Assembly: GCF_023208015.1 (NCBI RefSeq)
Contig: NZ_CP051627.1
Span: 868,001 to 932,000 of the forward strand
DNA length: 64,000 nucleotides
Reading direction: 5' to 3'
DNA from: Thermobifida alba
GTDB lineage: Bacteria > Actinomycetota > Actinomycetes > Streptosporangiales > Streptosporangiaceae
Shown: one piece after another, positions 1-64,000 of the stretch
Position numbering within the stretch: position 1 is the stretch's first letter
Layout of the letters: each line of letters starts with the position of its first letter
Position numbers and translations under genes: made by a program
The notes under the pieces: model-generated
Seen by the model: only the letters and a program-made list of their open reading frames with translations
Database searches by the model: none
What the model was told of the DNA's origin: nothing

Positions 1-188
1 GTGACGGTACCGAGGAGGTCGTCGCCGTCCACGGCGACCAGCACCTCCCCGATGCCGCTGGTGCCCAGGGCACGCAGCACGGGGGCGTAGGGGGAGTCGG
101 GGGCGAGCACTCCCTGCTCGGTGTAGGCGCGTACGCGCAGTTCGCCGACACGGGGCAGCTCGTCGGGGCGGGCGTTACGGACCAGCAT
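1..188 (-). CDS. GNAT-family N-acetyltransferase, N-terminal fragment
   Basis: Reading leftwards from an ATG at 188 gives about 62 residues starting MLVRNARPDELPRVGELRVR, which continues off the left edge of the window. The opening (arginine-rich strand, then D-E-L-P-x-V-x-E-L-R-x-x-A-Y) is the usual beta1-alpha1 start of GNAT acetyltransferases. The acetyl-CoA binding motif would lie outside the window, so substrate and exact family cannot be judged. It is divergent from mobA, with about 50 bp between the two starts. Only the fold assignment is offered. Confidence 0.6.
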   Translation of the reverse strand, partial: MLVRNARPDELPRVGELRVRAYTEQGVLAPDSPYAPVLRALGTSGIGEVLVAVDGDDLLGTV

Positions 189-239
189 GGGTCCATGAAA
201 CCGTAGGGACCGCACGGCACGGGACGACGGGGAGCGGGA

Positions 240-785
240 GTGGACGGTTTCGACGCGGTGATCCTGGCGGGCGGGGCGGCGCGGCGGCTGGGCGGCGTCG
301 ACAAGCCCGGCCTGCGGGTGGGCGGGCGCGCCATGCTGGAGTGGGTGGTCGAGGCGGTGCACGAGGCCTCCGCGGTCGTCGTGGTGGGGCCGGCGCGTCC
401 CAGCCCGCCGGCCCGCTACGTCCGCGAGGACCCGCCCGGCGCGGGGCCGCTGCCCGCCCTGCGCACCGGCCTGGCCGAGGTCGGCTCGGCCTGGTTCGCG
501 CTGCTGGCCGCCGACATGCCGTTCCTCGACGGCGCTGCGGTGGCGGCACTGCGCGCGGCCGCCGCCCCCGGGGCCGGGGCCGTCCTGGTGGACGCGGAGG
601 GGCAGCCGCAGTGGCTGGCGGGGGTGTGGCGCACCGCGGCGGTGCGCGCCGCCGTCGCCGACTACGCCGGGAGTTCGCTGCGCGGCCTGCTCGCCCCCCT
701 GGGGCCGGCCCGGGTGGCGTTTGCGGAGGCCGCCCGGGACTGCGACACGCCCGAGGAGTTGGCGCGGGCCCGCCGCGACCGGTGA
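240..785 (+). CDS. mobA: Molybdenum cofactor guanylyltransferase MobA-like
   Basis: A 181-residue nucleotidyltransferase. The N-terminus carries L-A-G-G at residues 9-12 followed by R-R-L-G-G and K22, the signature that binds the GTP phosphates, and a central A-A-D-M-P-F-L motif supplies the metal-binding aspartate. Members of this family transfer GMP to molybdopterin to make the guanine dinucleotide cofactor of molybdoenzymes. The start is a GTG preceded by GGGAGCGGGAG. Length is slightly short of the approximately 190-200 residues usual for MobA. No other molybdopterin gene lies in the window, so the substrate assignment rests on motif similarity alone; related NTP transferases are possible. 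Confidence 0.75.
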   Translation: MDGFDAVILAGGAARRLGGVDKPGLRVGGRAMLEWVVEAVHEASAVVVVGPARPSPPARYVREDPPGAGPLPALRTGLAEVGSAWFALLAADMPFLDGAAVAALRAAAAPGAGAVLVDAEGQPQWLAGVWRTAAVRAAVADYAGSSLRGLLAPLGPARVAFAEAARDCDTPEELARARRDR

Positions 786-921
786 GCACCGCGGGGAAAG
801 TGCGCCGCCCGGCGGGAACACGGCCGCGGCCACGCCGATCCGAACCGGATTCCAGGCATCCCGGGCGTCGCCGCGGTTTTTCTGACGCACCGTGGCGAAG
901 AAAGCGCGCCTAGGAGGCGGG

Positions 922-1040
922 CAAAAAGAAAAACGACGCCGGGTGGCTACGGGGGCAAACCACCCGACGTCGTGATCGGTGTTTCGACGGGGGCTCGAAA
1001 CACCGGTCTGTACGCCTCAGCGGGGGACTGAGGCGCTGGT
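922..1040 (-). ncRNA. Candidate small RNA with three C5-loop hairpins, 6C-RNA-like
   Basis: Read on the minus strand this is a complete small-RNA unit of about 118 nt. From 5' to 3' it has hairpin 1028-1035/1013-1020 (8 bp), hairpin 995-1005/977-987 (11 bp, perfect) and hairpin 960-973/933-946 (14 bp), each presenting CCCCC in its loop. The last stem is followed immediately by a T-rich run (932-922 on the minus strand), i.e. an intrinsic terminator. The one non-Watson-Crick position in that stem is U-G on the minus strand but A-C on the plus strand, which supports the minus orientation. The arrangement resembles the actinobacterial 6C RNA family (two hairpins with C-rich loops plus terminator), but here there are three loops and five Cs. 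No open reading frame fits. Confidence 0.7.
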
Positions 1041-1044
1041 GACT

Positions 1045-1076
1045 AATCTACACCGCTGTGCCCTAAATTACGTCAA
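1045..1076 (-). promoter_or_regulatory. Putative sigma-A promoter of the small RNA
   Basis: Minus strand TTGACG at 1076-1071 and TAGATT at 1050-1045. The gap is 20 nt, longer than ideal; TGTAGA starting two bases earlier would give 18 nt. Transcription would begin near 1038-1040, just before the first C-loop hairpin, and it lies clear of the tldE stop at 1258. Confidence 0.5.
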
Positions 1077-1257
1077 GAGTCTATTACGACGGGATCTCGG
1101 GAGAGTTCCGCTGATTCCACGGGGTTTGCCGACGAGGCCCCGTTTTGCGGAGCGGGAGGCGTGGAGCACGAATTGTTCAAAAGATCAACCAAAACGGAGC
1201 CAATGTGCGACGGCACGGAAAACGGACGTCCCGGCCGTCGCACACCGGACAGGCAGC

Positions 1258-2661
1258 TCAGGAAGCCTGGCTCACCGACGACATGTTGAAATCCGGGACG
1301 CGCACCGGCGGCATCGCGGTCCGCGGGAAGTACTCGCCGAACTCGCGGGAGAACGTCGGAGTCGTCCGGCCGACCTCGCTCACCCGCTCCAGCAGGCTCA
1401 CCGGCGACTCGTTGAACCGGAAGTTGTTCACCGCCCCCCGCACCTCGCCGTCCTCGACCAGGTACACCCCGTCGCGGGTGAGACCCGTGAGGAGCATGGT
1501 CCGCGGATCCACCATCCTGATGTACCACAGGCAGGTCAGCAGCAGCCCCCGCTCGGTGGCGGCCACCATGTCGTCCAGGGACGCCGTCGCCCCCGGCAGC
1601 TCCAGGACCAGGTTGTCGGCCTCCGGCGTCAGCGGCAGCGCGGTCAGTGTCGCCGAGTCGTAGGTCTGCACCAGCCGCGCCAGTTCGCCGTCGCTGATCC
1701 ACTCGGTCGCGCCGACCGGTCTTCCGTTGTCGAAGGCGCTGATCCGCCGCCCCGGCGCGTCGGCCAGCACGAACGGCGCGCACTCCAGCCCGGGCTCGGC
1801 CGGGTCGGAACGCAGCCGCAGCGGCAGCGGGGACAGCCGCTCGCCCACCCGGGTGCCGCCCCGCGGCGAGGAGAAGGCCGTGCGCCCCTCGAAGGCGTCG
1901 CGCGCCCCCAGACCCCAGTACAGGTCGGTCATCAGGTCGGCGACTGCGGCGGGCGGCAGCAGCGTCTCGTAGCGTCCCGCGGGCAGCTCCACGGTGGTGC
2001 GCGCCCAGGCGATCCGCCGCTCCAGCTCGGCCTCCAGCGCCGCGACGTCGACGTCGGTGAAGTCGCGCGTGGCCTGACCCACCCAGGTGGAGTGGTGCGG
2101 GCCCTCGGACTTGGCGTTGAGGTCGAGGCTGCCGGACGGCTGGTCGTGGCGGAGCCGCAGCCCCGTGGAGGAGCCCAGGAAGGTGGCGGACAGCGAGTGC
2201 TGCGCGTAGCCGTACAGCCGCACCCCCGCCTGCACGGACCGTTGGAACGCCTTGCCCAGCTCCGGCGCGAAGTCGGAGAACACCCCGATGTCGGAGGCGG
2301 GGACCGGGGCGTCCCAGGCGCACGTGGAGCGGCCCGCGGAACCGGGGTCCGGCAGCGGGTGCGCCCCCTCGGCGGGCGCCGCCCCGCGCGCGGCCTCCTC
2401 GGAGGCGCGCACCAGTTCCTCCAGCTGGTCGTCGCGCAGCCCGCTGCGGGTCACCGAGCCCACCCGGACCCCCGCGGAGTCCGTCACCAGCGAGATCACC
2501 GTGACCGAGCGGCTCCGGGTGACCCCGTTGGTGGTCAGCGAGTTGTTGGCCCAGCGCAGGTTGGCCGTGCTGGTCTCGGTCACCAGCACCATGCAGTCGT
2601 CGGCGCGCGACAGCTCCAGCGCGCGCTCGGTCACGGCCTGCGCGGACAGCGACTGGCTCAC
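1258..2661 (-). CDS. tldE: TldE/PmbA-like metalloprotease partner subunit
   Basis: A 467-residue protein of the TldD/TldE (PmbA, peptidase U62) family, lacking the HExxxH site that is present in its neighbour, as expected for the TldE half of the heterodimer. TldD/TldE complexes of other bacteria trim linear peptides, including leader peptides of modified peptides such as microcin B17; they act in the cytoplasm. I chose the GTG at 2661 because GAAGGGA lies 7-8 nt upstream. An in-frame GTG at 2700 overlaps the tldD stop (GTGA) and would add 13 residues. The C-terminal G-A-V-N-N-F-R-F-N-E-S-P stretch is typical of the family. Confidence 0.85.
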   Translation of the reverse strand: MSQSLSAQAVTERALELSRADDCMVLVTETSTANLRWANNSLTTNGVTRSRSVTVISLVTDSAGVRVGSVTRSGLRDDQLEELVRASEEAARGAAPAEGAHPLPDPGSAGRSTCAWDAPVPASDIGVFSDFAPELGKAFQRSVQAGVRLYGYAQHSLSATFLGSSTGLRLRHDQPSGSLDLNAKSEGPHHSTWVGQATRDFTDVDVAALEAELERRIAWARTTVELPAGRYETLLPPAAVADLMTDLYWGLGARDAFEGRTAFSSPRGGTRVGERLSPLPLRLRSDPAEPGLECAPFVLADAPGRRISAFDNGRPVGATEWISDGELARLVQTYDSATLTALPLTPEADNLVLELPGATASLDDMVAATERGLLLTCLWYIRMVDPRTMLLTGLTRDGVYLVEDGEVRGAVNNFRFNESPVSLLERVSEVGRTTPTFSREFGEYFPRTAMPPVRVPDFNMSSVSQAS

Positions 2662-2696
2662 GGTTGTTCCCTTCGGTTGCAAGGAGTGCGCGCCGT

Positions 2697-4238
2697 TCAC
2701 GACCGGGCCTCCCGGGCGGTGTTGAGCACCCGCACCGCCTCGAACAGGGCGCTGGGACAGCCGTGGCTGACCGGGGCGACCTGTCCGGGCTGGCCCTTGC
2801 CGCAGTTGAACGCCCCGCCCAGCACGTAGGTCTCGGGGCCGCCCAGGGCGCGCAGCGAGTTCCAGAACTCGGTGGTGGTCGCCTGGTAGGCCACGTCACG
2901 CACCTGGTGGGTGATGCGGCCGTCCCGGATCCGGTAGAAGCGCTGCCCGGTGAACTGGAAGTTGTACCGCTGCATGTCGATCGACCAGCTGCGGTCGCCC
3001 ACGATGTAGAGGCCGTCGTCGACCTGGCGGATCAGCTCCCGGGTGTCGGGGCCGCGCGGGTCGGGCTGGAGCGAGACGTTGGCCATGCGCTGGATCGGCA
3101 TGGTCGCCGGGGAGTCGGCGAACGCGCAGCCGTTGGAACGCTCGTGGCCCGTCAGGTGCGAGATGCGCCGGTCCCGCTGGAACCCGGTGAGCACCCCCTC
3201 GGTCACCAGGGGGAACGACGAGGTGGCCACGCCCTCGTCGTCGTAGCCGATGGTGGCCAGGCCGTGCTCGACGGTGCGGTCTCCGGTGACGTTCATGATC
3301 TCCGAACCGTAGCGCAGCGAGCCGACCTGGTCGGGCGTGGCGAAGGAGGTGCCCGCGTAGGCGGCCTCGTAGCCGAGGGCGCGGTCCAGTTCGGTGGCGT
3401 GCCCGATGGACTCGTGGATCGTCAGCCACAGGTTGGACGGGTCGATGACCAGGTCGTAGACGCCCGGCTCCACCCCGGGCGCGGCGACCTTCTCGGCCAG
3501 CAGTTCGGGCAGCTCGGCGAGTTCGGCCTCCACCGTCGGCAGGTACTCCTGGCCCTGCCCCACCGGCGGGGAGAGGGTCCGCATGCTCTCCAGCCGCCCC
3601 TGGGCGGTGGACATCACCTCCACCACCGGGTGCAGGCGCACCCGCTGCTGGGTGGTCACGGTTCCGGCGGTGTCGGCGTAGAACTTCTGCTCCTTGGCCG
3701 CCAGCAGGCTCGCGTCGACGTGGTCCACCCGGGGGTCGGCCAGCAGGCGGCGGCTCCACTCGGCGAGCTGGTCGGCGGTGTCGCGCAGCGGGACCGTGAA
3801 CGGGTCGACCTCGTAGGAGGAGACCCACACGGCGTCCGGGTGGGCGGGTTCGGGGGCCAGCTCCACGCGGTCGCTGCTGAGCACCGACGCGAGCTTGGCG
3901 ACCTCGACGGCCTGCGCGGCGACCGCGGCGGCGGCGTCGGGGACCAGCTCCGTCCCCGCGGCGAACCCCCACGCGCCGTTGTGGACCACCCGCACCGCGA
4001 AACCGAGCGTGTCGGTCTCCTGGGCGGTCTCCACGGAACCGTCGGCCAGCACGAGGTGGCGGCCGCGGATGCGTTCGAGTCGGAAGTCGGCGTGGTCGGC
4101 GCCGAGGTCGCGGGCACGCTGCAACGCCGCGTCGGCGAGGGAGCGTAGCGGAAGGGAGAGGAATTCGGGATCGATTTCGCGCACGGTGGAAACGTAACGC
4201 GTTCTGCCGCCCCTGTCAGGTGAAGGCGGCCGATTCAT
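2697..4238 (-). CDS. tldD: TldD-like zinc metalloprotease
   Basis: A 513-residue TldD homologue. The zinc-binding HExxxH motif is present as H-E-S-I-G-H at about residue 270, followed by the conserved E-L-D and G-Y-E-A stretch, and the C-terminal G-A-F-N-C-G-K-G-Q-P-G-Q motif appears near residue 478. It would supply the catalytic site of a TldD/TldE heterodimer. The ATG at 4238 overlaps the upstream stop (ATGA), which suggests translational coupling. A GTG at 4184 is an alternative that better matches the usual protein start; neither has a strong ribosome binding site. No obvious modified-peptide precursor gene was seen beside it. Confidence 0.88.
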   Translation of the reverse strand: MNRPPSPDRGGRTRYVSTVREIDPEFLSLPLRSLADAALQRARDLGADHADFRLERIRGRHLVLADGSVETAQETDTLGFAVRVVHNGAWGFAAGTELVPDAAAAVAAQAVEVAKLASVLSSDRVELAPEPAHPDAVWVSSYEVDPFTVPLRDTADQLAEWSRRLLADPRVDHVDASLLAAKEQKFYADTAGTVTTQQRVRLHPVVEVMSTAQGRLESMRTLSPPVGQGQEYLPTVEAELAELPELLAEKVAAPGVEPGVYDLVIDPSNLWLTIHESIGHATELDRALGYEAAYAGTSFATPDQVGSLRYGSEIMNVTGDRTVEHGLATIGYDDEGVATSSFPLVTEGVLTGFQRDRRISHLTGHERSNGCAFADSPATMPIQRMANVSLQPDPRGPDTRELIRQVDDGLYIVGDRSWSIDMQRYNFQFTGQRFYRIRDGRITHQVRDVAYQATTTEFWNSLRALGGPETYVLGGAFNCGKGQPGQVAPVSHGCPSALFEAVRVLNTAREARS

Positions 4239-4972
4239 GTGCCGCGCCGCACGTCGACGTGGACGTGGTCGCGGTGCTGCAGGATGTCGTTGGCCACGTC
4301 GGAGGAGGTGTAGGGCCGCCAGCCGGCCAGGGCGAACCGGGTGCTCCAGATCCGGTCGTCGAAGATCACCACCGACACCTCCAGCCGTTCGGCGTGCGCC
4401 ACCAGCCACTGCGCCAGCAGCCAGCCCCGGCGCCGGTTCTCCTCGCTGACGGGGCGGAAGAACACGTCGACGGCCTCGCCGCGGTAGTGCGTGGAGTCCG
4501 CGCCGTGGCCGTCGCTGACCCCGCCCGGCTGGAAGCCGCCGAGGCTCAGCTCGCCGTGCACCTCGGTCATCTCCGCGAGCAGCGTCTCGGCGCGCGGGGT
4601 CAGCCCCGAGGGCCCCATCGCCTCCTCGGGGAGCTCGGCGTCGGAACCGGAGAAGCAGGTGAGCACCGGCCCGGGACCGTCCGCGGGCCCCTCCGCCAGG
4701 GCGGCCACCGCCTCCGGGGGCACACCGTCGACGTCCGCGGCGGCTTCCCCGCGGAGGCGCCGCACGGCCGCGGTGGTGGCGGCCATCGCCTGCTCCCGGT
4801 CCAGGCCGACACGCTCCCCGGCGACCAGGACCGTGCAGTCGGGCCCCCACCACGGGGCGAGTGTGTCGACGCCCGCCCTGCGCAGCAGCCACGACCCGCC
4901 CGCGACCGCGCCCGCGACGAGCAGCGCCACGACCGCGAGCACCGCCACCGGGCCCCGCCACCGTCTCGTCAT
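4235..4972 (-). CDS. Membrane-anchored M15-like zinc peptidase domain protein
   Basis: A 245-residue protein with an N-terminal membrane anchor (about residues 9-29) and an extracytoplasmic domain. The C-terminal part has S-T-H-Y-R-G-E-A-V-D-V near residue 160 and H-R-D-H-V-H-V-D near residue 234, which match the His/Asp/His zinc ligands of D-Ala-D-Ala carboxypeptidase-like (M15, ARB_07466-type) domains. Such enzymes cut peptidoglycan stem peptides, but the substrate here is not known. Its stop overlaps the tldD start by 4 bp and it follows the membrane protein by 24 bp, so the four minus-strand genes probably form one transcript. Confidence 0.65.
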   Translation of the reverse strand: MTRRWRGPVAVLAVVALLVAGAVAGGSWLLRRAGVDTLAPWWGPDCTVLVAGERVGLDREQAMAATTAAVRRLRGEAAADVDGVPPEAVAALAEGPADGPGPVLTCFSGSDAELPEEAMGPSGLTPRAETLLAEMTEVHGELSLGGFQPGGVSDGHGADSTHYRGEAVDVFFRPVSEENRRRGWLLAQWLVAHAERLEVSVVIFDDRIWSTRFALAGWRPYTSSDVANDILQHRDHVHVDVRRGT

Positions 4973-4996
4973 GCCCCCGACGATAGCCGCCCCGCC

Positions 4997-5707
4997 TCAC
5001 CACCACGCGCCCCACAGGACGAAGACGCCGCCCGCCACGAGGGTCAGCCCCCAGACGCGGTCCATGGTCGCCCAGCGCAGCCGCAGCGCGTGCACGGCGA
5101 AGAAGTCGTGCACGACCAGCGCCGCGATGCCCGCCGCGGCCAGCATCGCCAGCGTGTGCACGCCCGTGGCGGCCAGTCCCAGCAGGGTCGCGTCCAGCAG
5201 GTCGACGTGGCCGGAACCGGCCACGTCCGCCCCGCCCGCGGCGGCCTCCCCGGCATCGGCTGGAGCGGGGGCCGCGCCGCCGTGGACGTGCGCGCCGTGG
5301 TCCAGCTGTCCCGCCAGCACCGGCAGCAGCATCAGCCCCGAACCGTGCGCGCACGCCATCAGGAAGGAGACGGCGACCAGCTGCCACGGCGACAGGCGCG
5401 CGTCGGGGCTGTGGCCGCGGTGGGCCAGGGGCCGCAGCAGGAACCACAGGCCGGAGGCGACCAGCACTGCGGCGCCGCCCACGGGGAAGAGGCCGGAATC
5501 CGCCACCGCGTCCGTCACGGTCACCGCGACCGCCACCAGCCCCACCGAGGCCGCGTGTCCCAGCGCCAGCAGCGGCAGGGCGCCCACCACCGCGGCGCGG
5601 CTGCGTTCCTGCAGGCCGCGCGAGACCGCGAGCAGCCACCCCATCCCGGGGTGCAGCCCGTGGAAGACTCCCAGACCGATCAGGACCCACAGCTGGTTGG
5701 TGGCCAT
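4997..5707 (-). CDS. Polytopic membrane protein, UreH/NiCoT-like
   Basis: A 236-residue protein with about six membrane segments. H-G-L-H-P-G-M-G-W in the first helix, G-H-A-A-S in the next and a His/Asp/Ala-rich loop (D-H-G-A-H-V-H-G-G) in the middle suggest a metal-handling membrane protein distantly like the UreH/nickel-cobalt transporter group; substrate is unknown. The start at the ATG 5707 follows GGGACGGAG by 7 nt; a GTG at 5725 is possible. It is the first gene of the likely operon with the zinc peptidase and tldD/tldE, which hints at metal supply or export linked to those metalloenzymes, but this is inference from position only. Confidence 0.55.
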   Translation of the reverse strand: MATNQLWVLIGLGVFHGLHPGMGWLLAVSRGLQERSRAAVVGALPLLALGHAASVGLVAVAVTVTDAVADSGLFPVGGAAVLVASGLWFLLRPLAHRGHSPDARLSPWQLVAVSFLMACAHGSGLMLLPVLAGQLDHGAHVHGGAAPAPADAGEAAAGGADVAGSGHVDLLDATLLGLAATGVHTLAMLAAAGIAALVVHDFFAVHALRLRWATMDRVWGLTLVAGGVFVLWGAWW

Positions 5708-5844
5708 GAGGGGGCTCCGTCCCACACGTCGCGGACCCCCGCATCTTCACACGGAGCCGCGGCGCTGGCAACGCTCCGGAAGGGGAGCGGTGCGGAGCGC
5801 GACGCTTCCGGGTGCGCCCCTGCGACGGGTCCCGTCCGGGCCGG

Positions 5845-7392
<1,548 letters not shown>

Positions 7393-8892
7393 TCAGGGGC
7401 ACAGGTCGTCGAGCGCGGTGGCCTCCTCCCCGACCTGGCGGCCCGGGGAGTCGGGGGAGGGCTCGGGCAGCCCGGTGTACTCCTGCCACTCGGTCAACTC
7501 GGAGGACTCCGCGGAGGCGTCGGCGGAGACGTCGGTGCCGGGAGCGGTGGAGGGGGTGGAGGGGACGGAGGGGGAGGACGTGGGCTCCGGCGCGCCGTGG
7601 ACCGCGTCGCGCACCAGTTCGCGGATGCGCTCCCAGTCGGGGTAGGCGGTGTTGACCTGCGGCGGGGACAGCTGCAGGGTGTCCATGTCGGCCTCGGCGA
7701 CCTTCTCGGCCAGTTCCACGAAGTGCGGGAGCTTGGGCTGGGGGATGTCGGTGCGCAGGGTGCTCTTGGCGGCCGCGGCCAGCGACCGGAAGCTGGTGAG
7801 GATGGTGGCGGGGTCGGCCTGCTCGGCCACGTACTTGATCAGGCACCCCTGGCGGCCCATCCGGGAGTAGTCGTCGCTGTTGACCCGGGTCCGCCCGTAC
7901 CACAGCGCCTCACGGCCGTCGAGGGTCTGCCAGCCCGCGTCGATGTACTCGCCGCGCTGTCCGTAGGGGAGGGGCTCCTCCAGGTAGACCCGGATACCGC
8001 CGATGGCGTCGATGATGTCCTCGAAGCCCTGCATGTCGACCAGCGCGTAGTAGTCGATGTCGAGGGCGAGGGCGGCGCCGATCACCTGCTTGAGGGTGTC
8101 GGCCGCGGGGTCGGTGACGTAGGGGTTGAGCGCCAGCGTCGGGTCGTCGGCGACCGCCTGGTAGACCTCGTTGAGCAGGTCGGTGAAGCCGTAGGGCGCG
8201 GGGTAGCGCTCGGCCAGCGCGCTGCCCGGCGGGAAGGGCACGTTCTCCAGGTTGCGCGGCAGGCCGATGAGCAGCACGTCGCCGGTCTCCACGTCGATGC
8301 TGGCCACGATCATGGTGTCGGTGCGCATGCCGTAGCGGTTTTGGCCCGCGTCCCCGCCCAGCAGCAGCACGTTGACCCGGTCCTGGCCGTTCCACGGGTC
8401 GGCGTCGTCGTGCGGCTCCCCGGAAGCCGAGCCGAACAGCGTGTTGGACAGGTCGTAGGCGGTGTAGGAGGCGTAGCCGACCGCGGCCGCGGGGGTCGCG
8501 ACGGTCAGGCACAGCGCCGTGACGACCACGCCCGCGGCGAGGCGGCGGCCCAGTCCCCGCGACTCGGGGCGGGTGATCACGTAGGAGTGGACCACCACGG
8601 TCATCCACAGCACCGCCACGGCGAAGGCGGTGATCCCGGCGAGCAGCAGCCAGTGGTCCTGCGTCGCCAGGGTGGCGCTCAGCACCAGGTCGCCGCGCAG
8701 CACCAGGGCGCCGGAGACCAGGACCGCGACCAGCAGCAGGTAGCAGGTCAGGATGACGGCTCCGGCCCAGCGGCGTCCGACGCGCAGGTGCGCTGCGCCG
8801 GGGAGCACCGTGGAGGCGGCGGTCCACAGCAGGGCCCGCGTCATGTTCCTCGGGCGGTCGGGGGTTTCGGTCAACCGCCGTCTTCTGCCCAT
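7393..8892 (-). CDS. LytR-CpsA-Psr family cell-envelope ligase
   Basis: A 499-residue membrane protein with about four predicted N-terminal membrane segments (roughly residues 18-145) and an LCP domain at about 170-355. Visible LCP features are V-N-V-L-L-L-G-G-D, the R-T-D-T-M-I-V core, L-P-R-N-L, and the later G-x-x-x-L-D-G-x-x-A-L-x-Y-x-R-x-R motif. LCP proteins attach teichoic acids, arabinogalactan or capsule glycans from lipid carriers to peptidoglycan. The C-terminal 60 residues are a low-complexity Ser/Thr/Pro/Glu tail. I selected the ATG at 8892 because AGAAAGGGAACGG precedes it. Confidence 0.87.
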   Translation of the reverse strand: MGRRRRLTETPDRPRNMTRALLWTAASTVLPGAAHLRVGRRWAGAVILTCYLLLVAVLVSGALVLRGDLVLSATLATQDHWLLLAGITAFAVAVLWMTVVVHSYVITRPESRGLGRRLAAGVVVTALCLTVATPAAAVGYASYTAYDLSNTLFGSASGEPHDDADPWNGQDRVNVLLLGGDAGQNRYGMRTDTMIVASIDVETGDVLLIGLPRNLENVPFPPGSALAERYPAPYGFTDLLNEVYQAVADDPTLALNPYVTDPAADTLKQVIGAALALDIDYYALVDMQGFEDIIDAIGGIRVYLEEPLPYGQRGEYIDAGWQTLDGREALWYGRTRVNSDDYSRMGRQGCLIKYVAEQADPATILTSFRSLAAAAKSTLRTDIPQPKLPHFVELAEKVAEADMDTLQLSPPQVNTAYPDWERIRELVRDAVHGAPEPTSSPSVPSTPSTAPGTDVSADASAESSELTEWQEYTGLPEPSPDSPGRQVGEEATALDDLCP

Positions 8893-9231
8893 GGGATCCG
8901 TTCCCTTTCTCTGCCGTCCCACCGGGCGCCCGGACGGGCCGGGGCCGTGTCCCGCTTCTCGCCCGTGGGCGCGTTGTCGTGCGCATCCAGTGTGGCGCTT
9001 CGCCGGAGTGGCTGGGACGGCGTCCCCGGGATGGGGTACCTCCACCTGCCGAGTGATTTGTCTGGATATCTAGATGTTATGTCTGATTCCTTGCGGTTGG
9101 CTGGCCGAAGTCGGCCCCGTTTCTTCCGTGATCGGTAGTTAACAGCCCCGCCAGCTGCCATGATCGGGCCGCAGGAGGGGGCGACGCCCGGGGGGATGGA
9201 GGCGTCGTCACAGCAACGAAAGGCACTCATC
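8893..9231. other. Divergent intergenic region between LCP gene and Lrp-like regulator
   Basis: No gene seen. It holds the leader of the LCP gene on one side and an A+T-rich patch at 9058-9090 with repeated TGTCTG and an ATCTAGAT palindrome. A perfect GGCCGA-AG-TCGGCC inverted repeat sits at 9103-9116, and TAGTTA (9137-9142) could be a -10 for the regulator. These are plausible binding sites for the Lrp-like protein itself. Confidence 0.35.
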
Positions 9232-10155
9232 GTGCTCGATGCGGTCGACGCGGCGCTCGTGCGGGCGCTGCAGGGGGACGGAAGAGCGACCTATCAGGCC
9301 CTGGCGGACCGGGTGGGGCTGTCGCGTACGGCGGTCCGGGCCCGGGTCAGGCACCTCATCGCGACCGGAGCGATCCGGATCGTCGGGGTGCTGCACGCCG
9401 GTGTCATGGGAATGGAGGTGTTCGGACACATTTCACTCCGTGTTTGCGGACCGGTTCGCCCGGTGATAGAGGAACTGGTCCAGCGCGAGGCGGTGGTCTT
9501 CACCGCGCAGACCGCCGGGCGCTTCCCCGTGGTGGCGCACGTGCGGGTCCGCGACGACAACGCGCTGGCCGCCGAACTCACCCAGGTGCGGAAGATCCCC
9601 GGAGTCGTCGAAGCGGAGGTCTTCCGCGGCGACCAGATCGCCAAGGACGAGTACTCCAGCGTGCGGCCGCTGCGGGAGGTCTCCATCGACCCGCTGGACT
9701 GGCGGCTGGTGCGCTGCCTGCAGGCCGACGGGCGGGCCTCCTACGCCGACCTCGCCCGGACCGTGGGCCTGTCCCAGGCCGCGGCGCGCTCCCGGGTGGT
9801 CCGGCTGATCGACGCGGGCGTCATCCACGTCACGGCACTCATCGAGGCCTCGGCGGTCGGGGTGACCGAGCGGCTGGGCTTCGGACTGCGCTGCCGCGGC
9901 GACGCGTCGGCGCTGGCGGGCGGCCTGGCCTCGCTCACCGGGGTGTCGTTCGCGGCCACCGGGTTCGGCAGTTACGACATCGTCGGCGGGGTCACCGCGG
10001 CCGACCGGCGCACCATCGTGGAGACGCTGGAGACGATCCGCCGCTCCCCCGAGGTCAGCTACACCGAGACCTGGGATTACCTGGCGGTGGCCAAGGAGCG
10101 GCAGCGCATCGACGGCCAGTCCTACACGGCCGTTCCGCAGCCCCGCGGGGGGTGA
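9232..10155 (+). CDS. Tandem Lrp/AsnC-family transcriptional regulator
   Basis: A 307-residue regulator made of two complete Lrp/AsnC units in one chain. Unit 1 has an HTH near residues 1-60 (L-Q-G-D-G-R-A-T-Y-Q-A-L-A-D-R-V-G-L-S) and unit 2 near residues 155-210 (L-Q-A-D-G-R-A-S-Y-A-D-L-A-R-T-V-G-L-S), each followed by a RAM-like ligand-binding domain. Ordinary Lrp proteins are about 150 residues. The GTG at 9232 is preferred because GAAAGG lies 9 nt upstream; an ATG at 9196 would add 12 residues. No metabolic target is adjacent, so the effector is unknown. Confidence 0.82.
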   Translation: MLDAVDAALVRALQGDGRATYQALADRVGLSRTAVRARVRHLIATGAIRIVGVLHAGVMGMEVFGHISLRVCGPVRPVIEELVQREAVVFTAQTAGRFPVVAHVRVRDDNALAAELTQVRKIPGVVEAEVFRGDQIAKDEYSSVRPLREVSIDPLDWRLVRCLQADGRASYADLARTVGLSQAAARSRVVRLIDAGVIHVTALIEASAVGVTERLGFGLRCRGDASALAGGLASLTGVSFAATGFGSYDIVGGVTAADRRTIVETLETIRRSPEVSYTETWDYLAVAKERQRIDGQSYTAVPQPRGG

Positions 10156-10234
10156 GCCGGAACGGCGCGCCGCCGCCGGAGCGGAGCGGTCCGGGCCCGC
10201 CGGTCGGCGGTTCCGGCGGCGGCGCGCCGCCCGC

Positions 10235-11218
10235 TCAGTCCGCCGTGCCGCCGGGAGCGGGCGCTTCGGCGCCGCGGCCGCGCGCGTACAGCCGGGCCAC
10301 CACGTCCTCGATGTCGGGCTCGCGCAGCGTCAGGTCGGCCACGGCGTGGGACCGGGAGAGGGCCGCGATCACCTCCGCCGGGTTGGCCGACAGCTCCAGC
10401 CACTGGCGCGGCCCCTCGACACGCACCGTGCGCGCCCCCGCGACCTCGACCGGGTCGGCCGGGGCCGCCAGGTCCACCACCAGGACGCGCGGCGTGGGCG
10501 CGGTGGCCCGCAGCCCGTCCAGGCCGCCGTCGAAGACCAGCCGGCCGTGGTCGATCACCACCACCCGGCGGCACAGCCGCTCCACGTCGCCCAGGTCGTG
10601 CGTGGTCAGCAGGATCGTGGTGCCCCGTTCGGCGTTGCGGCGCAGCAGGAACTCCCGGATCGCGGACCTGCTCACCACGTCCAGCCCGATCGTCGGCTCG
10701 TCCAGCACCAGCAGGCCGGGGTCGTGCAGCAGCGCCGCCGCGAGGTCGCCGCGCATGCGCTGGCCCAGGCTGAGCTGGCGCACCGGGGTGCCCAGGAACG
10801 GCCCCAGGTCCAGCAGGTCGACCAGTTCGGCCAGCCGGGCGGAGTGGGTCGCGGCGTCCACCCGGTACAGGTGGCGGGTCAGGGCGAGGCTGTCGCGCAG
10901 CGGCAGGTCCCACCACAGCGCCGTCCGCTGCCCGAACACCACGCCGACGCGCGCGGCCAGCCGGGTGCGGTGCCGGGCCGGCTCCAGGCCGCACACCCGC
11001 AGCCGCCCCCGGGTGGGGGTGAGGACGCCGGTGAGCATCTTCATCGTGGTGGACTTGCCCGCCCCGTTGGGGCCCAGGTAGCCGACGATCTCGCCGGGGG
11101 CCACCGAGAACGTCACGTCGTGCACCGCGTTCACCCGCTCGCGTCTGCGGCGCAGCAGCGGACCGGTGGTGCGGACGAAGTCGCGGCCCAGGCCGCGGGC
11201 GTCGACGACGGGCTCCAA
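10235..11218 (-). CDS. ABC transporter ATP-binding protein (ABC-2 exporter)
   Basis: A 327-residue ATPase with Walker A G-P-N-G-A-G-K-S-T near residue 45, signature L-S-L-G-Q-R-M-R and Walker B L-L-V-L-D-E-P-T-I-G-L-D, and the switch histidine in T-T-H-D-L. It pairs with the two ABC-2 permeases directly upstream, forming an exporter of the COG4586/COG4587/COG3694 type, whose substrates in other bacteria are mostly unknown. There is no good ATG or GTG near the protein start; the TTG at 11218 lies 6 nt after GGGAG and just beyond the permease stop, so I take it as the start. Confidence 0.85.
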   Translation of the reverse strand: MEPVVDARGLGRDFVRTTGPLLRRRRERVNAVHDVTFSVAPGEIVGYLGPNGAGKSTTMKMLTGVLTPTRGRLRVCGLEPARHRTRLAARVGVVFGQRTALWWDLPLRDSLALTRHLYRVDAATHSARLAELVDLLDLGPFLGTPVRQLSLGQRMRGDLAAALLHDPGLLVLDEPTIGLDVVSRSAIREFLLRRNAERGTTILLTTHDLGDVERLCRRVVVIDHGRLVFDGGLDGLRATAPTPRVLVVDLAAPADPVEVAGARTVRVEGPRQWLELSANPAEVIAALSRSHAVADLTLREPDIEDVVARLYARGRGAEAPAPGGTAD

Positions 11219-11220
11219 GG

Positions 11221-12027
11221 TCAACTCCCGGTGGATCGGTAGTGGCGCAGTCCCGCGCGCCAGGCCAGGGCGGCCAGGACGCATCCGAGCACGGCCACGG
11301 CGGGGCAGAGGTGGCGCAGTCCCGGCCACAGGCCCAGCGGGTCGGGCCGGTCGAGCAGGTACAGGGCGGGCTGGTAGCTGACGAAGGCCAGCGGCACCAC
11401 GAAGGTCACCGCACGCACCACGGCGCGGGGGTAGAGCGACAGCGGGTACTCGGTCAGCGCCTGGCCGCCGTAGGTGACGGAGTGGGCGAGCTGCCGCGCC
11501 TCGGTGACGAAGAACTGCAGGCACGCCCCGGCCAGCCAGACCGCGCAGCACAGGGCGGTGCCCGAGGCGAGCAGGACGGCCAGCGCGGCGACGCGCCCGG
11601 CCGTCCACTCCACGCCCGCCGAGGCCAGGCCGACCGCCAGCGCGGCCACGCCGGGCACGACCGAGCCGACCCGCCGCGGGGAGAAGCCGTCGGTGGCCAG
11701 CTGCACCAGCGGGGCGACCGGGCGCACCAGCATGACGTCGAAGGAGCCGTCGCGGATGTGCTCCCCGAGCCGTTCGGTGTTGCCCAACAGCAGGTCGGCC
11801 GTCCGGAACGAGGTCACGGCCAGCCCGTAGACCAGCAGCGCCTCGGCCAGGGTGAAGCCGCCGAGCGCCTCGGTGTGCCCGAACACGAAGAGCAGGGCCA
11901 CCAGTTCGGAGCCGATCGCGCCGAGCTGGGCCAGTGTCAGCAGCGTCAGCGACACCGGGTACTGCGCGGCGGCGCGGCACCACGCCCACACCAGCAGCGC
12001 GTAGGGGGCCAGGACGCGGTCAACCAC
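11221..12027 (-). CDS. ABC-2 type permease (COG3694-like)
   Basis: A 268-residue integral membrane protein with about six hydrophobic segments and the R-D-G-S-F-D-V-M-L-V-R-P motif typical of the DUF990/COG3694 permease family, always found next to a COG4587 permease and an ATPase. The GTG start at 12027 lies inside the end of the preceding permease gene (8-bp overlap), and the ATPase begins immediately after its stop, so the three genes are translationally linked. Export substrate unknown. Confidence 0.8.
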   Translation of the reverse strand: MVDRVLAPYALLVWAWCRAAAQYPVSLTLLTLAQLGAIGSELVALLFVFGHTEALGGFTLAEALLVYGLAVTSFRTADLLLGNTERLGEHIRDGSFDVMLVRPVAPLVQLATDGFSPRRVGSVVPGVAALAVGLASAGVEWTAGRVAALAVLLASGTALCCAVWLAGACLQFFVTEARQLAHSVTYGGQALTEYPLSLYPRAVVRAVTFVVPLAFVSYQPALYLLDRPDPLGLWPGLRHLCPAVAVLGCVLAALAWRAGLRHYRSTGS

Positions 12028-12805
12028 CCTGGACCACCACCCTGCGCCTGGCCCGCGCCCCCAGCACCGCGCCCAGCACCAGCAGCGCCGCGGCCCACAG
12101 CGCCTGGTGGAGCAGGCCGACCGCGGTGCCGGTGCGGCCCAGGAACACCTCGGCGGGGATCTGCACCAGCGCCGCCCACGGCAGCAGGCGCAGCACCGCG
12201 GCCGCGGCGTCGGGAAACAGGGTGAGCGGCAGCAGCATGCCGGAGCAGAACGGCCCCAGCAGCCAGCCGACGGACTCCACGCCCCTGCTGTCGCCCAGCC
12301 AGAACGCGCTCAGCGCGTACAGGTGGCGCAGCCCGAACCCGACCAGCGCGGCCAGCACGGCGGAGGCCGGCAGGACGGCCCAGCGCAGCGGGTCGGCGGG
12401 CAGCGGCAGCGCGAACAGCACCGCGCCGGAGGCGAACGTGGGAACGCTGCGGACCAGCAGGCCGAACACGGCGCGGCCCAGGTCCTGGGCGAGCCACCAG
12501 AGCAGGGGGTCGACCGGACGCAGCAGGTCCGCGGCGACCGACCCGTCACGGACGCGTCCGCCCACGTCCAGTGGCGGGCCGAAGATCGCGGTGACGCCGA
12601 TCAGCGCCTGGGCGACGAACACCTGGGTGACGGCGTCGGCGGCGGTGTAGCCGTTGATGCGGGGGCGCGCGTCGAACACCGCCAGCAGGACCAGGGCGTT
12701 GACCACGCCGAAGACGCAGTTGACGACGATGGCGGAGAGGGTCGCCGCCCGGTAGGTGGAATGGCGGCGCAGCCCGAGGGCGAACACCGCGCAGAAGACC
12801 CGCAC
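12020..12805 (-). CDS. ABC-2 type permease (COG4587-like)
   Basis: A 261-residue membrane protein with about six hydrophobic segments. It has the related motif R-D-G-S-V-A-A-D-L-L-R-P (residues near 86-97), paralogous to the one in its partner, so the pair probably forms a heterodimeric membrane domain. The GTG start follows AAGGAG by 8 nt. It is the first gene of the exporter operon, with about 200 bp of untranslated DNA before it that contains no recognisable gene. Confidence 0.8.
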   Translation of the reverse strand: MRVFCAVFALGLRRHSTYRAATLSAIVVNCVFGVVNALVLLAVFDARPRINGYTAADAVTQVFVAQALIGVTAIFGPPLDVGGRVRDGSVAADLLRPVDPLLWWLAQDLGRAVFGLLVRSVPTFASGAVLFALPLPADPLRWAVLPASAVLAALVGFGLRHLYALSAFWLGDSRGVESVGWLLGPFCSGMLLPLTLFPDAAAAVLRLLPWAALVQIPAEVFLGRTGTAVGLLHQALWAAALLVLGAVLGARARRRVVVQGG

Positions 12806-13014
12806 GTGCCGTACTCCTTGGAAGACCTCTTGACAAGGGAAGGGGCACGTCCCTGCGCGGAGCGCAGCAGGTCCGGGTCGCCGCGGGCGAAGATCCTAGC
12901 ACGTCCCGGAGGAGGACGGAGATGGCTGACCGGAACGGGTTGGACACCCTGCGTGAGGGGCGGTGGGCGGGGCGGGACCGGAGAGGGAAGGCAGGGGAAG
13001 GCTCCCGCCCGGGC

Positions 13015-13704
13015 TCAGGGGCCGGCCTGGGTGACCAGTTCGTCCAGGTAGCAGGCGGCCTCGCGCAGCGCGCCGTCGGCGTCGCCCGCGTGGATGGCGT
13101 CGGCCAGCCGCTGGTGGTCCAGGGCGGGGTCCTCGGTGAGGGCCTCGGGGGCCTCCTCGTACACCGTGTGCGCGATGCTCTCGTAGACGGCCTGGGCGAT
13201 GTCGTCGTACAGCTCGATGAGCAGCGAGTTGTGCGTGGCCGCCACCACCGCCTTGTGGAAGGCGAAGTCGGCCTCGACGAACGCCTGCATGTCGCGGGAG
13301 CGCCAGGCGGCCAGCCGCTCGCCCATCGCGGTGTCGATGGCGGCGAGGTCGTCGTCGGTGTGGCGGAGCGCGGCCAACCGGGCGGCCTCCAGTTCCAGGG
13401 CGCGGCGTACCTCGAAGTTCTCCCGCAGTTCGGAGCGTTTGAGGCGGCGGCGCAGCGCGCCGCCCAGTTCGCTGGAGGCGCGCACGAAGGTGCCCGCCCC
13501 CTGGCGGATCTCCAGCAGGCCGGTGTGGGCGAGCGCCCGTACGGCCTCGCGTACGGTGTTGCGGCCGACTTCGAGCTGGTCGGACAGTTCGGCCTCGGTG
13601 GGGATGCGGTCGCCGATCGACCACTCGCCCGAGTCGATCTGCGCTTTCAGCTGGGTGATGACCTGGTCGACAAGTCCGGTGCGACGCGTCGAGGCGAGGG
13701 GCAC
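13015..13704 (-). CDS. GntR-family regulator, FadR subfamily
   Basis: A 229-residue repressor-type protein. Residues 10-75 form the winged HTH (G-D-R-I-P-T-E-A-E-L-S-D-Q-L-E-V-G-R-N-T-V-R-E-A-V-R-A-L), and the all-helical FCD ligand domain follows, with the metal-binding D/H/H pattern (D-F-A-F-H-K-A-V-V, and H-Q-R-L-A-D-A-I-H near residue 200). The GTG start follows TAGGAGGT. It is divergent from an MFS exporter across 128 bp, an arrangement that usually means the regulator controls the transporter and itself. The effector is not evident. Confidence 0.87.
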   Translation of the reverse strand: MPLASTRRTGLVDQVITQLKAQIDSGEWSIGDRIPTEAELSDQLEVGRNTVREAVRALAHTGLLEIRQGAGTFVRASSELGGALRRRLKRSELRENFEVRRALELEAARLAALRHTDDDLAAIDTAMGERLAAWRSRDMQAFVEADFAFHKAVVAATHNSLLIELYDDIAQAVYESIAHTVYEEAPEALTEDPALDHQRLADAIHAGDADGALREAACYLDELVTQAGP

Positions 13705-13832
13705 GCGCTACCTCCTAGGGGATGTCCGTTACCGCGGGAGCTTAGACCAAGTCTCTCGCGGGGAGTGGCTCTTGGCGACCGGTACGTTACCCTCTAGAAG
13801 ATATCCGATCATCCTATCAATCGGGGGAGCGT

Positions 13833-15053
13833 GTGACGCCGAGAACGGGGACGGCGCGCCGGGTGTGGTGGCTGCTGGCCGCAGGAGTGGTCCTGGCCGC
13901 GCTCAACCTGCGCACGGCGATCACCAGCGTCGGACCGCTGCTGGCGGAGATCACCGCCGAACTGCGGATGTCGCCGGCCACGGCCGGGCTGCTCACCACG
14001 CTGCCGGTGCTGTGCTTCGCGGCCTTCGGCGCGCTCACCCCCGCCCTGCTGCGCCGCTGGGGCGAGCACCGCGTGCTGCTCTCCTCCCTGGTCGCGCTCA
14101 CCGCGGGCCTGGCCGGCCGGGTCCTGGTCGGCGACCAGTGGCTGTTCCTGGCGCTGAGCTCCCTGGCGCTGGCCGGCGGCGCGGTCGGCAACGTGCTGCT
14201 GCCCACCCTGGTCAAACAGCACTTCCCGGACCGGGTGGGGGCGCTGACCGCCGCCTACACCACCGCGATGGCGCTGGGCACCACCGCGGCGGCCGCCGCC
14301 ACCGTCCCCGTCGCCACCGCCTTCGGCGGCGACTGGCGCCCCGCGCTGGGCGGCTACGCCCTGCTCGGCCTGGTCGCGGCCGTGCCCTGGATCGCGGCGC
14401 TGCGCCACGAGCCGCCACGGGACGCGCGGGACCGGGCGATGAGCGTGCGCGCGGTCCTGGGCACCGCCCTGGGCTGGCAGAGCGTCCTGTTCTTCGCCAC
14501 CCAGTCGGCCGTCGCCTACATCATGTTCGGCTGGTTCGCGCACCTGCTGCGCGACCACGGCATGCCCGCCCCCGAGGCCGGCCTGGTGCTGTCGTACCTG
14601 ACGGCGCTGTCGATCCCCGCCTCGCTGGCGGTGCCCGCGCTGGTGGCCCGGCTGCGCAACCAGTGGCCCCTGGTCGCCCTCTTCGTCCTCTGCTACCTGG
14701 TCGGATTCGCCGGACTGCTCACGGCCCCGGTCGGCGGCGCGTGGCTGTGGGCCACCCTCATCGGAACGGGCATGGCCTCCTTCCCCCTGGCGCTGACCTT
14801 CTTCGGACTGCGCGCCCGCAGCCCGCAGGGCACCGCGGCGCTGTCGGCCGCCACCCAGGGCGTCGGCTACCTGCTGGCCGGGACCGGGCCGCTCCTCTTC
14901 GGCCTGCTGCGGGAGGCCAGCGGGGACTGGCGGCTGTCGATCGCCCTGCTGGTGGTGCTCGCGCTGACCCACGGCGGCTGCGGCGTGCTCCTCAGCCGCC
15001 CCCGCCACATCGAGGGGGCCGTGGGGGGCGAGCCGGTCGCCGCGGGCCGCTGA
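13833..15053 (+). CDS. MFS transporter, CynX/NimT-like
   Basis: A 406-residue major facilitator protein with 12 hydrophobic segments. N-L-R-T-A-I-T-S-V-G-P-L-L in the first helix is the signature of the CynX/NimT (cyanate transporter-like, YeaN) branch, whose members move small organic solutes such as 2-nitroimidazole or cyanate. The GTG start at 13833 is preceded by CGGGGGAGC. It is divergent from the FadR-type regulator; YeaN/YeaM-like pairs in other bacteria have the same layout with different regulators. Substrate unknown. Confidence 0.82.
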   Translation: MTPRTGTARRVWWLLAAGVVLAALNLRTAITSVGPLLAEITAELRMSPATAGLLTTLPVLCFAAFGALTPALLRRWGEHRVLLSSLVALTAGLAGRVLVGDQWLFLALSSLALAGGAVGNVLLPTLVKQHFPDRVGALTAAYTTAMALGTTAAAAATVPVATAFGGDWRPALGGYALLGLVAAVPWIAALRHEPPRDARDRAMSVRAVLGTALGWQSVLFFATQSAVAYIMFGWFAHLLRDHGMPAPEAGLVLSYLTALSIPASLAVPALVARLRNQWPLVALFVLCYLVGFAGLLTAPVGGAWLWATLIGTGMASFPLALTFFGLRARSPQGTAALSAATQGVGYLLAGTGPLLFGLLREASGDWRLSIALLVVLALTHGGCGVLLSRPRHIEGAVGGEPVAAGR

Positions 15054-15059
15054 GCCGAC

Positions 15060-15878
15060 TCAGGCGCCGGGCAGCCAGTCGAGGCGGCCGATGAGGTACA
15101 CCGAGCCCACGAACGCCACGACGTCGATCAGCGCGTGCGCCACCACCAGCGGCATGACCCGGCCGAAGCGGCGGTGGAACCAGCAGAACACCAGCCCCAT
15201 CACCAGGTTGCCGACGAACATGCCCACCCCCTGGTAGAGGTGGTAGAAGGCGCGCAGCACCGCGGAGGCCGCCGCCGCGCGCACCGGCGACCAGCCGAGC
15301 CGCTCCAGCCGCAGCAGCAGGTAGCCGACCACGACGACCTCCTCCAGCACGCCGTTCTTGACCGCCTGCAGGACCAGGACCGCGTGCTGCCACCAGTGCC
15401 CGTGCAGGGTGCTCGGCGCGATGGGGCGGTTGACGCCCAGCTGCACCGACACCAGGTAGACCACCAGGCCGCCCAGGCCGATGCCCGCGGCCAGCAGGAC
15501 GCCCCAGCCCAGGTCGAAACCGGGGCGGCGCAGGTCGAAGCCGATCGTCCGGGCCGACTCGCCGGACCGGTGCAGCAGGTACAGCACCAGGGCCACCGGG
15601 GCGAACGCGAACAGCAGCCGGTACAGCTGCCAGGACAGGTCCAGCCAGGGGCGTTCGGCGTCGGCGGCCGAGGTCACCAGGCTCGCGGTCTGCTCGGAGA
15701 GGGCCGCCGGCGCGGTGAGCGCACCGACGAAGGAGATCGTCGCGGCCACCGCCGAGGCGCCCAGCGACAGGGCCAGGACGCAGCAGACCTCCACCCAGAG
15801 CGTCCGGCGCGTCGGCGGGGCGGGGGCGCTCGGGGCGGAGGGGGAGCCGTCGGCGGGGTTCAGGGTCGGTTCGGCCAT
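15060..15878 (-). CDS. CPBP-family intramembrane metalloprotease
   Basis: A 272-residue protein with about eight membrane segments. The three CPBP (Abi/CAAX-like) motifs are recognisable: E-E near residue 175 with an arginine further along the helix (G-V-L-E-E-V-V-V-V-G-Y-L-L-L-R), F-Y-H near residue 213, and H-A-L-I-D-V near 249. These proteases act inside the membrane; in bacteria they have been tied to prenyl-protein processing, bacteriocin immunity and sigma/anti-sigma control, and no substrate is obvious here. The ATG at 15878 is chosen because upstream sequence enters the repeat region. Its stop lies 6 bp after the convergent MFS gene. Confidence 0.78.
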   Translation of the reverse strand: MAEPTLNPADGSPSAPSAPAPPTRRTLWVEVCCVLALSLGASAVAATISFVGALTAPAALSEQTASLVTSAADAERPWLDLSWQLYRLLFAFAPVALVLYLLHRSGESARTIGFDLRRPGFDLGWGVLLAAGIGLGGLVVYLVSVQLGVNRPIAPSTLHGHWWQHAVLVLQAVKNGVLEEVVVVGYLLLRLERLGWSPVRAAAASAVLRAFYHLYQGVGMFVGNLVMGLVFCWFHRRFGRVMPLVVAHALIDVVAFVGSVYLIGRLDWLPGA

Positions 15879-15938
15879 GCCCGAATTCTGCCAGCGGAGC
15901 CGACGGGGCGGCCGCGGCGCCGGGGCCGGAAACGGAGA

Positions 15939-16273
15939 GGGCCGCCGGCCCCGCGGGTGACACGGGAACCGCGGGGCCGGCGGCGGGACGTCCGTCCCAC
16001 CCGCGCCCCAGCCACGAAAGCGGGGGCGGGACGGACGTCGGGGGAAGACCGCGACGTCAGTGAGCCGCTGAGCGCCGGTCTTCCTCGGGGGGAGGGAGGT
16101 CCGGGGGCCGCCGGCCCCGCGGGTGACACGGGAGCCGCAGGGCCGGCGGCGGGACGTCCGTCCCACCCGCGCCCCAGCCACGAAAGCGGGGGCGGGACGG
16201 ACGTCGGGGGAAGACCGCGACGTCAGTGAGCCGCTGAGCGCCGGTCTTCCTCGGGGGGAAGGTCTGGGGGCGC
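15939..16273. repeat. Two tandem 166-bp structured repeats downstream of aceA
   Basis: Unit 1 (about 15939-16106) and unit 2 (about 16107-16273) are nearly identical; over the first 150 bases I count only two substitutions. Each unit carries three inverted repeats: GCCGCCGGCCCCGCGG with its complement (perfect in unit 1, one change in unit 2), GACGTCCGTCCC with its complement around a 29-nt interior, and GAAGACC...GGTCTTC around a smaller TCAGTG...CGCTGA pair. It lies between the aceA stop and the CPBP start. It may be a doubled terminator/processing element or a small lineage-specific repeat. It encodes no convincing protein. Confidence 0.8.
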
Positions 16274-16316
16274 ACCGGGCGGGGGAGGGGCCGCCCGGTG
16301 CGCGGGGGACGGGGAA

Positions 16317-17606
<1,290 letters not shown>

Positions 17607-17712
17607 GGTCTTCCCGCCTTACGAGTCTGATCCCCTGGTAAGTCCACCGGCTGGAGAGCCCCCACGTCAGGTGGTGCGGTTCGCGGTTCGTTCCCCGCCG
17701 GTGATCACCATT

Positions 17713-17765
17713 CTTCGCAAACTTCCACGGTTCTTCGAGCCGGATTCGGGTGAAGATTTGCAGTT
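17713..17765. promoter_or_regulatory. Candidate RamB-type operator pair
   Basis: Between aceA and its divergent regulator are two copies of a GCAAA/TTTGC core in opposite orientation: CTTCGCAAACTTCC at 17713-17726 and GAAGATTTGCAGTT at 17752-17765. They resemble the A-rich/TTTGC site I recall for Corynebacterium RamB. The second copy lies just upstream of the regulator's -10, so binding could repress both genes. Confidence 0.45.
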
Positions 17766-17772
17766 TTTTCCC

Positions 17773-17778
17773 TATGAT
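17773..17778 (+). promoter_or_regulatory. -10 hexamer of the RamB-like gene (leaderless)
   Basis: TATGAT lies exactly 6 nt before the ATG at 17785. Transcription starting at the usual 6-7 nt would begin at the A of the start codon, and no ribosome binding site is present. The -35 (GTGAAG, 17750-17755, 17-nt spacing) is weak. Confidence 0.6.
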
Positions 17779-17784
17779 GAACGC

Positions 17785-19254
17785 ATGCCGTACTTTGGGA
17801 CTGAAGAAATACCGACTTTGCCGGGTGACCTAGATCTCGTCACCTTTGGCCAGCGACTCCGGCATCTTCGCCGTTCCCGCAACATGACACTGGCTGAGCT
17901 GGGAGAACGCGTGGGACGCGCGCCGTCGCAGCTGTCACTGCTGGAGAACGGCAAGCGGGAGCCCAAGCTCTCCCTGCTCACCGCGCTGGCCAAGGTGCTG
18001 GACGTCTCGGTGGAGGAGCTGCTCTCCCGCCAGCCCCCCAGCCGCCGCGCCCAGCTGGAGATCACGCTGGAGGAGGCCCAGCGGGACCCGCTGTACCAGT
18101 CCCTCAACCTGCCCCACCTCAAGGTCGGCAAGCGGGTGCCCAACGACGTGCTGGAGCACATCGTCGGCCTGTACGAGGAGCTGAAGCGGCGCGAGACCAA
18201 GCCGACCACCACCCCGGAGGAGGCCCGCCGCGCCAACGCCGACCTGCGCCGCCTGATGAGCGAGCGCGACAACTACTTCCCCGAGATCGAGAAGGCCGCC
18301 CAGCAGACCCTGGACGCGGTGGGCTACCGCGGCGGCGCGCTGTCGCAGGGGATGATCCTGTCGATGGTCGCCCACCACGGGTTCACCCTGCGCTACGTCC
18401 CCGACCTGCCGCGCTCGGTGCGCTCGGTCACCGACACCCGCAACCGCCGCATCTACCTCAAGCGCGAGTCGCTGGGCATGCACACGCCCCGCACCATCCT
18501 GCTGCAGACGCTGGGGCACTTCGTGCTCGGCCACACCCCGCCCCGCGACTTCGCCGACTTCCTGCGCCAGCGGGTGGAGGCCAACTACTTCGCCGCCGCG
18601 GTGCTGATCCCCGAGTCCACCGCCGTGCCGTTCCTGGCCGACGCCAAGCAGGTGCGCGACCTGTCGGTGGAGGACCTGCGCGACGTCTACGCCGTCTCCT
18701 ACGAGATGGCCGCGCACCGGTTCACCAACCTGGCCACCCGCCACCTCGACCTCGTCTGCCACTTCATCCGCAACGACGAGACCGGCATCATCTACAAGGC
18801 GTACCAGAACGACGGGCTGATCTTCCCCACCGACGACACCGGCGCGGTGGAGGGCCAGCGGCTGTGCCGCTACTGGTCGGGACGGCAGGTCTTCGCCTCG
18901 CCCGACCGCTACTCCATCTACTACCAGTACACCGACAAGCCCAACGGCACCCACTGGTGCGTGGCGCACGTCGACCCCAGCCGGGAGCGCAACTTCGCGA
19001 TCACCCTGGGCGTGCCCTACAAGGAGTCGCGCTGGTTCCGCGGCCGGGAGACCACCAACCGCACCAAGTCGGAGTGCCCGGTCGGCGAGTGCTGCGTGCG
19101 GCCGCCCTCGGAGCTGGCCTCCCGCTGGGAGGGCAACGTCTGGCCCTCGGCGCGCGCCCACTCCCACGTCCTGGCCGCGCTGCCCACCGGCCAGTTCCCC
19201 GGGGTCGACGAGACCGACGTCTACACCTTCCTGGAGAAGTACGAGATCGCCTAG
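17785..19254 (+). CDS. ramB: RamB-like short-chain fatty acyl transcriptional regulator
   Basis: A 489-residue regulator. An Xre-type HTH occupies about residues 18-75 (F-G-Q-R-L-R-H-L-R-R-S-R-N-M-T-L-A-E-L-G-E-R-V-G). The middle contains an IrrE/ImmA-like segment with L-G-H-F-V-L-G-H, a degenerate form of the HExxH helix, followed by N-Y-F-A-A-A-V-L-I-P. The C-terminus has the short-chain fatty acyl regulator domain, including the cysteine cluster E-C-P-V-G-E-C-C-V-R-P. RamB/PrpC2-type proteins of this architecture control acetate and propionate metabolism. The start at 17785 is set by the -10 hexamer 6 nt upstream. It is divergent from aceA, its probable target. Confidence 0.88.
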   Translation: MPYFGTEEIPTLPGDLDLVTFGQRLRHLRRSRNMTLAELGERVGRAPSQLSLLENGKREPKLSLLTALAKVLDVSVEELLSRQPPSRRAQLEITLEEAQRDPLYQSLNLPHLKVGKRVPNDVLEHIVGLYEELKRRETKPTTTPEEARRANADLRRLMSERDNYFPEIEKAAQQTLDAVGYRGGALSQGMILSMVAHHGFTLRYVPDLPRSVRSVTDTRNRRIYLKRESLGMHTPRTILLQTLGHFVLGHTPPRDFADFLRQRVEANYFAAAVLIPESTAVPFLADAKQVRDLSVEDLRDVYAVSYEMAAHRFTNLATRHLDLVCHFIRNDETGIIYKAYQNDGLIFPTDDTGAVEGQRLCRYWSGRQVFASPDRYSIYYQYTDKPNGTHWCVAHVDPSRERNFAITLGVPYKESRWFRGRETTNRTKSECPVGECCVRPPSELASRWEGNVWPSARAHSHVLAALPTGQFPGVDETDVYTFLEKYEIA

Positions 19255-19276
19255 TCCGCGGGCGGAGGAGGAAGTC

Positions 19277-19310
19277 GGGGGTGGTTCCGGCAGGCGCCGG
19301 AGCCACCCCC
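19277..19310 (+). terminator. Stem-loop after the RamB-like gene
   Basis: A 14-bp stem beginning GGGGGTGGTTCCGG with a CAGGCG loop, 23 bp after the stop. One pair is U-G only when read on the plus strand. No T-run follows. Confidence 0.55.
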
Positions 19311-19330
19311 GTGTCATGACCCCGAACACA

Positions 19331-19347
19331 TGTTACCGTTGGTAACA
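19331..19347. promoter_or_regulatory. Operator palindrome before acyl-CoA dehydrogenase
   Basis: TGTTACC-GTT-GGTAACA is a perfect 7+3+7 inverted repeat ending 32 bp before the start codon. Size and symmetry fit a TetR-family regulator. No TetR gene is adjacent on this side, so the regulator is unknown; the RamB-like protein is another candidate. Confidence 0.55.
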
Positions 19348-19379
19348 CCTGTTGTCCACACCCCTCGGAGGACACCGAC

Positions 19380-20612
19380 ATGAGCGACGAGACGCCCGCG
19401 CCGACGTTCAGCCTCGAACTGGGCGAGGACCTGCGCGAGGTCCGCGACTGGGTGCACGCCTTCGCCCGCGACGTCATCCGCCCCGCCGCCGCGGAGTGGG
19501 ACGAACGGGAGGAGACCCCCTGGCCGATCCTGCAGGAGGCCGCCAAGATCGGCCTGTACTCCCTCGACTTCTTCGCCAGCCAGATGTTCGACCCCAGCGG
19601 CGTGGCCATCCCCGTCGTCTACGAGGAGCTGTACTGGGGCGACCCCGGCATCGCGCTGTCGCTGACCGGCACCACGCTGGCCGCGGTGGCCGTCACCGCC
19701 AACGGCACCCAGGAGCAGGTCCTGGAGTGGACCCCGGAGATGTTCGGCACCCCCGACGACGTGCGGCTGGGCGCCTTCTGCTCCTCCGAGCCCGACGCGG
19801 GCAGCGACGTCGGCGCGATCCGCACCCGCGCCGTCTACGACGAGGCCACCGACGAGTGGGTGCTCAACGGGACCAAGACCTGGATCACCAACGGCGGCAT
19901 CGCCGACGTCCACGTGGTCGTGGCCTCCGTCGACCCCGAACTGGGCTCGCGCGGCCAGGCCAGCTTCGTCGTCCCGCCCCGCACCAAGGGGCTGTCCCAG
20001 GGGCAGAAGTTCCGCAAGCACGGCATCCGCGCCTCGCACACCGCCGAGGTGATCCTCGACGACGTGCGCGTGCCCGGCCGCTGCCTGCTCGGCGGCAAGG
20101 AGAGACTGGACGAGCGCCTGGCCCGCGCCCGCGAGGGCCGCCGCTCCGGCGGACAGGCCGCGATGAAGACCTTCGAGGCGTCCCGCCCCGCCGTCGGCGC
20201 GATGGCGGTGGGCTGCGCCCGCGCCGCCTACGAGTACACCCTCGACTACGTCCGCCAGCGCGAGCAGTTCGGCCGGCCGCTCGGCGACAACCAGGCGGTC
20301 GCCTTCACCCTCGCCGACATGGCCACCCGCATCGACGCGGCCCGCCTGCTGGTGTGGCGGGCCTCCTGGATGGCCAGCCGGGGCAAGGACTTCGCCCAGG
20401 CCGAGGGCTCCATGAGCAAGCTGTTCGCCAGCGAGACCGCCACCTGGGTCACCCAGAACGCCATCCGCCTGCTCGGCGGCAACGGCTACACCCGCGAGTA
20501 CCCGGTGGAGCGCTGGCACCGCGACGCCACGATCTTCACCATCTTCGAGGGCGCCTCCGAGATCCAGCGCCTCATCATCGGCCGCACCATCACCGGCCTG
20601 CCGCTGCGCTGA
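19380..20612 (+). CDS. Acyl-CoA dehydrogenase
   Basis: A 410-residue flavoprotein of the acyl-CoA dehydrogenase family, which oxidises acyl-CoA to enoyl-CoA and passes electrons to electron-transfer flavoprotein. Visible are the FAD-binding G-A-F-C-S-S-E-P-D-A-G-S-D region near residue 120, W-I-T-N-G, and the C-terminal catalytic region I-F-E-G-A-S-E-I-Q-R, which carries the base glutamate. GGAGGACACCGAC precedes the ATG. It stands alone behind its own operator. The neighbouring glyoxylate-shunt genes make short- or medium-chain acyl substrates plausible, but specificity cannot be read from the sequence. Confidence 0.9.
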   Translation: MSDETPAPTFSLELGEDLREVRDWVHAFARDVIRPAAAEWDEREETPWPILQEAAKIGLYSLDFFASQMFDPSGVAIPVVYEELYWGDPGIALSLTGTTLAAVAVTANGTQEQVLEWTPEMFGTPDDVRLGAFCSSEPDAGSDVGAIRTRAVYDEATDEWVLNGTKTWITNGGIADVHVVVASVDPELGSRGQASFVVPPRTKGLSQGQKFRKHGIRASHTAEVILDDVRVPGRCLLGGKERLDERLARAREGRRSGGQAAMKTFEASRPAVGAMAVGCARAAYEYTLDYVRQREQFGRPLGDNQAVAFTLADMATRIDAARLLVWRASWMASRGKDFAQAEGSMSKLFASETATWVTQNAIRLLGGNGYTREYPVERWHRDATIFTIFEGASEIQRLIIGRTITGLPLR

Positions 20613-20945
20613 CGTCTTCGCCGTTCGGCGGGGTGCAGCGGGGTGCGACGGCCGGGAAGCGGAACCGGATCCGGTCGTTCCGGCCGGTCCCCGCCGTGTC
20701 CGGGACGGGGGCCGACGCTCTTCGGCCGACAGGAGAACGGCCCCGCAGGGCGGAGGGGACCCTGCGGGGCCGTCGCTGCCCCCTTCCCCGGACCGCCGGC
20801 GGGGAGGGATTGCGGTCCGGCCGCTCCGGAGCGATCTGCGGCCGCCGTGCGCGGCTTCCTGCGCAGAGCCGGAAACGGCGGACCGGAAATACACGCGTCC
20901 GCCGACCGATCCGGAGTTCCGGCCCCACCGCGGGTCACCGCTGGC
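20613..20945. other. Gene-free spacer after acyl-CoA dehydrogenase
   Basis: About 330 bp without a credible gene. It contains the strong stem-loop at 20738-20772 and then G+C-rich sequence with short GGCCGG/CCGG inverted motifs, ending in the promoter of the next gene. Open frames crossing it have no start signals or protein-like composition. Confidence 0.5.
20738..20772. terminator. Stem-loop terminator candidate
   Basis: A perfect 13-bp stem, CGGCCCCGCAGGG and its complement, with a 9-nt loop, 126 bp after the acyl-CoA dehydrogenase stop. There is no T-run, as is common in this G+C range. Confidence 0.5.
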
Positions 20946-20951
20946 TAGCAT
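20946..20951 (+). promoter_or_regulatory. -10 hexamer of the methyltransferase gene (leaderless)
   Basis: TAGCAT lies 6 nt before the ATG at 20958 and no Shine-Dalgarno sequence is present, so the mRNA probably starts at or next to the A of ATG. Confidence 0.5.
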
Positions 20952-20957
20952 TGCGCC

Positions 20958-21803
20958 ATGCCGAACGAGTCCCGCCATTCCTGGATGAAGACGACCTTCC
21001 CCGCCCCCCGGGAGCTGCCCGAAGGCATCGACCCGAACGTCCCGAGCATCGCCCGCGCCTACGACTACTCCCTCGGCGGCAAGGACAACTTCCCCGTCGA
21101 CCGCGCCCTGGTCGACCAGATGGAGGCCCGCTACCCCGGCGTCAAAGAGGTCTCGATCCAGAACCGCAGGACCCTGGTCCGCCTGGCCCGCCACATGGCC
21201 GAACAGGGCATCACGCAGTTCATCGACCTCGGCTCGGGCCTGCCCACCGCGCAGAACACCCACCAGGTCGTGCAGCAGGTCAACCCCGACTGCCGGGTCG
21301 TCTACATCGACAACGACCCCGTGGTGCTGGCCCACGGCCGCGCGCTGCTGGCCGAGAACGAGAACACGGCCGTGACCACCGCCGACTTCCTCCGCCCCGA
21401 CGAGGTGCTCGACACCCCCGAGGTGAAGCGGCTCATCGACCTGGACCAGCCGGTGGGGCTGATGCTGATCGCGATCCTGCACCACATCCCGGACGAGGCC
21501 GACCCCGCTGGGCTGGTGCGCCGCTACGTCGACGCCCTGCCCGCGGGCAGCATGGTGGCCATCACCTCCTGGGCCTACACCGGCCTGCAGGTGCAGAAGG
21601 AGATCACCGACATGGCGCGCGAGGCCCTGGGGGTCGGCTACGCCCGCAGCCGGGAGGAGATCCGGGCGTTCTTCGGCGACCTCGAACTGGTCGAGCCCGG
21701 GCTGGTGTTCCACGCGCTGTGGCGCCCCGACACCCCGGTCGACCCCGACAACCTCAACCCCTACCAGCAGTTCATGCTGGCGGGCCTGGGCGTCAAGCGC
21801 TGA
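20958..21803 (+). CDS. SAM-dependent methyltransferase, DUF574 (PF04672) family
   Basis: A 281-residue protein of a family expanded in actinobacteria. It begins with the family's S-I-A-R-A-Y-D-Y-S-L-G-G-K-D-N-F segment (residues 30-45), then SAM-binding motif I F-I-D-L-G-S-G-L-P-T near residue 88 and the acidic V-V-Y-I-D-N-D near residue 114; L-I-A-I-L-H-H-I is motif IV-like. Acceptor substrates are largely unknown for this family. Start supported by the -10 hexamer 6 nt upstream. It is flanked by unrelated genes and probably transcribed alone. Confidence 0.85.
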   Translation: MPNESRHSWMKTTFPAPRELPEGIDPNVPSIARAYDYSLGGKDNFPVDRALVDQMEARYPGVKEVSIQNRRTLVRLARHMAEQGITQFIDLGSGLPTAQNTHQVVQQVNPDCRVVYIDNDPVVLAHGRALLAENENTAVTTADFLRPDEVLDTPEVKRLIDLDQPVGLMLIAILHHIPDEADPAGLVRRYVDALPAGSMVAITSWAYTGLQVQKEITDMAREALGVGYARSREEIRAFFGDLELVEPGLVFHALWRPDTPVDPDNLNPYQQFMLAGLGVKR

Positions 21804-21949
21804 CGCCGCCCCCGCCCGGGCCGGGACGGGGCCCGGTCCGGGCCCGCGGGTGTGAGAGTGTGTCAGCCGGGCACCACCGGTGGACAGCACCCCCGTCCGG
21901 GAGAAGGGAGGCAGCGGCGCCGCCCCGCCCAGAGTGCGCCGCGCACGCG

Positions 21950-22666
21950 ATGACCGAGCACTCCGGCCGCGACACCGAACTCACCGTCGCCGCCCGGTTC
22001 AACGGCCCGCCCGACTCCGCCAACGGCGGCTACCTCTCGGGCCTCCTCGCCCAGCACGTCGACGCCCCCGCCGTCCGCGTCCGCCTGCACCAGCCGCCGC
22101 CGCTGCGGACCCCGATGCCGGTGCGCCGCGCTCCCGGAGGCGGCGTCCGCCTGCTGCTCGGCGAGGACACGGTCGCCGAGGCGGTTCCCGCGCCGGTGCC
22201 GGCGCGGCGGATCGAACCGGTGCCGCTCGCCGAGGCCGAACGTGCGAGCGCGGGCTACCGCGGCCGCCACGGCCACCCCTTCCCCACCTGCTTCGTGTGC
22301 GGGCCCGCGCGGCGGGTTGGCGACGGGCTGCGCCTGTTCGCCGGGCCGCTGGACGACGAGGCGCGGACGGACACGGTGGCCTGCGCGTGGACGCCGGGAG
22401 CGGACCCCGCGGGAGTCCCGCTGGCCTGGGCCGCGCTCGACTGCCCGGGCGGCTGGTCGGTCGACATCACCGGGCGCCCCATGCTGCTCGGACAGCTGAC
22501 CGCGGCCGTGTTCGCCGTCCCCCGCCCGGGAGAGCCCCACGTGGTACTGGGCCGCCTGCTCGGCGTCGAGGGGCGCAAGGTCCACACCGCCAGCGCCCTC
22601 TACGACACCGCGGGCGCCGAACTGGCCCGCGCCGAGGCCGTGTGGATCCGCCTCCGGCAGCCCTGA
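21950..22666 (+). CDS. Hypothetical protein with probable hotdog/thioesterase-like fold
   Basis: A 238-residue protein not assigned to a named family. F-N-G-P-P-D-S-A-N-G-G-Y-L-S-G near residues 15-30 resembles the hotdog-fold thioesterase helix start, and F-P-T-C-F-V-C-G-P near residue 107 contributes a Cys-x-x-Cys pair. A second half (A-A-L-D-C-P-G-G-W-S-V-D) looks like another hotdog unit, so it may be a double-hotdog acyl-CoA thioesterase or dehydratase. The ATG at 21950 has no clear ribosome binding site, so the start is uncertain. The acyl-CoA dehydrogenase lies 1.3 kb upstream. Confidence 0.5.
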   Translation: MTEHSGRDTELTVAARFNGPPDSANGGYLSGLLAQHVDAPAVRVRLHQPPPLRTPMPVRRAPGGGVRLLLGEDTVAEAVPAPVPARRIEPVPLAEAERASAGYRGRHGHPFPTCFVCGPARRVGDGLRLFAGPLDDEARTDTVACAWTPGADPAGVPLAWAALDCPGGWSVDITGRPMLLGQLTAAVFAVPRPGEPHVVLGRLLGVEGRKVHTASALYDTAGAELARAEAVWIRLRQP

Positions 22667-22757
22667 GACGGCGATTCCGTTCACCTGGGAGTCGGATGGG
22701 AATCCGGTAACGGTACGATCTCGATCAGTTTCGCCGTCGACCGCACCGGGTGCCTCC

Positions 22758-23879
22758 ATGACCGTCCAGACCTCCTACGCTTCTCGACCGTCCGCGCCGC
22801 GACGCTCCGTGACCGGTGCCACACCGGTGGAGACGGCCTGGCTCGACGTGGCCCGGATCGCGGCCATCACGGCCGTGGTCCTGCTGCACGCCGTCGCCGT
22901 GGTCGTCACCCGCGACCACACCGCGCTGGGCACGGCCACCTGGTGGACCGCCAACGTGGTGGACTCGGCGGTGCGCTGGTGCGTCCCGGTGTTCATCATG
23001 ATCAGCGGGGCGCTGCTGCTCACCCCCCGGCGCGAGGGCCTGCGCGCCTTCTACCGGCGGCGGTTCAGCCGCATCGGAATCCCCCTGGCCGCCTGGAGCG
23101 CCTTCTACCTGTCCGTCGACCTGTTCGTGGAGCGGTGGAACGACTGGCCCGACGCGCTGCACCGGATCCTGGCCGGGCAGCCCGCGGTGCACCTGTACTT
23201 CCTGTTCGTACTCGCCGGGCTGTACGCGCTCACCCCCTTCCTGCGGGTCCTCACCGCCCACGCCCCGAGGCGCACCCTGTGGTGGGCGGCCGTCCTGACG
23301 ACCGCCCTGGGCGTGGCGGACCAGGCGATCTCCGACCTCGCCGGGATCGGCGAGGCCAACGCGGTCACCCGCTTCCTGCCCTACCTCGGCTACTACCTCC
23401 TGGGACACCTGCTGCGCGGCACCGTCCTGGGACGGCGGGGCGTCTGGACCGCCGGCGCGGTCTTCGTCGCCTCCGTCGCCGCCACCGCCGGCCTGGTCGG
23501 CGCCACCGCCCTGGCCCACGGCGAATGGAACGCCCAGACCGCCTACGCCTACGACTACCTCTCACCGACCGTGCTGGCCATGTCCGTGGCACTGTTCCTG
23601 CTGTTCAAGCCGCTCACCGGACGCTGGCGGCGGCTCACCGCGCCCGACCGCGACACCACCGCGGCCCGCCGGCGGCTGCGCACGCTGGCCGACCTGAGCT
23701 TCGGCGTCTTCCTGGTGCACCTGATCCTGCTGCGGGAACTGCGCTCGTTCACCGGCATCCCCGACCACCCGGTCGCCATGGTCGCCACCGTGCTCGCCCA
23801 GACCGCCGCCGTGCTGGCCGCCAGCCTCCTCGCCACCGCCGTCCTCCGCCGGATCCCCGGGGTGCGCGCTACCGTGTGA
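22758..23879 (+). CDS. Acyltransferase-3 family membrane protein
   Basis: A 373-residue integral membrane protein with about ten hydrophobic segments. W-L-D-V-A-R-I-A-A-I-T-A-V-V-L-L-H near residues 28-45 carries the arginine and histidine of the acyltransferase-3 (OafB/WecH-like) signature. Such proteins O-acylate glycans or lipid-linked sugars at the cell surface. Its target here is unknown. A possible TACGAT -10 lies at 22712-22717. The TetR gene follows after 4 bp, so the two are probably cotranscribed. Confidence 0.78.
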   Translation: MTVQTSYASRPSAPRRSVTGATPVETAWLDVARIAAITAVVLLHAVAVVVTRDHTALGTATWWTANVVDSAVRWCVPVFIMISGALLLTPRREGLRAFYRRRFSRIGIPLAAWSAFYLSVDLFVERWNDWPDALHRILAGQPAVHLYFLFVLAGLYALTPFLRVLTAHAPRRTLWWAAVLTTALGVADQAISDLAGIGEANAVTRFLPYLGYYLLGHLLRGTVLGRRGVWTAGAVFVASVAATAGLVGATALAHGEWNAQTAYAYDYLSPTVLAMSVALFLLFKPLTGRWRRLTAPDRDTTAARRRLRTLADLSFGVFLVHLILLRELRSFTGIPDHPVAMVATVLAQTAAVLAASLLATAVLRRIPGVRATV

Positions 23880-23883
23880 GGGT

Positions 23884-24525
23884 GTGAGCCCCGATCCCGT
23901 AGTGCCGCCGGCGACCGCCCGGGGCGGGCGAGCCCTGCGCGGCCGCGACCCCCGCCGCCGGCGCGCCATCCTGGACGCCGCCGACGCCGTCATCCAGCGC
24001 GAAGGCCCCGACGCCCCCATGACCGCGATCGCGGCCGAGGCGGGGATCAGCAAACCCATCCTGTACCGCCACTTCGGGGACAAGAGCGGCCTGTACCGCG
24101 CCCTGGCCGAACGGCACGTCGACCCGCTCATGGAACGGGTCCGGGAGAAACTGCGGGAGCCCGCCGACCTGCGCCCGCGGGTGCGCGCCACCGTCGGAAC
24201 CTACCTGCGGATGATCGGCGACAACCTCAACCTCTACCGCTTCCTGATGCACCGCGCCACTGCCGAGGACCCGCGCACCCGCGGCGACGTCGGCCTGATG
24301 GTGCGCCGCTTCGGCGAGGAGTTCGCCGAGACGCTGGTCGCCGAGCGGCACATCGCCGACCCGGTGCGCGCCCAGATCGTGGCGCACGCCGTCATCGGCA
24401 TGGTCCAGGCCGCGGGGGAGTGGTGGCTGGACCACCCCGAGATCGCCTACGACGACGTCATCGAGGACCTGACCGAGGCCGTCGTGGGCGCCGTCACCGG
24501 CGGCGGGGCCCCGCACGCCGGGTGA
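23884..24525 (+). CDS. TetR-family transcriptional regulator
   Basis: A 213-residue regulator with a TetR HTH at about residues 25-75 (A-I-L-D-A-A-D-A-V-I-Q-R-E-G, then I-A-A-E-A-G-I-S-K-P-I-L-Y-R-H-F). The GTG start at 23884 comes 4 bp after the acyltransferase stop, so it is likely in the same transcript and may respond to a lipid or acyl ligand; that link is positional only. The C-terminal ligand domain ends in a helix typical of the TetR_C group found in many actinobacterial lipid regulators. Confidence 0.82.
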   Translation: MSPDPVVPPATARGGRALRGRDPRRRRAILDAADAVIQREGPDAPMTAIAAEAGISKPILYRHFGDKSGLYRALAERHVDPLMERVREKLREPADLRPRVRATVGTYLRMIGDNLNLYRFLMHRATAEDPRTRGDVGLMVRRFGEEFAETLVAERHIADPVRAQIVAHAVIGMVQAAGEWWLDHPEIAYDDVIEDLTEAVVGAVTGGGAPHAG

Positions 24526-24539
24526 AGCGCCGCCGGGAC

Positions 24540-24570
24540 TTGACCTGGAGTGCACTCCAGCATCCAGGCT
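24540..24570 (+). promoter_or_regulatory. MerR-type promoter with 19-bp spacer and operator palindrome
   Basis: TTGACC (24540-24545), a 19-nt spacer, and CAGGCT (24565-24570). The perfect palindrome CTGGAGTGCACTCCAG (24545-24560) lies within the spacer. An overlong spacer with a dyad between -35 and -10 is the hallmark of MerR-activated promoters. The start codon of the MerR gene is 7 nt after the -10. Confidence 0.75.
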
Positions 24571-24577
24571 GTGGTCC

Positions 24578-24979
24578 ATGACCGACTACTACACCCCCGG
24601 CGAGGTGGCCCAGCGGTTCGGGCTGAGCCTGGACACCCTGCGCTACTACGAGCGGGAGGGGCTGCTCACCCAGGTGGAGCGCGCCCCCTCCGGGCACCGC
24701 CGCTACCGCGCCGGCGACGTCGAACTGCTCGACCTGGTGCGCTGCCTGCGGGAGACCGACATGCCCATCGCCCGGCTGCGCGAGTTCGCCGAACTCGTCC
24801 GCGACGGCGACCACACGATTCCGCTGCGCGTCGAACTCCTGGAGGAGCACGACGCGCAGCTGACCGAGCGCATCGCCGAGCTGTGCCGCCGCCAGGAAGC
24901 CATCCGACACAAGATCGACTACTACCGGGGCGTGCTCGCCGAGCGCCGCCCGGACCAGGAGAAGGAGGAGGTGCGCTGA
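24578..24979 (+). CDS. MerR-family transcriptional regulator
   Basis: A 133-residue MerR protein: HTH at residues 4-40 (Y-T-P-G-E-V-A-Q-R-F-G-L-S-L-D-T-L-R-Y-Y-E-R-E-G-L-L), wing R-R-Y-R-A-G-D-V, and a long dimerisation helix after residue 75. It has no cysteine pair of the metal-sensing kind; its length and partner are those of the AdhR-like MerR group that control aldo-keto reductase or alcohol dehydrogenase genes in response to reactive aldehydes, which I infer as its role. Its stop overlaps the next start (TGATG), so both proteins are made from the operator-controlled promoter upstream. Confidence 0.88.
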   Translation: MTDYYTPGEVAQRFGLSLDTLRYYEREGLLTQVERAPSGHRRYRAGDVELLDLVRCLRETDMPIARLREFAELVRDGDHTIPLRVELLEEHDAQLTERIAELCRRQEAIRHKIDYYRGVLAERRPDQEKEEVR

Positions 24980-25962
24980 TGCGCTACACGACCATCGGCA
25001 GCGGGGAGCGGGCCCGCCGGGTCAGCGCGATCTGCCTGGGCGCGATGAAGTTCGGCAGCGAGGTCGGCGAGGAGGACTCCTTCGCGATCCTGGACCGCTT
25101 CGTGGAACGGGGCGGCACCTTCGTCGACACCGCCAACAACTACCAGTTCTGGGTGGAGGGGTTCGTCGGGGACGAGAGCGAGACGCTGCTGGGCCGGTGG
25201 CGGGCCGCGCGCGGCGTCACCGACGAGGTCCTCGTCGCCACCAAGTTCGGCGGCCGGCCCCGCACCCCGGGGCGGGGACTGGAGGACGCCGAGGGCCTGT
25301 CCGCCGCCGCGGTGCGCGCCGCGGTCGAGGGCAGCCGCAAACGGCTCGGCATGGACCGCCTCGACCTGGTCTACCCGCACATCGAGGACCGCTCGGTGCC
25401 GCTGGAGGAGACCCTGGCGACGCTGGCCGAACTGGTCGACGAGGGGCAGGTGGGACTGCTCGGCGCCAGCAACCACCGGGCCTGGCGGCTGGAGCGGGCG
25501 CGCGCCCTCAGCGACGCCCGCGGCTGGCCCCGCTACGAGGTCGCCCAGCTGCGCTACAGCTACCTGCAGCCCCGCTTCGACGTTCCGCTGCCCCAGGCGG
25601 GGCACATGCACGCCACTGTCGACCACCTCGACCACATCGTCCAGGAGAACCGGGACGGCCGTCCGCTGGCGCTGGTCGCCTACACCTCCCTGCTCTACGG
25701 CGCCTACGTGCGCCCCGACCGGGAGCTGTCGCCCCCCTACGCCCACCCCGGCACCGAGGCGCGCCGGGCCGCGCTGCGCGAGGTCGCCGCGGAGTGCGGG
25801 GCCACCGCCAACCAGGTGGTGCTGGCCTGGCTGATGGGCGGCGACCCCGCGGTCATCCCGCTGGTGGGGGTCAGCACGGTCGCCCAGCTCGACGAGGCGC
25901 TGGACGCGGCCGACCTGGAGTTGACCGCCGAGCAGCGGGCCCGCCTCGACACGGCGGGCTGA
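24979..25962 (+). CDS. Aldo/keto reductase
   Basis: A 327-residue NADPH-dependent oxidoreductase of the AKR superfamily. The catalytic tetrad residues can be placed at D-T-A-N-N-Y (Asp and Tyr, near residues 50-56), K-F-G-G (near 88) and H-I-E-D (near 127), in the order expected. The C-terminal L-V-G-V-S-T-V-A-Q-L region is the NADPH-phosphate site. It reduces aldehydes or ketones; the natural substrate is unknown. Coupled to the MerR gene by a one-base overlap and preceded by GAAGGAGGAG, it is very likely the regulator's target. Confidence 0.88.
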   Translation: MRYTTIGSGERARRVSAICLGAMKFGSEVGEEDSFAILDRFVERGGTFVDTANNYQFWVEGFVGDESETLLGRWRAARGVTDEVLVATKFGGRPRTPGRGLEDAEGLSAAAVRAAVEGSRKRLGMDRLDLVYPHIEDRSVPLEETLATLAELVDEGQVGLLGASNHRAWRLERARALSDARGWPRYEVAQLRYSYLQPRFDVPLPQAGHMHATVDHLDHIVQENRDGRPLALVAYTSLLYGAYVRPDRELSPPYAHPGTEARRAALREVAAECGATANQVVLAWLMGGDPAVIPLVGVSTVAQLDEALDAADLELTAEQRARLDTAG

Positions 25963-25968
25963 GTCCGG

Positions 25969-25993
25969 CCCCGGTCCCTCCCCGGGACCGGGG
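25969..25993. terminator. Stem-loop between convergent genes
   Basis: A 10-bp perfect stem (CCCCGGTCCC and complement) with a 5-nt loop, 7 bp after the aldo/keto reductase stop. Usable from either strand by that gene and the convergent helicase gene. Confidence 0.5.
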
Positions 25994-26089
25994 GACCGCC
26001 GCGCCCCGCGGCCGGACCCCGCGGGCCGGTCGGGCGGCCCGCCCCGGCGGGGAGGCGGCGGTGGCCGCCCCGCGGGGGCGCTCCGGGGC

Positions 26090-28402
26090 CTAGTCCGCGT
26101 CCGCCAACCGCTTCAGCACCGGCGGCAGCGGCCCCTCGTGCACCACGGTGAGGCGGCGGGTCGCCCGCGTGATCGCGACGTAGAGGTCGCGGCCGCCCTG
26201 CGGGGCCGCGGCGACGATCCCCGCGGGGTCGACCACGACCACCGCGTCGAACTCCAGCCCCTTGGCCTGGACGGGGGTGAGGACCGCCACGGGGGAGTCC
26301 AGGACGTCGGAGGCCGCGCCGAACACGGCGTCGGGCAGGGCGCGCCGCAGTTCTCCCAGGCGCGCGGCCGGCGCGATCACCGCCAGCCGCCCCGTGCCGA
26401 CGGCCGCCGACTCCGCGGCGACCACGGGGGGCAGTTCGGCCGCCAGGGCCCCCTCGACCACCCGGACCGCGCGCGGCGGGGTGCCGCCGTCGCGCACCGA
26501 CTCGGGCGGCTCCACGTCGGGGGCGACCTCGGCGAGGACGTCGGCGGCGACCGCCATGATCTCGGCGGGGGTGCGGTAGTTGACGGTCAGCCGCTCCTCC
26601 CGCCAGCGGCCGCCCAGGTGCGGGTCGAGCACCTGCGCCCACGAGCGCGCCCCGGCGGGGCTGCTGGTCTGCGCGATGTCGCCGACGACGGTCAGCGACC
26701 GGGTGGGGACCCGGCGCAGCACCGTGCGCCAGGCCATCGCCGACAGCTCCTGGGCCTCGTCCACGATGGCGTGCCCGTAGGCCCAGGTGCGGTCGGCGGC
26801 CGCGCGTTCGGCGGTGGTCAGGTGCGCCTCGGGGGCGCGGTGGCGTCCGGCCAGGATCGCGGCGTCGAGGAAGCCCCGGCCGGCCAGCCCGGTGATCTCC
26901 AGGACCCCCTGGGCGTAGCGTTCCTCGGCGCGCCGCAGCCGTTCGGCGGCGCGGGCCGCGGCCCGCGCCGCGGAGTCGTCCTCACCCAGCAGTTCGGCGG
27001 CCTCGTCCAGCAGCGGCACGTCCGCCACCGTCCACTCCGCGCCCGCGGGGCGCAGCAGCGCCCGCTCCTCCTCCCGCGACAGCCCGGCCGACCGCGCCGC
27101 GCGGTGCAGCCGGCCGGGATCGGCGAACAGGTCGGTGAGCAGCTGCTGCGGGGTCAGCAGCGGCCACACCTCGGCGAGCGCGGCGCGGACCGACTCCTCC
27201 TGCCGCAGCGCGGCCCGCGCGTAGCGCAGGTCCTCGTCGTCCAGGGGGCGCGACAACTGCCGGGCCTGGTCGCGGGCGAAGGCGGTGAGCAGCTCGGCCG
27301 CCACGGTCCGGTGGGCCGCGTTGTGCGGGCGGCGCAGGGCCCGCCCCCGGTCGCGGGCGCGCCGGCAGACCTCGCCGGGCACGTGCAGCGTCATGTCGTC
27401 GACGTGCGCGGTGATCCCGCGGCGCGGGGCGCGCTGGCGCCCGCGCACGGCGTGGCGCAGCAGGTCGGCCATGCGCGCGTCCCCCTTGACGCGCGCGGTC
27501 TCGGGGTCGGGTTCGTCGCGTGTGGCCGCCACGCCCGGGAACAGCTCGCCCAGGGTGGACAGCACCACGTCGGTCTCGCCGAGCGAGGGCAGCACCTGGC
27601 CGATGTAGCGCAGGAAGGTGGTGTTGGGGCCGACGACCAGCACGCCGCGGCGGGCCAGGACGCGGCGGTGCGTGTAGAGCAGGTAGGCCGCCCGGTGCAG
27701 CGCGGCCACGGTCTTGCCGGTTCCGGGGCCGCCCTGCACCACCAGCGCTCCGGGCAGCTCCGAGCGGATCACCCGGTCCTGCTCGGCCTGGATGGTGGCG
27801 ACCACGTCGCCCATCCGTCCGGTGCGCTCGCGGCGCAGCGCCGCCAGCAGCGCGCCCTCGCCGACCAGGCCGCGGCGGTCGGATTCGGCCAGCCCGTCCA
27901 GGTCGAAGACCTCGTCGTCGAGGCCGAGGACCCGGCGGTCGCGGGTGTGCAGGTGGCGGCGGCGCACCAGGTTGCGGGGGCGGGCCGGGGTGGCGGTGTA
28001 GAAGGGGGCCGCGGCGGGGGCGCGCCAGTCGACCAGCAGCGGCTCGTGGTCGGCGTCGCGCAGGCCGATCCGGCCGATGTAGTAGGTCTCGCCGGCCTCG
28101 CCGTCGGCACCCGCCAGGTCGATCCGGCCGAAGCACAGGCCCCGCTCCACCCCCGACAGCTGGGACAGCCGGCGCGCCAGCTCGTCGGCCCGCACCTCCC
28201 GCTCCACCGCGGCCTGGCGGGTGCCCGTGCCGTGGGAGCCGAAGGTCGCGCGCAGCGCCCGCTCGGTCTCGGCGCGCACCTCGTCCAGCCGTGCGTACCG
28301 CAGGCGGAGCCGTTCCTGCTCGGCGGCGAGCTCGGCGGAGCGGGGATCGGCCGCGGAGCCGTCCGGTCCCGGCGAGACATCAGAGCCTTGACGAAGCTCC
28401 AT
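26090..28402 (-). CDS. helR: HelD/HelR-like RNA polymerase-recycling ATPase
   Basis: A 770-residue UvrD/Rep-like superfamily 1 ATPase of the HelD/HelR type. An N-terminal charged coiled coil (about residues 20-85) precedes the Walker A Q-G-G-P-G-T-G-K-T (near residue 225) and the D-E-A-Q-E-L-S-A-M Walker B (near residue 565). HelD proteins pull RNA polymerase off nucleic acid; the actinobacterial HelR subgroup protects polymerase from rifampicin. Whether this copy is HelR proper cannot be settled without a tree. It is divergent from the trp leader, and an inverted repeat lies in the shared region. Confidence 0.8.
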   Translation of the reverse strand: MELRQGSDVSPGPDGSAADPRSAELAAEQERLRLRYARLDEVRAETERALRATFGSHGTGTRQAAVEREVRADELARRLSQLSGVERGLCFGRIDLAGADGEAGETYYIGRIGLRDADHEPLLVDWRAPAAAPFYTATPARPRNLVRRRHLHTRDRRVLGLDDEVFDLDGLAESDRRGLVGEGALLAALRRERTGRMGDVVATIQAEQDRVIRSELPGALVVQGGPGTGKTVAALHRAAYLLYTHRRVLARRGVLVVGPNTTFLRYIGQVLPSLGETDVVLSTLGELFPGVAATRDEPDPETARVKGDARMADLLRHAVRGRQRAPRRGITAHVDDMTLHVPGEVCRRARDRGRALRRPHNAAHRTVAAELLTAFARDQARQLSRPLDDEDLRYARAALRQEESVRAALAEVWPLLTPQQLLTDLFADPGRLHRAARSAGLSREEERALLRPAGAEWTVADVPLLDEAAELLGEDDSAARAAARAAERLRRAEERYAQGVLEITGLAGRGFLDAAILAGRHRAPEAHLTTAERAAADRTWAYGHAIVDEAQELSAMAWRTVLRRVPTRSLTVVGDIAQTSSPAGARSWAQVLDPHLGGRWREERLTVNYRTPAEIMAVAADVLAEVAPDVEPPESVRDGGTPPRAVRVVEGALAAELPPVVAAESAAVGTGRLAVIAPAARLGELRRALPDAVFGAASDVLDSPVAVLTPVQAKGLEFDAVVVVDPAGIVAAAPQGGRDLYVAITRATRRLTVVHEGPLPPVLKRLADAD

Positions 28403-28453
28403 GGCTATGGTAAACTCCTAAGTGAGGATTTCTATTCTCTCTTGGGAACGAGA

Positions 28454-28484
28454 GGGGAGCTTATCATTTCTCCGTGGGCTCCCC
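28454..28484. promoter_or_regulatory. Inverted repeat between helR-like gene and trp leader
   Basis: GGGGAGC and GCTCCCC are separated by 17 nt. It sits upstream of both divergent genes and partly in the -35 zone of the trp leader. Rifampicin-inducible helR genes have an upstream inverted-repeat element; this one has different spacing from the element I remember, so identity is not claimed. Confidence 0.35.
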
Positions 28485-28516
28485 GAAACCCTGTGTCACG
28501 CGCTACACTGCTGCGC

Positions 28517-28561
28517 ATGCGAACAGCACCGACTCGGCATCAGTGGTGGCGCCGCTCCTAG
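28517..28561 (+). CDS. trpL: trp leader peptide
   Basis: A 14-residue frame, MRTAPTRHQWWRRS, ends in TAG. Two adjacent tryptophan codons (28544-28549) lie at the base of a stem, the classic layout of a transcription-attenuation leader that senses charged tRNA-Trp. TACACT at 28504-28509 is 7 nt before the ATG, so the leader peptide itself is probably on a leaderless mRNA. Confidence 0.85.
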   Translation: MRTAPTRHQWWRRS

Positions 28562-28620
28562 GCGGCGCTTGTGGTTCGCATTCCCGATGACCAGCGACCG
28601 CCCGGGCCGGCGGTCGTTTC
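28549..28620 (+). promoter_or_regulatory. trp attenuator
   Basis: Two competing structures follow the Trp codons. GCGCCGC (28549-28555) pairs with GCGGCGC (28562-28568) over the leader stop. CGACCGCC (28595-28602) pairs with GGCGGTCG (28609-28616) and is followed by TTTCTGCT, forming the terminator. GGCGG at 28561-28565 can instead pair with CCGCC at 28598-28602, giving an antiterminator when ribosomes stall at the Trp codons. Confidence 0.75.
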
Positions 28621-28677
28621 TGCTGTCCGCGGTCCGGGTGTCGACAGCCAGCAACCACCTCAGTGAAGGACCGGCCC

Positions 28678-30858
28678 GTGGACGACACCTCCCACTCCTA
28701 CACAACCGGCGGCGGCATCACCGTGCACCGCACGGCCGTCCCCTGCGACCCCAGTGCGCTCACCGAACTGACCGCCAAGGTGGAACGGCACCGAGGCGGC
28801 GTCCTCTCCTCCGGCATGGAGTACCCCGGCCGCTACAGCCGCTGGCACCTGGGATACGTCGACCCGTGCCTGGAGGTCGTCGCGCGGGACCGGCGGATCG
28901 GCGCCGCCGCCCTCAACGACCGCGGCCGGGTGCTGCTGCCCGCCGTGGTCCGGGCGCTCGCCGCCCACGGCGCCGTGACGGCCCGCACCGACGACTCGGT
29001 CGAGGTCGCCGTCCCCGAGCCCGCCCCCGACGAGTTCTTCACCGAGGAGGAGCGCAGCCGCCGCCCCAGCGTCTTCTCCGCGCTGCGCGCCCTGGTGGCG
29101 CTGTTCTTCCACGACGGCGACCCCCACCTGGGCCTGTACGGCGCGTTCGGCTACGACCTCGCCTTCCAGTTCGAACCGATCGAACAGGTCCTCAAGCGCG
29201 ACCCGGACGACCGCGACCTGGTGCTGCACCTGCCCGACGAGATCATCGTGCACGACCGCAAGCGCGAGGTCTGCCGTCGCTACTCCTACGACTTCACCGT
29301 CCCGGCGGCGCTCAGCGGCCCGGTCGGCTCCGCCACCCGCGGCCTGCCCCGCAGCACCGACCCCACCCCGCCCGTGGTGGCCGCCGAGGTGCCCCCGCCG
29401 CCCGAGCCCGGCTCCTACGCCCGGATCGTGGCCGAGGCCAAGGAGCGGTTCCGCCGCGGCGACCTGTTCGAGGTCGTGCCCAGCCACCGCCTCTACGCCC
29501 CCTGCGCCTCGCCCGCGCGCTTCTACGAGCGGCTGCGCGAACGCAACCCCGCCCCCTACGAGTTCTTCCTCAACCTCGGCGAGGGCGAGTACCTGGTCGG
29601 CGCCTCCCCGGAGATGTTCGTGCGGGTCAGCGGCCGCCCCGGGGCGGGCCAGCGGGTGGAGACCTGCCCCATCTCCGGTACCATCAGGCGCGGCGCGGAC
29701 GCCGTCGGCGACGCCGAGAACATCAAGGAGCTGCTCTCCTCCGCCAAGGAGGAGTCGGAGCTGACCATGTGCACCGACGTGGACCGCAACGACAAGTCCC
29801 GGGTGTGCGAACCCGGCAGCGTGCGGGTGATCGGCCGCCGCCAGATCGAGATGTACAGCCGCCTCATCCACACGGTCGACCACATCGAGGGCACCCTGCG
29901 CGCCGAGTTCGACGCCTTCGACGCCTTCCTCACCCACATGTGGGCCGTCACCGTCACCGGCGCCCCCAAGACCTGGGCGATGCGCTTCATCGAACAGCAC
30001 GAGAGCTCCCCCCGCCGCTGGTACGGCGGCGCGGTCGGCGTGGTCAACTTCGACGGGTCGATGAACACCGGCCTGACCCTGCGCACCGCCCACATCCGCG
30101 ACGGCGTGGCCACGGTGCGGGCGGGTGCGACCCTGCTCTACGACTCCGACCCCGACGCCGAGGAACGCGAGACCTTCCTCAAGGCCCGCGCGCTGCTGGA
30201 GACCCTCACCGACGAGGCCGGAGCGGAACCCGAGCACGCGGAGCGCACCGTCGAACAGGTGGGGGCGGGGATGCGGGTGCTGCTCGTCGACCACGAGGAC
30301 TCCTTCGTCAACACCCTGGCCGACTACGTGCGCCGCCACGGAGCCGAGGTCACCACGGTGCGCTACGGCTTCGACCCGGCCCTGCTCGACCGGATGCGCC
30401 CGGACCTGGTGGTGCTGTCCCCGGGACCGGGACTGCCCGCCGACTTCGCGATGAGCGCACTGCTGGACGAACTGGACGCCCGCGACCTGCCCGTCTTCGG
30501 GGTGTGCCTGGGCCTGCAGGCGATGGTGGAGCACGCCGGCGGCGAACTGCTCACCCTGGACGAACCGGTGCACGGCAAACCCGGACGGATCCGGGTCACC
30601 GGCGGCGAACTGCTGTCCGGCCTGGGCGGGAACGGCGAGTTCACCGCGGCCCGCTACCACTCCACCTACACCACTCCCGAACGGGTGAAGGGCTTCGACG
30701 TCACCGCGGTGACCGAGGACCGCGGCGTCCCGGTGGTCATGGCGATCGAGAACCCCGGGAAGCGCCGGTGGGCGGTGCAGTTCCACCCCGAGTCGATCCT
30801 CAGCGCCCGGGTGGGGGAGCCGATCCTGGCCAACGTGCTGCGGCTGGCCCGCCGGTGA
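28678..30858 (+). CDS. trpEG: Anthranilate synthase, fused TrpE-TrpG
   Basis: A 726-residue fusion that makes anthranilate from chorismate and glutamine, the first step of tryptophan synthesis. The TrpE part spans about residues 1-515 (S-P-E-M-F, C-P-I-S-G-T, D-V-D-R-N-D-K-S-R-V-C motifs). The glutaminase part follows, with the nucleophile in G-V-C-L-G-L-Q and the histidine/glutamate in V-Q-F-H-P-E-S, so it looks active. The GTG at 28678 is preferred because GAAGGACC lies 7 nt upstream; the GTG at 28663 has no such site. Control by the upstream attenuator is expected. No other trp gene is in the window. Confidence 0.93.
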   Translation: MDDTSHSYTTGGGITVHRTAVPCDPSALTELTAKVERHRGGVLSSGMEYPGRYSRWHLGYVDPCLEVVARDRRIGAAALNDRGRVLLPAVVRALAAHGAVTARTDDSVEVAVPEPAPDEFFTEEERSRRPSVFSALRALVALFFHDGDPHLGLYGAFGYDLAFQFEPIEQVLKRDPDDRDLVLHLPDEIIVHDRKREVCRRYSYDFTVPAALSGPVGSATRGLPRSTDPTPPVVAAEVPPPPEPGSYARIVAEAKERFRRGDLFEVVPSHRLYAPCASPARFYERLRERNPAPYEFFLNLGEGEYLVGASPEMFVRVSGRPGAGQRVETCPISGTIRRGADAVGDAENIKELLSSAKEESELTMCTDVDRNDKSRVCEPGSVRVIGRRQIEMYSRLIHTVDHIEGTLRAEFDAFDAFLTHMWAVTVTGAPKTWAMRFIEQHESSPRRWYGGAVGVVNFDGSMNTGLTLRTAHIRDGVATVRAGATLLYDSDPDAEERETFLKARALLETLTDEAGAEPEHAERTVEQVGAGMRVLLVDHEDSFVNTLADYVRRHGAEVTTVRYGFDPALLDRMRPDLVVLSPGPGLPADFAMSALLDELDARDLPVFGVCLGLQAMVEHAGGELLTLDEPVHGKPGRIRVTGGELLSGLGGNGEFTAARYHSTYTTPERVKGFDVTAVTEDRGVPVVMAIENPGKRRWAVQFHPESILSARVGEPILANVLRLARR

Positions 30859-30958
30859 CCAAGGCGGGAAAATCATTGTGCCCCGGTTGACCGGCGTTTT
30901 CCGCCCCGTCTGGTAGGAGGGCCGTTTCCCCGGGAGGTCCCCGGGCAGCAGCGGGGCC

Positions 30959-31108
30959 ATGAGCATCCTGAGCATTCTCCTGCTGCTCCTCGGAATCGTG
31001 CTGATCGTGGCCGGCGTCGCGGCCCTCCTCCGCCGACAGCTGCTGTGGGGCGTCGTACTGGTCGTCGTCGGCGTCATCCTGGCCCCGAGCAGCTTCGCGG
31101 GACTGTGA
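30959..31108 (+). CDS. Small two-helix membrane protein
   Basis: A 49-residue frame starting MSILSILLLLLGIVLIVAGV with two hydrophobic segments separated by L-L-R-R-Q-L-L-W. The layout closely follows the roughly 50-residue actinobacterial small membrane proteins that usually end with a G-P-G-G motif, but here that position reads A-P-S-S-F-A-G-L, so the hallmark motif is missing. There is no strong ribosome binding site. Located between trpEG and thyX; function unknown. Confidence rests on the conserved pattern and codon bias. Confidence 0.65.
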   Translation: MSILSILLLLLGIVLIVAGVAALLRRQLLWGVVLVVVGVILAPSSFAGL

Positions 31109-31232
31109 CGGCCGCCGGACACGACCGGAGTGGGCCCCCGCCCCGTACGACTGCTAGGTTCTTCTGCGGTCCCGGCCGCGCCCCGAGCGCCCCGGGACCG
31201 CAGACACGGAACTGAGCTGGGGGACGGAACCG

Positions 31233-32033
31233 GTGGTGAAACACGTCGAGCCCGAGGTCCACCTGATCGCGCGGCCGCAACTGGACTACGACGAGATCGC
31301 GCGCTACCTCGCAGACGTGGGCGGGAGCGACTGGCTGGCGCGGCTGGACCGGGGGGAACTCGACGAACCCCTCAACGACCCGCAGAACCTCGCCGAGTTC
31401 GCCGGACGGCTGTGCTACCGCTCCTGGAAGCCCGGCCTCAACCCCAACGTCACCCGGGTCCGCACCGACCAGGACGCCTACCTCGGCAACATCCTGGCCA
31501 GCATGCACGGGTCGGTGCTGGAGCACGTCAGCTTCAGCTTCGTGCTGCACAACGTGTCCCGGGTGGCCACCCACGAACTCGTCCGGCACCGCCCCGGCGT
31601 GGCGATCTCCCAGGAGTCGCTGCGCTTCGTGCGCCTGACCGACCTGCCGTTCTGGTTCCCCGACTGGGCTCGGGAGGACCCCGAGCTGATGGGGCGCGCC
31701 ACCGAGCTGCTGGAGCGCATGGAGGAGTTCCAGCACTGGATGGCCGAGCACTTCGGCCTCGACGACGAGGGGGTGCCCTTCGCGGTCAAGAAGCACCGCA
31801 CCTCCTTCATGCGCCGCTTCGCCCCCGAGGGAGTGGCGACCGGCCTGGTGTGGACCGCCAACGTGCGCACCCTCCGCCACACCCTGGAGACCCGCACCGC
31901 CCCCGGCGCGGAGGAGGAGATCCGCCTGGTGTTCCACCGGATCGGCGAGCTGCTGGTCAAGGAGGCCCCCGCGCTGTTCGGCGACTACACGGTCACCGAC
32001 GGCGCCTGGGTGCCCGAGTGGCGCAAGGTCTGA
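31233..32033 (+). CDS. thyX: Flavin-dependent thymidylate synthase
   Basis: A 266-residue ThyX, which methylates dUMP to dTMP using methylene-tetrahydrofolate, FAD and NADPH. The signature R-H-R-x7-S is present as H-E-L-V-R-H-R-P-G-V-A-I-S-Q-E-S near residue 115, and L-E-H-V-S-F-S-F precedes it. R-x-x-L-R-H appears near the C-terminal third. Tandem GTG codons begin the protein after GGGGGACGG; either may be the start. Length fits the family. No thyA is in the window. Confidence 0.95.
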   Translation: MVKHVEPEVHLIARPQLDYDEIARYLADVGGSDWLARLDRGELDEPLNDPQNLAEFAGRLCYRSWKPGLNPNVTRVRTDQDAYLGNILASMHGSVLEHVSFSFVLHNVSRVATHELVRHRPGVAISQESLRFVRLTDLPFWFPDWAREDPELMGRATELLERMEEFQHWMAEHFGLDDEGVPFAVKKHRTSFMRRFAPEGVATGLVWTANVRTLRHTLETRTAPGAEEEIRLVFHRIGELLVKEAPALFGDYTVTDGAWVPEWRKV

Positions 32034-32054
32034 GCCCGGGTGCTGCCCCGGGGC

Positions 32055-32861
32055 TCACCGCAGCCCGGTGCGCGCCTCGGCGGCGGCGATGCCCCGGCGG
32101 CAGGCCCCGGCCAGGTCCCGGTGGGCGCGCAGCCGCGCCCACAGCCCCAGCGGCCGCACCGACTCCGCCGGAGCGCCGGCCGCATCGGTGACGGTCAGCA
32201 CCGCCCCCGCCAGGACGCCGCGGCGGTGCCAGCGCTCCCACTCCTCGAAGTCCGGGCTGTGGCGGTGGGCGAAGACGTAGCCGTCCCCGGCCGGTGCGGC
32301 GGGGGCACCGCCGTCGGGACCGCGCAGCCCGATGCGCGACCCGGGGGCCGCGGGCCAGGCGGAAGCGGTCACCACGTCGACGGTCGGCCGCCGCGCACGG
32401 GCGCCGACCAGCACGGCGTCGCCGGGGCGGGAGCGCGGCGGCAGCACCCGCTCCTCCACGGTGTCGAGGAGGGTGACCAGCACGCGCGGCACCCACCACC
32501 AGTTCTCCCGGCGGGCCAGCAGCCCGCCCGCGCGCCGGCGGGTCGGCGGGTGCTTGCGGACCTCCTGCTCCAGCAGCGCGCCCACGAAGACGTCGCCGGA
32601 CAGGTCGTGGCTGACGCGCACCGGACCGGCGGCGGCCACCGCGGGAGAGCCCTCCGGCAGCGCGCGGGCGTCGGTGACGCTGAACGCGGCGTGCCCGCCG
32701 GTGAGCGTGTCGGCCAGCGCGAGCTGGGAGAAGGGCAGCGCGACGCACGGACGCCCCTCCCACACGAGCGGGACCACGGGCACACCGACCGGTCCCGACG
32801 GGGAGACCCAGGACAGCTCCGCGGCCGCCGACCGCTCCCAGACCGTGGCGAGGGAACCCAC
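32055..32861 (-). CDS. Hypothetical protein, possible FMN-binding split-barrel
   Basis: A 268-residue protein without clear catalytic motifs. The N-terminus (A-T-V-W-E-R-S, then G-V-P-V-V-P-L-V-W-E-G-R-P-C-V-A-L) and the strand pattern are like pyridoxamine-5-phosphate-oxidase-type flavin-binding barrels, which is the best guess. C-terminal half is Ala/Arg/Gly rich with a W-x-R-W-H-R-R-G-V-L segment. I chose the GTG at 32861 because AAAGGGGGT lies just upstream; an ATG at 32891 would add ten residues. Convergent with thyX. Confidence 0.4.
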   Translation of the reverse strand: MGSLATVWERSAAAELSWVSPSGPVGVPVVPLVWEGRPCVALPFSQLALADTLTGGHAAFSVTDARALPEGSPAVAAAGPVRVSHDLSGDVFVGALLEQEVRKHPPTRRRAGGLLARRENWWWVPRVLVTLLDTVEERVLPPRSRPGDAVLVGARARRPTVDVVTASAWPAAPGSRIGLRGPDGGAPAAPAGDGYVFAHRHSPDFEEWERWHRRGVLAGAVLTVTDAAGAPAESVRPLGLWARLRAHRDLAGACRRGIAAAEARTGLR

Positions 32862-32989
32862 GACACCCCCTTTGTGTGGCGTGGATCTCATGTTACTTTC
32901 GGTGGGATCCTGACGCAGCCGACCGGCGGCGCTACGGAACGTGCGCGGCGACCCCGCGCCGCGGGCGCCGCCGCGACCGAAGGAGCGAC

Positions 32990-34798
32990 ATGCCTGCCGT
33001 CGTCGTGCTGGTCGCCGTCCTGGCGCTCTTCGCCCTGGGGTACCGCTACTACTCCTCCTACCTGGCCCGGCGCGTCTACGGGCTGGACCCCGACTACGTC
33101 ACCCCCGCCCACCGCTACTCCGACGGGGTCGACTTCGTCCCCACCAACCGGTACGTCCTCTTCAGCCACCACTTCATCTCGGTCGCCGGAGCCGCCCCCA
33201 TCGTCGGCCCCGCGGTCGCGGTGTTCTGGGGCTGGGGGCCCGCGCTGCTGTGGGTCGTGCTGGGCACGGTCTTCGCCGCCGGCGCGCACGACTTCGGCGC
33301 GCTCGCGGTCTCGGTCCGCCACCGCGCCAAGAGCATCGGCACCCTGGCCGGCGAGGTCGTGGGCCGCCGCGCCGGCGTCCTGTTCCTCGTCATCATCTTC
33401 TTCCTGCTGACCCTGGTCAACGCGGTCTTCTCGGTGGTCATCGCCAACCTGTTCGTCGCCACCCCCAGCGCGGTGCTGCCCACCCTGGTCACCATCCCCC
33501 TGGCCGTCGGCGTGGGCCAGTACGTCTACCGCACGCGCAGCGCGGCGCTGCTGCCCTCCCTGGTCGTGCTGGCGCTGGTGTACGCCTCCATCCCGCTGGG
33601 CCTGCTGCTGCCGATCACCATCGACCCGCTGGCCGCCGCGGTCGGCCTGACCCCCAAGACCCTGTGGATCATCCTGGTCTTCGGCTACGCCTTCGTCGCC
33701 TCCCGGCTGCCGGTGTGGCTGCTGCTGCAGCCGCGCGACTACGTCAACCAGCAGCAGATGCTGGTGGCGCTGGCGGTGATCCTGCTCGGCGTGGTCGTGG
33801 GCCTCGACCGGATCGTGGCGCCGGTCGTCAACGACGTGCCCGACGGCTCCCCGCCCTGGTTCCCGCTGCTGTTCATCACCATCGCCTGCGGCGCGATCTC
33901 CGGCTTCCACAGCCTGGTCGCCTCGGGCACCACCGCCAAGCAGCTCGACCGGGAGACCGACGCCCGCTACGTCGGCTACCTGGGCGCCCTCGGCGAGGGG
34001 ACGCTCGCGCTGTGCGCGATCCTGGCCTGCACCGCGGGTGTGGCGGCGACCCGCGCCGACTGGGACGCGCTCTACGTCGACTACGCGACCGCCTCGGGCG
34101 GCGCCACCGACAACTTCGTCGCCGGCGTGGCGAGCTTCGCCGCCAACCTCGGAGTCCCCCAGAGCGTCGGCGTCGTCTTCGCCGCCGTGGTGATCATCAG
34201 CTTCGCCTCCACCACCATGGACACCGGCGTGCGGCTGCAGCGCTACATCGTGCAGGAGATCGCCGAGACCGCCCGGTTCCGGCCGCTGGCCCGCAACCTC
34301 ACCCTGGCGACCCTGGTGGCGGTGGCCGTGCCGCTGGCCCTGGCGCTCGTCCCCGGCGACTTCGCCTTCGGCACCCTGTGGCAGCTGTTCGGCACCACCA
34401 ACCAGCTCACCGCCGGACTGGCGCTGGCCGTCATCGCGGTGTGGGTCACCAAGAGCAGCCGCAACCCGCTGGCGGTGCTCGTCCCGCTGGTGTTCCTGCT
34501 GGTGATGACCTCCTGGGCGCTGGTGATCAACCTGGTCCGCTTCGTCACCGCCGACGACCCCGTGCAGGTGTTCCTGCTCGCCCCCCTGGACGCGGTCATC
34601 TTCGCGCTGGCCCTGTGGCTGATCGTCGAGGCGTCGCTGGCGCTGCGCTCGGCGTGGACGGCGCGCACCGCCCGGCCCGCCGGTGCCGCCGGGCCCGCCG
34701 GCCCGGCGGACGGGGGCCGCGCGGAGGAGGGCACGGCCGAGGCGGCCGGAGCCAACCCCGCCGACCCGGCGGAGCCGGCCGGATCGGGGGAGCGGTGA
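32990..34798 (+). CDS. cstA: Carbon starvation protein A family transporter
   Basis: A 602-residue integral membrane protein with about 16 hydrophobic segments, matching CstA throughout (for example H-H-F-I-S-V-A-G-A-A-P-I-V-G-P near residue 60 and G-T-T-N-Q-L near 470). CstA proteins take up pyruvate or peptides under carbon limitation. GAAGGAGCGAC precedes the ATG. The last 50 residues are a low-complexity Ala/Gly/Glu cytoplasmic tail. The stop overlaps the next start as GTGA, tying it to the CC-terminal protein and the ArsA-like ATPase downstream. Confidence 0.92.
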   Translation: MPAVVVLVAVLALFALGYRYYSSYLARRVYGLDPDYVTPAHRYSDGVDFVPTNRYVLFSHHFISVAGAAPIVGPAVAVFWGWGPALLWVVLGTVFAAGAHDFGALAVSVRHRAKSIGTLAGEVVGRRAGVLFLVIIFFLLTLVNAVFSVVIANLFVATPSAVLPTLVTIPLAVGVGQYVYRTRSAALLPSLVVLALVYASIPLGLLLPITIDPLAAAVGLTPKTLWIILVFGYAFVASRLPVWLLLQPRDYVNQQQMLVALAVILLGVVVGLDRIVAPVVNDVPDGSPPWFPLLFITIACGAISGFHSLVASGTTAKQLDRETDARYVGYLGALGEGTLALCAILACTAGVAATRADWDALYVDYATASGGATDNFVAGVASFAANLGVPQSVGVVFAAVVIISFASTTMDTGVRLQRYIVQEIAETARFRPLARNLTLATLVAVAVPLALALVPGDFAFGTLWQLFGTTNQLTAGLALAVIAVWVTKSSRNPLAVLVPLVFLLVMTSWALVINLVRFVTADDPVQVFLLAPLDAVIFALALWLIVEASLALRSAWTARTARPAGAAGPAGPADGGRAEEGTAEAAGANPADPAEPAGSGER

Positions 34799-35073
34799 CC
34801 CCGGCACGCCGCGGCCGCCTGGCCCGCGCCTGGCGGCGCGTCGAGGCGGTCCACGAGGAGTGGTTCGCCGCGCGCTGGCGCCAGGCGCTGCGCCGCGAGG
34901 ACCGCCGCCGGGCCGACGCCTTCCGGGCGGTGCTGCTGCTGCGGTCGCTCGGCGTGGACGACCCGGCGTCCTACGAGACCCTCGACCTCATCCCGTACCT
35001 GGTCGCCGACCTGCACGAGTGGCACCGCCGGATGGGCCGGGAGCGGTTCGGCGACCCGGGGGTGTGTTGTTGA
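34795..35073 (+). CDS. Small CC-terminal protein (cory-CC-star type)
   Basis: A 92-residue soluble protein, Arg-rich and helical, that ends in Val-Cys-Cys-stop. The terminal Cys-Cys is the defining feature of the small actinobacterial family named cory-CC-star, which typically sits beside CstA or an ArsA-like ATPase. Function unknown; vicinal C-terminal cysteines could bind a metal or metalloid or be lipidated. The GTG start overlaps the cstA stop, and the next gene starts at a TTG overlapping this stop (TTGA), so all three proteins are translationally coupled. Confidence 0.8.
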   Translation: MTPARRGRLARAWRRVEAVHEEWFAARWRQALRREDRRRADAFRAVLLLRSLGVDDPASYETLDLIPYLVADLHEWHRRMGRERFGDPGVCC

Positions 35074-35978
35074 CCGGGGCGGCCGTCACCTTCGTCGGAG
35101 GCAAGGGCGGCGTCGGCAAGACCACGCTGGCCGCCGCCCACGCCCTCGCCCTGGCCGACCGCGGACAGCGCACGCTGCTCGTCTCCGTCGACCCCGCCCA
35201 CTCCCTCGGCGACGTCCTGCAGGCACGGCTGGGCGACCGCCCCCGGCGGGTCGCCGACCGCCTCTGGGCGGTCGAACCCGACGCCGGGGCGACGGTGCGC
35301 CGCAGGGTCGCCCGGATCGCCGACGACGCGCGCACCGTGGTGCCCGACGAGGTCATGCCCGCGGTGCACCGGCACCTGCGGCACGCCGCGGCCGCCCCCG
35401 GGATGGCCGAGTCGGCGCTCAACGACCGGCTGGTCGACTACCTCGAACAGGTGCCCGGCACCTGGGACCGGCTGGTCGTGGACAGCGCGCCGACCGGCCA
35501 CCTGCTGCGGATGCTCGCACTGCCGACCCTGCTCACCCCCTGGATCCAGGGCCTGGCGCACCAGCGGGAACGCGCCGTGGCCGCGGACCGCCCCGCCGCG
35601 GCACTGTTCGACGCGGCGGACCGGACCGCCGATCCGATGCTGGAGAAGCTGCACGCGCGGCGGCGCCGCCTGGAGGCCGCCGCCGCGCGGCTGCGCTCCG
35701 ACGCGGTGGTGTGCCTGGTGACCCTGCCCCGCGAGGCGGTGGTGGCCGAGACGCGCCGCGCCGCCCGGGCCCTGGAGGCGGAGGGGTTCACCCTGGGGGT
35801 CGGGGCCGTCAACCAGGTCCCGGCCCGGCCCGCCCCGGCGACGATGGAGCGGATCCGCGCCCTGTTCGCCGCCCCCGGGCTCGTGGAGGTGCCGCTGCTG
35901 GCGGAGGAGCCCCTCGGACCGGAGGCGCTGCGCACCCTGCCGCCCCTGCTCGTGCCGGAGCCCGACCGCGGCCGCTGA
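35070..35978 (+). CDS. ArsA/Get3-like ATPase
   Basis: A 302-residue ATPase with P-loop G-G-K-G-G-V-G-K-T-T at residues 10-19, switch I D-P-A-H-S-L-G-D and switch II D-S-A-P-T-G-H-L-L-R, all as in ArsA/Get3 dimers. It is a single-unit protein, unlike two-domain ArsA of plasmid arsenite pumps, and there is no arsB or arsR here, so arsenite export is unlikely. The start is the TTG at 35070, overlapping the upstream stop. Coupling with the Cys-Cys protein suggests a complex or a tail-anchored or metal-linked partnership. Confidence 0.85.
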   Translation: MTGAAVTFVGGKGGVGKTTLAAAHALALADRGQRTLLVSVDPAHSLGDVLQARLGDRPRRVADRLWAVEPDAGATVRRRVARIADDARTVVPDEVMPAVHRHLRHAAAAPGMAESALNDRLVDYLEQVPGTWDRLVVDSAPTGHLLRMLALPTLLTPWIQGLAHQRERAVAADRPAAALFDAADRTADPMLEKLHARRRRLEAAAARLRSDAVVCLVTLPREAVVAETRRAARALEAEGFTLGVGAVNQVPARPAPATMERIRALFAAPGLVEVPLLAEEPLGPEALRTLPPLLVPEPDRGR

Positions 35979-36010
35979 AGGGCCTGCCCGGAGCGGCAGC
36001 GGCACAACAA

Positions 36011-36030
36011 GCCCCTTTTTCATGAAAAGG
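36011..36030. promoter_or_regulatory. A+T-rich inverted repeat
   Basis: CCTTTT and AAAAGG flank TCATG in an otherwise G+C-rich spacer, 165 bp upstream of the amidotransferase-fold gene and 32 bp after the ArsA-like gene. It could be an operator or a short terminator-like stem. Confidence 0.3.
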
Positions 36031-36194
36031 CGGGAAAGGGGAATGGCCGGCCGGTCCCGCTCCCCGTCAGCGCCCCGACTCCGCCGGCACGGCGACAGGG
36101 AAAAGCCGTCAACGTCGCGGAGGGTGCGCGCGAAGCCCGCAGGCAATAGGATTTCCGCTTCACCGCCCGCTTCCCCGGCCGTCCAGGAGGACGT

Positions 36195-36842
36195 ATGCCC
36201 CGTCCGCTCATCGGGATCACCAGTCACCTCGAACCGGCGCGCTGGGGGAGTTGGGTGCGCGAGGCGGCGGTCGTGGCCACCCCGTTCCTGCGGGAGGTCG
36301 ACCGCGCGGGCGGGCTGCCCGTCGTCCTCGCCCCGGTCCACCCCCGGCGGGTCGGCGACCTCCTCGCCCGCTTCGACGGCTTCGTCCTCACCACCGGGGC
36401 GCCCGTGGGCGCCGACGAGGACTCCGGCGAGGCCGACCCGCGGCGGGACCGCTTCGAGACCGAACTCGTCCGCGCCGCCGTCACCGCCCGCCGCCCCTTC
36501 CTCGCCGTCGAACGCGGACTCCAGGTCCTCAACGTCGCGATGGGGGGCAGCCTGCTGCCCGCCGCCGGCCACGCGGTACGCCTGGTCGACACCGACGTGA
36601 CGGTCAACGTCAGCAGCGTGCTCGGCAAGGTCCTGGGCGACCGCGCCCGCGTGCGCCGGGCCGACGGCCCCGGCGTCAACCGGATCGGCGCGGAACTGGT
36701 CCCCGTGGCCTGGGACGGCACCCGGGCGGTGGAGGCCCTGGAGGTCGCCGACCACCCCTTCGGGGTCGCGGTGCGCTGGCGTCCCGAGGAGGCGACGGAC
36801 CGCCGGCTGTTCCGGGCGCTGGTCGAACACGCCGGAGGCTGA
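36195..36842 (+). CDS. Class I glutamine amidotransferase-fold protein, predicted inactive
   Basis: A 215-residue homologue of the PuuD/peptidase C26 gamma-glutamyl hydrolase family by its P-L-I-G-I-T-S start, G-F-V-L-T-T-G and G-L-Q-V-L-N-V-A-M-G-G-S-L. The nucleophile position, normally G-x-C-R-G, reads A-V-E-R-G with Glu106 in place of Cys. The catalytic H-P-E reads R-W-R-P-E with Arg196 in place of His, and the H-H-Q region has no histidine. It should therefore be catalytically dead while keeping the fold, perhaps as a ligand-binding or partner protein. The start ATG follows CAGGAGG. CDP-alcohol transferase and GDP-mannose genes follow. Confidence 0.8.
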   Translation: MPRPLIGITSHLEPARWGSWVREAAVVATPFLREVDRAGGLPVVLAPVHPRRVGDLLARFDGFVLTTGAPVGADEDSGEADPRRDRFETELVRAAVTARRPFLAVERGLQVLNVAMGGSLLPAAGHAVRLVDTDVTVNVSSVLGKVLGDRARVRRADGPGVNRIGAELVPVAWDGTRAVEALEVADHPFGVAVRWRPEEATDRRLFRALVEHAGG

Positions 36843-36932
36843 GGCCGCCGCGGGGCAGGCCTCCCCCTCCCGCGCGCGGCAGGAGGAGGACCCCCGCACG
36901 CCGGGTAGGCTCACCTCAAACGGGGAGGTGAG

Positions 36933-37607
36933 ATGGCGACCGCGACGAACCAGGGGGAGCGCGACGACGCCGCGGACCGGATCTGGACGGTCCCGAACAT
37001 GATCAGCGTCCTGCGGCTGCTCGGCGTCCCGCTGTTCCTCTGGCTGGTCCTCGGCCCGCGGGCCGACGTCTGGGCACTGGGCGTGCTCGCCGCGGCCGGA
37101 CTGTCGGACTGGCTCGACGGCAAGATCGCACGGGCCTGGAACCAGACCAGCCGGCTCGGCACGCTCCTGGACCCCATGGCCGACCGGCTCTACATCTTCG
37201 CCGCGCTGCTGGGACTGGTCGTGCGCGACATCATCCCCTGGTGGCTGATGGCGATCCTGGTCCTGCGCGACGTGCTCATCATCGGCGCGCTGCCGGTGCT
37301 GCGCTACTACGGGTACGGGCCGCTTCCGGTCAATTTCGCCGGAAAGGCGGCCACGCTGTGCCTTCTCTACGCCTTTCCGCTGCTGTTCCTGGCCGGGTAT
37401 TCCGGAGCCGTCGGATATGTGGCGCAAATCGTTGGTTGGGCCTTCGCGATATGGGGAACAGCCCTCTACTGGTGGGCCGGACTGCTGTACTCGGTCCAGG
37501 GCTCACGGCTGATCAGACGCAGTCGCGCCCTGGAACGCGTCCAGGGAGGTGACACGGGCCCCGGACGCGAACGGCGGACGGACCGGTCGGCACCGCACCG
37601 GCGGTGA
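36933..37607 (+). CDS. CDP-alcohol phosphatidyltransferase
   Basis: A 224-residue membrane enzyme with about five membrane segments. The full catalytic signature is present at residues 57-84 as D-W-L-D-G-K-I-A-R, then G-T-L-L-D-P-M-A-D (D-x2-D-G-x2-A-R-x8-G-x3-D-x3-D). It transfers a phospho-alcohol head group between CDP-linked lipid and an alcohol; PgsA-like phosphatidylglycerophosphate synthase or a related enzyme are both possible. GGGGAGGTGAG precedes the ATG. Located between the inactive amidotransferase-fold protein and the mannose-1-phosphate guanylyltransferase. Confidence 0.88.
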   Translation: MATATNQGERDDAADRIWTVPNMISVLRLLGVPLFLWLVLGPRADVWALGVLAAAGLSDWLDGKIARAWNQTSRLGTLLDPMADRLYIFAALLGLVVRDIIPWWLMAILVLRDVLIIGALPVLRYYGYGPLPVNFAGKAATLCLLYAFPLLFLAGYSGAVGYVAQIVGWAFAIWGTALYWWAGLLYSVQGSRLIRRSRALERVQGGDTGPGRERRTDRSAPHRR

Positions 37608-37758
37608 AGCACGGCACCCGGGCACGAACGCCCGGACAGCCCGCCTCCGGTCACTCCGGGCCACCGCGTCGTGACAACGAAGGGAGCAGCATCCCCACCA
37701 TGAGACCCCGTGCCATGGCGGTTCGCCGAACGATCCCCGGGGCTTGGAGGTGGCCGAG

Positions 37759-40257
37759 ATGAAGGCCGTCGTGATGGCCGGCGGTGAGGGCACCCGACTC
37801 CGCCCGATGACCGCCAACCAGCCCAAACCACTACTACCCGTTGTCAACCGGCCGATCATGGAGCACGTGCTCCGCCTGCTGAAGCGACACGGGTTCGACG
37901 ACACGGTCGTGACCGTGCAGTTCCTCGCCACCCTCATCCGCAACTACTTCGGTGACGGCGAGGAACTCGGAATGAATCTGCGCTACGTCGCCGAGGAGGT
38001 GCCGCTCGGCACCGCGGGCAGCGTCAAGAACGCCGAGGAGCACCTGCGGGGCGAGCCGTTCATCGTCATCTCCGGCGACGCGCTCACCGACATCGACCTG
38101 ACCGACATGGTCCGGTTCCACCGCGAGAACGGCGCGATGGTGACCATCGGACTCAAGCGGGTCGCCAACCCGCTGGAGTTCGGCATCATCATCGTCGACG
38201 ACGACGGCCGCATCCAGCGGTTCCTGGAGAAGCCCACCTGGGGCCAGGTCTTCTCCGACACCGTCAACACCGGCATCTACATCATGGAGCCCGAGGTCCT
38301 GGACCACGTCGCCGCCGGCGAGAACGTCGACTGGTCCAGCGACGTCTTCCCCAAGCTGCTCAAGGACGGTGCGCCGCTGTACGGCTACATCGCCGAGGGC
38401 TACTGGGAGGACGTGGGCACCCACGAGAGCTACCTGAGCGCCCAGGCCGACGTGCTCTCCGGCAAGGTCGACGTCGAGATCGACGGCTTCGAGGTCTCCC
38501 CCGGCATCTGGGTGGCCGAGGGCGCCGAGGTCGACCCCGACGCGGTCCTCAAGGGCCCCCTCTACATCGGCGACTACGCCAAGGTCGAGGCCGGGGCGGA
38601 ACTGCGCGAGTTCACCGTGCTCGGCAGCAACGTGGTGGTGCGCTCCGAGGCGTTCCTGCACCGGGCGGTGGTCCACGACAACGTGTACGTGGGCACCCGC
38701 ACCAACCTGCGCGGCTGCGTCGTCGGCAAGAACACCGACATCATGGCCGGGGCCCGGGTCGAGGAGGGCACGGTCGTCGGCGAGGAGTGCGTCATCGAGG
38801 CCGAGGCCTACCTCGCCAACAACATCAAGGTCTATCCCTTCAAGACGATCGAGGCCGGCGCGGTCGTCAACACCAACGTCATCTGGGAGTCCAAGGGGCA
38901 GCGCTCGCTGTTCGGCCCCCGCGGCGTGTCCGGGCTGATCAACGTGGAGATCACCCCGGAGCTGGTGGTGCGGCTGGCCAGCGCCTACGCCACCACCCTG
39001 AAGAAGGGCGCGGTGGTCACCGCCTCCCGGGACGTCTCCCGGGCGGCGCGGACCCTCAAACGGGCGGTGGTCAGCGCGCTGACCGCGGCGGCCATCAACG
39101 TCCAGGACCTGGAGGCGGCCCCGCTGCCGCTGGCCCGCTTCCACACGTCCCAGTCGGGGATCAGCGGCGGCATCGCGCTGCGCACCACCCCGGGGGACCC
39201 GCAGTCGGTGGACCTCGTCTTCCTCGACTCCAGCGGGGCCGACCTGTCCCCGGCCGCCCAGCGCAAGCTGGAGCGGGTCTTCTCCCGCCAGGAGTACCGC
39301 AGGGCCTTCCCCGGCGAGATCGCCGAGTTGTCCTTCCCCTCCCGCAGTATCGAGGCCTACACGCAGGAACTGCTGCGCAGCATCGATCTGAGCGGGGTGG
39401 ACGAGGCCAACCTCAAGGTCGTGGTGGACTGCGCGGGCGGCACCGGATCGCTGATCCTGCCCGCCCTGCTCAGCCGGATCGGCGCCGAGGTGCTCACCGT
39501 CAACAACCGCCTCGACGAGGCCTCGCCCACCGACACGCTGGCCAAGCAGACGCGTGACCTGCAGCGCCTGGGCGAGCTGGTGGCCTCGGCACGCGCCGAC
39601 TTCGGGGTCCGCTTCGACCCGGTGGCCGAGCGGCTGCAGCTGGTGGACGGCAGCGGTGAACTGGTCGACAACGAGCGTGCGCTGCTGGTGGTGCTCGACC
39701 TGGTGGCGGCCGAACGGAAGGGCGGCCGGGTGGCGCTCCCGGTCACCACGACCCGGGTGGCCGAGCAGGTCGCCAACTTCCACGGCGTCCAGGTGCAGTG
39801 GACCCCCACGGCCACCGACGAGCTGACCAAGGCCGCGCTGGCCGAGGACATCATCTTCGCTGCCGACGGCCGGGGCGGGTTCATCCTGCCGGAGTTCTCC
39901 CGCACCAGCGACGGAATCGCCGCGTTCGTGCGACTGATCGGACTGGTGGCGCGCACTAAGATGTCGCTCAGCCAGATCGACCAGAGGATTCCGCAGGCGC
40001 ACCTGCTGCGCCGCTCGGTGCCCACCCCCTGGGCGGTCAAGGGCAGTGTCATGCGCGAGGTGGTGGAGGCCGCTGCCGGCCGCGAGATCGACACCACCGA
40101 CGGGGTCCGGGTCATCGAGCCCGACGGCTCCTGGGCGCTGGTGCTCCCCGACACCGCCGAGGCGGTCACCCACCTGTGGGCCGAGGGCCCCGACGACGAC
40201 ACCGCCCAGCGCCTCCTGGAGGAGTGGGCGGCCGTGGTCGAGCGGGCCGAGGGCTGA
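37759..40257 (+). CDS. Mannose-1-phosphate guanylyltransferase with degenerate phosphomutase domain
   Basis: An 832-residue protein. Residues 1-235 are an intact nucleotidyltransferase (A-G-G-E-G-T-R-L-R-P-M-T, K-P-L-L-P, S-G-D-A-L, E-K-P) and 250-375 a left-handed beta-helix. Residues 380-832 have the phosphohexomutase fold, but the catalytic loops are lost: the T-A-S-H-N-P serine loop reads R-T-T-P-G-D near 475, the D-G-D-G-D-R metal loop reads D-P-V-A-E-R near 619, the E-x-S-G-H loop reads D-G-R-G-G near 703, and R-P-S-G-T-E-P reads L-P-D-T-A-E-A near 796. It probably makes GDP-mannose, with a non-catalytic C-terminal half. The ATG follows TTGGAGGTGGCCGAG. Confidence 0.85.
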   Translation: MKAVVMAGGEGTRLRPMTANQPKPLLPVVNRPIMEHVLRLLKRHGFDDTVVTVQFLATLIRNYFGDGEELGMNLRYVAEEVPLGTAGSVKNAEEHLRGEPFIVISGDALTDIDLTDMVRFHRENGAMVTIGLKRVANPLEFGIIIVDDDGRIQRFLEKPTWGQVFSDTVNTGIYIMEPEVLDHVAAGENVDWSSDVFPKLLKDGAPLYGYIAEGYWEDVGTHESYLSAQADVLSGKVDVEIDGFEVSPGIWVAEGAEVDPDAVLKGPLYIGDYAKVEAGAELREFTVLGSNVVVRSEAFLHRAVVHDNVYVGTRTNLRGCVVGKNTDIMAGARVEEGTVVGEECVIEAEAYLANNIKVYPFKTIEAGAVVNTNVIWESKGQRSLFGPRGVSGLINVEITPELVVRLASAYATTLKKGAVVTASRDVSRAARTLKRAVVSALTAAAINVQDLEAAPLPLARFHTSQSGISGGIALRTTPGDPQSVDLVFLDSSGADLSPAAQRKLERVFSRQEYRRAFPGEIAELSFPSRSIEAYTQELLRSIDLSGVDEANLKVVVDCAGGTGSLILPALLSRIGAEVLTVNNRLDEASPTDTLAKQTRDLQRLGELVASARADFGVRFDPVAERLQLVDGSGELVDNERALLVVLDLVAAERKGGRVALPVTTTRVAEQVANFHGVQVQWTPTATDELTKAALAEDIIFAADGRGGFILPEFSRTSDGIAAFVRLIGLVARTKMSLSQIDQRIPQAHLLRRSVPTPWAVKGSVMREVVEAAAGREIDTTDGVRVIEPDGSWALVLPDTAEAVTHLWAEGPDDDTAQRLLEEWAAVVERAEG

Positions 40258-40557
40258 CCCAGGACCGGGCGCGCGGCCCCGGGGTCCCGGAGCCGCGCGC
40301 CCGGCGTGTGCGGAGTTTGAAATCGACCTGGAATCAGGGAAGACTCCAGGACTGCACGGTTCCCAGCGCCGTGCGGATAAGGTTTAGAGCCGAGCGCTCT
40401 TGGTGTAAGAGATGGTGAAAAAAGAGGTGATTGTGGGGAAGGGATATGGAAAGGACCTGACCTGAGGCGCGGGGTCCACGGACCGCCATCTCCGTCACCT
40501 GTAAGTCACCAAGCCGATTCAAGGACCGCCCCGTGCGGTAGGAGGCCGAGCCGACCT
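40258..40557. other. Spacer with terminator and probable promoter before the FHA gene
   Basis: The 300-bp gap has a strong stem at 40265-40304 (CCGGGCGCGCGGC and complement, 14-nt loop), which should end the upstream transcript. From 40315 to 40460 base composition falls and there is a GCACGG/CCGTGC hairpin (40352-40372) and several A-rich runs, where the FHA gene promoter probably lies. I could not fix a -35/-10 pair and see no coding potential. Confidence 0.45.
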
Positions 40558-41097
40558 ATGTCGAACTGCACGCAGTGCGGTCACGCCGTCGCGGATGATG
40601 CCCGCTTCTGCTCCAACTGCGGTTCCCCCGTCAACCGGTCGCGAGGGGATCTGTCTCAGCCACGTGAGCGCCGCGACCGCGTCGGCGAGACGACGTCCAC
40701 GATCTCCATCAGCGGCATCCAGGCGCTGGAGGCCGAGGCCGACAGCGTCGAGGACGCGGCCCCCGACACGGCCGCGGTGGAGGCCCTGCCCCCCGGGACC
40801 GCCCTGCTGGTGGTCAAACGCGGCCCCAACGCGGGCAGCCGCTTCCTGCTGGACAAGGACCTCACCACCGCGGGACGCCACCCCAACAGCGACATCTTCC
40901 TCGACGACGTGACGGTCTCCCGGCGGCACGTGGAGTTCTACCGACGCGGCGGCTCCTTCGGCGTCCGTGACGTGGGCAGCCTCAACGGCACCTACGTCAA
41001 CCGCGAGCGCATCGACGAAGCGGAGCTCGGCGGCGGGGACGAGATCCAGATCGGCAAGTTCCGGCTGGTACTGCTCACCAACCCGCGCCGCGGCTGA
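40558..41097 (+). CDS. garA: GarA/OdhI-type FHA protein with N-terminal zinc ribbon
   Basis: A 179-residue protein. Residues 4-21 form a C-x2-C-x10-C-x2-C zinc ribbon. E-T-T-S at residues 44-47 matches the threonines in GarA/OdhI that PknG and PknB phosphorylate. An FHA domain fills about residues 85-172 (G-R-H-P-N-S-D-I, S-R-R-H-V-E-F, L-N-G-T-Y-V-N). GarA and OdhI bind and inhibit 2-oxoglutarate dehydrogenase and glutamate dehydrogenase according to phosphorylation. Mycobacterial GarA lacks the zinc ribbon, so this is a longer variant. Gene order with the DUF151, MerR and gcvP genes matches the mycobacterial garA locus. Confidence 0.85.
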   Translation: MSNCTQCGHAVADDARFCSNCGSPVNRSRGDLSQPRERRDRVGETTSTISISGIQALEAEADSVEDAAPDTAAVEALPPGTALLVVKRGPNAGSRFLLDKDLTTAGRHPNSDIFLDDVTVSRRHVEFYRRGGSFGVRDVGSLNGTYVNRERIDEAELGGGDEIQIGKFRLVLLTNPRRG

Positions 41098-41327
41098 CCG
41101 GCGACCGACGCCGACCGTGCGGAGCGGGCGGGACCGACCAGGCCGAGGCCCCGCCCGCGGAACAGGTTTGCCGCGCCCAGGACCGGAGAGCTTTAGGGGA
41201 GGACCCGCCTCGGGAGCGCCGTCCGCCCTGACGCGGGCGACCCCCGGCGGTGTACCGTGGGGAATGGAGCAGAGCGCACTTCGGCGTGTGCCCCTCCGAA
41301 CGCGACAAGTCGTGGGACGGAGCCGCA

Positions 41328-41798
41328 GTGAAGCATATGGAGGTCGTCGGCGTCCGGGTCGAGATGCCGGCCAACCAACCGATTGTCCTGCTCAAGGAGA
41401 CCGACGGGGAGCGCTACCTCCCCATCTGGATCGGCGCGGTCGAGGCCACCGCCATCGCGCTGGCGCAGCAGGGCGTCAAGCCCGCGCGCCCGCTCACCCA
41501 TGACCTTCTCCGCGACGTCCTGGACGCGTTGAACACCACCCTGACCACGGTCAACATCACCGCCCTGGAGGACGGCGTCTTCTACGCCGAACTGGTCTTC
41601 TCCAACGGCGTGCAGGTCAGCGCGCGTCCCTCGGACTCGATCGCGCTGGCGCTGCGCACGGGCGCGCCCATCTACGTGCGCGACGACGTCCTCGACGAGG
41701 CCGGGGTGGCGATTCCCGACGAGCAAGAGGACGAGGTGGAGCGCTTCCGGGCGTTCCTCGACAACATCACGCCCGAGGACTTCGGCAGGATGACCTGA
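41328..41798 (+). CDS. DUF151 bifunctional nuclease family protein
   Basis: A 156-residue DUF151 protein (E-V-V-G-V-R-V-E-M start, P-I-W-I-G-A-V-E-A-T-A-I, then R-P-S-D-S-I-A-L-A-L-R). The family includes a plant bifunctional nuclease; in bacteria its activity is not well defined. The GTG at 41328 is preferred because GGGACGGAGC lies just upstream; an ATG follows 9 nt later. It lies between the FHA gene and the MerR gene, as in other actinobacteria (equivalent to Rv1829). Confidence 0.85.
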   Translation: MKHMEVVGVRVEMPANQPIVLLKETDGERYLPIWIGAVEATAIALAQQGVKPARPLTHDLLRDVLDALNTTLTTVNITALEDGVFYAELVFSNGVQVSARPSDSIALALRTGAPIYVRDDVLDEAGVAIPDEQEDEVERFRAFLDNITPEDFGRMT

Positions 41799-41884
41799 GC
41801 GGCTCCGGCCGGTGCCGGACAGGTGCGTTCCGGGCCGGGCGGATCGGCGAAACGATGTCGTCCGCGACGCGCCGAGAGCTGTCG

Positions 41885-41914
41885 TTGACGCTGTCCATGC
41901 CCCCGGCTTACCGT
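41885..41914 (+). promoter_or_regulatory. Sigma-A promoter of the MerR gene
   Basis: TTGACG (41885-41890), 18-nt spacer, TACCGT (41909-41914). Predicted start near 41921 leaves a leader of about 75 nt before the GTG at 41997. Confidence 0.55.
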
Positions 41915-41996
41915 CGGAGGTGAAGCAGCCTGCGGCGTCAAAATCCGTTGTCTCCCCTAGTCAGACCGTCGCAGGCCGGGAAGCCGGAGGTTCGGC

Positions 41997-42605
41997 GTGG
42001 CGGTTATCAGCGGCAAGCAGAAAGCCTCCGAGCATCGGCGGTCAGCCGTGCGGTTGGCGGGTGAGCAGGGCCTGCTGTGTGAAGAGGACGTGGTGGGGCT
42101 GCCGATGGACGTCGGATACCGTGGCCCCGCCGCCTGCGTGGCAGCGGGGATCACGTATCGCCAGCTCGACTACTGGGCGCGGACCCACCTGGTCGAGCCG
42201 AGCGTCAGCGTGCCCGACGGGTCCCCGGGGCACCGGTTGTACAGCTTCCGCGACATCCTCATCCTCAAGGTCGTCAAGCGGCTGCTCGACACGGGCATCT
42301 CCCTGCAGCAGATCCGCACCGCGGTGGAGCACCTCAGGCAGCGCGCCACCGCCGATCTCGCCCACATCACCCTGATGAGCGACGGCGTCAGCGTCTACGA
42401 GTGCACCTCGCCCGACGAGGTCGTGGACCTGCTCCAGGGCGGCCAGGGCATGTTCGGGATCGCGTTGGGACGGGTGTGGCGGGAGCTGGAGGGCACCCTC
42501 GGCGAGCTGCACGGGGAGCCGCTGAGCGAGGAGGAGCGGCGCGCCGCCGACCCGCACCCCGCGGACGAGCTGGCCCGGCGCCGACGGCAGCGCCGCACCG
42601 GCTGA
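41997..42605 (+). CDS. MerR-family regulator, Rv1830-like
   Basis: A 202-residue MerR-type protein. Y-R-G-P-A-A-C-V-A-A-G-I-T-Y-R-Q-L-D-Y-W-A-R-T near residues 41-63 and the central R-L-Y-S-F-R-D-I-L-I-L-K-V-V-K-R-L-L-D-T-G-I-S match the second MerR of the mycobacterial garA block. The C-terminal E-C-T-S-P-D-E-V-V-D-L-L-Q-G-G-Q-G-M-F-G-I segment is also conserved in that group. GGAGG lies 6 nt before the GTG start. The other MerR usually found in this block (FtsR-like, Rv1828) is absent here. Confidence 0.87.
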   Translation: MAVISGKQKASEHRRSAVRLAGEQGLLCEEDVVGLPMDVGYRGPAACVAAGITYRQLDYWARTHLVEPSVSVPDGSPGHRLYSFRDILILKVVKRLLDTGISLQQIRTAVEHLRQRATADLAHITLMSDGVSVYECTSPDEVVDLLQGGQGMFGIALGRVWRELEGTLGELHGEPLSEEERRAADPHPADELARRRRQRRTG

Positions 42606-42737
42606 CCCCGGCACGTCCCGCCGGATGTGGCCGATCCCGCAGAGTCCCGGAAGGTCTCGGAGGAGCGGGCCGCTACCATGAGAGGTGCGGTGGACCGGAC
42701 TGCTGACCGGCCGCCGACAACCGGCCGTTGACACCAC

Positions 42738-42870
42738 ACGGGAGAGACTCCGCGCCGCGGAGCGCCGACGGGGCAAACCTCCCCAGCAACCTCTCAGGCA
42801 CCAGGGACCGTGTGGGACAGGCACTCTGGAGCACGGCGGCACGCCGACCGCAGGTGACAGAGGGGGAGAC
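42738..42870 (+). ncRNA. Glycine riboswitch, single aptamer with ghost-aptamer remnant
   Basis: The leader of gcvP carries the conserved glycine-aptamer elements in order: GGGAGAG (42740-42746), GCCGACGGGGCAAA (42763-42776), CTCTCAGG (42791-42798) and GGACAGG...CTCTGGAG (42815-42831). GGGAGAG pairs with CTCTC. After it, CAGGTGACAGAGGGGG (42851-42866) looks like the 3' half of a second aptamer, as seen in single-aptamer forms with a reduced partner. An AGGAGG ribosome binding site follows at 42903-42908, so glycine probably switches on gcvP expression. Confidence 0.85.
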
Positions 42871-42913
42871 CAAGGAGCACGCCGTACCCCGGCCCAGCGA
42901 CCAGGAGGTCTCC

Positions 42914-45787
<2,874 letters not shown>

Positions 45788-45790
45788 GCC

Positions 45791-45831
45791 GTCCCGTGGG
45801 GCGGCGCGACGTCCGCGCCGCCCCACGGGAC
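45791..45831 (+). terminator. gcvP terminator stem
   Basis: An 18-bp perfect stem starting GTCCCGTGGGGCGGCGCG with an ACGTC loop, 3 bp after the gcvP stop. No T-run follows. Confidence 0.75.
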
Positions 45832-46139
45832 GCCGGGCACCACCCACGACTCTGTGAATCTACGACGTAAAGCCCCCGGTTCCGGTGGCCGACGGGAAAC
45901 CCCGGGAAGCCGGGGGAGAGAGAAGCGGAGGGACGGAAGACGTCCGCGGCAGGGGGCGGCCGGACTCTTCCCGGGCCCCGGAGACTGCCGGAGACCGGGC
46001 CGCGGCGGGCCGGGAGCGTGGGCGGGGAGACGCCCCGCGGTCGCGAGCGGACCGACCTTTGCGCGGTGCGCGATCGGGCGGCAGCGGCTAGTCTCCGATG
46101 CAGTCTTCGCCCCCGGCCGGAAAGCAGCGTTCGACCGTG
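45832..46139. other. Gene-free spacer before the TPR-like gene
   Basis: About 300 bp with no convincing gene. CCCCCGG and CCGGGGG (45874-45880 and 45913-45919 region) can pair, and TAGTCT at 46089-46094 is a plausible -10 whose start site near 46101 would argue against the earlier ATG at 46098 as the start of the next gene. Confidence 0.4.
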
Positions 46140-47261
46140 ATGCCCGACAGCCCCGCCTCCGCCCCCACGCTCGACGACGCCGAGGCCGCCCTCCTGTGCG
46201 ACCAGGCCCGGGACCTGGCCGAGGCGGGACGCCTGGACCGCGCGGCCGCACTGTACGAGCGCGTGGCGCAGCAGGCCGGACCGCGCCGCAGGGCGCAGGC
46301 CGGGCTGGGCCTGGCGGTGGTGCGCGAGCTCGGCGGCGACACCGCGGCCGCGCGGCGCGCCGACGAGGCGGCGATCGCCACCGCCGACGCGGAGTTCGCA
46401 CCGCGCGCCGCCTACCACCTGGCGCTGCTGTGCGAGGGGGAGGGCGACCCGGCGGGAGCCGCCGACGCCTGGCGGGCGGTGCTGGACCTGGGCGGCGGGC
46501 GCCACGCCGCGGCGGCCCACCACGGGCTGGCCCGCCTGTACGAGGCGTCCGGCGACCACGAGACCGCGCGTGACCACTGGCAGCGGGCCCTGGAGGCGTC
46601 CGACGACCCGGTGGCGGTGGCGGAGGCGGCCCGCGACCGCGCCGAACGGCTGCTGGAGCGCGGCGCGGCGGACGAGGCCGCCGAGGCCGTCGCGCGGGGA
46701 CTGGCCGCCCGCGAGACGCCCGCGCTGCGGGCGCTGCTCGGCGCGGTGCGCGTGGAGCAGGCCATCGCCGAGTTCGACGCCGCCGTGGCGCAGGACTCCG
46801 GCGAGGACGATCCGGCGAGTGTCGCGGTCGCCCGGGAACTGCTGGCGCGGCTGCTGGCGGTGCGCGGTGACGCGGAGACGGCCGAGCGGGTGTGGCACGA
46901 CGGTCTGGGGCACCGCGACGGGCGGGTCGCGGCGCTGGTCCGCGCCCGGTTGCGGCGCGGTTTTCCGGAGCCCGACCCCGAGGCCGTCGCGCAGACCGGT
47001 GAGACCGGTTTCTGGTGGGACCCCTACCTGGAGGCGGCGGTGGCCTCCGACAGCGCGCCGTTGCTCGCCGGGGAGCTGTTCGCGGCGCTCAGCCGGATGT
47101 ACGCCCTGCTGGCGGTGGAGGCGGGCGGGACCGGTCCGGCGGCCCGGCCGCCTGCCGCGCTCGCCGAGGCGCTGCGGGTGCCCGACGACTACGTGTGGGG
47201 CGCCGCCCTGCGCGAGGACGTCCGCGCGCGGCTGCGCGGCACCGCTCCCGGCGCCGAGTGA
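46140..47261 (+). CDS. TPR-like repeat protein
   Basis: A 373-residue alanine-rich helical protein with at least four helix-turn-helix repeats (for example residues 20-50, 55-85, 90-120 and 125-150) resembling tetratricopeptide units such as A-R-D-L-A-E-A-G-R-L-D-R-A-A-A-L-Y-E. Probably a scaffold or protein-interaction protein; partners unknown. The ATG at 46140 is preferred over 46098 because the TAGTCT hexamer would place the transcript start after 46098; a GTG directly before it is also possible. Convergent with the small membrane protein gene 9 bp downstream. Confidence 0.65.
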   Translation: MPDSPASAPTLDDAEAALLCDQARDLAEAGRLDRAAALYERVAQQAGPRRRAQAGLGLAVVRELGGDTAAARRADEAAIATADAEFAPRAAYHLALLCEGEGDPAGAADAWRAVLDLGGGRHAAAAHHGLARLYEASGDHETARDHWQRALEASDDPVAVAEAARDRAERLLERGAADEAAEAVARGLAARETPALRALLGAVRVEQAIAEFDAAVAQDSGEDDPASVAVARELLARLLAVRGDAETAERVWHDGLGHRDGRVAALVRARLRRGFPEPDPEAVAQTGETGFWWDPYLEAAVASDSAPLLAGELFAALSRMYALLAVEAGGTGPAARPPAALAEALRVPDDYVWGAALREDVRARLRGTAPGAE

Positions 47262-47270
47262 CCGCCCGGT

Positions 47271-47690
47271 TCAGCCGCGCACCGCGTGGTAGACCATCGC
47301 CGCGATGTAGCTGACCCCTCCGACGAAGCACAGCAGGGCGAAGGCCGTCGTGGCGGGGTGGTCGGTGAGCACGCCGTAGCCGAAGCCGCCCACGGCCGCC
47401 GTGGCCATCGCGTAGCCGCAGAAGGACGCGGCCCTGGCGTGCACCGAGTGCTGGCGTTCGTCGACGGCCGCGCCGCGCAGCAGGTCGGCGGCTTCGAAGC
47501 GGCGGGACAGCACCACCAGGACGACCGCGTAGCCGACCATGACGGCCAGCAGTGCGGCGGCCAGGCCGAGGTCGCCGCGCAGGGCGACCGGGACGGCCAG
47601 CAGCACGCCCAGGGCCACGGAGAGCCCGGGGACGAGCCAGCCGCCCGCGGGCGGGGACTTCTCAGGGCGCGGCCGGTTCTTCGTCTGCAT
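47271..47690 (-). CDS. DUF2178-like membrane protein
   Basis: A 139-residue protein with four hydrophobic segments (about residues 20-38, 42-60, 88-106, 112-133) and a conserved cytoplasmic D-E-R-Q-H-S-V-H-A-R-A loop. Such proteins typically accompany a short Xre-type regulator, as here, where its start lies inside the end of the HTH gene (29-bp overlap). Function unknown; the pairing suggests a membrane-linked regulatory module. Confidence 0.65.
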   Translation of the reverse strand: MQTKNRPRPEKSPPAGGWLVPGLSVALGVLLAVPVALRGDLGLAAALLAVMVGYAVVLVVLSRRFEAADLLRGAAVDERQHSVHARAASFCGYAMATAAVGGFGYGVLTDHPATTAFALLCFVGGVSYIAAMVYHAVRG

Positions 47691-47871
47691 GGAAGATCTC
47701 CTCCACGGGTCGTTGGAAGAGGCGCGCGATACGGATCGCCAGCGGCAGCGAGGGGTCGTAGCGGCCTTTCTCGATGGCGTTGACCGTCTGCCGCGAGACC
47801 CCGAGGCGTTCGCCGAGGGCCTGCTGGGACCAGCCCCGTGCGGTGCGCAACGCGCGAACGTCGTTGTCCAT
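47662..47871 (-). CDS. Small Xre-family HTH regulator
   Basis: A 69-residue protein that is almost entirely an Xre HTH (D-V-R-A-L-R-T-A-R-G-W-S-Q-Q-A-L-G-E-R-L-G-V-S-R-Q-T-V-N-A-I-E-K-G-R-Y-D-P). R-Q-T-V-N-A-I-E is the recognition helix seen in the YozG/YgzD type. GGGGAGAGGA precedes the ATG. It forms an operon with the membrane protein behind a symmetrical operator overlapping the promoter. Confidence 0.88.
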   Translation of the reverse strand: MDNDVRALRTARGWSQQALGERLGVSRQTVNAIEKGRYDPSLPLAIRIARLFQRPVEEIFHADEEPAAP

Positions 47872-47900
47872 TCCTCTCCCCGTCACAGTGTCCTCACTAT

Positions 47901-47942
47901 GGAAAGTACGCTTGACATTCTGGTGTGTCAAGTTTGCTTTCC
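47901..47942 (-). promoter_or_regulatory. Symmetrical operator-promoter of the Xre gene
   Basis: A nested palindrome: GGAAAG, 4 nt, CTTGACA, 8 nt, TGTCAAG, 4 nt, CTTTCC. On the minus strand TTGACA (47931-47926) is a perfect -35 and, 17 nt later, TACTTT (47908-47903) is the -10 for the Xre gene. The operator thus covers the whole promoter, as expected for autorepression. The 3' end of the endonuclease V gene overlaps it. Confidence 0.75.
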
Positions 47943-48632
47943 ACCAGCGGGGGCGGCCAGCTCCGCGCGGGACAGCCGGTCGGCGCGGCGGATCGGCTCG
48001 CAGATCCGGTGGCGCGGCGACAGCCGCAGCACCAGCGCGCACGCGGAGTCCAGGTCCGCGCGGTGCCCGACGGACACGTACACGGGCCTGACCCCGTCCT
48101 GGACGCGCAGGCAGCGGCCCACCACCTCGCCGCCGTCGACCAGGTCGGCGGCCGCGCCCCGCGTCGGGCCGGGCTCGGCCGCCTCGCTCACGAACGCGTT
48201 CTTGGCCACGCCGAGCACCGGCCGGTCCAGCAGCACGCCCAGGTGGCAGGCCAGCCCGAACCGGCGCGGATGGGCCAGGCCGTAGCCGTCGCAGACGTAG
48301 GCGTCGGGTTCCACGGTCAACCGCTCCAGGGCGGCCAGCAGCGGCGGCAGCTCCCGGAACGCGAACAGGCCCGGCACGTAGGGGAAAGACGGCGCGGCGC
48401 GCACCGTGGCCTGCGCCACGACCTCCAGCGTCACCGCGTCCAGCACGACCGCGGCCGCCACCAGCTCGGCCGCGCCGTAGCTGACGTCCAGCCCCGCCAC
48501 CAGGCGCACCCCGCCCGGGTCGAGCGGCTCCACCCGCACCCGGGGGGCCAACCGGTCCTGCAGGGCCCGCGCCTCGTCGGCGTCGGCGGGCCACAGCGAC
48601 TCACGGGCCAGTTCGGGGATCACACGCGGCAC
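47928..48632 (-). CDS. nfi: Endonuclease V
   Basis: A 234-residue DNA repair enzyme that nicks next to deoxyinosine. Motifs are V-A-G-L-D-V-S-Y near residue 45 (catalytic Asp), Y-V-P-G-L-F-A-F-R-E near residue 85 (Tyr wedge and catalytic Glu), D-G-Y-G-L-A-H-P-R-R near residue 112, and G-V-A-K-N. The GTG at 48632 follows CGAGGTGAGTCC. Its stop lies inside the operator of the Xre gene. Length is normal for Nfi. Confidence 0.88.
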   Translation of the reverse strand: MPRVIPELARESLWPADADEARALQDRLAPRVRVEPLDPGGVRLVAGLDVSYGAAELVAAAVVLDAVTLEVVAQATVRAAPSFPYVPGLFAFRELPPLLAALERLTVEPDAYVCDGYGLAHPRRFGLACHLGVLLDRPVLGVAKNAFVSEAAEPGPTRGAAADLVDGGEVVGRCLRVQDGVRPVYVSVGHRADLDSACALVLRLSPRHRICEPIRRADRLSRAELAAPAGGKQT

Positions 48633-48667
48633 GGACTCACCTCGATCGGGTCGGCGGAGGGACCCGA

Positions 48668-49234
48668 TCAACCTGCCATGCGTTCGGGGTCCTTCGCATC
48701 CCGGGAGGGGGACAGCGCCGCCGCACAGCCCCAGACGAAGACCACGGTGTTGACCACCGTGAACATCACGAGCGGCGGGAAGAACCGCAGCAGCGCCGCG
48801 GTGCGCTCGACGTCGCCGACGAACCAGACCAGGCCGCCGAGCACGGCCGCGCCCACCCCCGCGCCCACCAGTCCGCGCACCCACCCCGCCGTCTCGTACC
48901 GCAGGGCGGGCAGCCCGGAGCGGGGGCGCCGCGGCGGCGGGGGGCCGCCCGCGAAGCGGTGCGCGAACCGCGCGTCGGCCCAGGCGATCACACTGTGCCC
49001 GTAGGCCACGGTGAAGCCCAGGTACAGCGCGCCGACCCCGTGGCTGAAATCGGCGTGGCCGCCGGAGCGCAGGTGCCAGGCGATGACCAGCAGCAGCACC
49101 ACGTCCAGCACCGGGACCAGCAGGAGCAGCAGGGTGCTCAGCCGGCGCAGGCGCAGCAGGTAGCGCGCGCTCAGCCCGCCCAGCAGCACCACCCAGAACA
49201 GCACTTCGCACGCGAGGATCGCGGCCACGACCAT
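48668..49234 (-). CDS. Conserved membrane protein of unknown function
   Basis: A 188-residue protein with about five hydrophobic segments (residues near 5-25, 38-55, 65-85, 125-145, 152-172) and a proline-rich cytoplasmic loop around residue 100. G-x-x-Y-L-G-F-T-V-A-Y-G-H-S-V-I-A-W-A-D marks the third helix. Start ATG follows GGAGGAGCCCTC. Not recognised. Just upstream of endonuclease V and probably cotranscribed; divergent from the histidine kinase. Confidence 0.5.
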   Translation of the reverse strand: MVVAAILACEVLFWVVLLGGLSARYLLRLRRLSTLLLLLVPVLDVVLLLVIAWHLRSGGHADFSHGVGALYLGFTVAYGHSVIAWADARFAHRFAGGPPPPRRPRSGLPALRYETAGWVRGLVGAGVGAAVLGGLVWFVGDVERTAALLRFFPPLVMFTVVNTVVFVWGCAAALSPSRDAKDPERMAG

Positions 49235-49378
49235 GAGGGCTCCTCCACGTCTTCCACGGTCCGTTGTCCCGCCCCACTGTGTCGCGCGGAAGCGTCCCGG
49301 CGCGTCCGCGCAAGGAAGGAGAGGAGGTACTGCTTTCGGACGACGTGCCGGTGGCGGGGCCGTGCTGAGATGGGAGGC

Positions 49379-50617
49379 ATGCGACAGGTGTGGGCGGAGT
49401 TGCTGGACCGCGAGGTGCTGGGCGGGCTCTCGCGGCTGGGCAGCCTGCTGTGGGCGGCGGCCCACCTGGCCGTGGGGCTGCTGTTGTGGGCCCTGGGGGT
49501 GTACGTGCGCCGGGACGGGGTCGACCCGCGCTGGCTGCTGGTCCCCCTGGCGGTGGTGTGCGCGGTGCTGCTGCTGCGGCGCACCCGCCCCGGGGTCGGT
49601 CTGGCCCTGGGCACGGCCGGCCTGGTCGTGGACCTGGTGGTGCTGGGGCCGTCGCCGTGGGTGGTGATCACCTACAGCGACCTGCTGTACGCGGCCTCGG
49701 TGTGGGGCGGGGGGCGGCTGGTCCGCGGGGTGGTCGCCGCGGTCGTCGCGGGCGGTGCGGCGGTCCTGGCGGCGGGCGGCTTCCTGGAGCCCTCCGATTC
49801 CTTCCACAGCGGCCTGCTCGGGCTGCTGCAACTGCTCGGCCTCTACGTCCTGGCCTTCGGCACGCCGCTGGCGAGCGGGCTGAGCGTGCGCGCCCACCGG
49901 GCGCGGGCCGAGCTGGAGCGGCAGCGGGCCGTGCAGGTCACGCGCATGGCCGAACTGGACCGGGCCAACGCGGTCGCGGCGGAGCGGGCGCGGATGGCCC
50001 GCGAGCTGCACGACGTCGTCGCCAACCACCTGAGCGCGGTGGCCCTGCAGTCCACGGCGGCCCTGGCACTGCGCGACTTCGACCCCGAGCAGGTGCGCGG
50101 CGTGCTGCGGACGGTCCGGGACAACAGTGTGCGGGGCCTGGCCGAGATGCGCCGGATGATCGAGGTGCTGCGGGCGGGGGAGGAGGCCGAGGCGGAGCGG
50201 GTCACCCCCCGCCTCAGCGAGGCGGAGCGGCTGGCCGCCACCGCGCGGGACGCCGGTCTGGACGTGCTGCTCGACGGTGTGGCGGAGGTCGGCGCGCTGC
50301 CCGCGCAGGTGGACGCCGCGGCCTACCGGATCGTGCAGGAGTGCCTGACCAACGCGCTGCGCTACGCCGCGCCCCAGCGGGTCCGCATCACGGTGCGCCG
50401 CACGGGGGCGTCGGACGGCGCGGTCGAAAGGCTGGTGGTGGAGGCGGTCAACCCGGTCGCGGAACCGGTCGGGCCGGCCGCGCCCGGAGAGCTGGGGGCG
50501 GGCACGGGGCTGGCCGGGATGCGGGAGCGGGCCGTGCTGCTGGGCGGCCGGTTGAGCGCGGGACCCGACGGTGCCGGAAACTGGCGGGTGCGGGCCGAGT
50601 TGCCGGTCGAGTCGTGA
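49379..50617 (+). CDS. Sensor histidine kinase, DesK/NarL-type
   Basis: A 412-residue sensor kinase with four to five N-terminal membrane segments (residues 15-150), a short linker helix, a HisKA_3 box with the phosphorylated histidine in A-R-E-L-H-D-V-V-A-N-H-L near residue 210, and a GHKL ATPase domain (E-C-L-T-N-A-L-R-Y-A N-box, G-T-G-L-A-G-M-R-E-R G-box). No large sensory domain, so it probably senses the membrane. ATGs at 49370 and 49379 are both possible. The response regulator follows 23 bp later. Confidence 0.88.
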   Translation: MRQVWAELLDREVLGGLSRLGSLLWAAAHLAVGLLLWALGVYVRRDGVDPRWLLVPLAVVCAVLLLRRTRPGVGLALGTAGLVVDLVVLGPSPWVVITYSDLLYAASVWGGGRLVRGVVAAVVAGGAAVLAAGGFLEPSDSFHSGLLGLLQLLGLYVLAFGTPLASGLSVRAHRARAELERQRAVQVTRMAELDRANAVAAERARMARELHDVVANHLSAVALQSTAALALRDFDPEQVRGVLRTVRDNSVRGLAEMRRMIEVLRAGEEAEAERVTPRLSEAERLAATARDAGLDVLLDGVAEVGALPAQVDAAAYRIVQECLTNALRYAAPQRVRITVRRTGASDGAVERLVVEAVNPVAEPVGPAAPGELGAGTGLAGMRERAVLLGGRLSAGPDGAGNWRVRAELPVES

Positions 50618-50640
50618 CGGAGCAGAGGAGACGAGGACAC

Positions 50641-51285
50641 GTGGTCAGGGTCGTGGTGGCCGAGGACCAGGCGGCGGTGCGCGCGGGACTGGTGATGATC
50701 CTGCGGACCGACCCCGACATCACGGTGGTGGCCGAGGCCGCCGACGGACAGGAGGCGGTGGAGACCGCCCTGCGGCTGCGTCCGGACGTGGTGCTCATGG
50801 ACGTGCGCATGCCCCGCAGGGACGGTATCTCCGCCACCCGGGAGCTGGCCGCGGCCGGCGTGGACGTGCTCGTGCTGACCACGTTCGACCTGGACGAGTA
50901 CGTGTTCGGGGCGCTGCGCGCGGGCGCGGCGGGGTTCCTGCTCAAGGACGTGGAGGCCGCCGACCTGGTCGAGGCGGTGCACACGGTGGCGCGCGGCGAG
51001 GGCATGATCGCGCCCGCGGTGACCCGCAGGCTCATCCGCGAGTTCGCCGGCACCCGGCCCAGGCGGCCGGAGGGGGTGGACCCGGCGCTGCTGGAGCGGC
51101 TCACCCCGCGCGAGCGCGAGGTGCTGGCCTGCATCGGGGAGGGGCTGTCCAACCAGCAGATCGCGCGCCGCCTGTACATCACCGAGACCACCGCCAAGAC
51201 CCACGTCAGCCGTATCCTGACCAAGCTCGGCCTGCGCAGCCGGGTGCAGGCGGCCATCGTCGCCCGGGAGGCGGGAGCTGGCTGA
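50641..51285 (+). CDS. NarL/LuxR-type response regulator
   Basis: A 214-residue response regulator. The receiver domain has D-Q at residues 9-10 and the phospho-acceptor in V-V-L-M-D-V-R-M-P near residue 53; the LuxR HTH spans residues about 150-212 (L-T-P-R-E-R-E-V-L-A-C-I-G-E-G-L-S-N-Q-Q-I-A). GAGGAGACGAGGACAC precedes the GTG. It is the cognate partner of the DesK-like kinase upstream. Targets unknown; no transporter is adjacent. Confidence 0.9.
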   Translation: MVRVVVAEDQAAVRAGLVMILRTDPDITVVAEAADGQEAVETALRLRPDVVLMDVRMPRRDGISATRELAAAGVDVLVLTTFDLDEYVFGALRAGAAGFLLKDVEAADLVEAVHTVARGEGMIAPAVTRRLIREFAGTRPRRPEGVDPALLERLTPREREVLACIGEGLSNQQIARRLYITETTAKTHVSRILTKLGLRSRVQAAIVAREAGAG

Positions 51286-51306
51286 CGAGGGAACGCGCGG
51301 CGGCGG

Positions 51307-51963
51307 TCACCGGCGGGCGGTCAGACCCGCCAGCAGCGCGTCGAGGCCTGCGGCGAACACCCGGTCGTGGTCGACCTCGACGTCGCGCAGAGCCGTGACG
51401 GTGGGGAAGCGCCCGTCCAGGACCGCGGGTTCGCGGCTGGGCAGCCCCTCGGCGCGCACCTGGTGCACCACCGCGCCCAGGACGTAGGAGTCCAGGGCCG
51501 CGGCGGCGCCGGGCACCTCCTCCGGAGGCAGTCCGGCCTCGGTGAACGCCGCGTAGTGCAGTTCGGTGGCGCGCAGCGCCGCCACCGTGTCGGGGCGGCG
51601 GTGGATCATCAGCGGCAGAGCGCCCGAGTGGCGCAGCAGCGCGGCGCGGTAGTCGTGCGCCCAGTCGCGCAGCCGCTGGTCCCAGGGGCGGGTGTCGGCC
51701 GCGGGCTCCCCGGCCCCGGAATCCTCGGGATCCGCGGCGTCGCGGGGCGCGGCGGCGCGCGCGGGATCGCTGATGTACTCCACGATCGCGCCGAACAGCT
51801 GCTCCTTGCCCAGGGGGAAGTGGTGGTAGATGGCCATCGCCTCGACCTTGAGCGCGTCCCCCAGGCGGCGCATGGTGAGGTTGCGCAGCCCCATTCCGTC
51901 GATGATGCGAAGGGCCTCGGTGACGATCAGCTCGGGGCTGAGACCGGCGTTGTTGCGACTCAC
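51307..51963 (-). CDS. TetR-family regulator with TetR_C domain
   Basis: A 218-residue TetR-type repressor: HTH at about residues 10-55 (V-T-E-A-L-R-I-I-D-G-M-G-L-R-N-L-T-M-R-R-L-G-D-A-L-K-V-E-A-M-A-I-Y-H-H-F), followed by a C-terminal ligand domain of the tetracycline-repressor type. The GTG at 51963 is chosen because TAGGAT lies 6 nt upstream, giving a leaderless mRNA, and a TTAC-TGC-GTAA operator precedes it. Its stop is 21 bp from the convergent response regulator gene. No efflux gene is adjacent. Confidence 0.82.
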   Translation of the reverse strand: MSRNNAGLSPELIVTEALRIIDGMGLRNLTMRRLGDALKVEAMAIYHHFPLGKEQLFGAIVEYISDPARAAAPRDAADPEDSGAGEPAADTRPWDQRLRDWAHDYRAALLRHSGALPLMIHRRPDTVAALRATELHYAAFTEAGLPPEEVPGAAAALDSYVLGAVVHQVRAEGLPSREPAVLDGRFPTVTALRDVEVDHDRVFAAGLDALLAGLTARR

Positions 51964-51969
51964 ACCGCC

Positions 51970-51989
51970 ATCCTAGACTTACTGCGTAA
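51970..51989 (-). promoter_or_regulatory. TetR promoter and self-operator
   Basis: On the minus strand, TAGGAT (51975-51970) is 6 nt before the GTG. Immediately upstream is the palindrome TTAC-TGC-GTAA (51979-51989), suitable for TetR binding between -35 and -10. Confidence 0.55.
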
Positions 51990-52071
51990 AGCCAGGGGCG
52001 GTCGGGTGGCGGAGCGGCGCCGCCGAAGCCCTCTAGAGTTGGTGCTAGCCATCCGAGACAAGGGAGCGAGC

Positions 52072-52467
52072 ATGGTGCTGAGGGCCCGCAGGGTCGGAAC
52101 AGAGGCGCGTGCGCGGTACGCCGAGGACACGGAGAGGGCGGAGCGGCTGCCGGAGCTGCTGGAGGCGGCCCGGAAGGCCGAGGAGGAGCTGGTGCGGGCC
52201 CGCCGCGACGGCGCCGACGCGGCGGAGCTGAACCGGCTGGGCGTCGCCTACGACGCCGCCCTCACCGAGGCGGTGCGCGCCGCCTACGCCCGTCAGCGGG
52301 TGCTGGCCGGCCTCCGCGGCTACGAGGACCGCATCTACCGGCGGCGCAGGCTGGCCCGGCCGGAGGTCAAGGAGGTCACCGAATGCGCCGAGCGGCTGCT
52401 GACCCTGCGGGAGCAGCACCGCCTGCACGGCATCGAGCGGGTGCCGCGCGACCCGGTGGCGGCCTGA
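52072..52467 (+). CDS. Small coiled-coil protein of unknown function
   Basis: A 131-residue, strongly charged, helical protein (Glu/Arg heptads from residue 15 to 60 and 85 to 120), likely a coiled coil. No recognised domain. AAGGGAGCGAGC precedes the ATG. It is 13 bp upstream of a YtrA-type GntR gene, so the two are probably cotranscribed; that is the only functional clue. Confidence 0.55.
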   Translation: MVLRARRVGTEARARYAEDTERAERLPELLEAARKAEEELVRARRDGADAAELNRLGVAYDAALTEAVRAAYARQRVLAGLRGYEDRIYRRRRLARPEVKEVTECAERLLTLREQHRLHGIERVPRDPVAA

Positions 52468-52480
52468 GGGAAGGAGCGCC

Positions 52481-52855
52481 ATGGCGACGGACTTCGTGCG
52501 CATCGACCCGAACTCCAAGGTTCCGCCGTACGAGCAGATCCGCGCGGCCGTCGCCAACGCCGCCGCCAGCGGGCTGCTGCCGGTGGGGTACAAACTGCCC
52601 ACGGTGCGCGCGCTGGCCGGTGAGCTGTCGGTGGCGGTGAACACGGCCGCGCGCGCCTACCGGGAACTGGAGCAGGCCGGCGTGGTGGAGACGCGGGGCC
52701 GGTCGGGGACCTTCATCGCGGCGGGCGGCGACCGGCAGCGCGCCGAGGCGCTGGCGGCCGCGCGCCGCTACGCCGAGACCGTCTCCCGGCTGGGCATCCC
52801 CCGGCAGGAGGCCGTCGACATCGTACGCGCGGCGGTGGAGAGCATCAGTCGCTGA
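52481..52855 (+). CDS. GntR-family regulator, YtrA subfamily
   Basis: A 124-residue regulator with the short YtrA architecture: winged HTH at residues 15-75 (P-P-Y-E-Q-I-R-A-A-V-A-N-A-A-A-S-G-L-L-P-V-G-Y-K-L-P-T-V-R-A-L-A) and only a short helical tail. GAAGGAGCGCC precedes the ATG. YtrA-type regulators commonly sit in front of ABC exporters; here there is none nearby. The last 11 bp overlap the convergent membrane protein gene. Confidence 0.87.
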   Translation: MATDFVRIDPNSKVPPYEQIRAAVANAAASGLLPVGYKLPTVRALAGELSVAVNTAARAYRELEQAGVVETRGRSGTFIAAGGDRQRAEALAAARRYAETVSRLGIPRQEAVDIVRAAVESISR

Positions 52856-53207
52856 CGCTGCGCGCCACGACGAAGTAGAGCATGAGGACGCCCAACCAGG
52901 CCACCACCATTCCGGCGGGACCCGCCAGACCCGCGCCGATCGCGGTGAGCGGGACGGACACGCCCAGCGAGACGATCGCCATGACCAGGCGCACGGTGTT
53001 GCCCCGGACCCCCTTGCCCTGGGGCAGGGCCCCGGAGGCGATCCGCGCGTCGATCTGGGCGCTGACCTGCTGGGCGATGCTCTGGTCGAGGCGTTCGGCG
53101 AGTGCGGAGGCCACCGCGTCGTCGTAGTCGGGGCCGAGTTCGCGACTGGTCTCCAGCGAGGTGGCGATCTCGTCGCGGGTGTCGCGGGAGACAGGATCGG
53201 TGCTCAT
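52845..53207 (-). CDS. Two-helix membrane protein of unknown function
   Basis: A 120-residue protein: a soluble acidic N-terminal half (residues 1-60) with predicted helices and two hydrophobic segments near residues 70-112. The C-terminus overlaps the ytrA-type gene by 11 bp. GATACT at 53220-53215 on the minus strand is 7 nt before the ATG, so transcription may start at the initiation codon, although GGGGA is also present. Not recognised. Confidence 0.55.
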   Translation of the reverse strand: MSTDPVSRDTRDEIATSLETSRELGPDYDDAVASALAERLDQSIAQQVSAQIDARIASGALPQGKGVRGNTVRLVMAIVSLGVSVPLTAIGAGLAGPAGMVVAWLGVLMLYFVVARSVSD

Positions 53208-53297
53208 GGTCCCCAGTATCGGCCACGGGGAAGTGCCGTAGACCGGTATGGGGGGTTTTCCGGGATTGATCAGGGATGTCCCCGAAGGGGAGCCGAA

Positions 53298-53349
53298 ACG
53301 CGTCGCGGCTCCGGCACACCGTCCCCGGGGTGTGGGAGCCGCGACGCGT
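53298..53349 (-). terminator. Long stem after the sigma factor gene
   Basis: ACGCGTCGCGGCTCC (53298-53312) pairs perfectly with 53335-53349; the interior also pairs (CACACC with GGTGTG). It begins 12 bp after the sigma factor stop and, read on the minus strand, is followed by TTTCGG. Confidence 0.7.
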
Positions 53350-53361
53350 GGGCGGGCCGGA

Positions 53362-54690
53362 TCAGCTCGCGAAGTCCAGCAGCTGCCGGGCGCGGCTGGG
53401 GTGCCGCAGTTTGGACAGGGACTGCTTCTCCAACTGGCGGATGCGCTCCCGGGTCAGGCCCAGGTGCTTGCCGATCTCGTCGAGGGTGCGCGGCCGCCCG
53501 TCGAGCAGGCCGAACCGCAGCGACATGATGGTGGCCTCGCGCGGCTCCAGGTCGTCGAGCGCGCGGCGCAGCTGGTCGGCCATGAGCTGGCGGTCCACCA
53601 CCTCGGAGGCCTCGGAGGCGTCCACGTCCTCGATGAGGTCGCCGATGCGGGTCTCGCCGTCCTCGCCGATCGTGGAGTCGAGGCTGATCGGCTGGCGGGT
53701 CACCCGCAGCAGCTCCTCGATCTGGGCGGGAGTCTTGTCGAGCTCGCGGGCCAGCTCCTCGGGCGTGGGCTCGCGCCCCATGGCCTGGTGCATGTCGCGT
53801 TCCAGGCGGCTGACCTTGCTCAGCAGCTCCAGGACGTGCACGGGCAGCCGGATGGTGCGCGCCGAGTCGGCGAAGCCGCGCTGGATCGCCTGGCGGATCC
53901 ACCACATGGCGTAGGTGGAGAACTTGTAGCCCTTGGCGTAGTCGAACTTCTCCACCGCGCGGATCAGGCCGAGGTTGCCCTCCTGCACGACGTCGAGCAG
54001 GGACATGCCGCGGTCGCTGTACTTCTTGGCCACCGACACCACCAGGCGCAGGTTGGCCTCCAGCATGTGCGCCTTGGCGCGGCGGCCGTCCTCGGCGATC
54101 CACTCCAGCTCCTCGCGCTCGGAGTCGCTCAGCCGGGTCGGTTCGGGGGCGCCGTCGAGCCGGCCCAGCTTGTACTCGGCGAGCAGCCCCGCCTCGATCC
54201 GCTTGGCGAGGTCGACCTCCTGCTCGGCGGTGAGCAGTTGACGGCGTCCGATAGCTTTGAGGTAGGTGTGGACGGAGTCGCCCAGGGACGACGAGTGGTC
54301 GTCGAGGTCGGCCTCCTGGGTGTCGTGCTGCTCCGTCTCGGCCCGGGCCGCCTTCTTCCTGCGGCTCTTGCCCCTGCGGGGGCGGCGTTGGCCGGTGGTC
54401 CCGGCGGACGTGGTCTCCAGCGCGGCTTCCAGCGCTTCGTTGTCGTCGGGGTCGACCGACTCCAGTACGGTGTCCTCGCCGTTGGCGAGCCGAACGCCGG
54501 CCTCGGACAGCTCCCGGAGAATGGAACGGCCCTCGGACGGGGAGATCCCGGCCTCGGAGAACGCGGTGCGCAGCTCGGAGAGAGACACGTGTCCCTGGGC
54601 GCGTCCCCGGGCGATCAGCTCGTCGAGCGTTGCCGAGGCGGCCTCGACCTCCGCCGTCATGGGAGAGGCGGCTAGGGCAGTGCGCGACAT
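53362..54690 (-). CDS. rpoD: RNA polymerase principal-type sigma factor
   Basis: A 442-residue sigma-70 protein with regions 1.1 (residues about 20-75), 1.2, 2 (L-V-V-S-V-A-K-K-Y, G-L-I-R-A-V-E-K-F-D, Y-K-F-S-T-Y-A-M-W-W-I-R-Q-A-I), 3 and 4 (L-D-E-I-G-K-H-L-G-L-T-R-E-R-I-R-Q-L-E). The presence of region 1.1 and the long acidic/basic linker (residues 95-130) points to the housekeeping factor (HrdB/SigA), though a group 2 paralogue is not excluded. GGAGGTGCCCTC precedes the ATG. Confidence 0.9.
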   Translation of the reverse strand: MSRTALAASPMTAEVEAASATLDELIARGRAQGHVSLSELRTAFSEAGISPSEGRSILRELSEAGVRLANGEDTVLESVDPDDNEALEAALETTSAGTTGQRRPRRGKSRRKKAARAETEQHDTQEADLDDHSSSLGDSVHTYLKAIGRRQLLTAEQEVDLAKRIEAGLLAEYKLGRLDGAPEPTRLSDSEREELEWIAEDGRRAKAHMLEANLRLVVSVAKKYSDRGMSLLDVVQEGNLGLIRAVEKFDYAKGYKFSTYAMWWIRQAIQRGFADSARTIRLPVHVLELLSKVSRLERDMHQAMGREPTPEELARELDKTPAQIEELLRVTRQPISLDSTIGEDGETRIGDLIEDVDASEASEVVDRQLMADQLRRALDDLEPREATIMSLRFGLLDGRPRTLDEIGKHLGLTRERIRQLEKQSLSKLRHPSRARQLLDFAS

Positions 54691-54759
54691 GAGGGCACCT
54701 CCCTCCCTTCAAGACAATCGGGCGCGCGGCGGAAGAGGAGAACCGCCGTCTTGGGCGCG

Positions 54760-54796
54760 CCACTATGTCCAACGTGTGGAAGAGTCAAATGTTCCC
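54760..54796 (-). promoter_or_regulatory. Overlapping sigma-A and ECF-type promoters of the sigma gene
   Basis: On the minus strand, TTGACT (54788-54783), 17 nt, TAGTGG (54765-54760) is a sigma-A promoter. In the same stretch, GGGAAC (54796-54791) and GTT (54773-54771) with 17 nt between fit an ECF or SigR/SigH-type promoter. hrdB of Streptomyces also has an ECF-dependent promoter. Confidence 0.55.
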
Positions 54797-54892
54797 GAAT
54801 CTCGATTGGATATCGACAGAAGTGAGCGCGATCACCAGCCTGTTCGGTGGTGGACGCGTCGCGGATGGGGTAAGAGAGACGGTCCGGACCCG

Positions 54893-54924
54893 GGGCGGGG
54901 AGCCGGGAGCCCGGCCCCCCGCCC
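54893..54924 (-). terminator. menE terminator stem
   Basis: GGGCGGGG, A, GCCGGG, AG loop, CCCGGC, C, CCCCGCCC: a 14-bp stem with one internal mismatch, 42 bp after the menE stop. Confidence 0.65.
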
Positions 54925-54965
54925 TGTGGAGGGTATGACGGTCCGCGGTGCCGCGGAGTTCCCGG

Positions 54966-56141
54966 TCAGGCCCGGCTCAGCCGGCGCAGGTCGGGTTTCC
55001 CGGACGGCAGCAGCGGCAGTTCGGCGCGCAGGTCCAGTTCCCGGGGCGCGGCGTAGCGCGGCAGGTGGGCGCCCACCCAGTCGCGGATCTGCTCCAGGGT
55101 GGGAGGCGCCGCGGGGTCGGCGGGGACGACGACGGCGGTGACGCGCTGCCCCCACTCGGGGTCGGGGCGCCCCACGACGGCGGCCTCGGCGACCGCGTCC
55201 AGCCGGGTGAGCAGGGCCGCCACCTCCGCGGCCACCACCTTGTGGCCGCCGGTGTTGATGACGTCGTCGGCGCGGCCGCGGACGCGCAGCCGCCCCTCCT
55301 CCCACACCCCCAGGTCCGAGGTGCGAAACCAGCGGCGGCCGTCCCGTTCCACCAGGTGGCGGTCGGTCAGGTCGGGGCGCAGCCGGTAGCCGTGGAACAG
55401 CACGGGCCCCGACAGCAGGACGCGGCCCTCCTCGTCGAGGTCGACCGCGACCCCGTCCAGGGGCACACCGTCGTAGACGCACCCGCCGCAGGTCTCGCTC
55501 ATGCCGTAGGTGGTCACGACGCGGGCGCCGGCCGTGCGGGCGGCGGTCAGCAGGCCGGCGTCGGCGGCGGCGCCGCCCAGCAGCACGGTGCGGAACGGCG
55601 ACAGGTCCGCGCCCGCGTCCAGCAGGCGGCGCAGCTGGGTGGGGACCAGCGACACGTGCGGGCGGTGCCCGGCGGCGGCCGCGACCGCCGCCGCGTCGAA
55701 GGAGCGGTGCAGCACCGGTGCGTCCAGCAGGCGGGCGCGCAGCAGCACCTGCAGGCCGGAGATGTGCGCGGTGGGCAGGACGCACAGCCACGGCTCGCCC
55801 GGCCGCGCACCGATCCGCGCCGTGGCGGCGCGGACGGAGGCCAGCAGCGCGGCGGAGCCCAGCTCCACGCCCTTGGGACGGCCGGTGGAGCCGGAGGTGG
55901 CGATGACCAGCGCGGTGCCGTCGGCCACGGGGACGCCGTCGGCCAGCGCCGCCACCCCCTCGGGGGTGCGCACGCTGGTCGGGCGCATCGTCTCCAGCAG
56001 GACGCGGCGGCGGGGTTCGGGGACGTCCGCGGGGATCGGCAGCAGGGCGGGTCCGCGTCCGTCCAGGGCGGCGTCCAGGAGCTCGGCGAGGTGTTCGGCG
56101 GCGAGCCCCACCACCGCCTCCAGGGGACGTCGGTTCGGCAT
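54966..56141 (-). CDS. menE: o-Succinylbenzoate-CoA ligase
   Basis: A 391-residue adenylate-forming enzyme that activates o-succinylbenzoate in menaquinone synthesis. The AMP-binding P-loop reads A-T-S-G-S-T-G-R-P-K-G-V near residue 84, followed by V-V-T-T-Y-G-M-S-E-T-C-G-G and the C-terminal lysine region G-K-P-D-L. It is short for the superfamily (about 450-500) but typical of actinobacterial MenE. The ATG at 56141 is supported by TACCCT 8 nt upstream; divergent from menB. Confidence 0.9.
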   Translation of the reverse strand: MPNRRPLEAVVGLAAEHLAELLDAALDGRGPALLPIPADVPEPRRRVLLETMRPTSVRTPEGVAALADGVPVADGTALVIATSGSTGRPKGVELGSAALLASVRAATARIGARPGEPWLCVLPTAHISGLQVLLRARLLDAPVLHRSFDAAAVAAAAGHRPHVSLVPTQLRRLLDAGADLSPFRTVLLGGAAADAGLLTAARTAGARVVTTYGMSETCGGCVYDGVPLDGVAVDLDEEGRVLLSGPVLFHGYRLRPDLTDRHLVERDGRRWFRTSDLGVWEEGRLRVRGRADDVINTGGHKVVAAEVAALLTRLDAVAEAAVVGRPDPEWGQRVTAVVVPADPAAPPTLEQIRDWVGAHLPRYAAPRELDLRAELPLLPSGKPDLRRLSRA

Positions 56142-56149
56142 GGTTGTCA

Positions 56150-56155
56150 AGGGTA
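56150..56155 (-). promoter_or_regulatory. -10 hexamer of menE (leaderless)
   Basis: TACCCT on the minus strand lies 8 nt before the ATG at 56141, with no ribosome binding site between. Confidence 0.45.
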
Positions 56156-56234
56156 GTGCGTGACCGGGTGGTGGAGGCGGCTAGGGTTGACCCCCGGAAG
56201 TGCAAGGTTGAACCAGACCAGGAGAGGCGAGGAC

Positions 56235-57074
56235 GTGGGCAGCGTGGTGGACTGGAAGCGGTCCGGGGACTACACCGACATCATCTACGAGACCGCCGAG
56301 GGCATCGCCAAGATCACCATCAACCGCCCGGAGGTGCACAACGCCTTCCGTCCGCAGACCCTGTTCGAGCTGCAGCACGCCTTCAACGTGGCCCGGGACG
56401 ACTCCTCGGTCGGGGTGATCATCTTCACCGGAGCCGGGGACCAGGCGTTCTGCTCCGGTGGCGACCAGAAGATCCGCGGCGACGACGGCTACCTGGGCGA
56501 CGACGCGGTGGCCCAACAGGGCATCGGCCGGCTCAACGTGCTGGACCTGCAGGTGCAGATCCGGCGGCTGCCCAAGCCGGTCATCGCCATGGTGGCGGGC
56601 TACTCCATCGGCGGCGGCAACGTGCTGCAGGTCTGCTGCGACCTGACCATCGCCGCCGACAACGCCCGCTTCGGGCAGACCGGTCCCAAGGTCGGCTCCT
56701 TCGACGGTGGCTACGGCTCCTGGCTGCTGGCCGAGACCGTGGGGCTGAAGAAGGCCCGCGAGATCTGGTACCTGTGCCGCCAGTACACCGCCCAGGAGGC
56801 CCTGGAGATGGGCATGGTCAACACGGTGGTGCCGCTGGAGCGCCTGGAGGAGGAGACCGTCGCCTGGGCGCGGGAGCTGCTGGAGAAGTCCCCGCTGGCG
56901 CTGCGCATGCTCAAGGGCGCGCTGAACGCGGTCAGCGACGGCGCCGCGGGCATGCAGCAGTTCGCCGGGGACGCCACCATGCTCTACTACATGAGCGAGG
57001 AGGCCCAGGAGGGGCGCGACGCGTTCAAGGAGAAGCGCCGTCCCGAGTTCGACAAGTTCCCGCGCCGCCCGTGA
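56235..57074 (+). CDS. menB: 1,4-Dihydroxy-2-naphthoyl-CoA synthase
   Basis: A 279-residue crotonase-fold enzyme that cyclises o-succinylbenzoyl-CoA. Recognised by [13 protein letters not shown] near residues 71-83, the oxyanion G-Y-S-I-G-G-G-N and [11 protein letters not shown], a MenB hallmark. GGAGAGGCGAGGAC precedes the GTG. Its stop overlaps the menC start (GTGA), so both are coupled. Confidence 0.94.
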
Positions 57075-58024
57075 CGGGCCGGGCGTTCGCCATTCCGCTG
57101 CGCACGCGGTTCCGCGGCGTCACCGTACGCGAGGGGATGCTGGTGCGCGGCGCGGCGGGATGGGGGGAGTTCTCGCCGTTCGCCGAGTACGGTCCCGCCG
57201 AGTGCGCCCGCTGGTGGGCGGCCTGCCACGAGGCCGCCGAGGTCGGCTGGCCGGCGCCGGTGCGCGACGCGGTGCCGGTCAACGCCACGGTTCCGGCGGT
57301 GGGGCCGGAGGAGGCGGCGCGCCTCGTCACCTCCTCCGGCTGCGCCACGGCCAAGGTGAAGGTGGCCGAGCGGGGGCAGACCGAGGCCGACGACCTGGCC
57401 CGCGTGGAGGCGGTGCGGGACGCGATCGGTCCGCGCGGGAAGGTGCGCATCGACGTCAACGGGGCCTGGGACGTCGACACCGCGGTCCGCATGATCCGGC
57501 TGCTGGACCGCTTCGACCTGGAGTACGTGGAGCAGCCGTGCGCCACGGTGGAGGAGCTGGCCCGGGTGCGGCGGCGGGTGTCGGTGCCGGTCGCGGCCGA
57601 CGAGTCGGTCCGGCGCGCCGAGGACCCGCTGCGGGTGCGCGACGCCGAGGCCGCCGACGTGGTGGTGCTCAAGGTGCAGCCGCTGGGCGGGGTACGCGCC
57701 GCGCTGCGGCTGGCCGAGGAGTGCGGGCTGCCGGTGGTGGTCTCCAGCGCGGTGGAGACCTCGGTGGGGCTGGCCGCCGGCGTGGCGCTGGCCGCGGCCC
57801 TGCCGGAGCTGCCGTACGCCTGCGGGCTGGCCACGATGCGGCTGCTGCGCTCCGACGTGTGCGACGACCCGCTGCTGCCCGAGGGCGGAATGCTGCCCGT
57901 GCGCCGGGTGGAGGTATCCGAGCGGCGGCTGGCCGAGGTCGAGGTCGATCCGGCGGCGTGGCGGGAGCGGATGGCGGCGGCGCGCGCCGAGTGGGAGCGC
58001 GTCGAGCGGTCGCCGTGGCCGTGA
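57071..58024 (+). CDS. menC: o-Succinylbenzoate synthase
   Basis: A 317-residue enolase-superfamily enzyme that dehydrates SHCHC to o-succinylbenzoate. The acid/base lysine pair is in A-K-V-K near residue 96, metal ligands in D-V-N-G-A-W, E-Q-P and A-D-E-S, and the second lysine in V-V-L-K-V-Q-P near residue 200. The GTG start overlaps the menB stop. Size is typical of the actinobacterial form. Confidence 0.92.
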
Positions 58025-58190
58025 ACCCGCCGACGGGGCGCGGACCCGCGGTGTGAGCCGGCGGGGCGGACCACGGGGGCCTGGGGCGGGCCGCCGCGGG
58101 CGGCGGTGACGATTCCGCCGCGGAGGGGGCATATTCTCGGGTCCTACCCGGTCGGTTCGCGGTGGTCGCACGGGAGGGCCGAGCGGGAGT

Positions 58191-58238
58191 CCTGGACGAG
58201 GTGTCCAGGTTTGCGCGGATACGACTGGCAAGTAGGTC
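58191..58238 (+). promoter_or_regulatory. menD promoter with overlapping hairpin
   Basis: TTGCGC (58211-58216), 16-nt spacer, TAGGTC (58233-58238), with a start predicted about 13 nt before the menD ATG. The inverted repeat CCTGGAC-GAGGT-GTCCAGG (58191-58209) directly abuts the -35 and is a possible operator. Confidence 0.5.
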
Positions 58239-58257
58239 TTGCGGTAAGAGAGTGTGC

Positions 58258-59919
58258 ATGAATCCGTCTACCGCACTGGCGCGTGTCCTGGTCGACGAGC
58301 TGGCCCGGTTGGGGCTGGCCGAGGCCGTCGTCGCGCCGGGGTCCCGTTCGACTCCCCTGGCCCTGGCCCTGGTGGCCGACCCCCGGATCCGCACCCACGT
58401 CCGTATCGACGAGCGGTCGGCATCCTTCCTGGCGGTGGGGCTGGCCCGGGTGTCGCGCCGCCCCGTGGCCCTGGTGTGCACGTCGGGCACTGCCGCGGCC
58501 AACTTCCACCCCGCGGTGCTGGAAGCCGACCAGAGCGAGGTGGGGCTGGTGGTGCTCACCGCGGACCGGCCGCCGGAGCTGCGGGGGACCGGCGCCAACC
58601 AGACGGTGGACCAGATCGGCCTGTACGGGTCGGCGGTGCGCTTCTTCGCCGAGGTGGGGGTGCCCGAACCGGAGGCGGGCATGGTCGCCTACTGGCGGTC
58701 GCTGGCCTGCCGGGCCTGGGCGGCGGCCCAGGGGAGCAGACCCGGCCCGGTCCACCTCAACCTGGCGTTCCGGGAACCGCTGGTGCCCGGCCAGGGCGGC
58801 CGGCCGTGGCCGGAGCCCCTGGCCGGGAGGCCGGGGCAGCGGCCGTGGATCGAGGCGGCCCCGCGGCCCGGGGAACCCGAACCGGTGGAGCTGCCCGCGG
58901 TGGAGCGGGGCGTCATCGTGTGCGGCGACGGCGACTACGACCCGGTGCCGCTGCTGGCGCTGGCCGCCCGGACCGGATGGCCGCTGCTGGCCGAACCCAC
59001 CTCCAACGCCCGCCGCGCCGAGGCGCTCTCCAGCTACCGGCAACTGCTGGCGGTCCCCGAGTTCGTCGCCGCCCACGAACCCGAACTGGTGGTGAGCGTG
59101 GGCCGTCCGGGACTGTCCCGGCAGCTGCTGGCCTACCTGCGCCGCGCCGAGCGGCACGTGGTGGTGGGGGACCCGGCGGCGTTCGCCGATCCGGTGCGGA
59201 CCGCCACCGACGTGGTCGGCGCGGTGCGCGCGCCGGAGGCGGCCACGCCCGACACCGCCTGGGCCGCGTCGTGGACGGCGGCGGAGGCGGCCGCCCGGGA
59301 GGCCGCCGACCGGCTGCTGGACGCCGACGAGGCGCTGTCGGAGCTGCGGCTGGCCCGTGACCTGGCCGCCCACCTGCCGGCCGGGGCGCTGCTGTTCGCC
59401 GGGGCCAGCATGCCGATCCGCGACCTCGACGCGGTGATGCGGCCGCGCTGCGGGCTGCGCCTGGTCGGCAACCGGGGGGTGAGCGGCATCGACGGCACGG
59501 TCTCCAGCGCGGTGGGCGCGGCCCTGGCCCACCAGGCCGACGGCGGGGGAGAGGCGTTCGCGCTGCTGGGGGACCTGGCGCTGCTGCACGACCAGAACGG
59601 GCTGCTGCTGGGGGCGGACGAGCCCCGCCCGGACCTGGCGGTCGTGGTGGTCAACAACGACGGCGGCGGGATCTTCTCCGGACTGGAGCAGGCCGGGCAC
59701 CCCGACTTCGAGCGGGTCTTCGGCACTCCCCACGGAGTGTCCGTGGAGCAGGTCGCGGCCACCGCGGACCTGCCCTACACGCGCCTGGAGTGGGCCACCG
59801 ACCTGCCCAAGGCCTTGTTGGGGGAGGGGCTGCGGCTGGTGGAGGTGCGCACCGACCGCGCCGCCTCGGCCCGCCTGCGCCGCGCGCTGCAGGACGCGGT
59901 GGCCGACGCGGTGCGGTGA
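58258..59919 (+). CDS. menD: SEPHCHC synthase (menaquinone)
   Basis: A 553-residue thiamin-diphosphate enzyme that joins isochorismate and 2-oxoglutarate. P-G-S-R-S-T-P-L-A-L-A-L near residue 26 and V-V-N-N-D-G-G-G-I-F-S-G-L-E-Q near residue 465 are MenD signatures. The ATG at 58258 has only AAGAGAG upstream. It follows menC by 233 bp and has its own promoter. Confidence 0.94.
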   Translation: MNPSTALARVLVDELARLGLAEAVVAPGSRSTPLALALVADPRIRTHVRIDERSASFLAVGLARVSRRPVALVCTSGTAAANFHPAVLEADQSEVGLVVLTADRPPELRGTGANQTVDQIGLYGSAVRFFAEVGVPEPEAGMVAYWRSLACRAWAAAQGSRPGPVHLNLAFREPLVPGQGGRPWPEPLAGRPGQRPWIEAAPRPGEPEPVELPAVERGVIVCGDGDYDPVPLLALAARTGWPLLAEPTSNARRAEALSSYRQLLAVPEFVAAHEPELVVSVGRPGLSRQLLAYLRRAERHVVVGDPAAFADPVRTATDVVGAVRAPEAATPDTAWAASWTAAEAAAREAADRLLDADEALSELRLARDLAAHLPAGALLFAGASMPIRDLDAVMRPRCGLRLVGNRGVSGIDGTVSSAVGAALAHQADGGGEAFALLGDLALLHDQNGLLLGADEPRPDLAVVVVNNDGGGIFSGLEQAGHPDFERVFGTPHGVSVEQVAATADLPYTRLEWATDLPKALLGEGLRLVEVRTDRAASARLRRALQDAVADAVR

Positions 59920-60371
59920 GCGGGGACCGAGGAGGGGCGCCGCCTTCCGGCGCCCGCGGCCGCGTCGCCGCCGGGGCGGGCAGGCGGCGCGGGGCTCTTG
60001 CGGGCCCCTCTTCCGAAGAAGGGGCGGGAGACGGGTCCTGTTCGTCGCGTTCACCGGCCCTCTGAGTGTGCTGCGAGTGGTGTCGCGCCTTCTCGGGGCC
60101 GGGTGGGGGCTCGGTTCACGCCTTGGTAGGTGTACGTGTATCTGGTCGTGCACAGGCAGACACGAGGAGGGGGCGTGCGGAACCGTCGCTCCCCGACCCC
60201 CGTCCCCGACCGGTTCCACCACGCCTTCCTGGCCGTGCTCCGGTTCCCGGGGCGGCTGATCGCCGTAGAGGCGGACCCCGCCTGGCCGTGGGCCCCGCCG
60301 ACAGGTGGCGCGAGCGGCGGGAGGAGGACCGGGGTAGTAAGGCACGGGGACCCCAACCAGAAGGAGAGCGC
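59920..60371. other. Gene-free spacer between menD and the stress protein
   Basis: No credible gene in 452 bp. GGGCGCCG/CGGCGCCC (59935-59955) is a likely menD terminator, and a second, imperfect stem GCCCCTCTTC/GAAGAAGGGGC lies at 60004-60025. A frame starting at 60130 runs into the next gene in another phase and has no family resemblance. A promoter must lie in the last 250 bp, but I could not fix it. Confidence 0.45.
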
Positions 60372-61292
60372 ATGTCGCACCGAGAAGCCGCAGCGGGCAC
60401 GGTCGTGGTCGGAGTGGACGGCTCCGAGGGCAGCCTGCACGCCCTGGACTGGGCCGTCGACGCCGCCGCGGGACGCGGTGCGAGGCTGCGCCTGGTCTAC
60501 GCGATGAGCCTGCCGTTGGTGACCACTCCGCTGGGCGGACCGATCCGGACGGCGCCCTCCCAGGAGGTCTCCGACGCCGCCGCCGCGCTGCTGGCCGAGG
60601 CGCTGCAGCGGGTGCACGCGGCCGCGCCCAGCCTGGACGCCGACACCGAGGTCTCCCGGATCGAGCCGCACCACGCGCTGATCCGGGCCTCCGAGGCCGC
60701 CGACCTGGTCGTGGTGGGCTCGCGGGGCCTCAGCGGCGTCAGGTCGCTCTTCCTCGGCTCGGTCGCCCAGCGGGTCGCCGCCCACGCCTCCTGCCCGGTC
60801 GTGGTGGTCCCGCCGACCAGCCAGGAGCCCGCGGCGCGCCGCGGACGTGTCGTGGTGGGCGTGGACGGCTCCGTGCACGCCGCCGCCGCGCTGCGGTTTG
60901 CGCTGGTCGAGGCCGAGCGGCTGCGCGCCGAGCTGGTCGCCGTGTCCGCCTGGCAGGCGCCCGAGGCGCCCGTCGACCCGTTCACGGTGCTGCACGCCGA
61001 CGTCGACATCGACCGCGAGCAGCAGGTCGCCCGCGTCCGCGACTGGCTGCTGCGGACGGTCGACGACGCCCGCACCCCGCTGACCGAGCGGGTCCCGGTG
61101 CGGGCGGAGGCCCCCGAGGGCCACCCCGCGGCCGCGCTGCTGGCCGAGGGGGCCGACGCCGACCTGGTCGTGGTGGGCTCGCGCGGCCGCGGCGGGTTCG
61201 CCGGACTGCTGCTGGGGTCGGTCAGCCGGTCCGTGCTGCACCACGCCGTGGTGCCCGTCGCCGTGGTGCACGTGGCCGACGACACCCGGTGA
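60372..61292 (+). CDS. Tandem universal stress protein
   Basis: A 306-residue protein with two UspA domains, residues 8-145 and 157-300. Each begins V-V-V-G-V-D-G-S and ends with the ATP-binding G-2x-G-9x-G-S pattern (G-S-R-G-L-S-G, and G-S-R-G-R-G-G, followed by L-G-S-V). Both sites look intact, so it probably binds ATP twice. AAGGAGAGCGC precedes the ATG. In actinobacteria such proteins are often under dormancy or hypoxia control; no DosR-like box was identified here. Confidence 0.9.
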   Translation: MSHREAAAGTVVVGVDGSEGSLHALDWAVDAAAGRGARLRLVYAMSLPLVTTPLGGPIRTAPSQEVSDAAAALLAEALQRVHAAAPSLDADTEVSRIEPHHALIRASEAADLVVVGSRGLSGVRSLFLGSVAQRVAAHASCPVVVVPPTSQEPAARRGRVVVGVDGSVHAAAALRFALVEAERLRAELVAVSAWQAPEAPVDPFTVLHADVDIDREQQVARVRDWLLRTVDDARTPLTERVPVRAEAPEGHPAAALLAEGADADLVVVGSRGRGGFAGLLLGSVSRSVLHHAVVPVAVVHVADDTR

Positions 61293-61396
61293 CCCGGCGC
61301 CTCCGCCGCGCGTTCTCCCGCCTCCCCGGGCCGGTGCGGTACGGCGCTGCCACGCTCTGGCCGGTGGGACGGGGGCGCGCCGGGGAGCACTTCATA

Positions 61397-61425
61397 TTTC
61401 AATATATATCGGTATCCGATATATT
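61397..61425 (+). promoter_or_regulatory. PadR operator-promoter in an A+T-rich island
   Basis: ATATATCGG (61404-61412) and CCGATATAT (61416-61424) form a perfect inverted repeat around TAT. TTTCAA (61397-61402) and TATATT (61420-61425) are a -35/-10 pair with 17-nt spacing; the ATG follows the -10 by 6 nt. The operator overlaps the -10, which suits autorepression of a leaderless gene. Confidence 0.8.
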
Positions 61426-61431
61426 AAGTTC

Positions 61432-61764
61432 ATGCGATTGAGAGAGCAGAGCTATCTCGTGCTGCTGGCGCTGACCGACGGGCCGCGGCACGGGTACGCC
61501 ATCACCACCACCGTGCGGGAGCTGTCCGAAGAGCGCGTCCGACTCGGTGCGGGGACCCTCTACGGAGCGCTCGACCGCCTCGCCGAGCAGGGACTGGTCG
61601 CGGTCGCCCGCGAAGAGGTCGTCAACGGACGCAACCGCCGCTACTACGAGCTGACCGAGCAGGGCCGCCGGGTGCTGGCCGAGGAGACCGAACGCATGGC
61701 GCGGATGGCCCGCCTCGCCCGGACCCGCCTGCTGGCGATGCGACCGGGATGGGGGACCGCCTGA
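61432..61764 (+). CDS. PadR-family transcriptional regulator
   Basis: A 110-residue PadR protein: L-R-E-Q-S-Y-L-V-L-L-A-L-T-D-G-P-R-H-G-Y-A-I at the N-terminus, the winged part L-G-A-G-T-L-Y-G-A-L-D-R-L-A-E-Q-G-L-V and R-R-Y-Y-E-L-T-E-Q-G-R-R-V-L near residue 70. Leaderless start supported by TATATT 6 nt upstream. Its stop overlaps the next start (TGATG). PadR proteins repress genes for membrane or detoxification functions and often have a partner membrane protein downstream. Confidence 0.9.
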   Translation: MRLREQSYLVLLALTDGPRHGYAITTTVRELSEERVRLGAGTLYGALDRLAEQGLVAVAREEVVNGRNRRYYELTEQGRRVLAEETERMARMARLARTRLLAMRPGWGTA

Positions 61765-62333
61765 TGAGTGACCGCCACGAGCACCGGCTGCGCCGCGCCC
61801 TGCGCTACTACCCCCGCCACTACCGGGAACGCCACGGCGAGGAGATCGTCGCCACCGCGCTGGAACTGGCCGACCCTGCCGACCCGGCGTCGCTCCGGAC
61901 CCAGTACCGCGACCTGGTGCGCGCGGGGCTGGCCACCCGGTGGCGGGAACGCCCCCCGATGGGACGCTGGCTGCTGTACCGGCTGTTCGACGTGCGGGTG
62001 CCGTTCCGGTACCGCATGTGGGCGCGCGACGACCTCCTGGGCCGCCGCTACTGGCTGCGCCGGGGCGTGTCGCTCCTCGCCCTCCACCTGGCCGTCGCCG
62101 TCCCCCTGTGCCTCCTGCCCCCGCGGCCCACCGTGGACCTGTTCGGGCTGAGCATGGACCGGACCGCGATCATGGCGACCGTGGCCCTGCTCCTCGTGCT
62201 CACGTCGCTGCCGACCACCGGCCGCTACCGCCGCAGGATGCTGGACAAGCACGACTTCCACCACGACGGCACCCCGGTGCGCTGGCGCACCTACCAGGAC
62301 GAGCAGGGAAGGATGCGCGCCGTCCGGGACTGA
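61764..62333 (+). CDS. PadR-linked membrane protein
   Basis: A 189-residue protein. The first 75 residues are Arg-rich and soluble (R-A-L-R-Y-Y-P-R-H-Y-R-E-R-H-G-E-E-I), followed by two hydrophobic segments near residues 106-124 and 133-150. The N-terminal helix-rich part is like those found in membrane proteins that accompany PadR regulators. One-base overlap with the PadR gene indicates coupled translation. Function unknown. Confidence 0.65.
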   Translation: MSDRHEHRLRRALRYYPRHYRERHGEEIVATALELADPADPASLRTQYRDLVRAGLATRWRERPPMGRWLLYRLFDVRVPFRYRMWARDDLLGRRYWLRRGVSLLALHLAVAVPLCLLPPRPTVDLFGLSMDRTAIMATVALLLVLTSLPTTGRYRRRMLDKHDFHHDGTPVRWRTYQDEQGRMRAVRD

Positions 62334-62354
62334 CCGGGCCCCGCCCCGGCGCGG

Positions 62355-63602
62355 TCAGTCCGTCAGGGCCGCGCGCATCGCGCGGAACTTCGCGGTGGTC
62401 TCGGCCAGTTCCGCCCGCGGGTCGGAGTCGCCGACGATGCCGGCCCCGGCGAACAGGCGGGCCCGTGCGCCGTCGATCTGGGCGCAGCGCAGCGCGATCC
62501 CCCACTCGCCGTTGCCGTGCGCGTCGATCCACCCCACGGGACCGGCGTAGCGGTCCCGCCGCATCCCCTCCAGTTCGCCGATGACCTCCATCGCCGTCCG
62601 GGTCGGGGTGCCGCCCACCGCGGCCGTGGGGTGCAGCGCCGCCAGCACCCGCAGCGTCGCCGTCCCCGGAGCCAGCGTCGCGTGCACCGGGGTGGCCAGG
62701 TGCTGCACGTTGGCCAGCCGCAGCAGCTCGGGGCGGCGGGGGGCGCGCAGCTCCGCGCAGAACGGCCCCAGCGCCTCGCGCAGCGACTCCACCGCGTAGG
62801 CGTGCTCCTCGACGTCCTTGGCGGAGGCCAGCAGCGCCTCGGCCAGGGCGGCGTCCTCGCGCCCGGTGGCCCCCCGCGGCGCCGTCCCGGCCAGCACCAG
62901 CGACTCCAGGCGGTCCCCGGCCCGCCGCAGCAGCAGTTCGGGGGTGGCCCCGGTGAGCCCGGCCACCGAGTAGACGTAGCAGTCCGGGTAGTCGGCCGCC
63001 AGCCGCGCCAGCGGGGTGCGCACGTCGATGGGGTGCGCGGCCTCGGCCACCACGTCGCGGGCCAGCACCACCTTCGCCAGCCCGGTGTCGCGGATGCGCT
63101 CCACCGCCCGGGCCACCGTCGAGGTCCACGCGTCCTCGCCCACCGTGCCCGGCAACCACCGCAGCGCGCCCACCGGCCGCGGCGGCGGCGCGGCCGCGAG
63201 GGGGGCGTCCTCCTCGCCCACCACCGTCAGCCACGTGCGGCCGCCGCGCCGCCCCACGACCACGCGCGGCAGGACCAGCGTCGACCCGGCGTCGCGGCCG
63301 TCGAAGGTGAACGAGCCGAACACCACGGGGCCGCTGCCCGGCCGGCGCACCTCGTCGTCCACGGTGATCCCCGCGAACAGCGACTCCAGCCACTCGGCCG
63401 CCGCCGTGAAGCGCCACACGCCGGACCGCTCGCTCTCGGCGGGCAGGTCCAGCCGCGCCGCGGTCCCCCACGCCACCAGGCCCTCACCGCGCCGTACCCA
63501 ACTCAGCGGTGCAGCGGGGGGAAGCAGGTCGAGCAGGGCGCGCTCCTCGGGCAGCGCCGTGGTTCGCACGGTCAGACGTTCACAGGAGGTCGGAGAGATC
63601 AC
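62355..63602 (-). CDS. menF: Isochorismate synthase
   Basis: A 415-residue chorismate-utilising enzyme, the first step of menaquinone synthesis. Recognised by K-V-V-L-A-R-D near residue 170, G-A-T-P-E-L-L near residue 210, H-P-T-A-A-V-G-G-T-P near residue 313, and F-A-G-A-G-I-V-G-D-S-D-P near the end. Isochorismate for siderophores is made by the same family, but the surrounding men genes favour menaquinone. The GTG at 63602 is chosen because TAGACT lies 8 nt upstream; no ribosome binding site is seen for any candidate start. Confidence 0.9.
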   Translation of the reverse strand: MISPTSCERLTVRTTALPEERALLDLLPPAAPLSWVRRGEGLVAWGTAARLDLPAESERSGVWRFTAAAEWLESLFAGITVDDEVRRPGSGPVVFGSFTFDGRDAGSTLVLPRVVVGRRGGRTWLTVVGEEDAPLAAAPPPRPVGALRWLPGTVGEDAWTSTVARAVERIRDTGLAKVVLARDVVAEAAHPIDVRTPLARLAADYPDCYVYSVAGLTGATPELLLRRAGDRLESLVLAGTAPRGATGREDAALAEALLASAKDVEEHAYAVESLREALGPFCAELRAPRRPELLRLANVQHLATPVHATLAPGTATLRVLAALHPTAAVGGTPTRTAMEVIGELEGMRRDRYAGPVGWIDAHGNGEWGIALRCAQIDGARARLFAGAGIVGDSDPRAELAETTAKFRAMRAALTD

Positions 63603-63610
63603 GAGGATGG

Positions 63611-63616
63611 AGTCTA
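63611..63616 (-). promoter_or_regulatory. -10 hexamer of menF (leaderless)
   Basis: TAGACT on the minus strand is 8 nt before the GTG at 63602, the same spacing as in menE. Confidence 0.45.
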
Positions 63617-63744
63617 TGCCGCCGCCTCGACCGCCCCGACGCCGCCACCAGCACAGAAACGCCGGAGCGGTGTCGGCGGTGTCCGGGGCGTCTAGGCTGG
63701 CGAACGTTCGTCCCGTGTCGAGGTGTGCTGTGGGGGAGTGCCCA

Positions 63745-64000
63745 ATGGGATGGTTGACCCGTGCCGTCGCCGCCGCGGCGCTGCTGTCGGTGACGGCCGC
63801 GTGCGGATCGGTCCCCGAGGGGGCCGTGCCCGACGTGTCCGGTGCGGCCGCCGACACGGGCGGCGGATCGGCGCCGCCCACGGCGAACGGTACGGCGGGC
63901 GCCGAACCCGTGCCCGAGGACTGCGCGACCTCCGCCGAGTTCCCCAAACGGCAGCTGCGCGGTGTGTGGATCGCCACCGTGCGCAACATCGACTGGCCCT
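63745..64000 (+). CDS. Lipoprotein with GHL10-type domain, N-terminal part
   Basis: The start of a secreted lipoprotein that runs off the right edge. Signal sequence MGWLTRAVAAAALLSVTAAC has a lipobox ending in Cys20, followed by a low-complexity Gly/Ala/Pro linker, then R-G-V-W-I-A-T-V-R-N-I-D-W-P, the opening motif of the glycosyl hydrolase-like 10 (DUF187) domain. Such proteins are exported and are thought to act on cell-wall or external glycans. GGGGGAG precedes the ATG by 6 nt. Confidence 0.8.
   Translation, partial: MGWLTRAVAAAALLSVTAACGSVPEGAVPDVSGAAADTGGGSAPPTANGTAGAEPVPEDCATSAEFPKRQLRGVWIATVRNIDWP

Follow-up and report, generated by a model that had tools for sequence, protein, structure and literature searches.

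The window, as we call the whole 64,000-nucleotide stretch of Thermobifida alba DNA analysed here, carries tldE and a convergent mobA-like gene near one of its ends. Between them, on the minus strand, lie a predicted promoter and three hairpins tipped with CCCCC, the last of which is a predicted intrinsic terminator (Table 1). This arrangement had been pointed out in an initial annotation and is confirmed here. The annotation took it for a complete small RNA (sRNA) gene, and the predicted promoter and terminator, the covarying stems and the constant C-loops described below all support that reading.

Table 1. Features of the putative sRNA gene and its neighbours, in window positions
Feature	Position	Strand	Basis and remarks
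-35 element TTGACG	1071..1076	(-)	sequence; TTGA(C/T)N in 70 of 70 distinct order sequences
-35/-10 spacer, 20 nt, contains GGG, ends GGTG	1051..1070	(-)	longer G-runs in many relatives
-10 element TAGATT	1045..1050	(-)	sequence; TANNNT in 70 of 70 distinct order sequences
putative sRNA transcript, about 115 nt	923..1040	(-)	start about 1040-1037, end in the U-tract; deduced from promoter and terminator position
hairpin 1, loop CCCCC 1026-1022	1012..1036	(-)	predicted fold; compensatory changes in 4 of 9 helix pairs
hairpin 2, loop GCCCCCG, CCCCC 993-989	977..1005	(-)	predicted fold; compensatory changes in 4 of 11 pairs
hairpin 3, intrinsic terminator stem, tip segment UGCCCCCGUA, CCCCC 955-951	934..972	(-)	predicted fold; compensatory changes in 5 of 18 pairs; tip segment the same in 70 of 70
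U-rich tail of the terminator, TTTTTCTTTTT	923..933	(-)	sequence
tldE, upstream neighbour on the strand of the RNA	1258..2700	(-)	PF19289 and PF01523
mobA-like gene, convergent neighbour	240..785	(+)	PF12804

A simple consensus scanner run on the window called 0 promoters here, its spacer range being 16-18 nt against the 20 nt of this spacer. The promoter call rests on conservation in relatives. The scanner also missed the terminator of hairpin 3, and its sole terminator-like call (919-907) is a different, small hairpin. A small peptide encoded by the RNA was considered and rejected, as the length of the longest closed ORF inside the putative transcript is inconstant. It ranges from 0 to 32 codons in 70 sequences of the order, GTG and TTG starts counted, and is 18 codons in 28 of them.

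The minus strand folds with a predicted energy of -67.3 kcal/mol against a shuffle mean of -33.3 (sd 3.38, z -10.06), and none of 200 shuffles folded as well. For the plus strand the predicted fold is less stable (-60.8, z -6.28). The initial annotation had reported a single wobble pair that fits only the minus-strand RNA. The strand was right, but the wobbles are several, with two in hairpin 1 and more in hairpin 3 of the predicted minus-strand fold. In the family alignment 136 wobble cells are G-U and 2 are A-C, and the RNA is therefore assigned to the minus strand. Of the three CCCCC-loop hairpins originally described, the layout and the U-rich tail of the last hold up, but hairpin 3 is predicted to pair one C of its CCCCC and to leave only CCCC unpaired.

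Conservation of the locus is far beyond chance, with DNA matches in 57 of the 61 genomes of the family sample, the window's own genome counted. A covariance model (R1) was built from 30 loci of this sample. It matched strongly in 146 of 150 genomes of the order, a count that is a lower bound, like those for the class and phylum below, because large searches filter more strictly; 19 of the 146 had themselves supplied R1 sequences, and 4 carry a further, weak match. The four order genomes without an R1 match are G010, of the same family, and three of another family (f48). In the family alignment 99.6% of cells pair, and both-sided changes occur in 13 of 38 pairs (54 cells), which was reached by 0 of 500 shuffles; further pair types show no excess over shuffles (252/500). 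Alignment of the spacer between mobA and tldE had been proposed as a check, and it yields the covarying stems together with constant C-loops.

The promoter and the loops were compared in 82 loci of the order (the best-scoring of the searches, plus L151), which contain 70 distinct sequences. The -10 element is TACATT in 27 of these, TAGATT in 13, TACAGT in 12, TACGAT in 8, TACGCT in 7 and TAACAT in 3. The promoter spacer is 20 nt long in 69 sequences and 21 nt in one, and its longest G-run is at least 3 in 69 of the 70. Three C-tipped hairpins are present in every sequence. All three tips carry CCCCC in 69, and the remaining one has CCCC in two tips. The order-wide matches, the compensatory changes, the G-U bias and the kept promoter mark this, by sequence comparison, as a real RNA gene.

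Relatives of the RNA were found well outside the order. R1 matches at least 49 of the 296 genomes of a class sample, 28 of these from the window's family. The loci of 18 of the 21 outside matches were fetched, and all 18 have DUF3099, tldE, a small ORF or moaA nearby. A two-hairpin model (R2) was then built from 36 sequences, 20 from the family and 16 from these 18 syntenic outside loci; L067 and L072 were excluded by hand because the second C-loop is missing, despite the synteny. Two further R1 matches, L082 (E 7.6e-4) and L085 (E 0.004), have no neighbour genes, were left out of R2 and are probably due to chance. Double changes are present in 17 of 25 pairs of the R2 core (86 cells), a level that 0 of 500 shuffles reach, and its covariation score of 0.351 exceeds the 0.072-0.140 obtained with slid structures.

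At E up to 0.01, R2 matches at least 116 of the 296 class genomes. The matches outside the family number 88, in 15 families; 16 of them are model sequences and the weakest lie near E 0.008. The usual neighbours are present at all of 20 further loci, 19 taken from the R2 class matches and 1 from the order search. Another 13 loci, mostly weak matches, were read for sequence and kept outside the synteny counts. In a phylum sample at least 13 of 396 genomes matched. With 150 candidates scored per genome, R2 gave no match in G010, G029, G047, G053, G344, G345, G346, G063, G091, G086 and G107, and in G062 the best reached only E 0.099. A scan with a loosely defined terminator pattern produced at least 80 named loci, in genera that include Streptomyces, Kitasatospora, Streptacidiphilus, Embleya, Nocardiopsis, Nonomuraea, Microbispora, Actinomadura, Jiangella, Micromonospora, Actinoplanes, Dactylosporangium and Geodermatophilus. 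Of the 80 named loci listed, 78 match R2 at E up to 0.01 and 58 at 61 bits or more, a rate to be read with the fact that the scan pattern itself preselects the terminator.

The number of hairpins differs between lineages. Loci of the Streptomyces type have two C-loop hairpins, mostly with CCCCC and CCCCCC. In eleven loci, mostly of Micromonosporaceae, the terminator hairpin is the only one and follows a GTGTAC-like box; in all 11 the alignment of the small ORF starts 56-103 nt past the first base of the hairpin pattern. The hairpin described by the initial annotation as extra relative to 6C RNA is thus extra relative to the RNA's own two-loop and one-hairpin relatives instead. Alignment of 38 loci from beyond the family, 37 of which are also from beyond the order, shows at least five C and then GU in the terminator loop of 37 loci and CCCCC in the 5' hairpin part of 30. 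An additional upstream C5 hairpin is present only in L151, which is from the same order as the window; three others have CCCCC within 60 nt upstream, by eye outside such a hairpin. Because the terminator loop is kept in 37 of 38 loci, the terminator hairpin is taken as the constant module, and the other C-loops come and go.

In one family, f14 (L163-L169, L067, L148, L150), the 5' part has a G-run in place of the second C-loop. Upstream of the terminator loop there are at least four G in 10 of 10 loci and at least five in 8. The idea that this G-run is a built-in target mimic was dropped as a general explanation because 3 of 4 folded sequences place it on the 5' side of an ordinary hairpin stem. 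In the fold of L165 most of the G-run lies in a small loop and is not paired. Geodermatophilus, Modestobacter, Blastococcus and Klenkia have 10 loci (L194, L195, L198, L212, L219, L226, L233, L246, L247, L248) with a single near-identical C-loop hairpin directly after a TAGC- or TACC-type -10 box and without the usual neighbour genes.

The place beside tldE and mobA, as given in the initial annotation, is the same in many relatives. The neighbourhood of tldE, DUF3099, the RNA, a gene for a small Cys/His protein and convergent mobA/moaA is shared by 68 of the 80 named loci listed. The fullest layout, a composite of several loci, is tldD, tldE, (tyrS, a GlsB-like gene), DUF3099, the RNA, the small ORF, and convergent mobA and moaA. 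The 12 loci without these neighbours nearby are L180, where tldD/tldE lie just past the distance limit, L189, which is probably a chance match, and the 10 single-hairpin loci of Geodermatophilus and relatives. The small ORF encodes about 75 residues with the motifs CxxxxC and CxxH (54 translations), and three such proteins have no Pfam or NCBIfam family above cut-off. The gene for this CxxxxC...WNNPKLHTPERRKTWLAC..H protein is found at L183:7455-7682 and at 53 other loci, mostly directly after the RNA.

In the window there is neither DUF3099 nor the small ORF between tldE and mobA, and moaA lies about 49 kb from the RNA. A search of the window's genome, run without a positive control, did not detect the small ORF, and it was also undetected at the locus of 4 genomes from the genus (L002, L004, L089, L092). 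In L133, L134 and L141 only about 15 to 56 nt separate the RNA from convergent moaA, with no room for the small gene. Because the small gene is undetected or has no room beside it, the RNA seems independent of a downstream gene.

Searches at the gathering scores of Rfam assigned the RNA to no family in the window, in 20 loci or in 11 named loci. The only match in the window is a glycine riboswitch (RF00504, 65.8 bits) at 42729-42820 (+), at the start of an ORF (42728-45787) that by eye reads like glycine dehydrogenase GcvP. A permissive search of 700-1300 returned mir-718, ar7, ncS01 and mgtE, all at chance level. The alphaproteobacterial sRNA ar7 (RF02342) has C-loops and aligns weakly to the minus strand over all three hairpins, but at 14.7 bits against a gathering score of 60 (E 1.7) this is a chance-level match. 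The predicted RNA belongs to an actinobacterial family that is unmatched by Rfam 15.

B11 is the mycobacterial form of 6C RNA. The resemblance of the present RNA to 6C RNA (RF01066) had been stressed in the initial annotation, which proposed a 6C covariance search of the minus strand. No 6C match reaches the gathering threshold of 47 bits in the window, and none appears in 700-1300 at E up to 10. The sole 6C match of the window's genome is at G000:C1:4096233-4096309 (64.6 bits), far from the window. Because there is no 6C match at the site and the genome's 6C lies elsewhere, the RNA is not 6C by the family model. What survives of the comparison is the general plan. Both RNAs are actinobacterial, with stable stems, a 5' C-loop hairpin and a C-loop terminator hairpin (here hairpin 3 with its U-tail), and both have one match per genome in the genomes searched. 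Passages of PMC8388888 describe 6C as two stem-loops of at least six C each, whereas the RNA in the window has three stem-loops of five C each and its relatives have loops CCCCCG on one to three hairpins. The surroundings also differ, with tldE, DUF3099 and moaA beside this RNA. The mycobacterial 6C gene is placed near the Ms1 RNA gene in part of PMC9569102.

Two C-rich-loop sRNAs of Streptomyces, scr5583 and scr1434, are likewise small and structured in the relevant passages of PMC3765725. By their naming they flank SCO5583 and SCO1434, whereas the Streptomyces-type relative of the present RNA lies by moaA, DUF3099 and tyrS. In S. lividans an Rfam scan gives 6C among other RNAs (PMC8079986, Table 2), and that table could not show this RNA because Rfam lacks it. 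No description of the RNA is present in the accessible portions of PMC3765725, PMC8079986, PMC11678152, PMC12395582, PMC9569102, PMC8388888 and PMC6789036, although an unnamed entry may stand in a supplementary table. Term look-ups gave no match in the indexed parts of PMC2422843, PMC4895711 and PMC4681348. There was also no description among the best-ranked literature matches (top 20 of 968, 20 of 701 and 15 of 920), and no pertinent literature was found for scr1818-scr1821, SCO1819 or SCO1820.

The analysis shows structure, strand, conservation, synteny, constant loops and a varying loop number. We consider it reasonably likely that the RNA is an sRNA acting in trans and that its C-loops, chiefly the one of the terminator, base-pair with G-tracts located at ribosome binding sites. 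We infer transcription, the targets, and the sign and outcome of regulation as follows. RNA polymerase would start just ahead of hairpin 1, as the conserved promoter implies, and would stop after hairpin 3 at the predicted terminator, giving an RNA of about 115 nt. Rigid stems would present three (U/G)CCCCCG(U/C) tips. A C-loop, the terminator loop first, could then base-pair to several mRNAs through G-tracts that lie at or close to their ribosome binding sites, and the pairing would block translation or trigger decay. The C-rich loop that is typical of C-rich-loop trans-acting sRNAs is conserved here (70/70, 69/70 and 37/38 in the sets above). In the portion of PMC12395582 that treats B11, its C-rich terminator loop is reported to bind G-tracts beside ribosome binding sites, as supported by compensatory mutants. 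Trans pairing is favoured because a loop of this kind is also the most constant part of the present RNA. From the relatives with one or two hairpins it seems that the terminator hairpin does the essential work and that the additional loops found in the order provide more binding sites.

The neighbour genes were considered as targets and rejected. Within -60 to +15 nt of starts placed by alignment, some of the loci being duplicates, ACGGGGG is absent from 62 mobA, 43 moaA, 76 DUF3099, 36 small ORF, 18 GlsB-like, 3 tldE and 1 tyrS starts, and therefore no neighbour resembles a perfect-match target. The shorter GGGGG occurs at 17 mobA, 19 moaA, 2 DUF3099 and 10 small ORF starts and at 0 of the GlsB-like, tldE and tyrS starts. 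The target analysis covered these neighbours, since chance matches to a 7-base seed were judged too frequent across DNA of this GC content for a search of whole genomes.

A spacing of 20 nt between -35 and -10 elements is unusual for the main sigma factor. The fixed 20-nt spacer with its G-run suggests, as a feature of the promoter sequence, a possible activator site. In several one-hairpin loci the spacer is by eye about 19 nt long with GGGG.

CsrB-type RNAs titrate CsrA. The present RNA might similarly bind and titrate a protein specific for the repeated C5G hairpin loop, which we regard as unlikely. A near-identical loop presented three times on rigid stems and a hairpin number that varies from one to three between lineages are what such a function would lead one to expect. 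A candidate partner could be sought in the small CxxxxC...CxxH protein, whose gene is present at 54 of the 80 named loci listed and which belongs to no recognised family in the three cases searched. However, one hairpin is enough in the 11 mostly micromonosporaceous loci, and the RNA is retained in the window's genome, where the search without a positive control did not detect the small gene. Moreover, the C-rich terminator loop is the reported pairing seed of B11 in the relevant part of PMC12395582.

Less probable still is a cis-acting element, either one that serves the small downstream gene as a transcriptional attenuator or leader, or a mere terminator region behind tldE/DUF3099. The RNA does share its strand with tldE/DUF3099 and, where present, with the small gene in the loci that were laid out, and in L075 the start chosen by us for the small gene is a few bases past the terminator. 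A leader or attenuator would have a same-strand gene downstream in all members, but mobA of the window converges on the RNA, the small gene is undetected in this genome, and L133, L134 and L141 leave no room for it. A TAGACT box just before the small-gene start of Micromonospora L183 suggests, by eye, that this gene has its own promoter. The conserved promoter directly ahead of hairpin 1 also argues against a cis element, and a plain terminator has no need of constant loops in hairpins 1 and 2.

That the RNA is a diverged copy of 6C RNA is very improbable, for all the shared layout and the presence of one 6C match at E up to 0.001 in 10 of 15 RNA-bearing genomes (8 over cut-off), since the 6C model finds nothing at the RNA locus, R2, at E up to 10 and after a candidate filter, finds nothing at the genome's own 6C locus, the loop is CCCCCG against UUCCCCCC in the window genome's 6C, and the neighbours differ.

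With trans pairing as the preferred reading, a broader proposal can be put forward tentatively. The RNA may represent a second, 6C-independent form of C-loop regulation across much of the actinobacteria, in which a mostly synteny-locked RNA uses the CCCCCGU terminator loop as a fixed seed. The loop number (one, two or three) would be a lineage-specific dial for the number of mRNAs held at once, and the fixed 20-nt spacer would imply a dedicated activator. To our knowledge, sRNAs that occur across several actinobacterial families are few, and we know of no Hfq-type matchmaker in actinobacteria. The covariance model is supplied for annotation where Rfam 15 has no match. If the proposal is true, a widespread second C-loop RNA exists whose one-, two- and three-hairpin versions form a natural comparative series. 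Such a series would allow a test of how the range of targets depends on the number and the sequence of the loops in GC-rich genomes that are rich in G-tracts.
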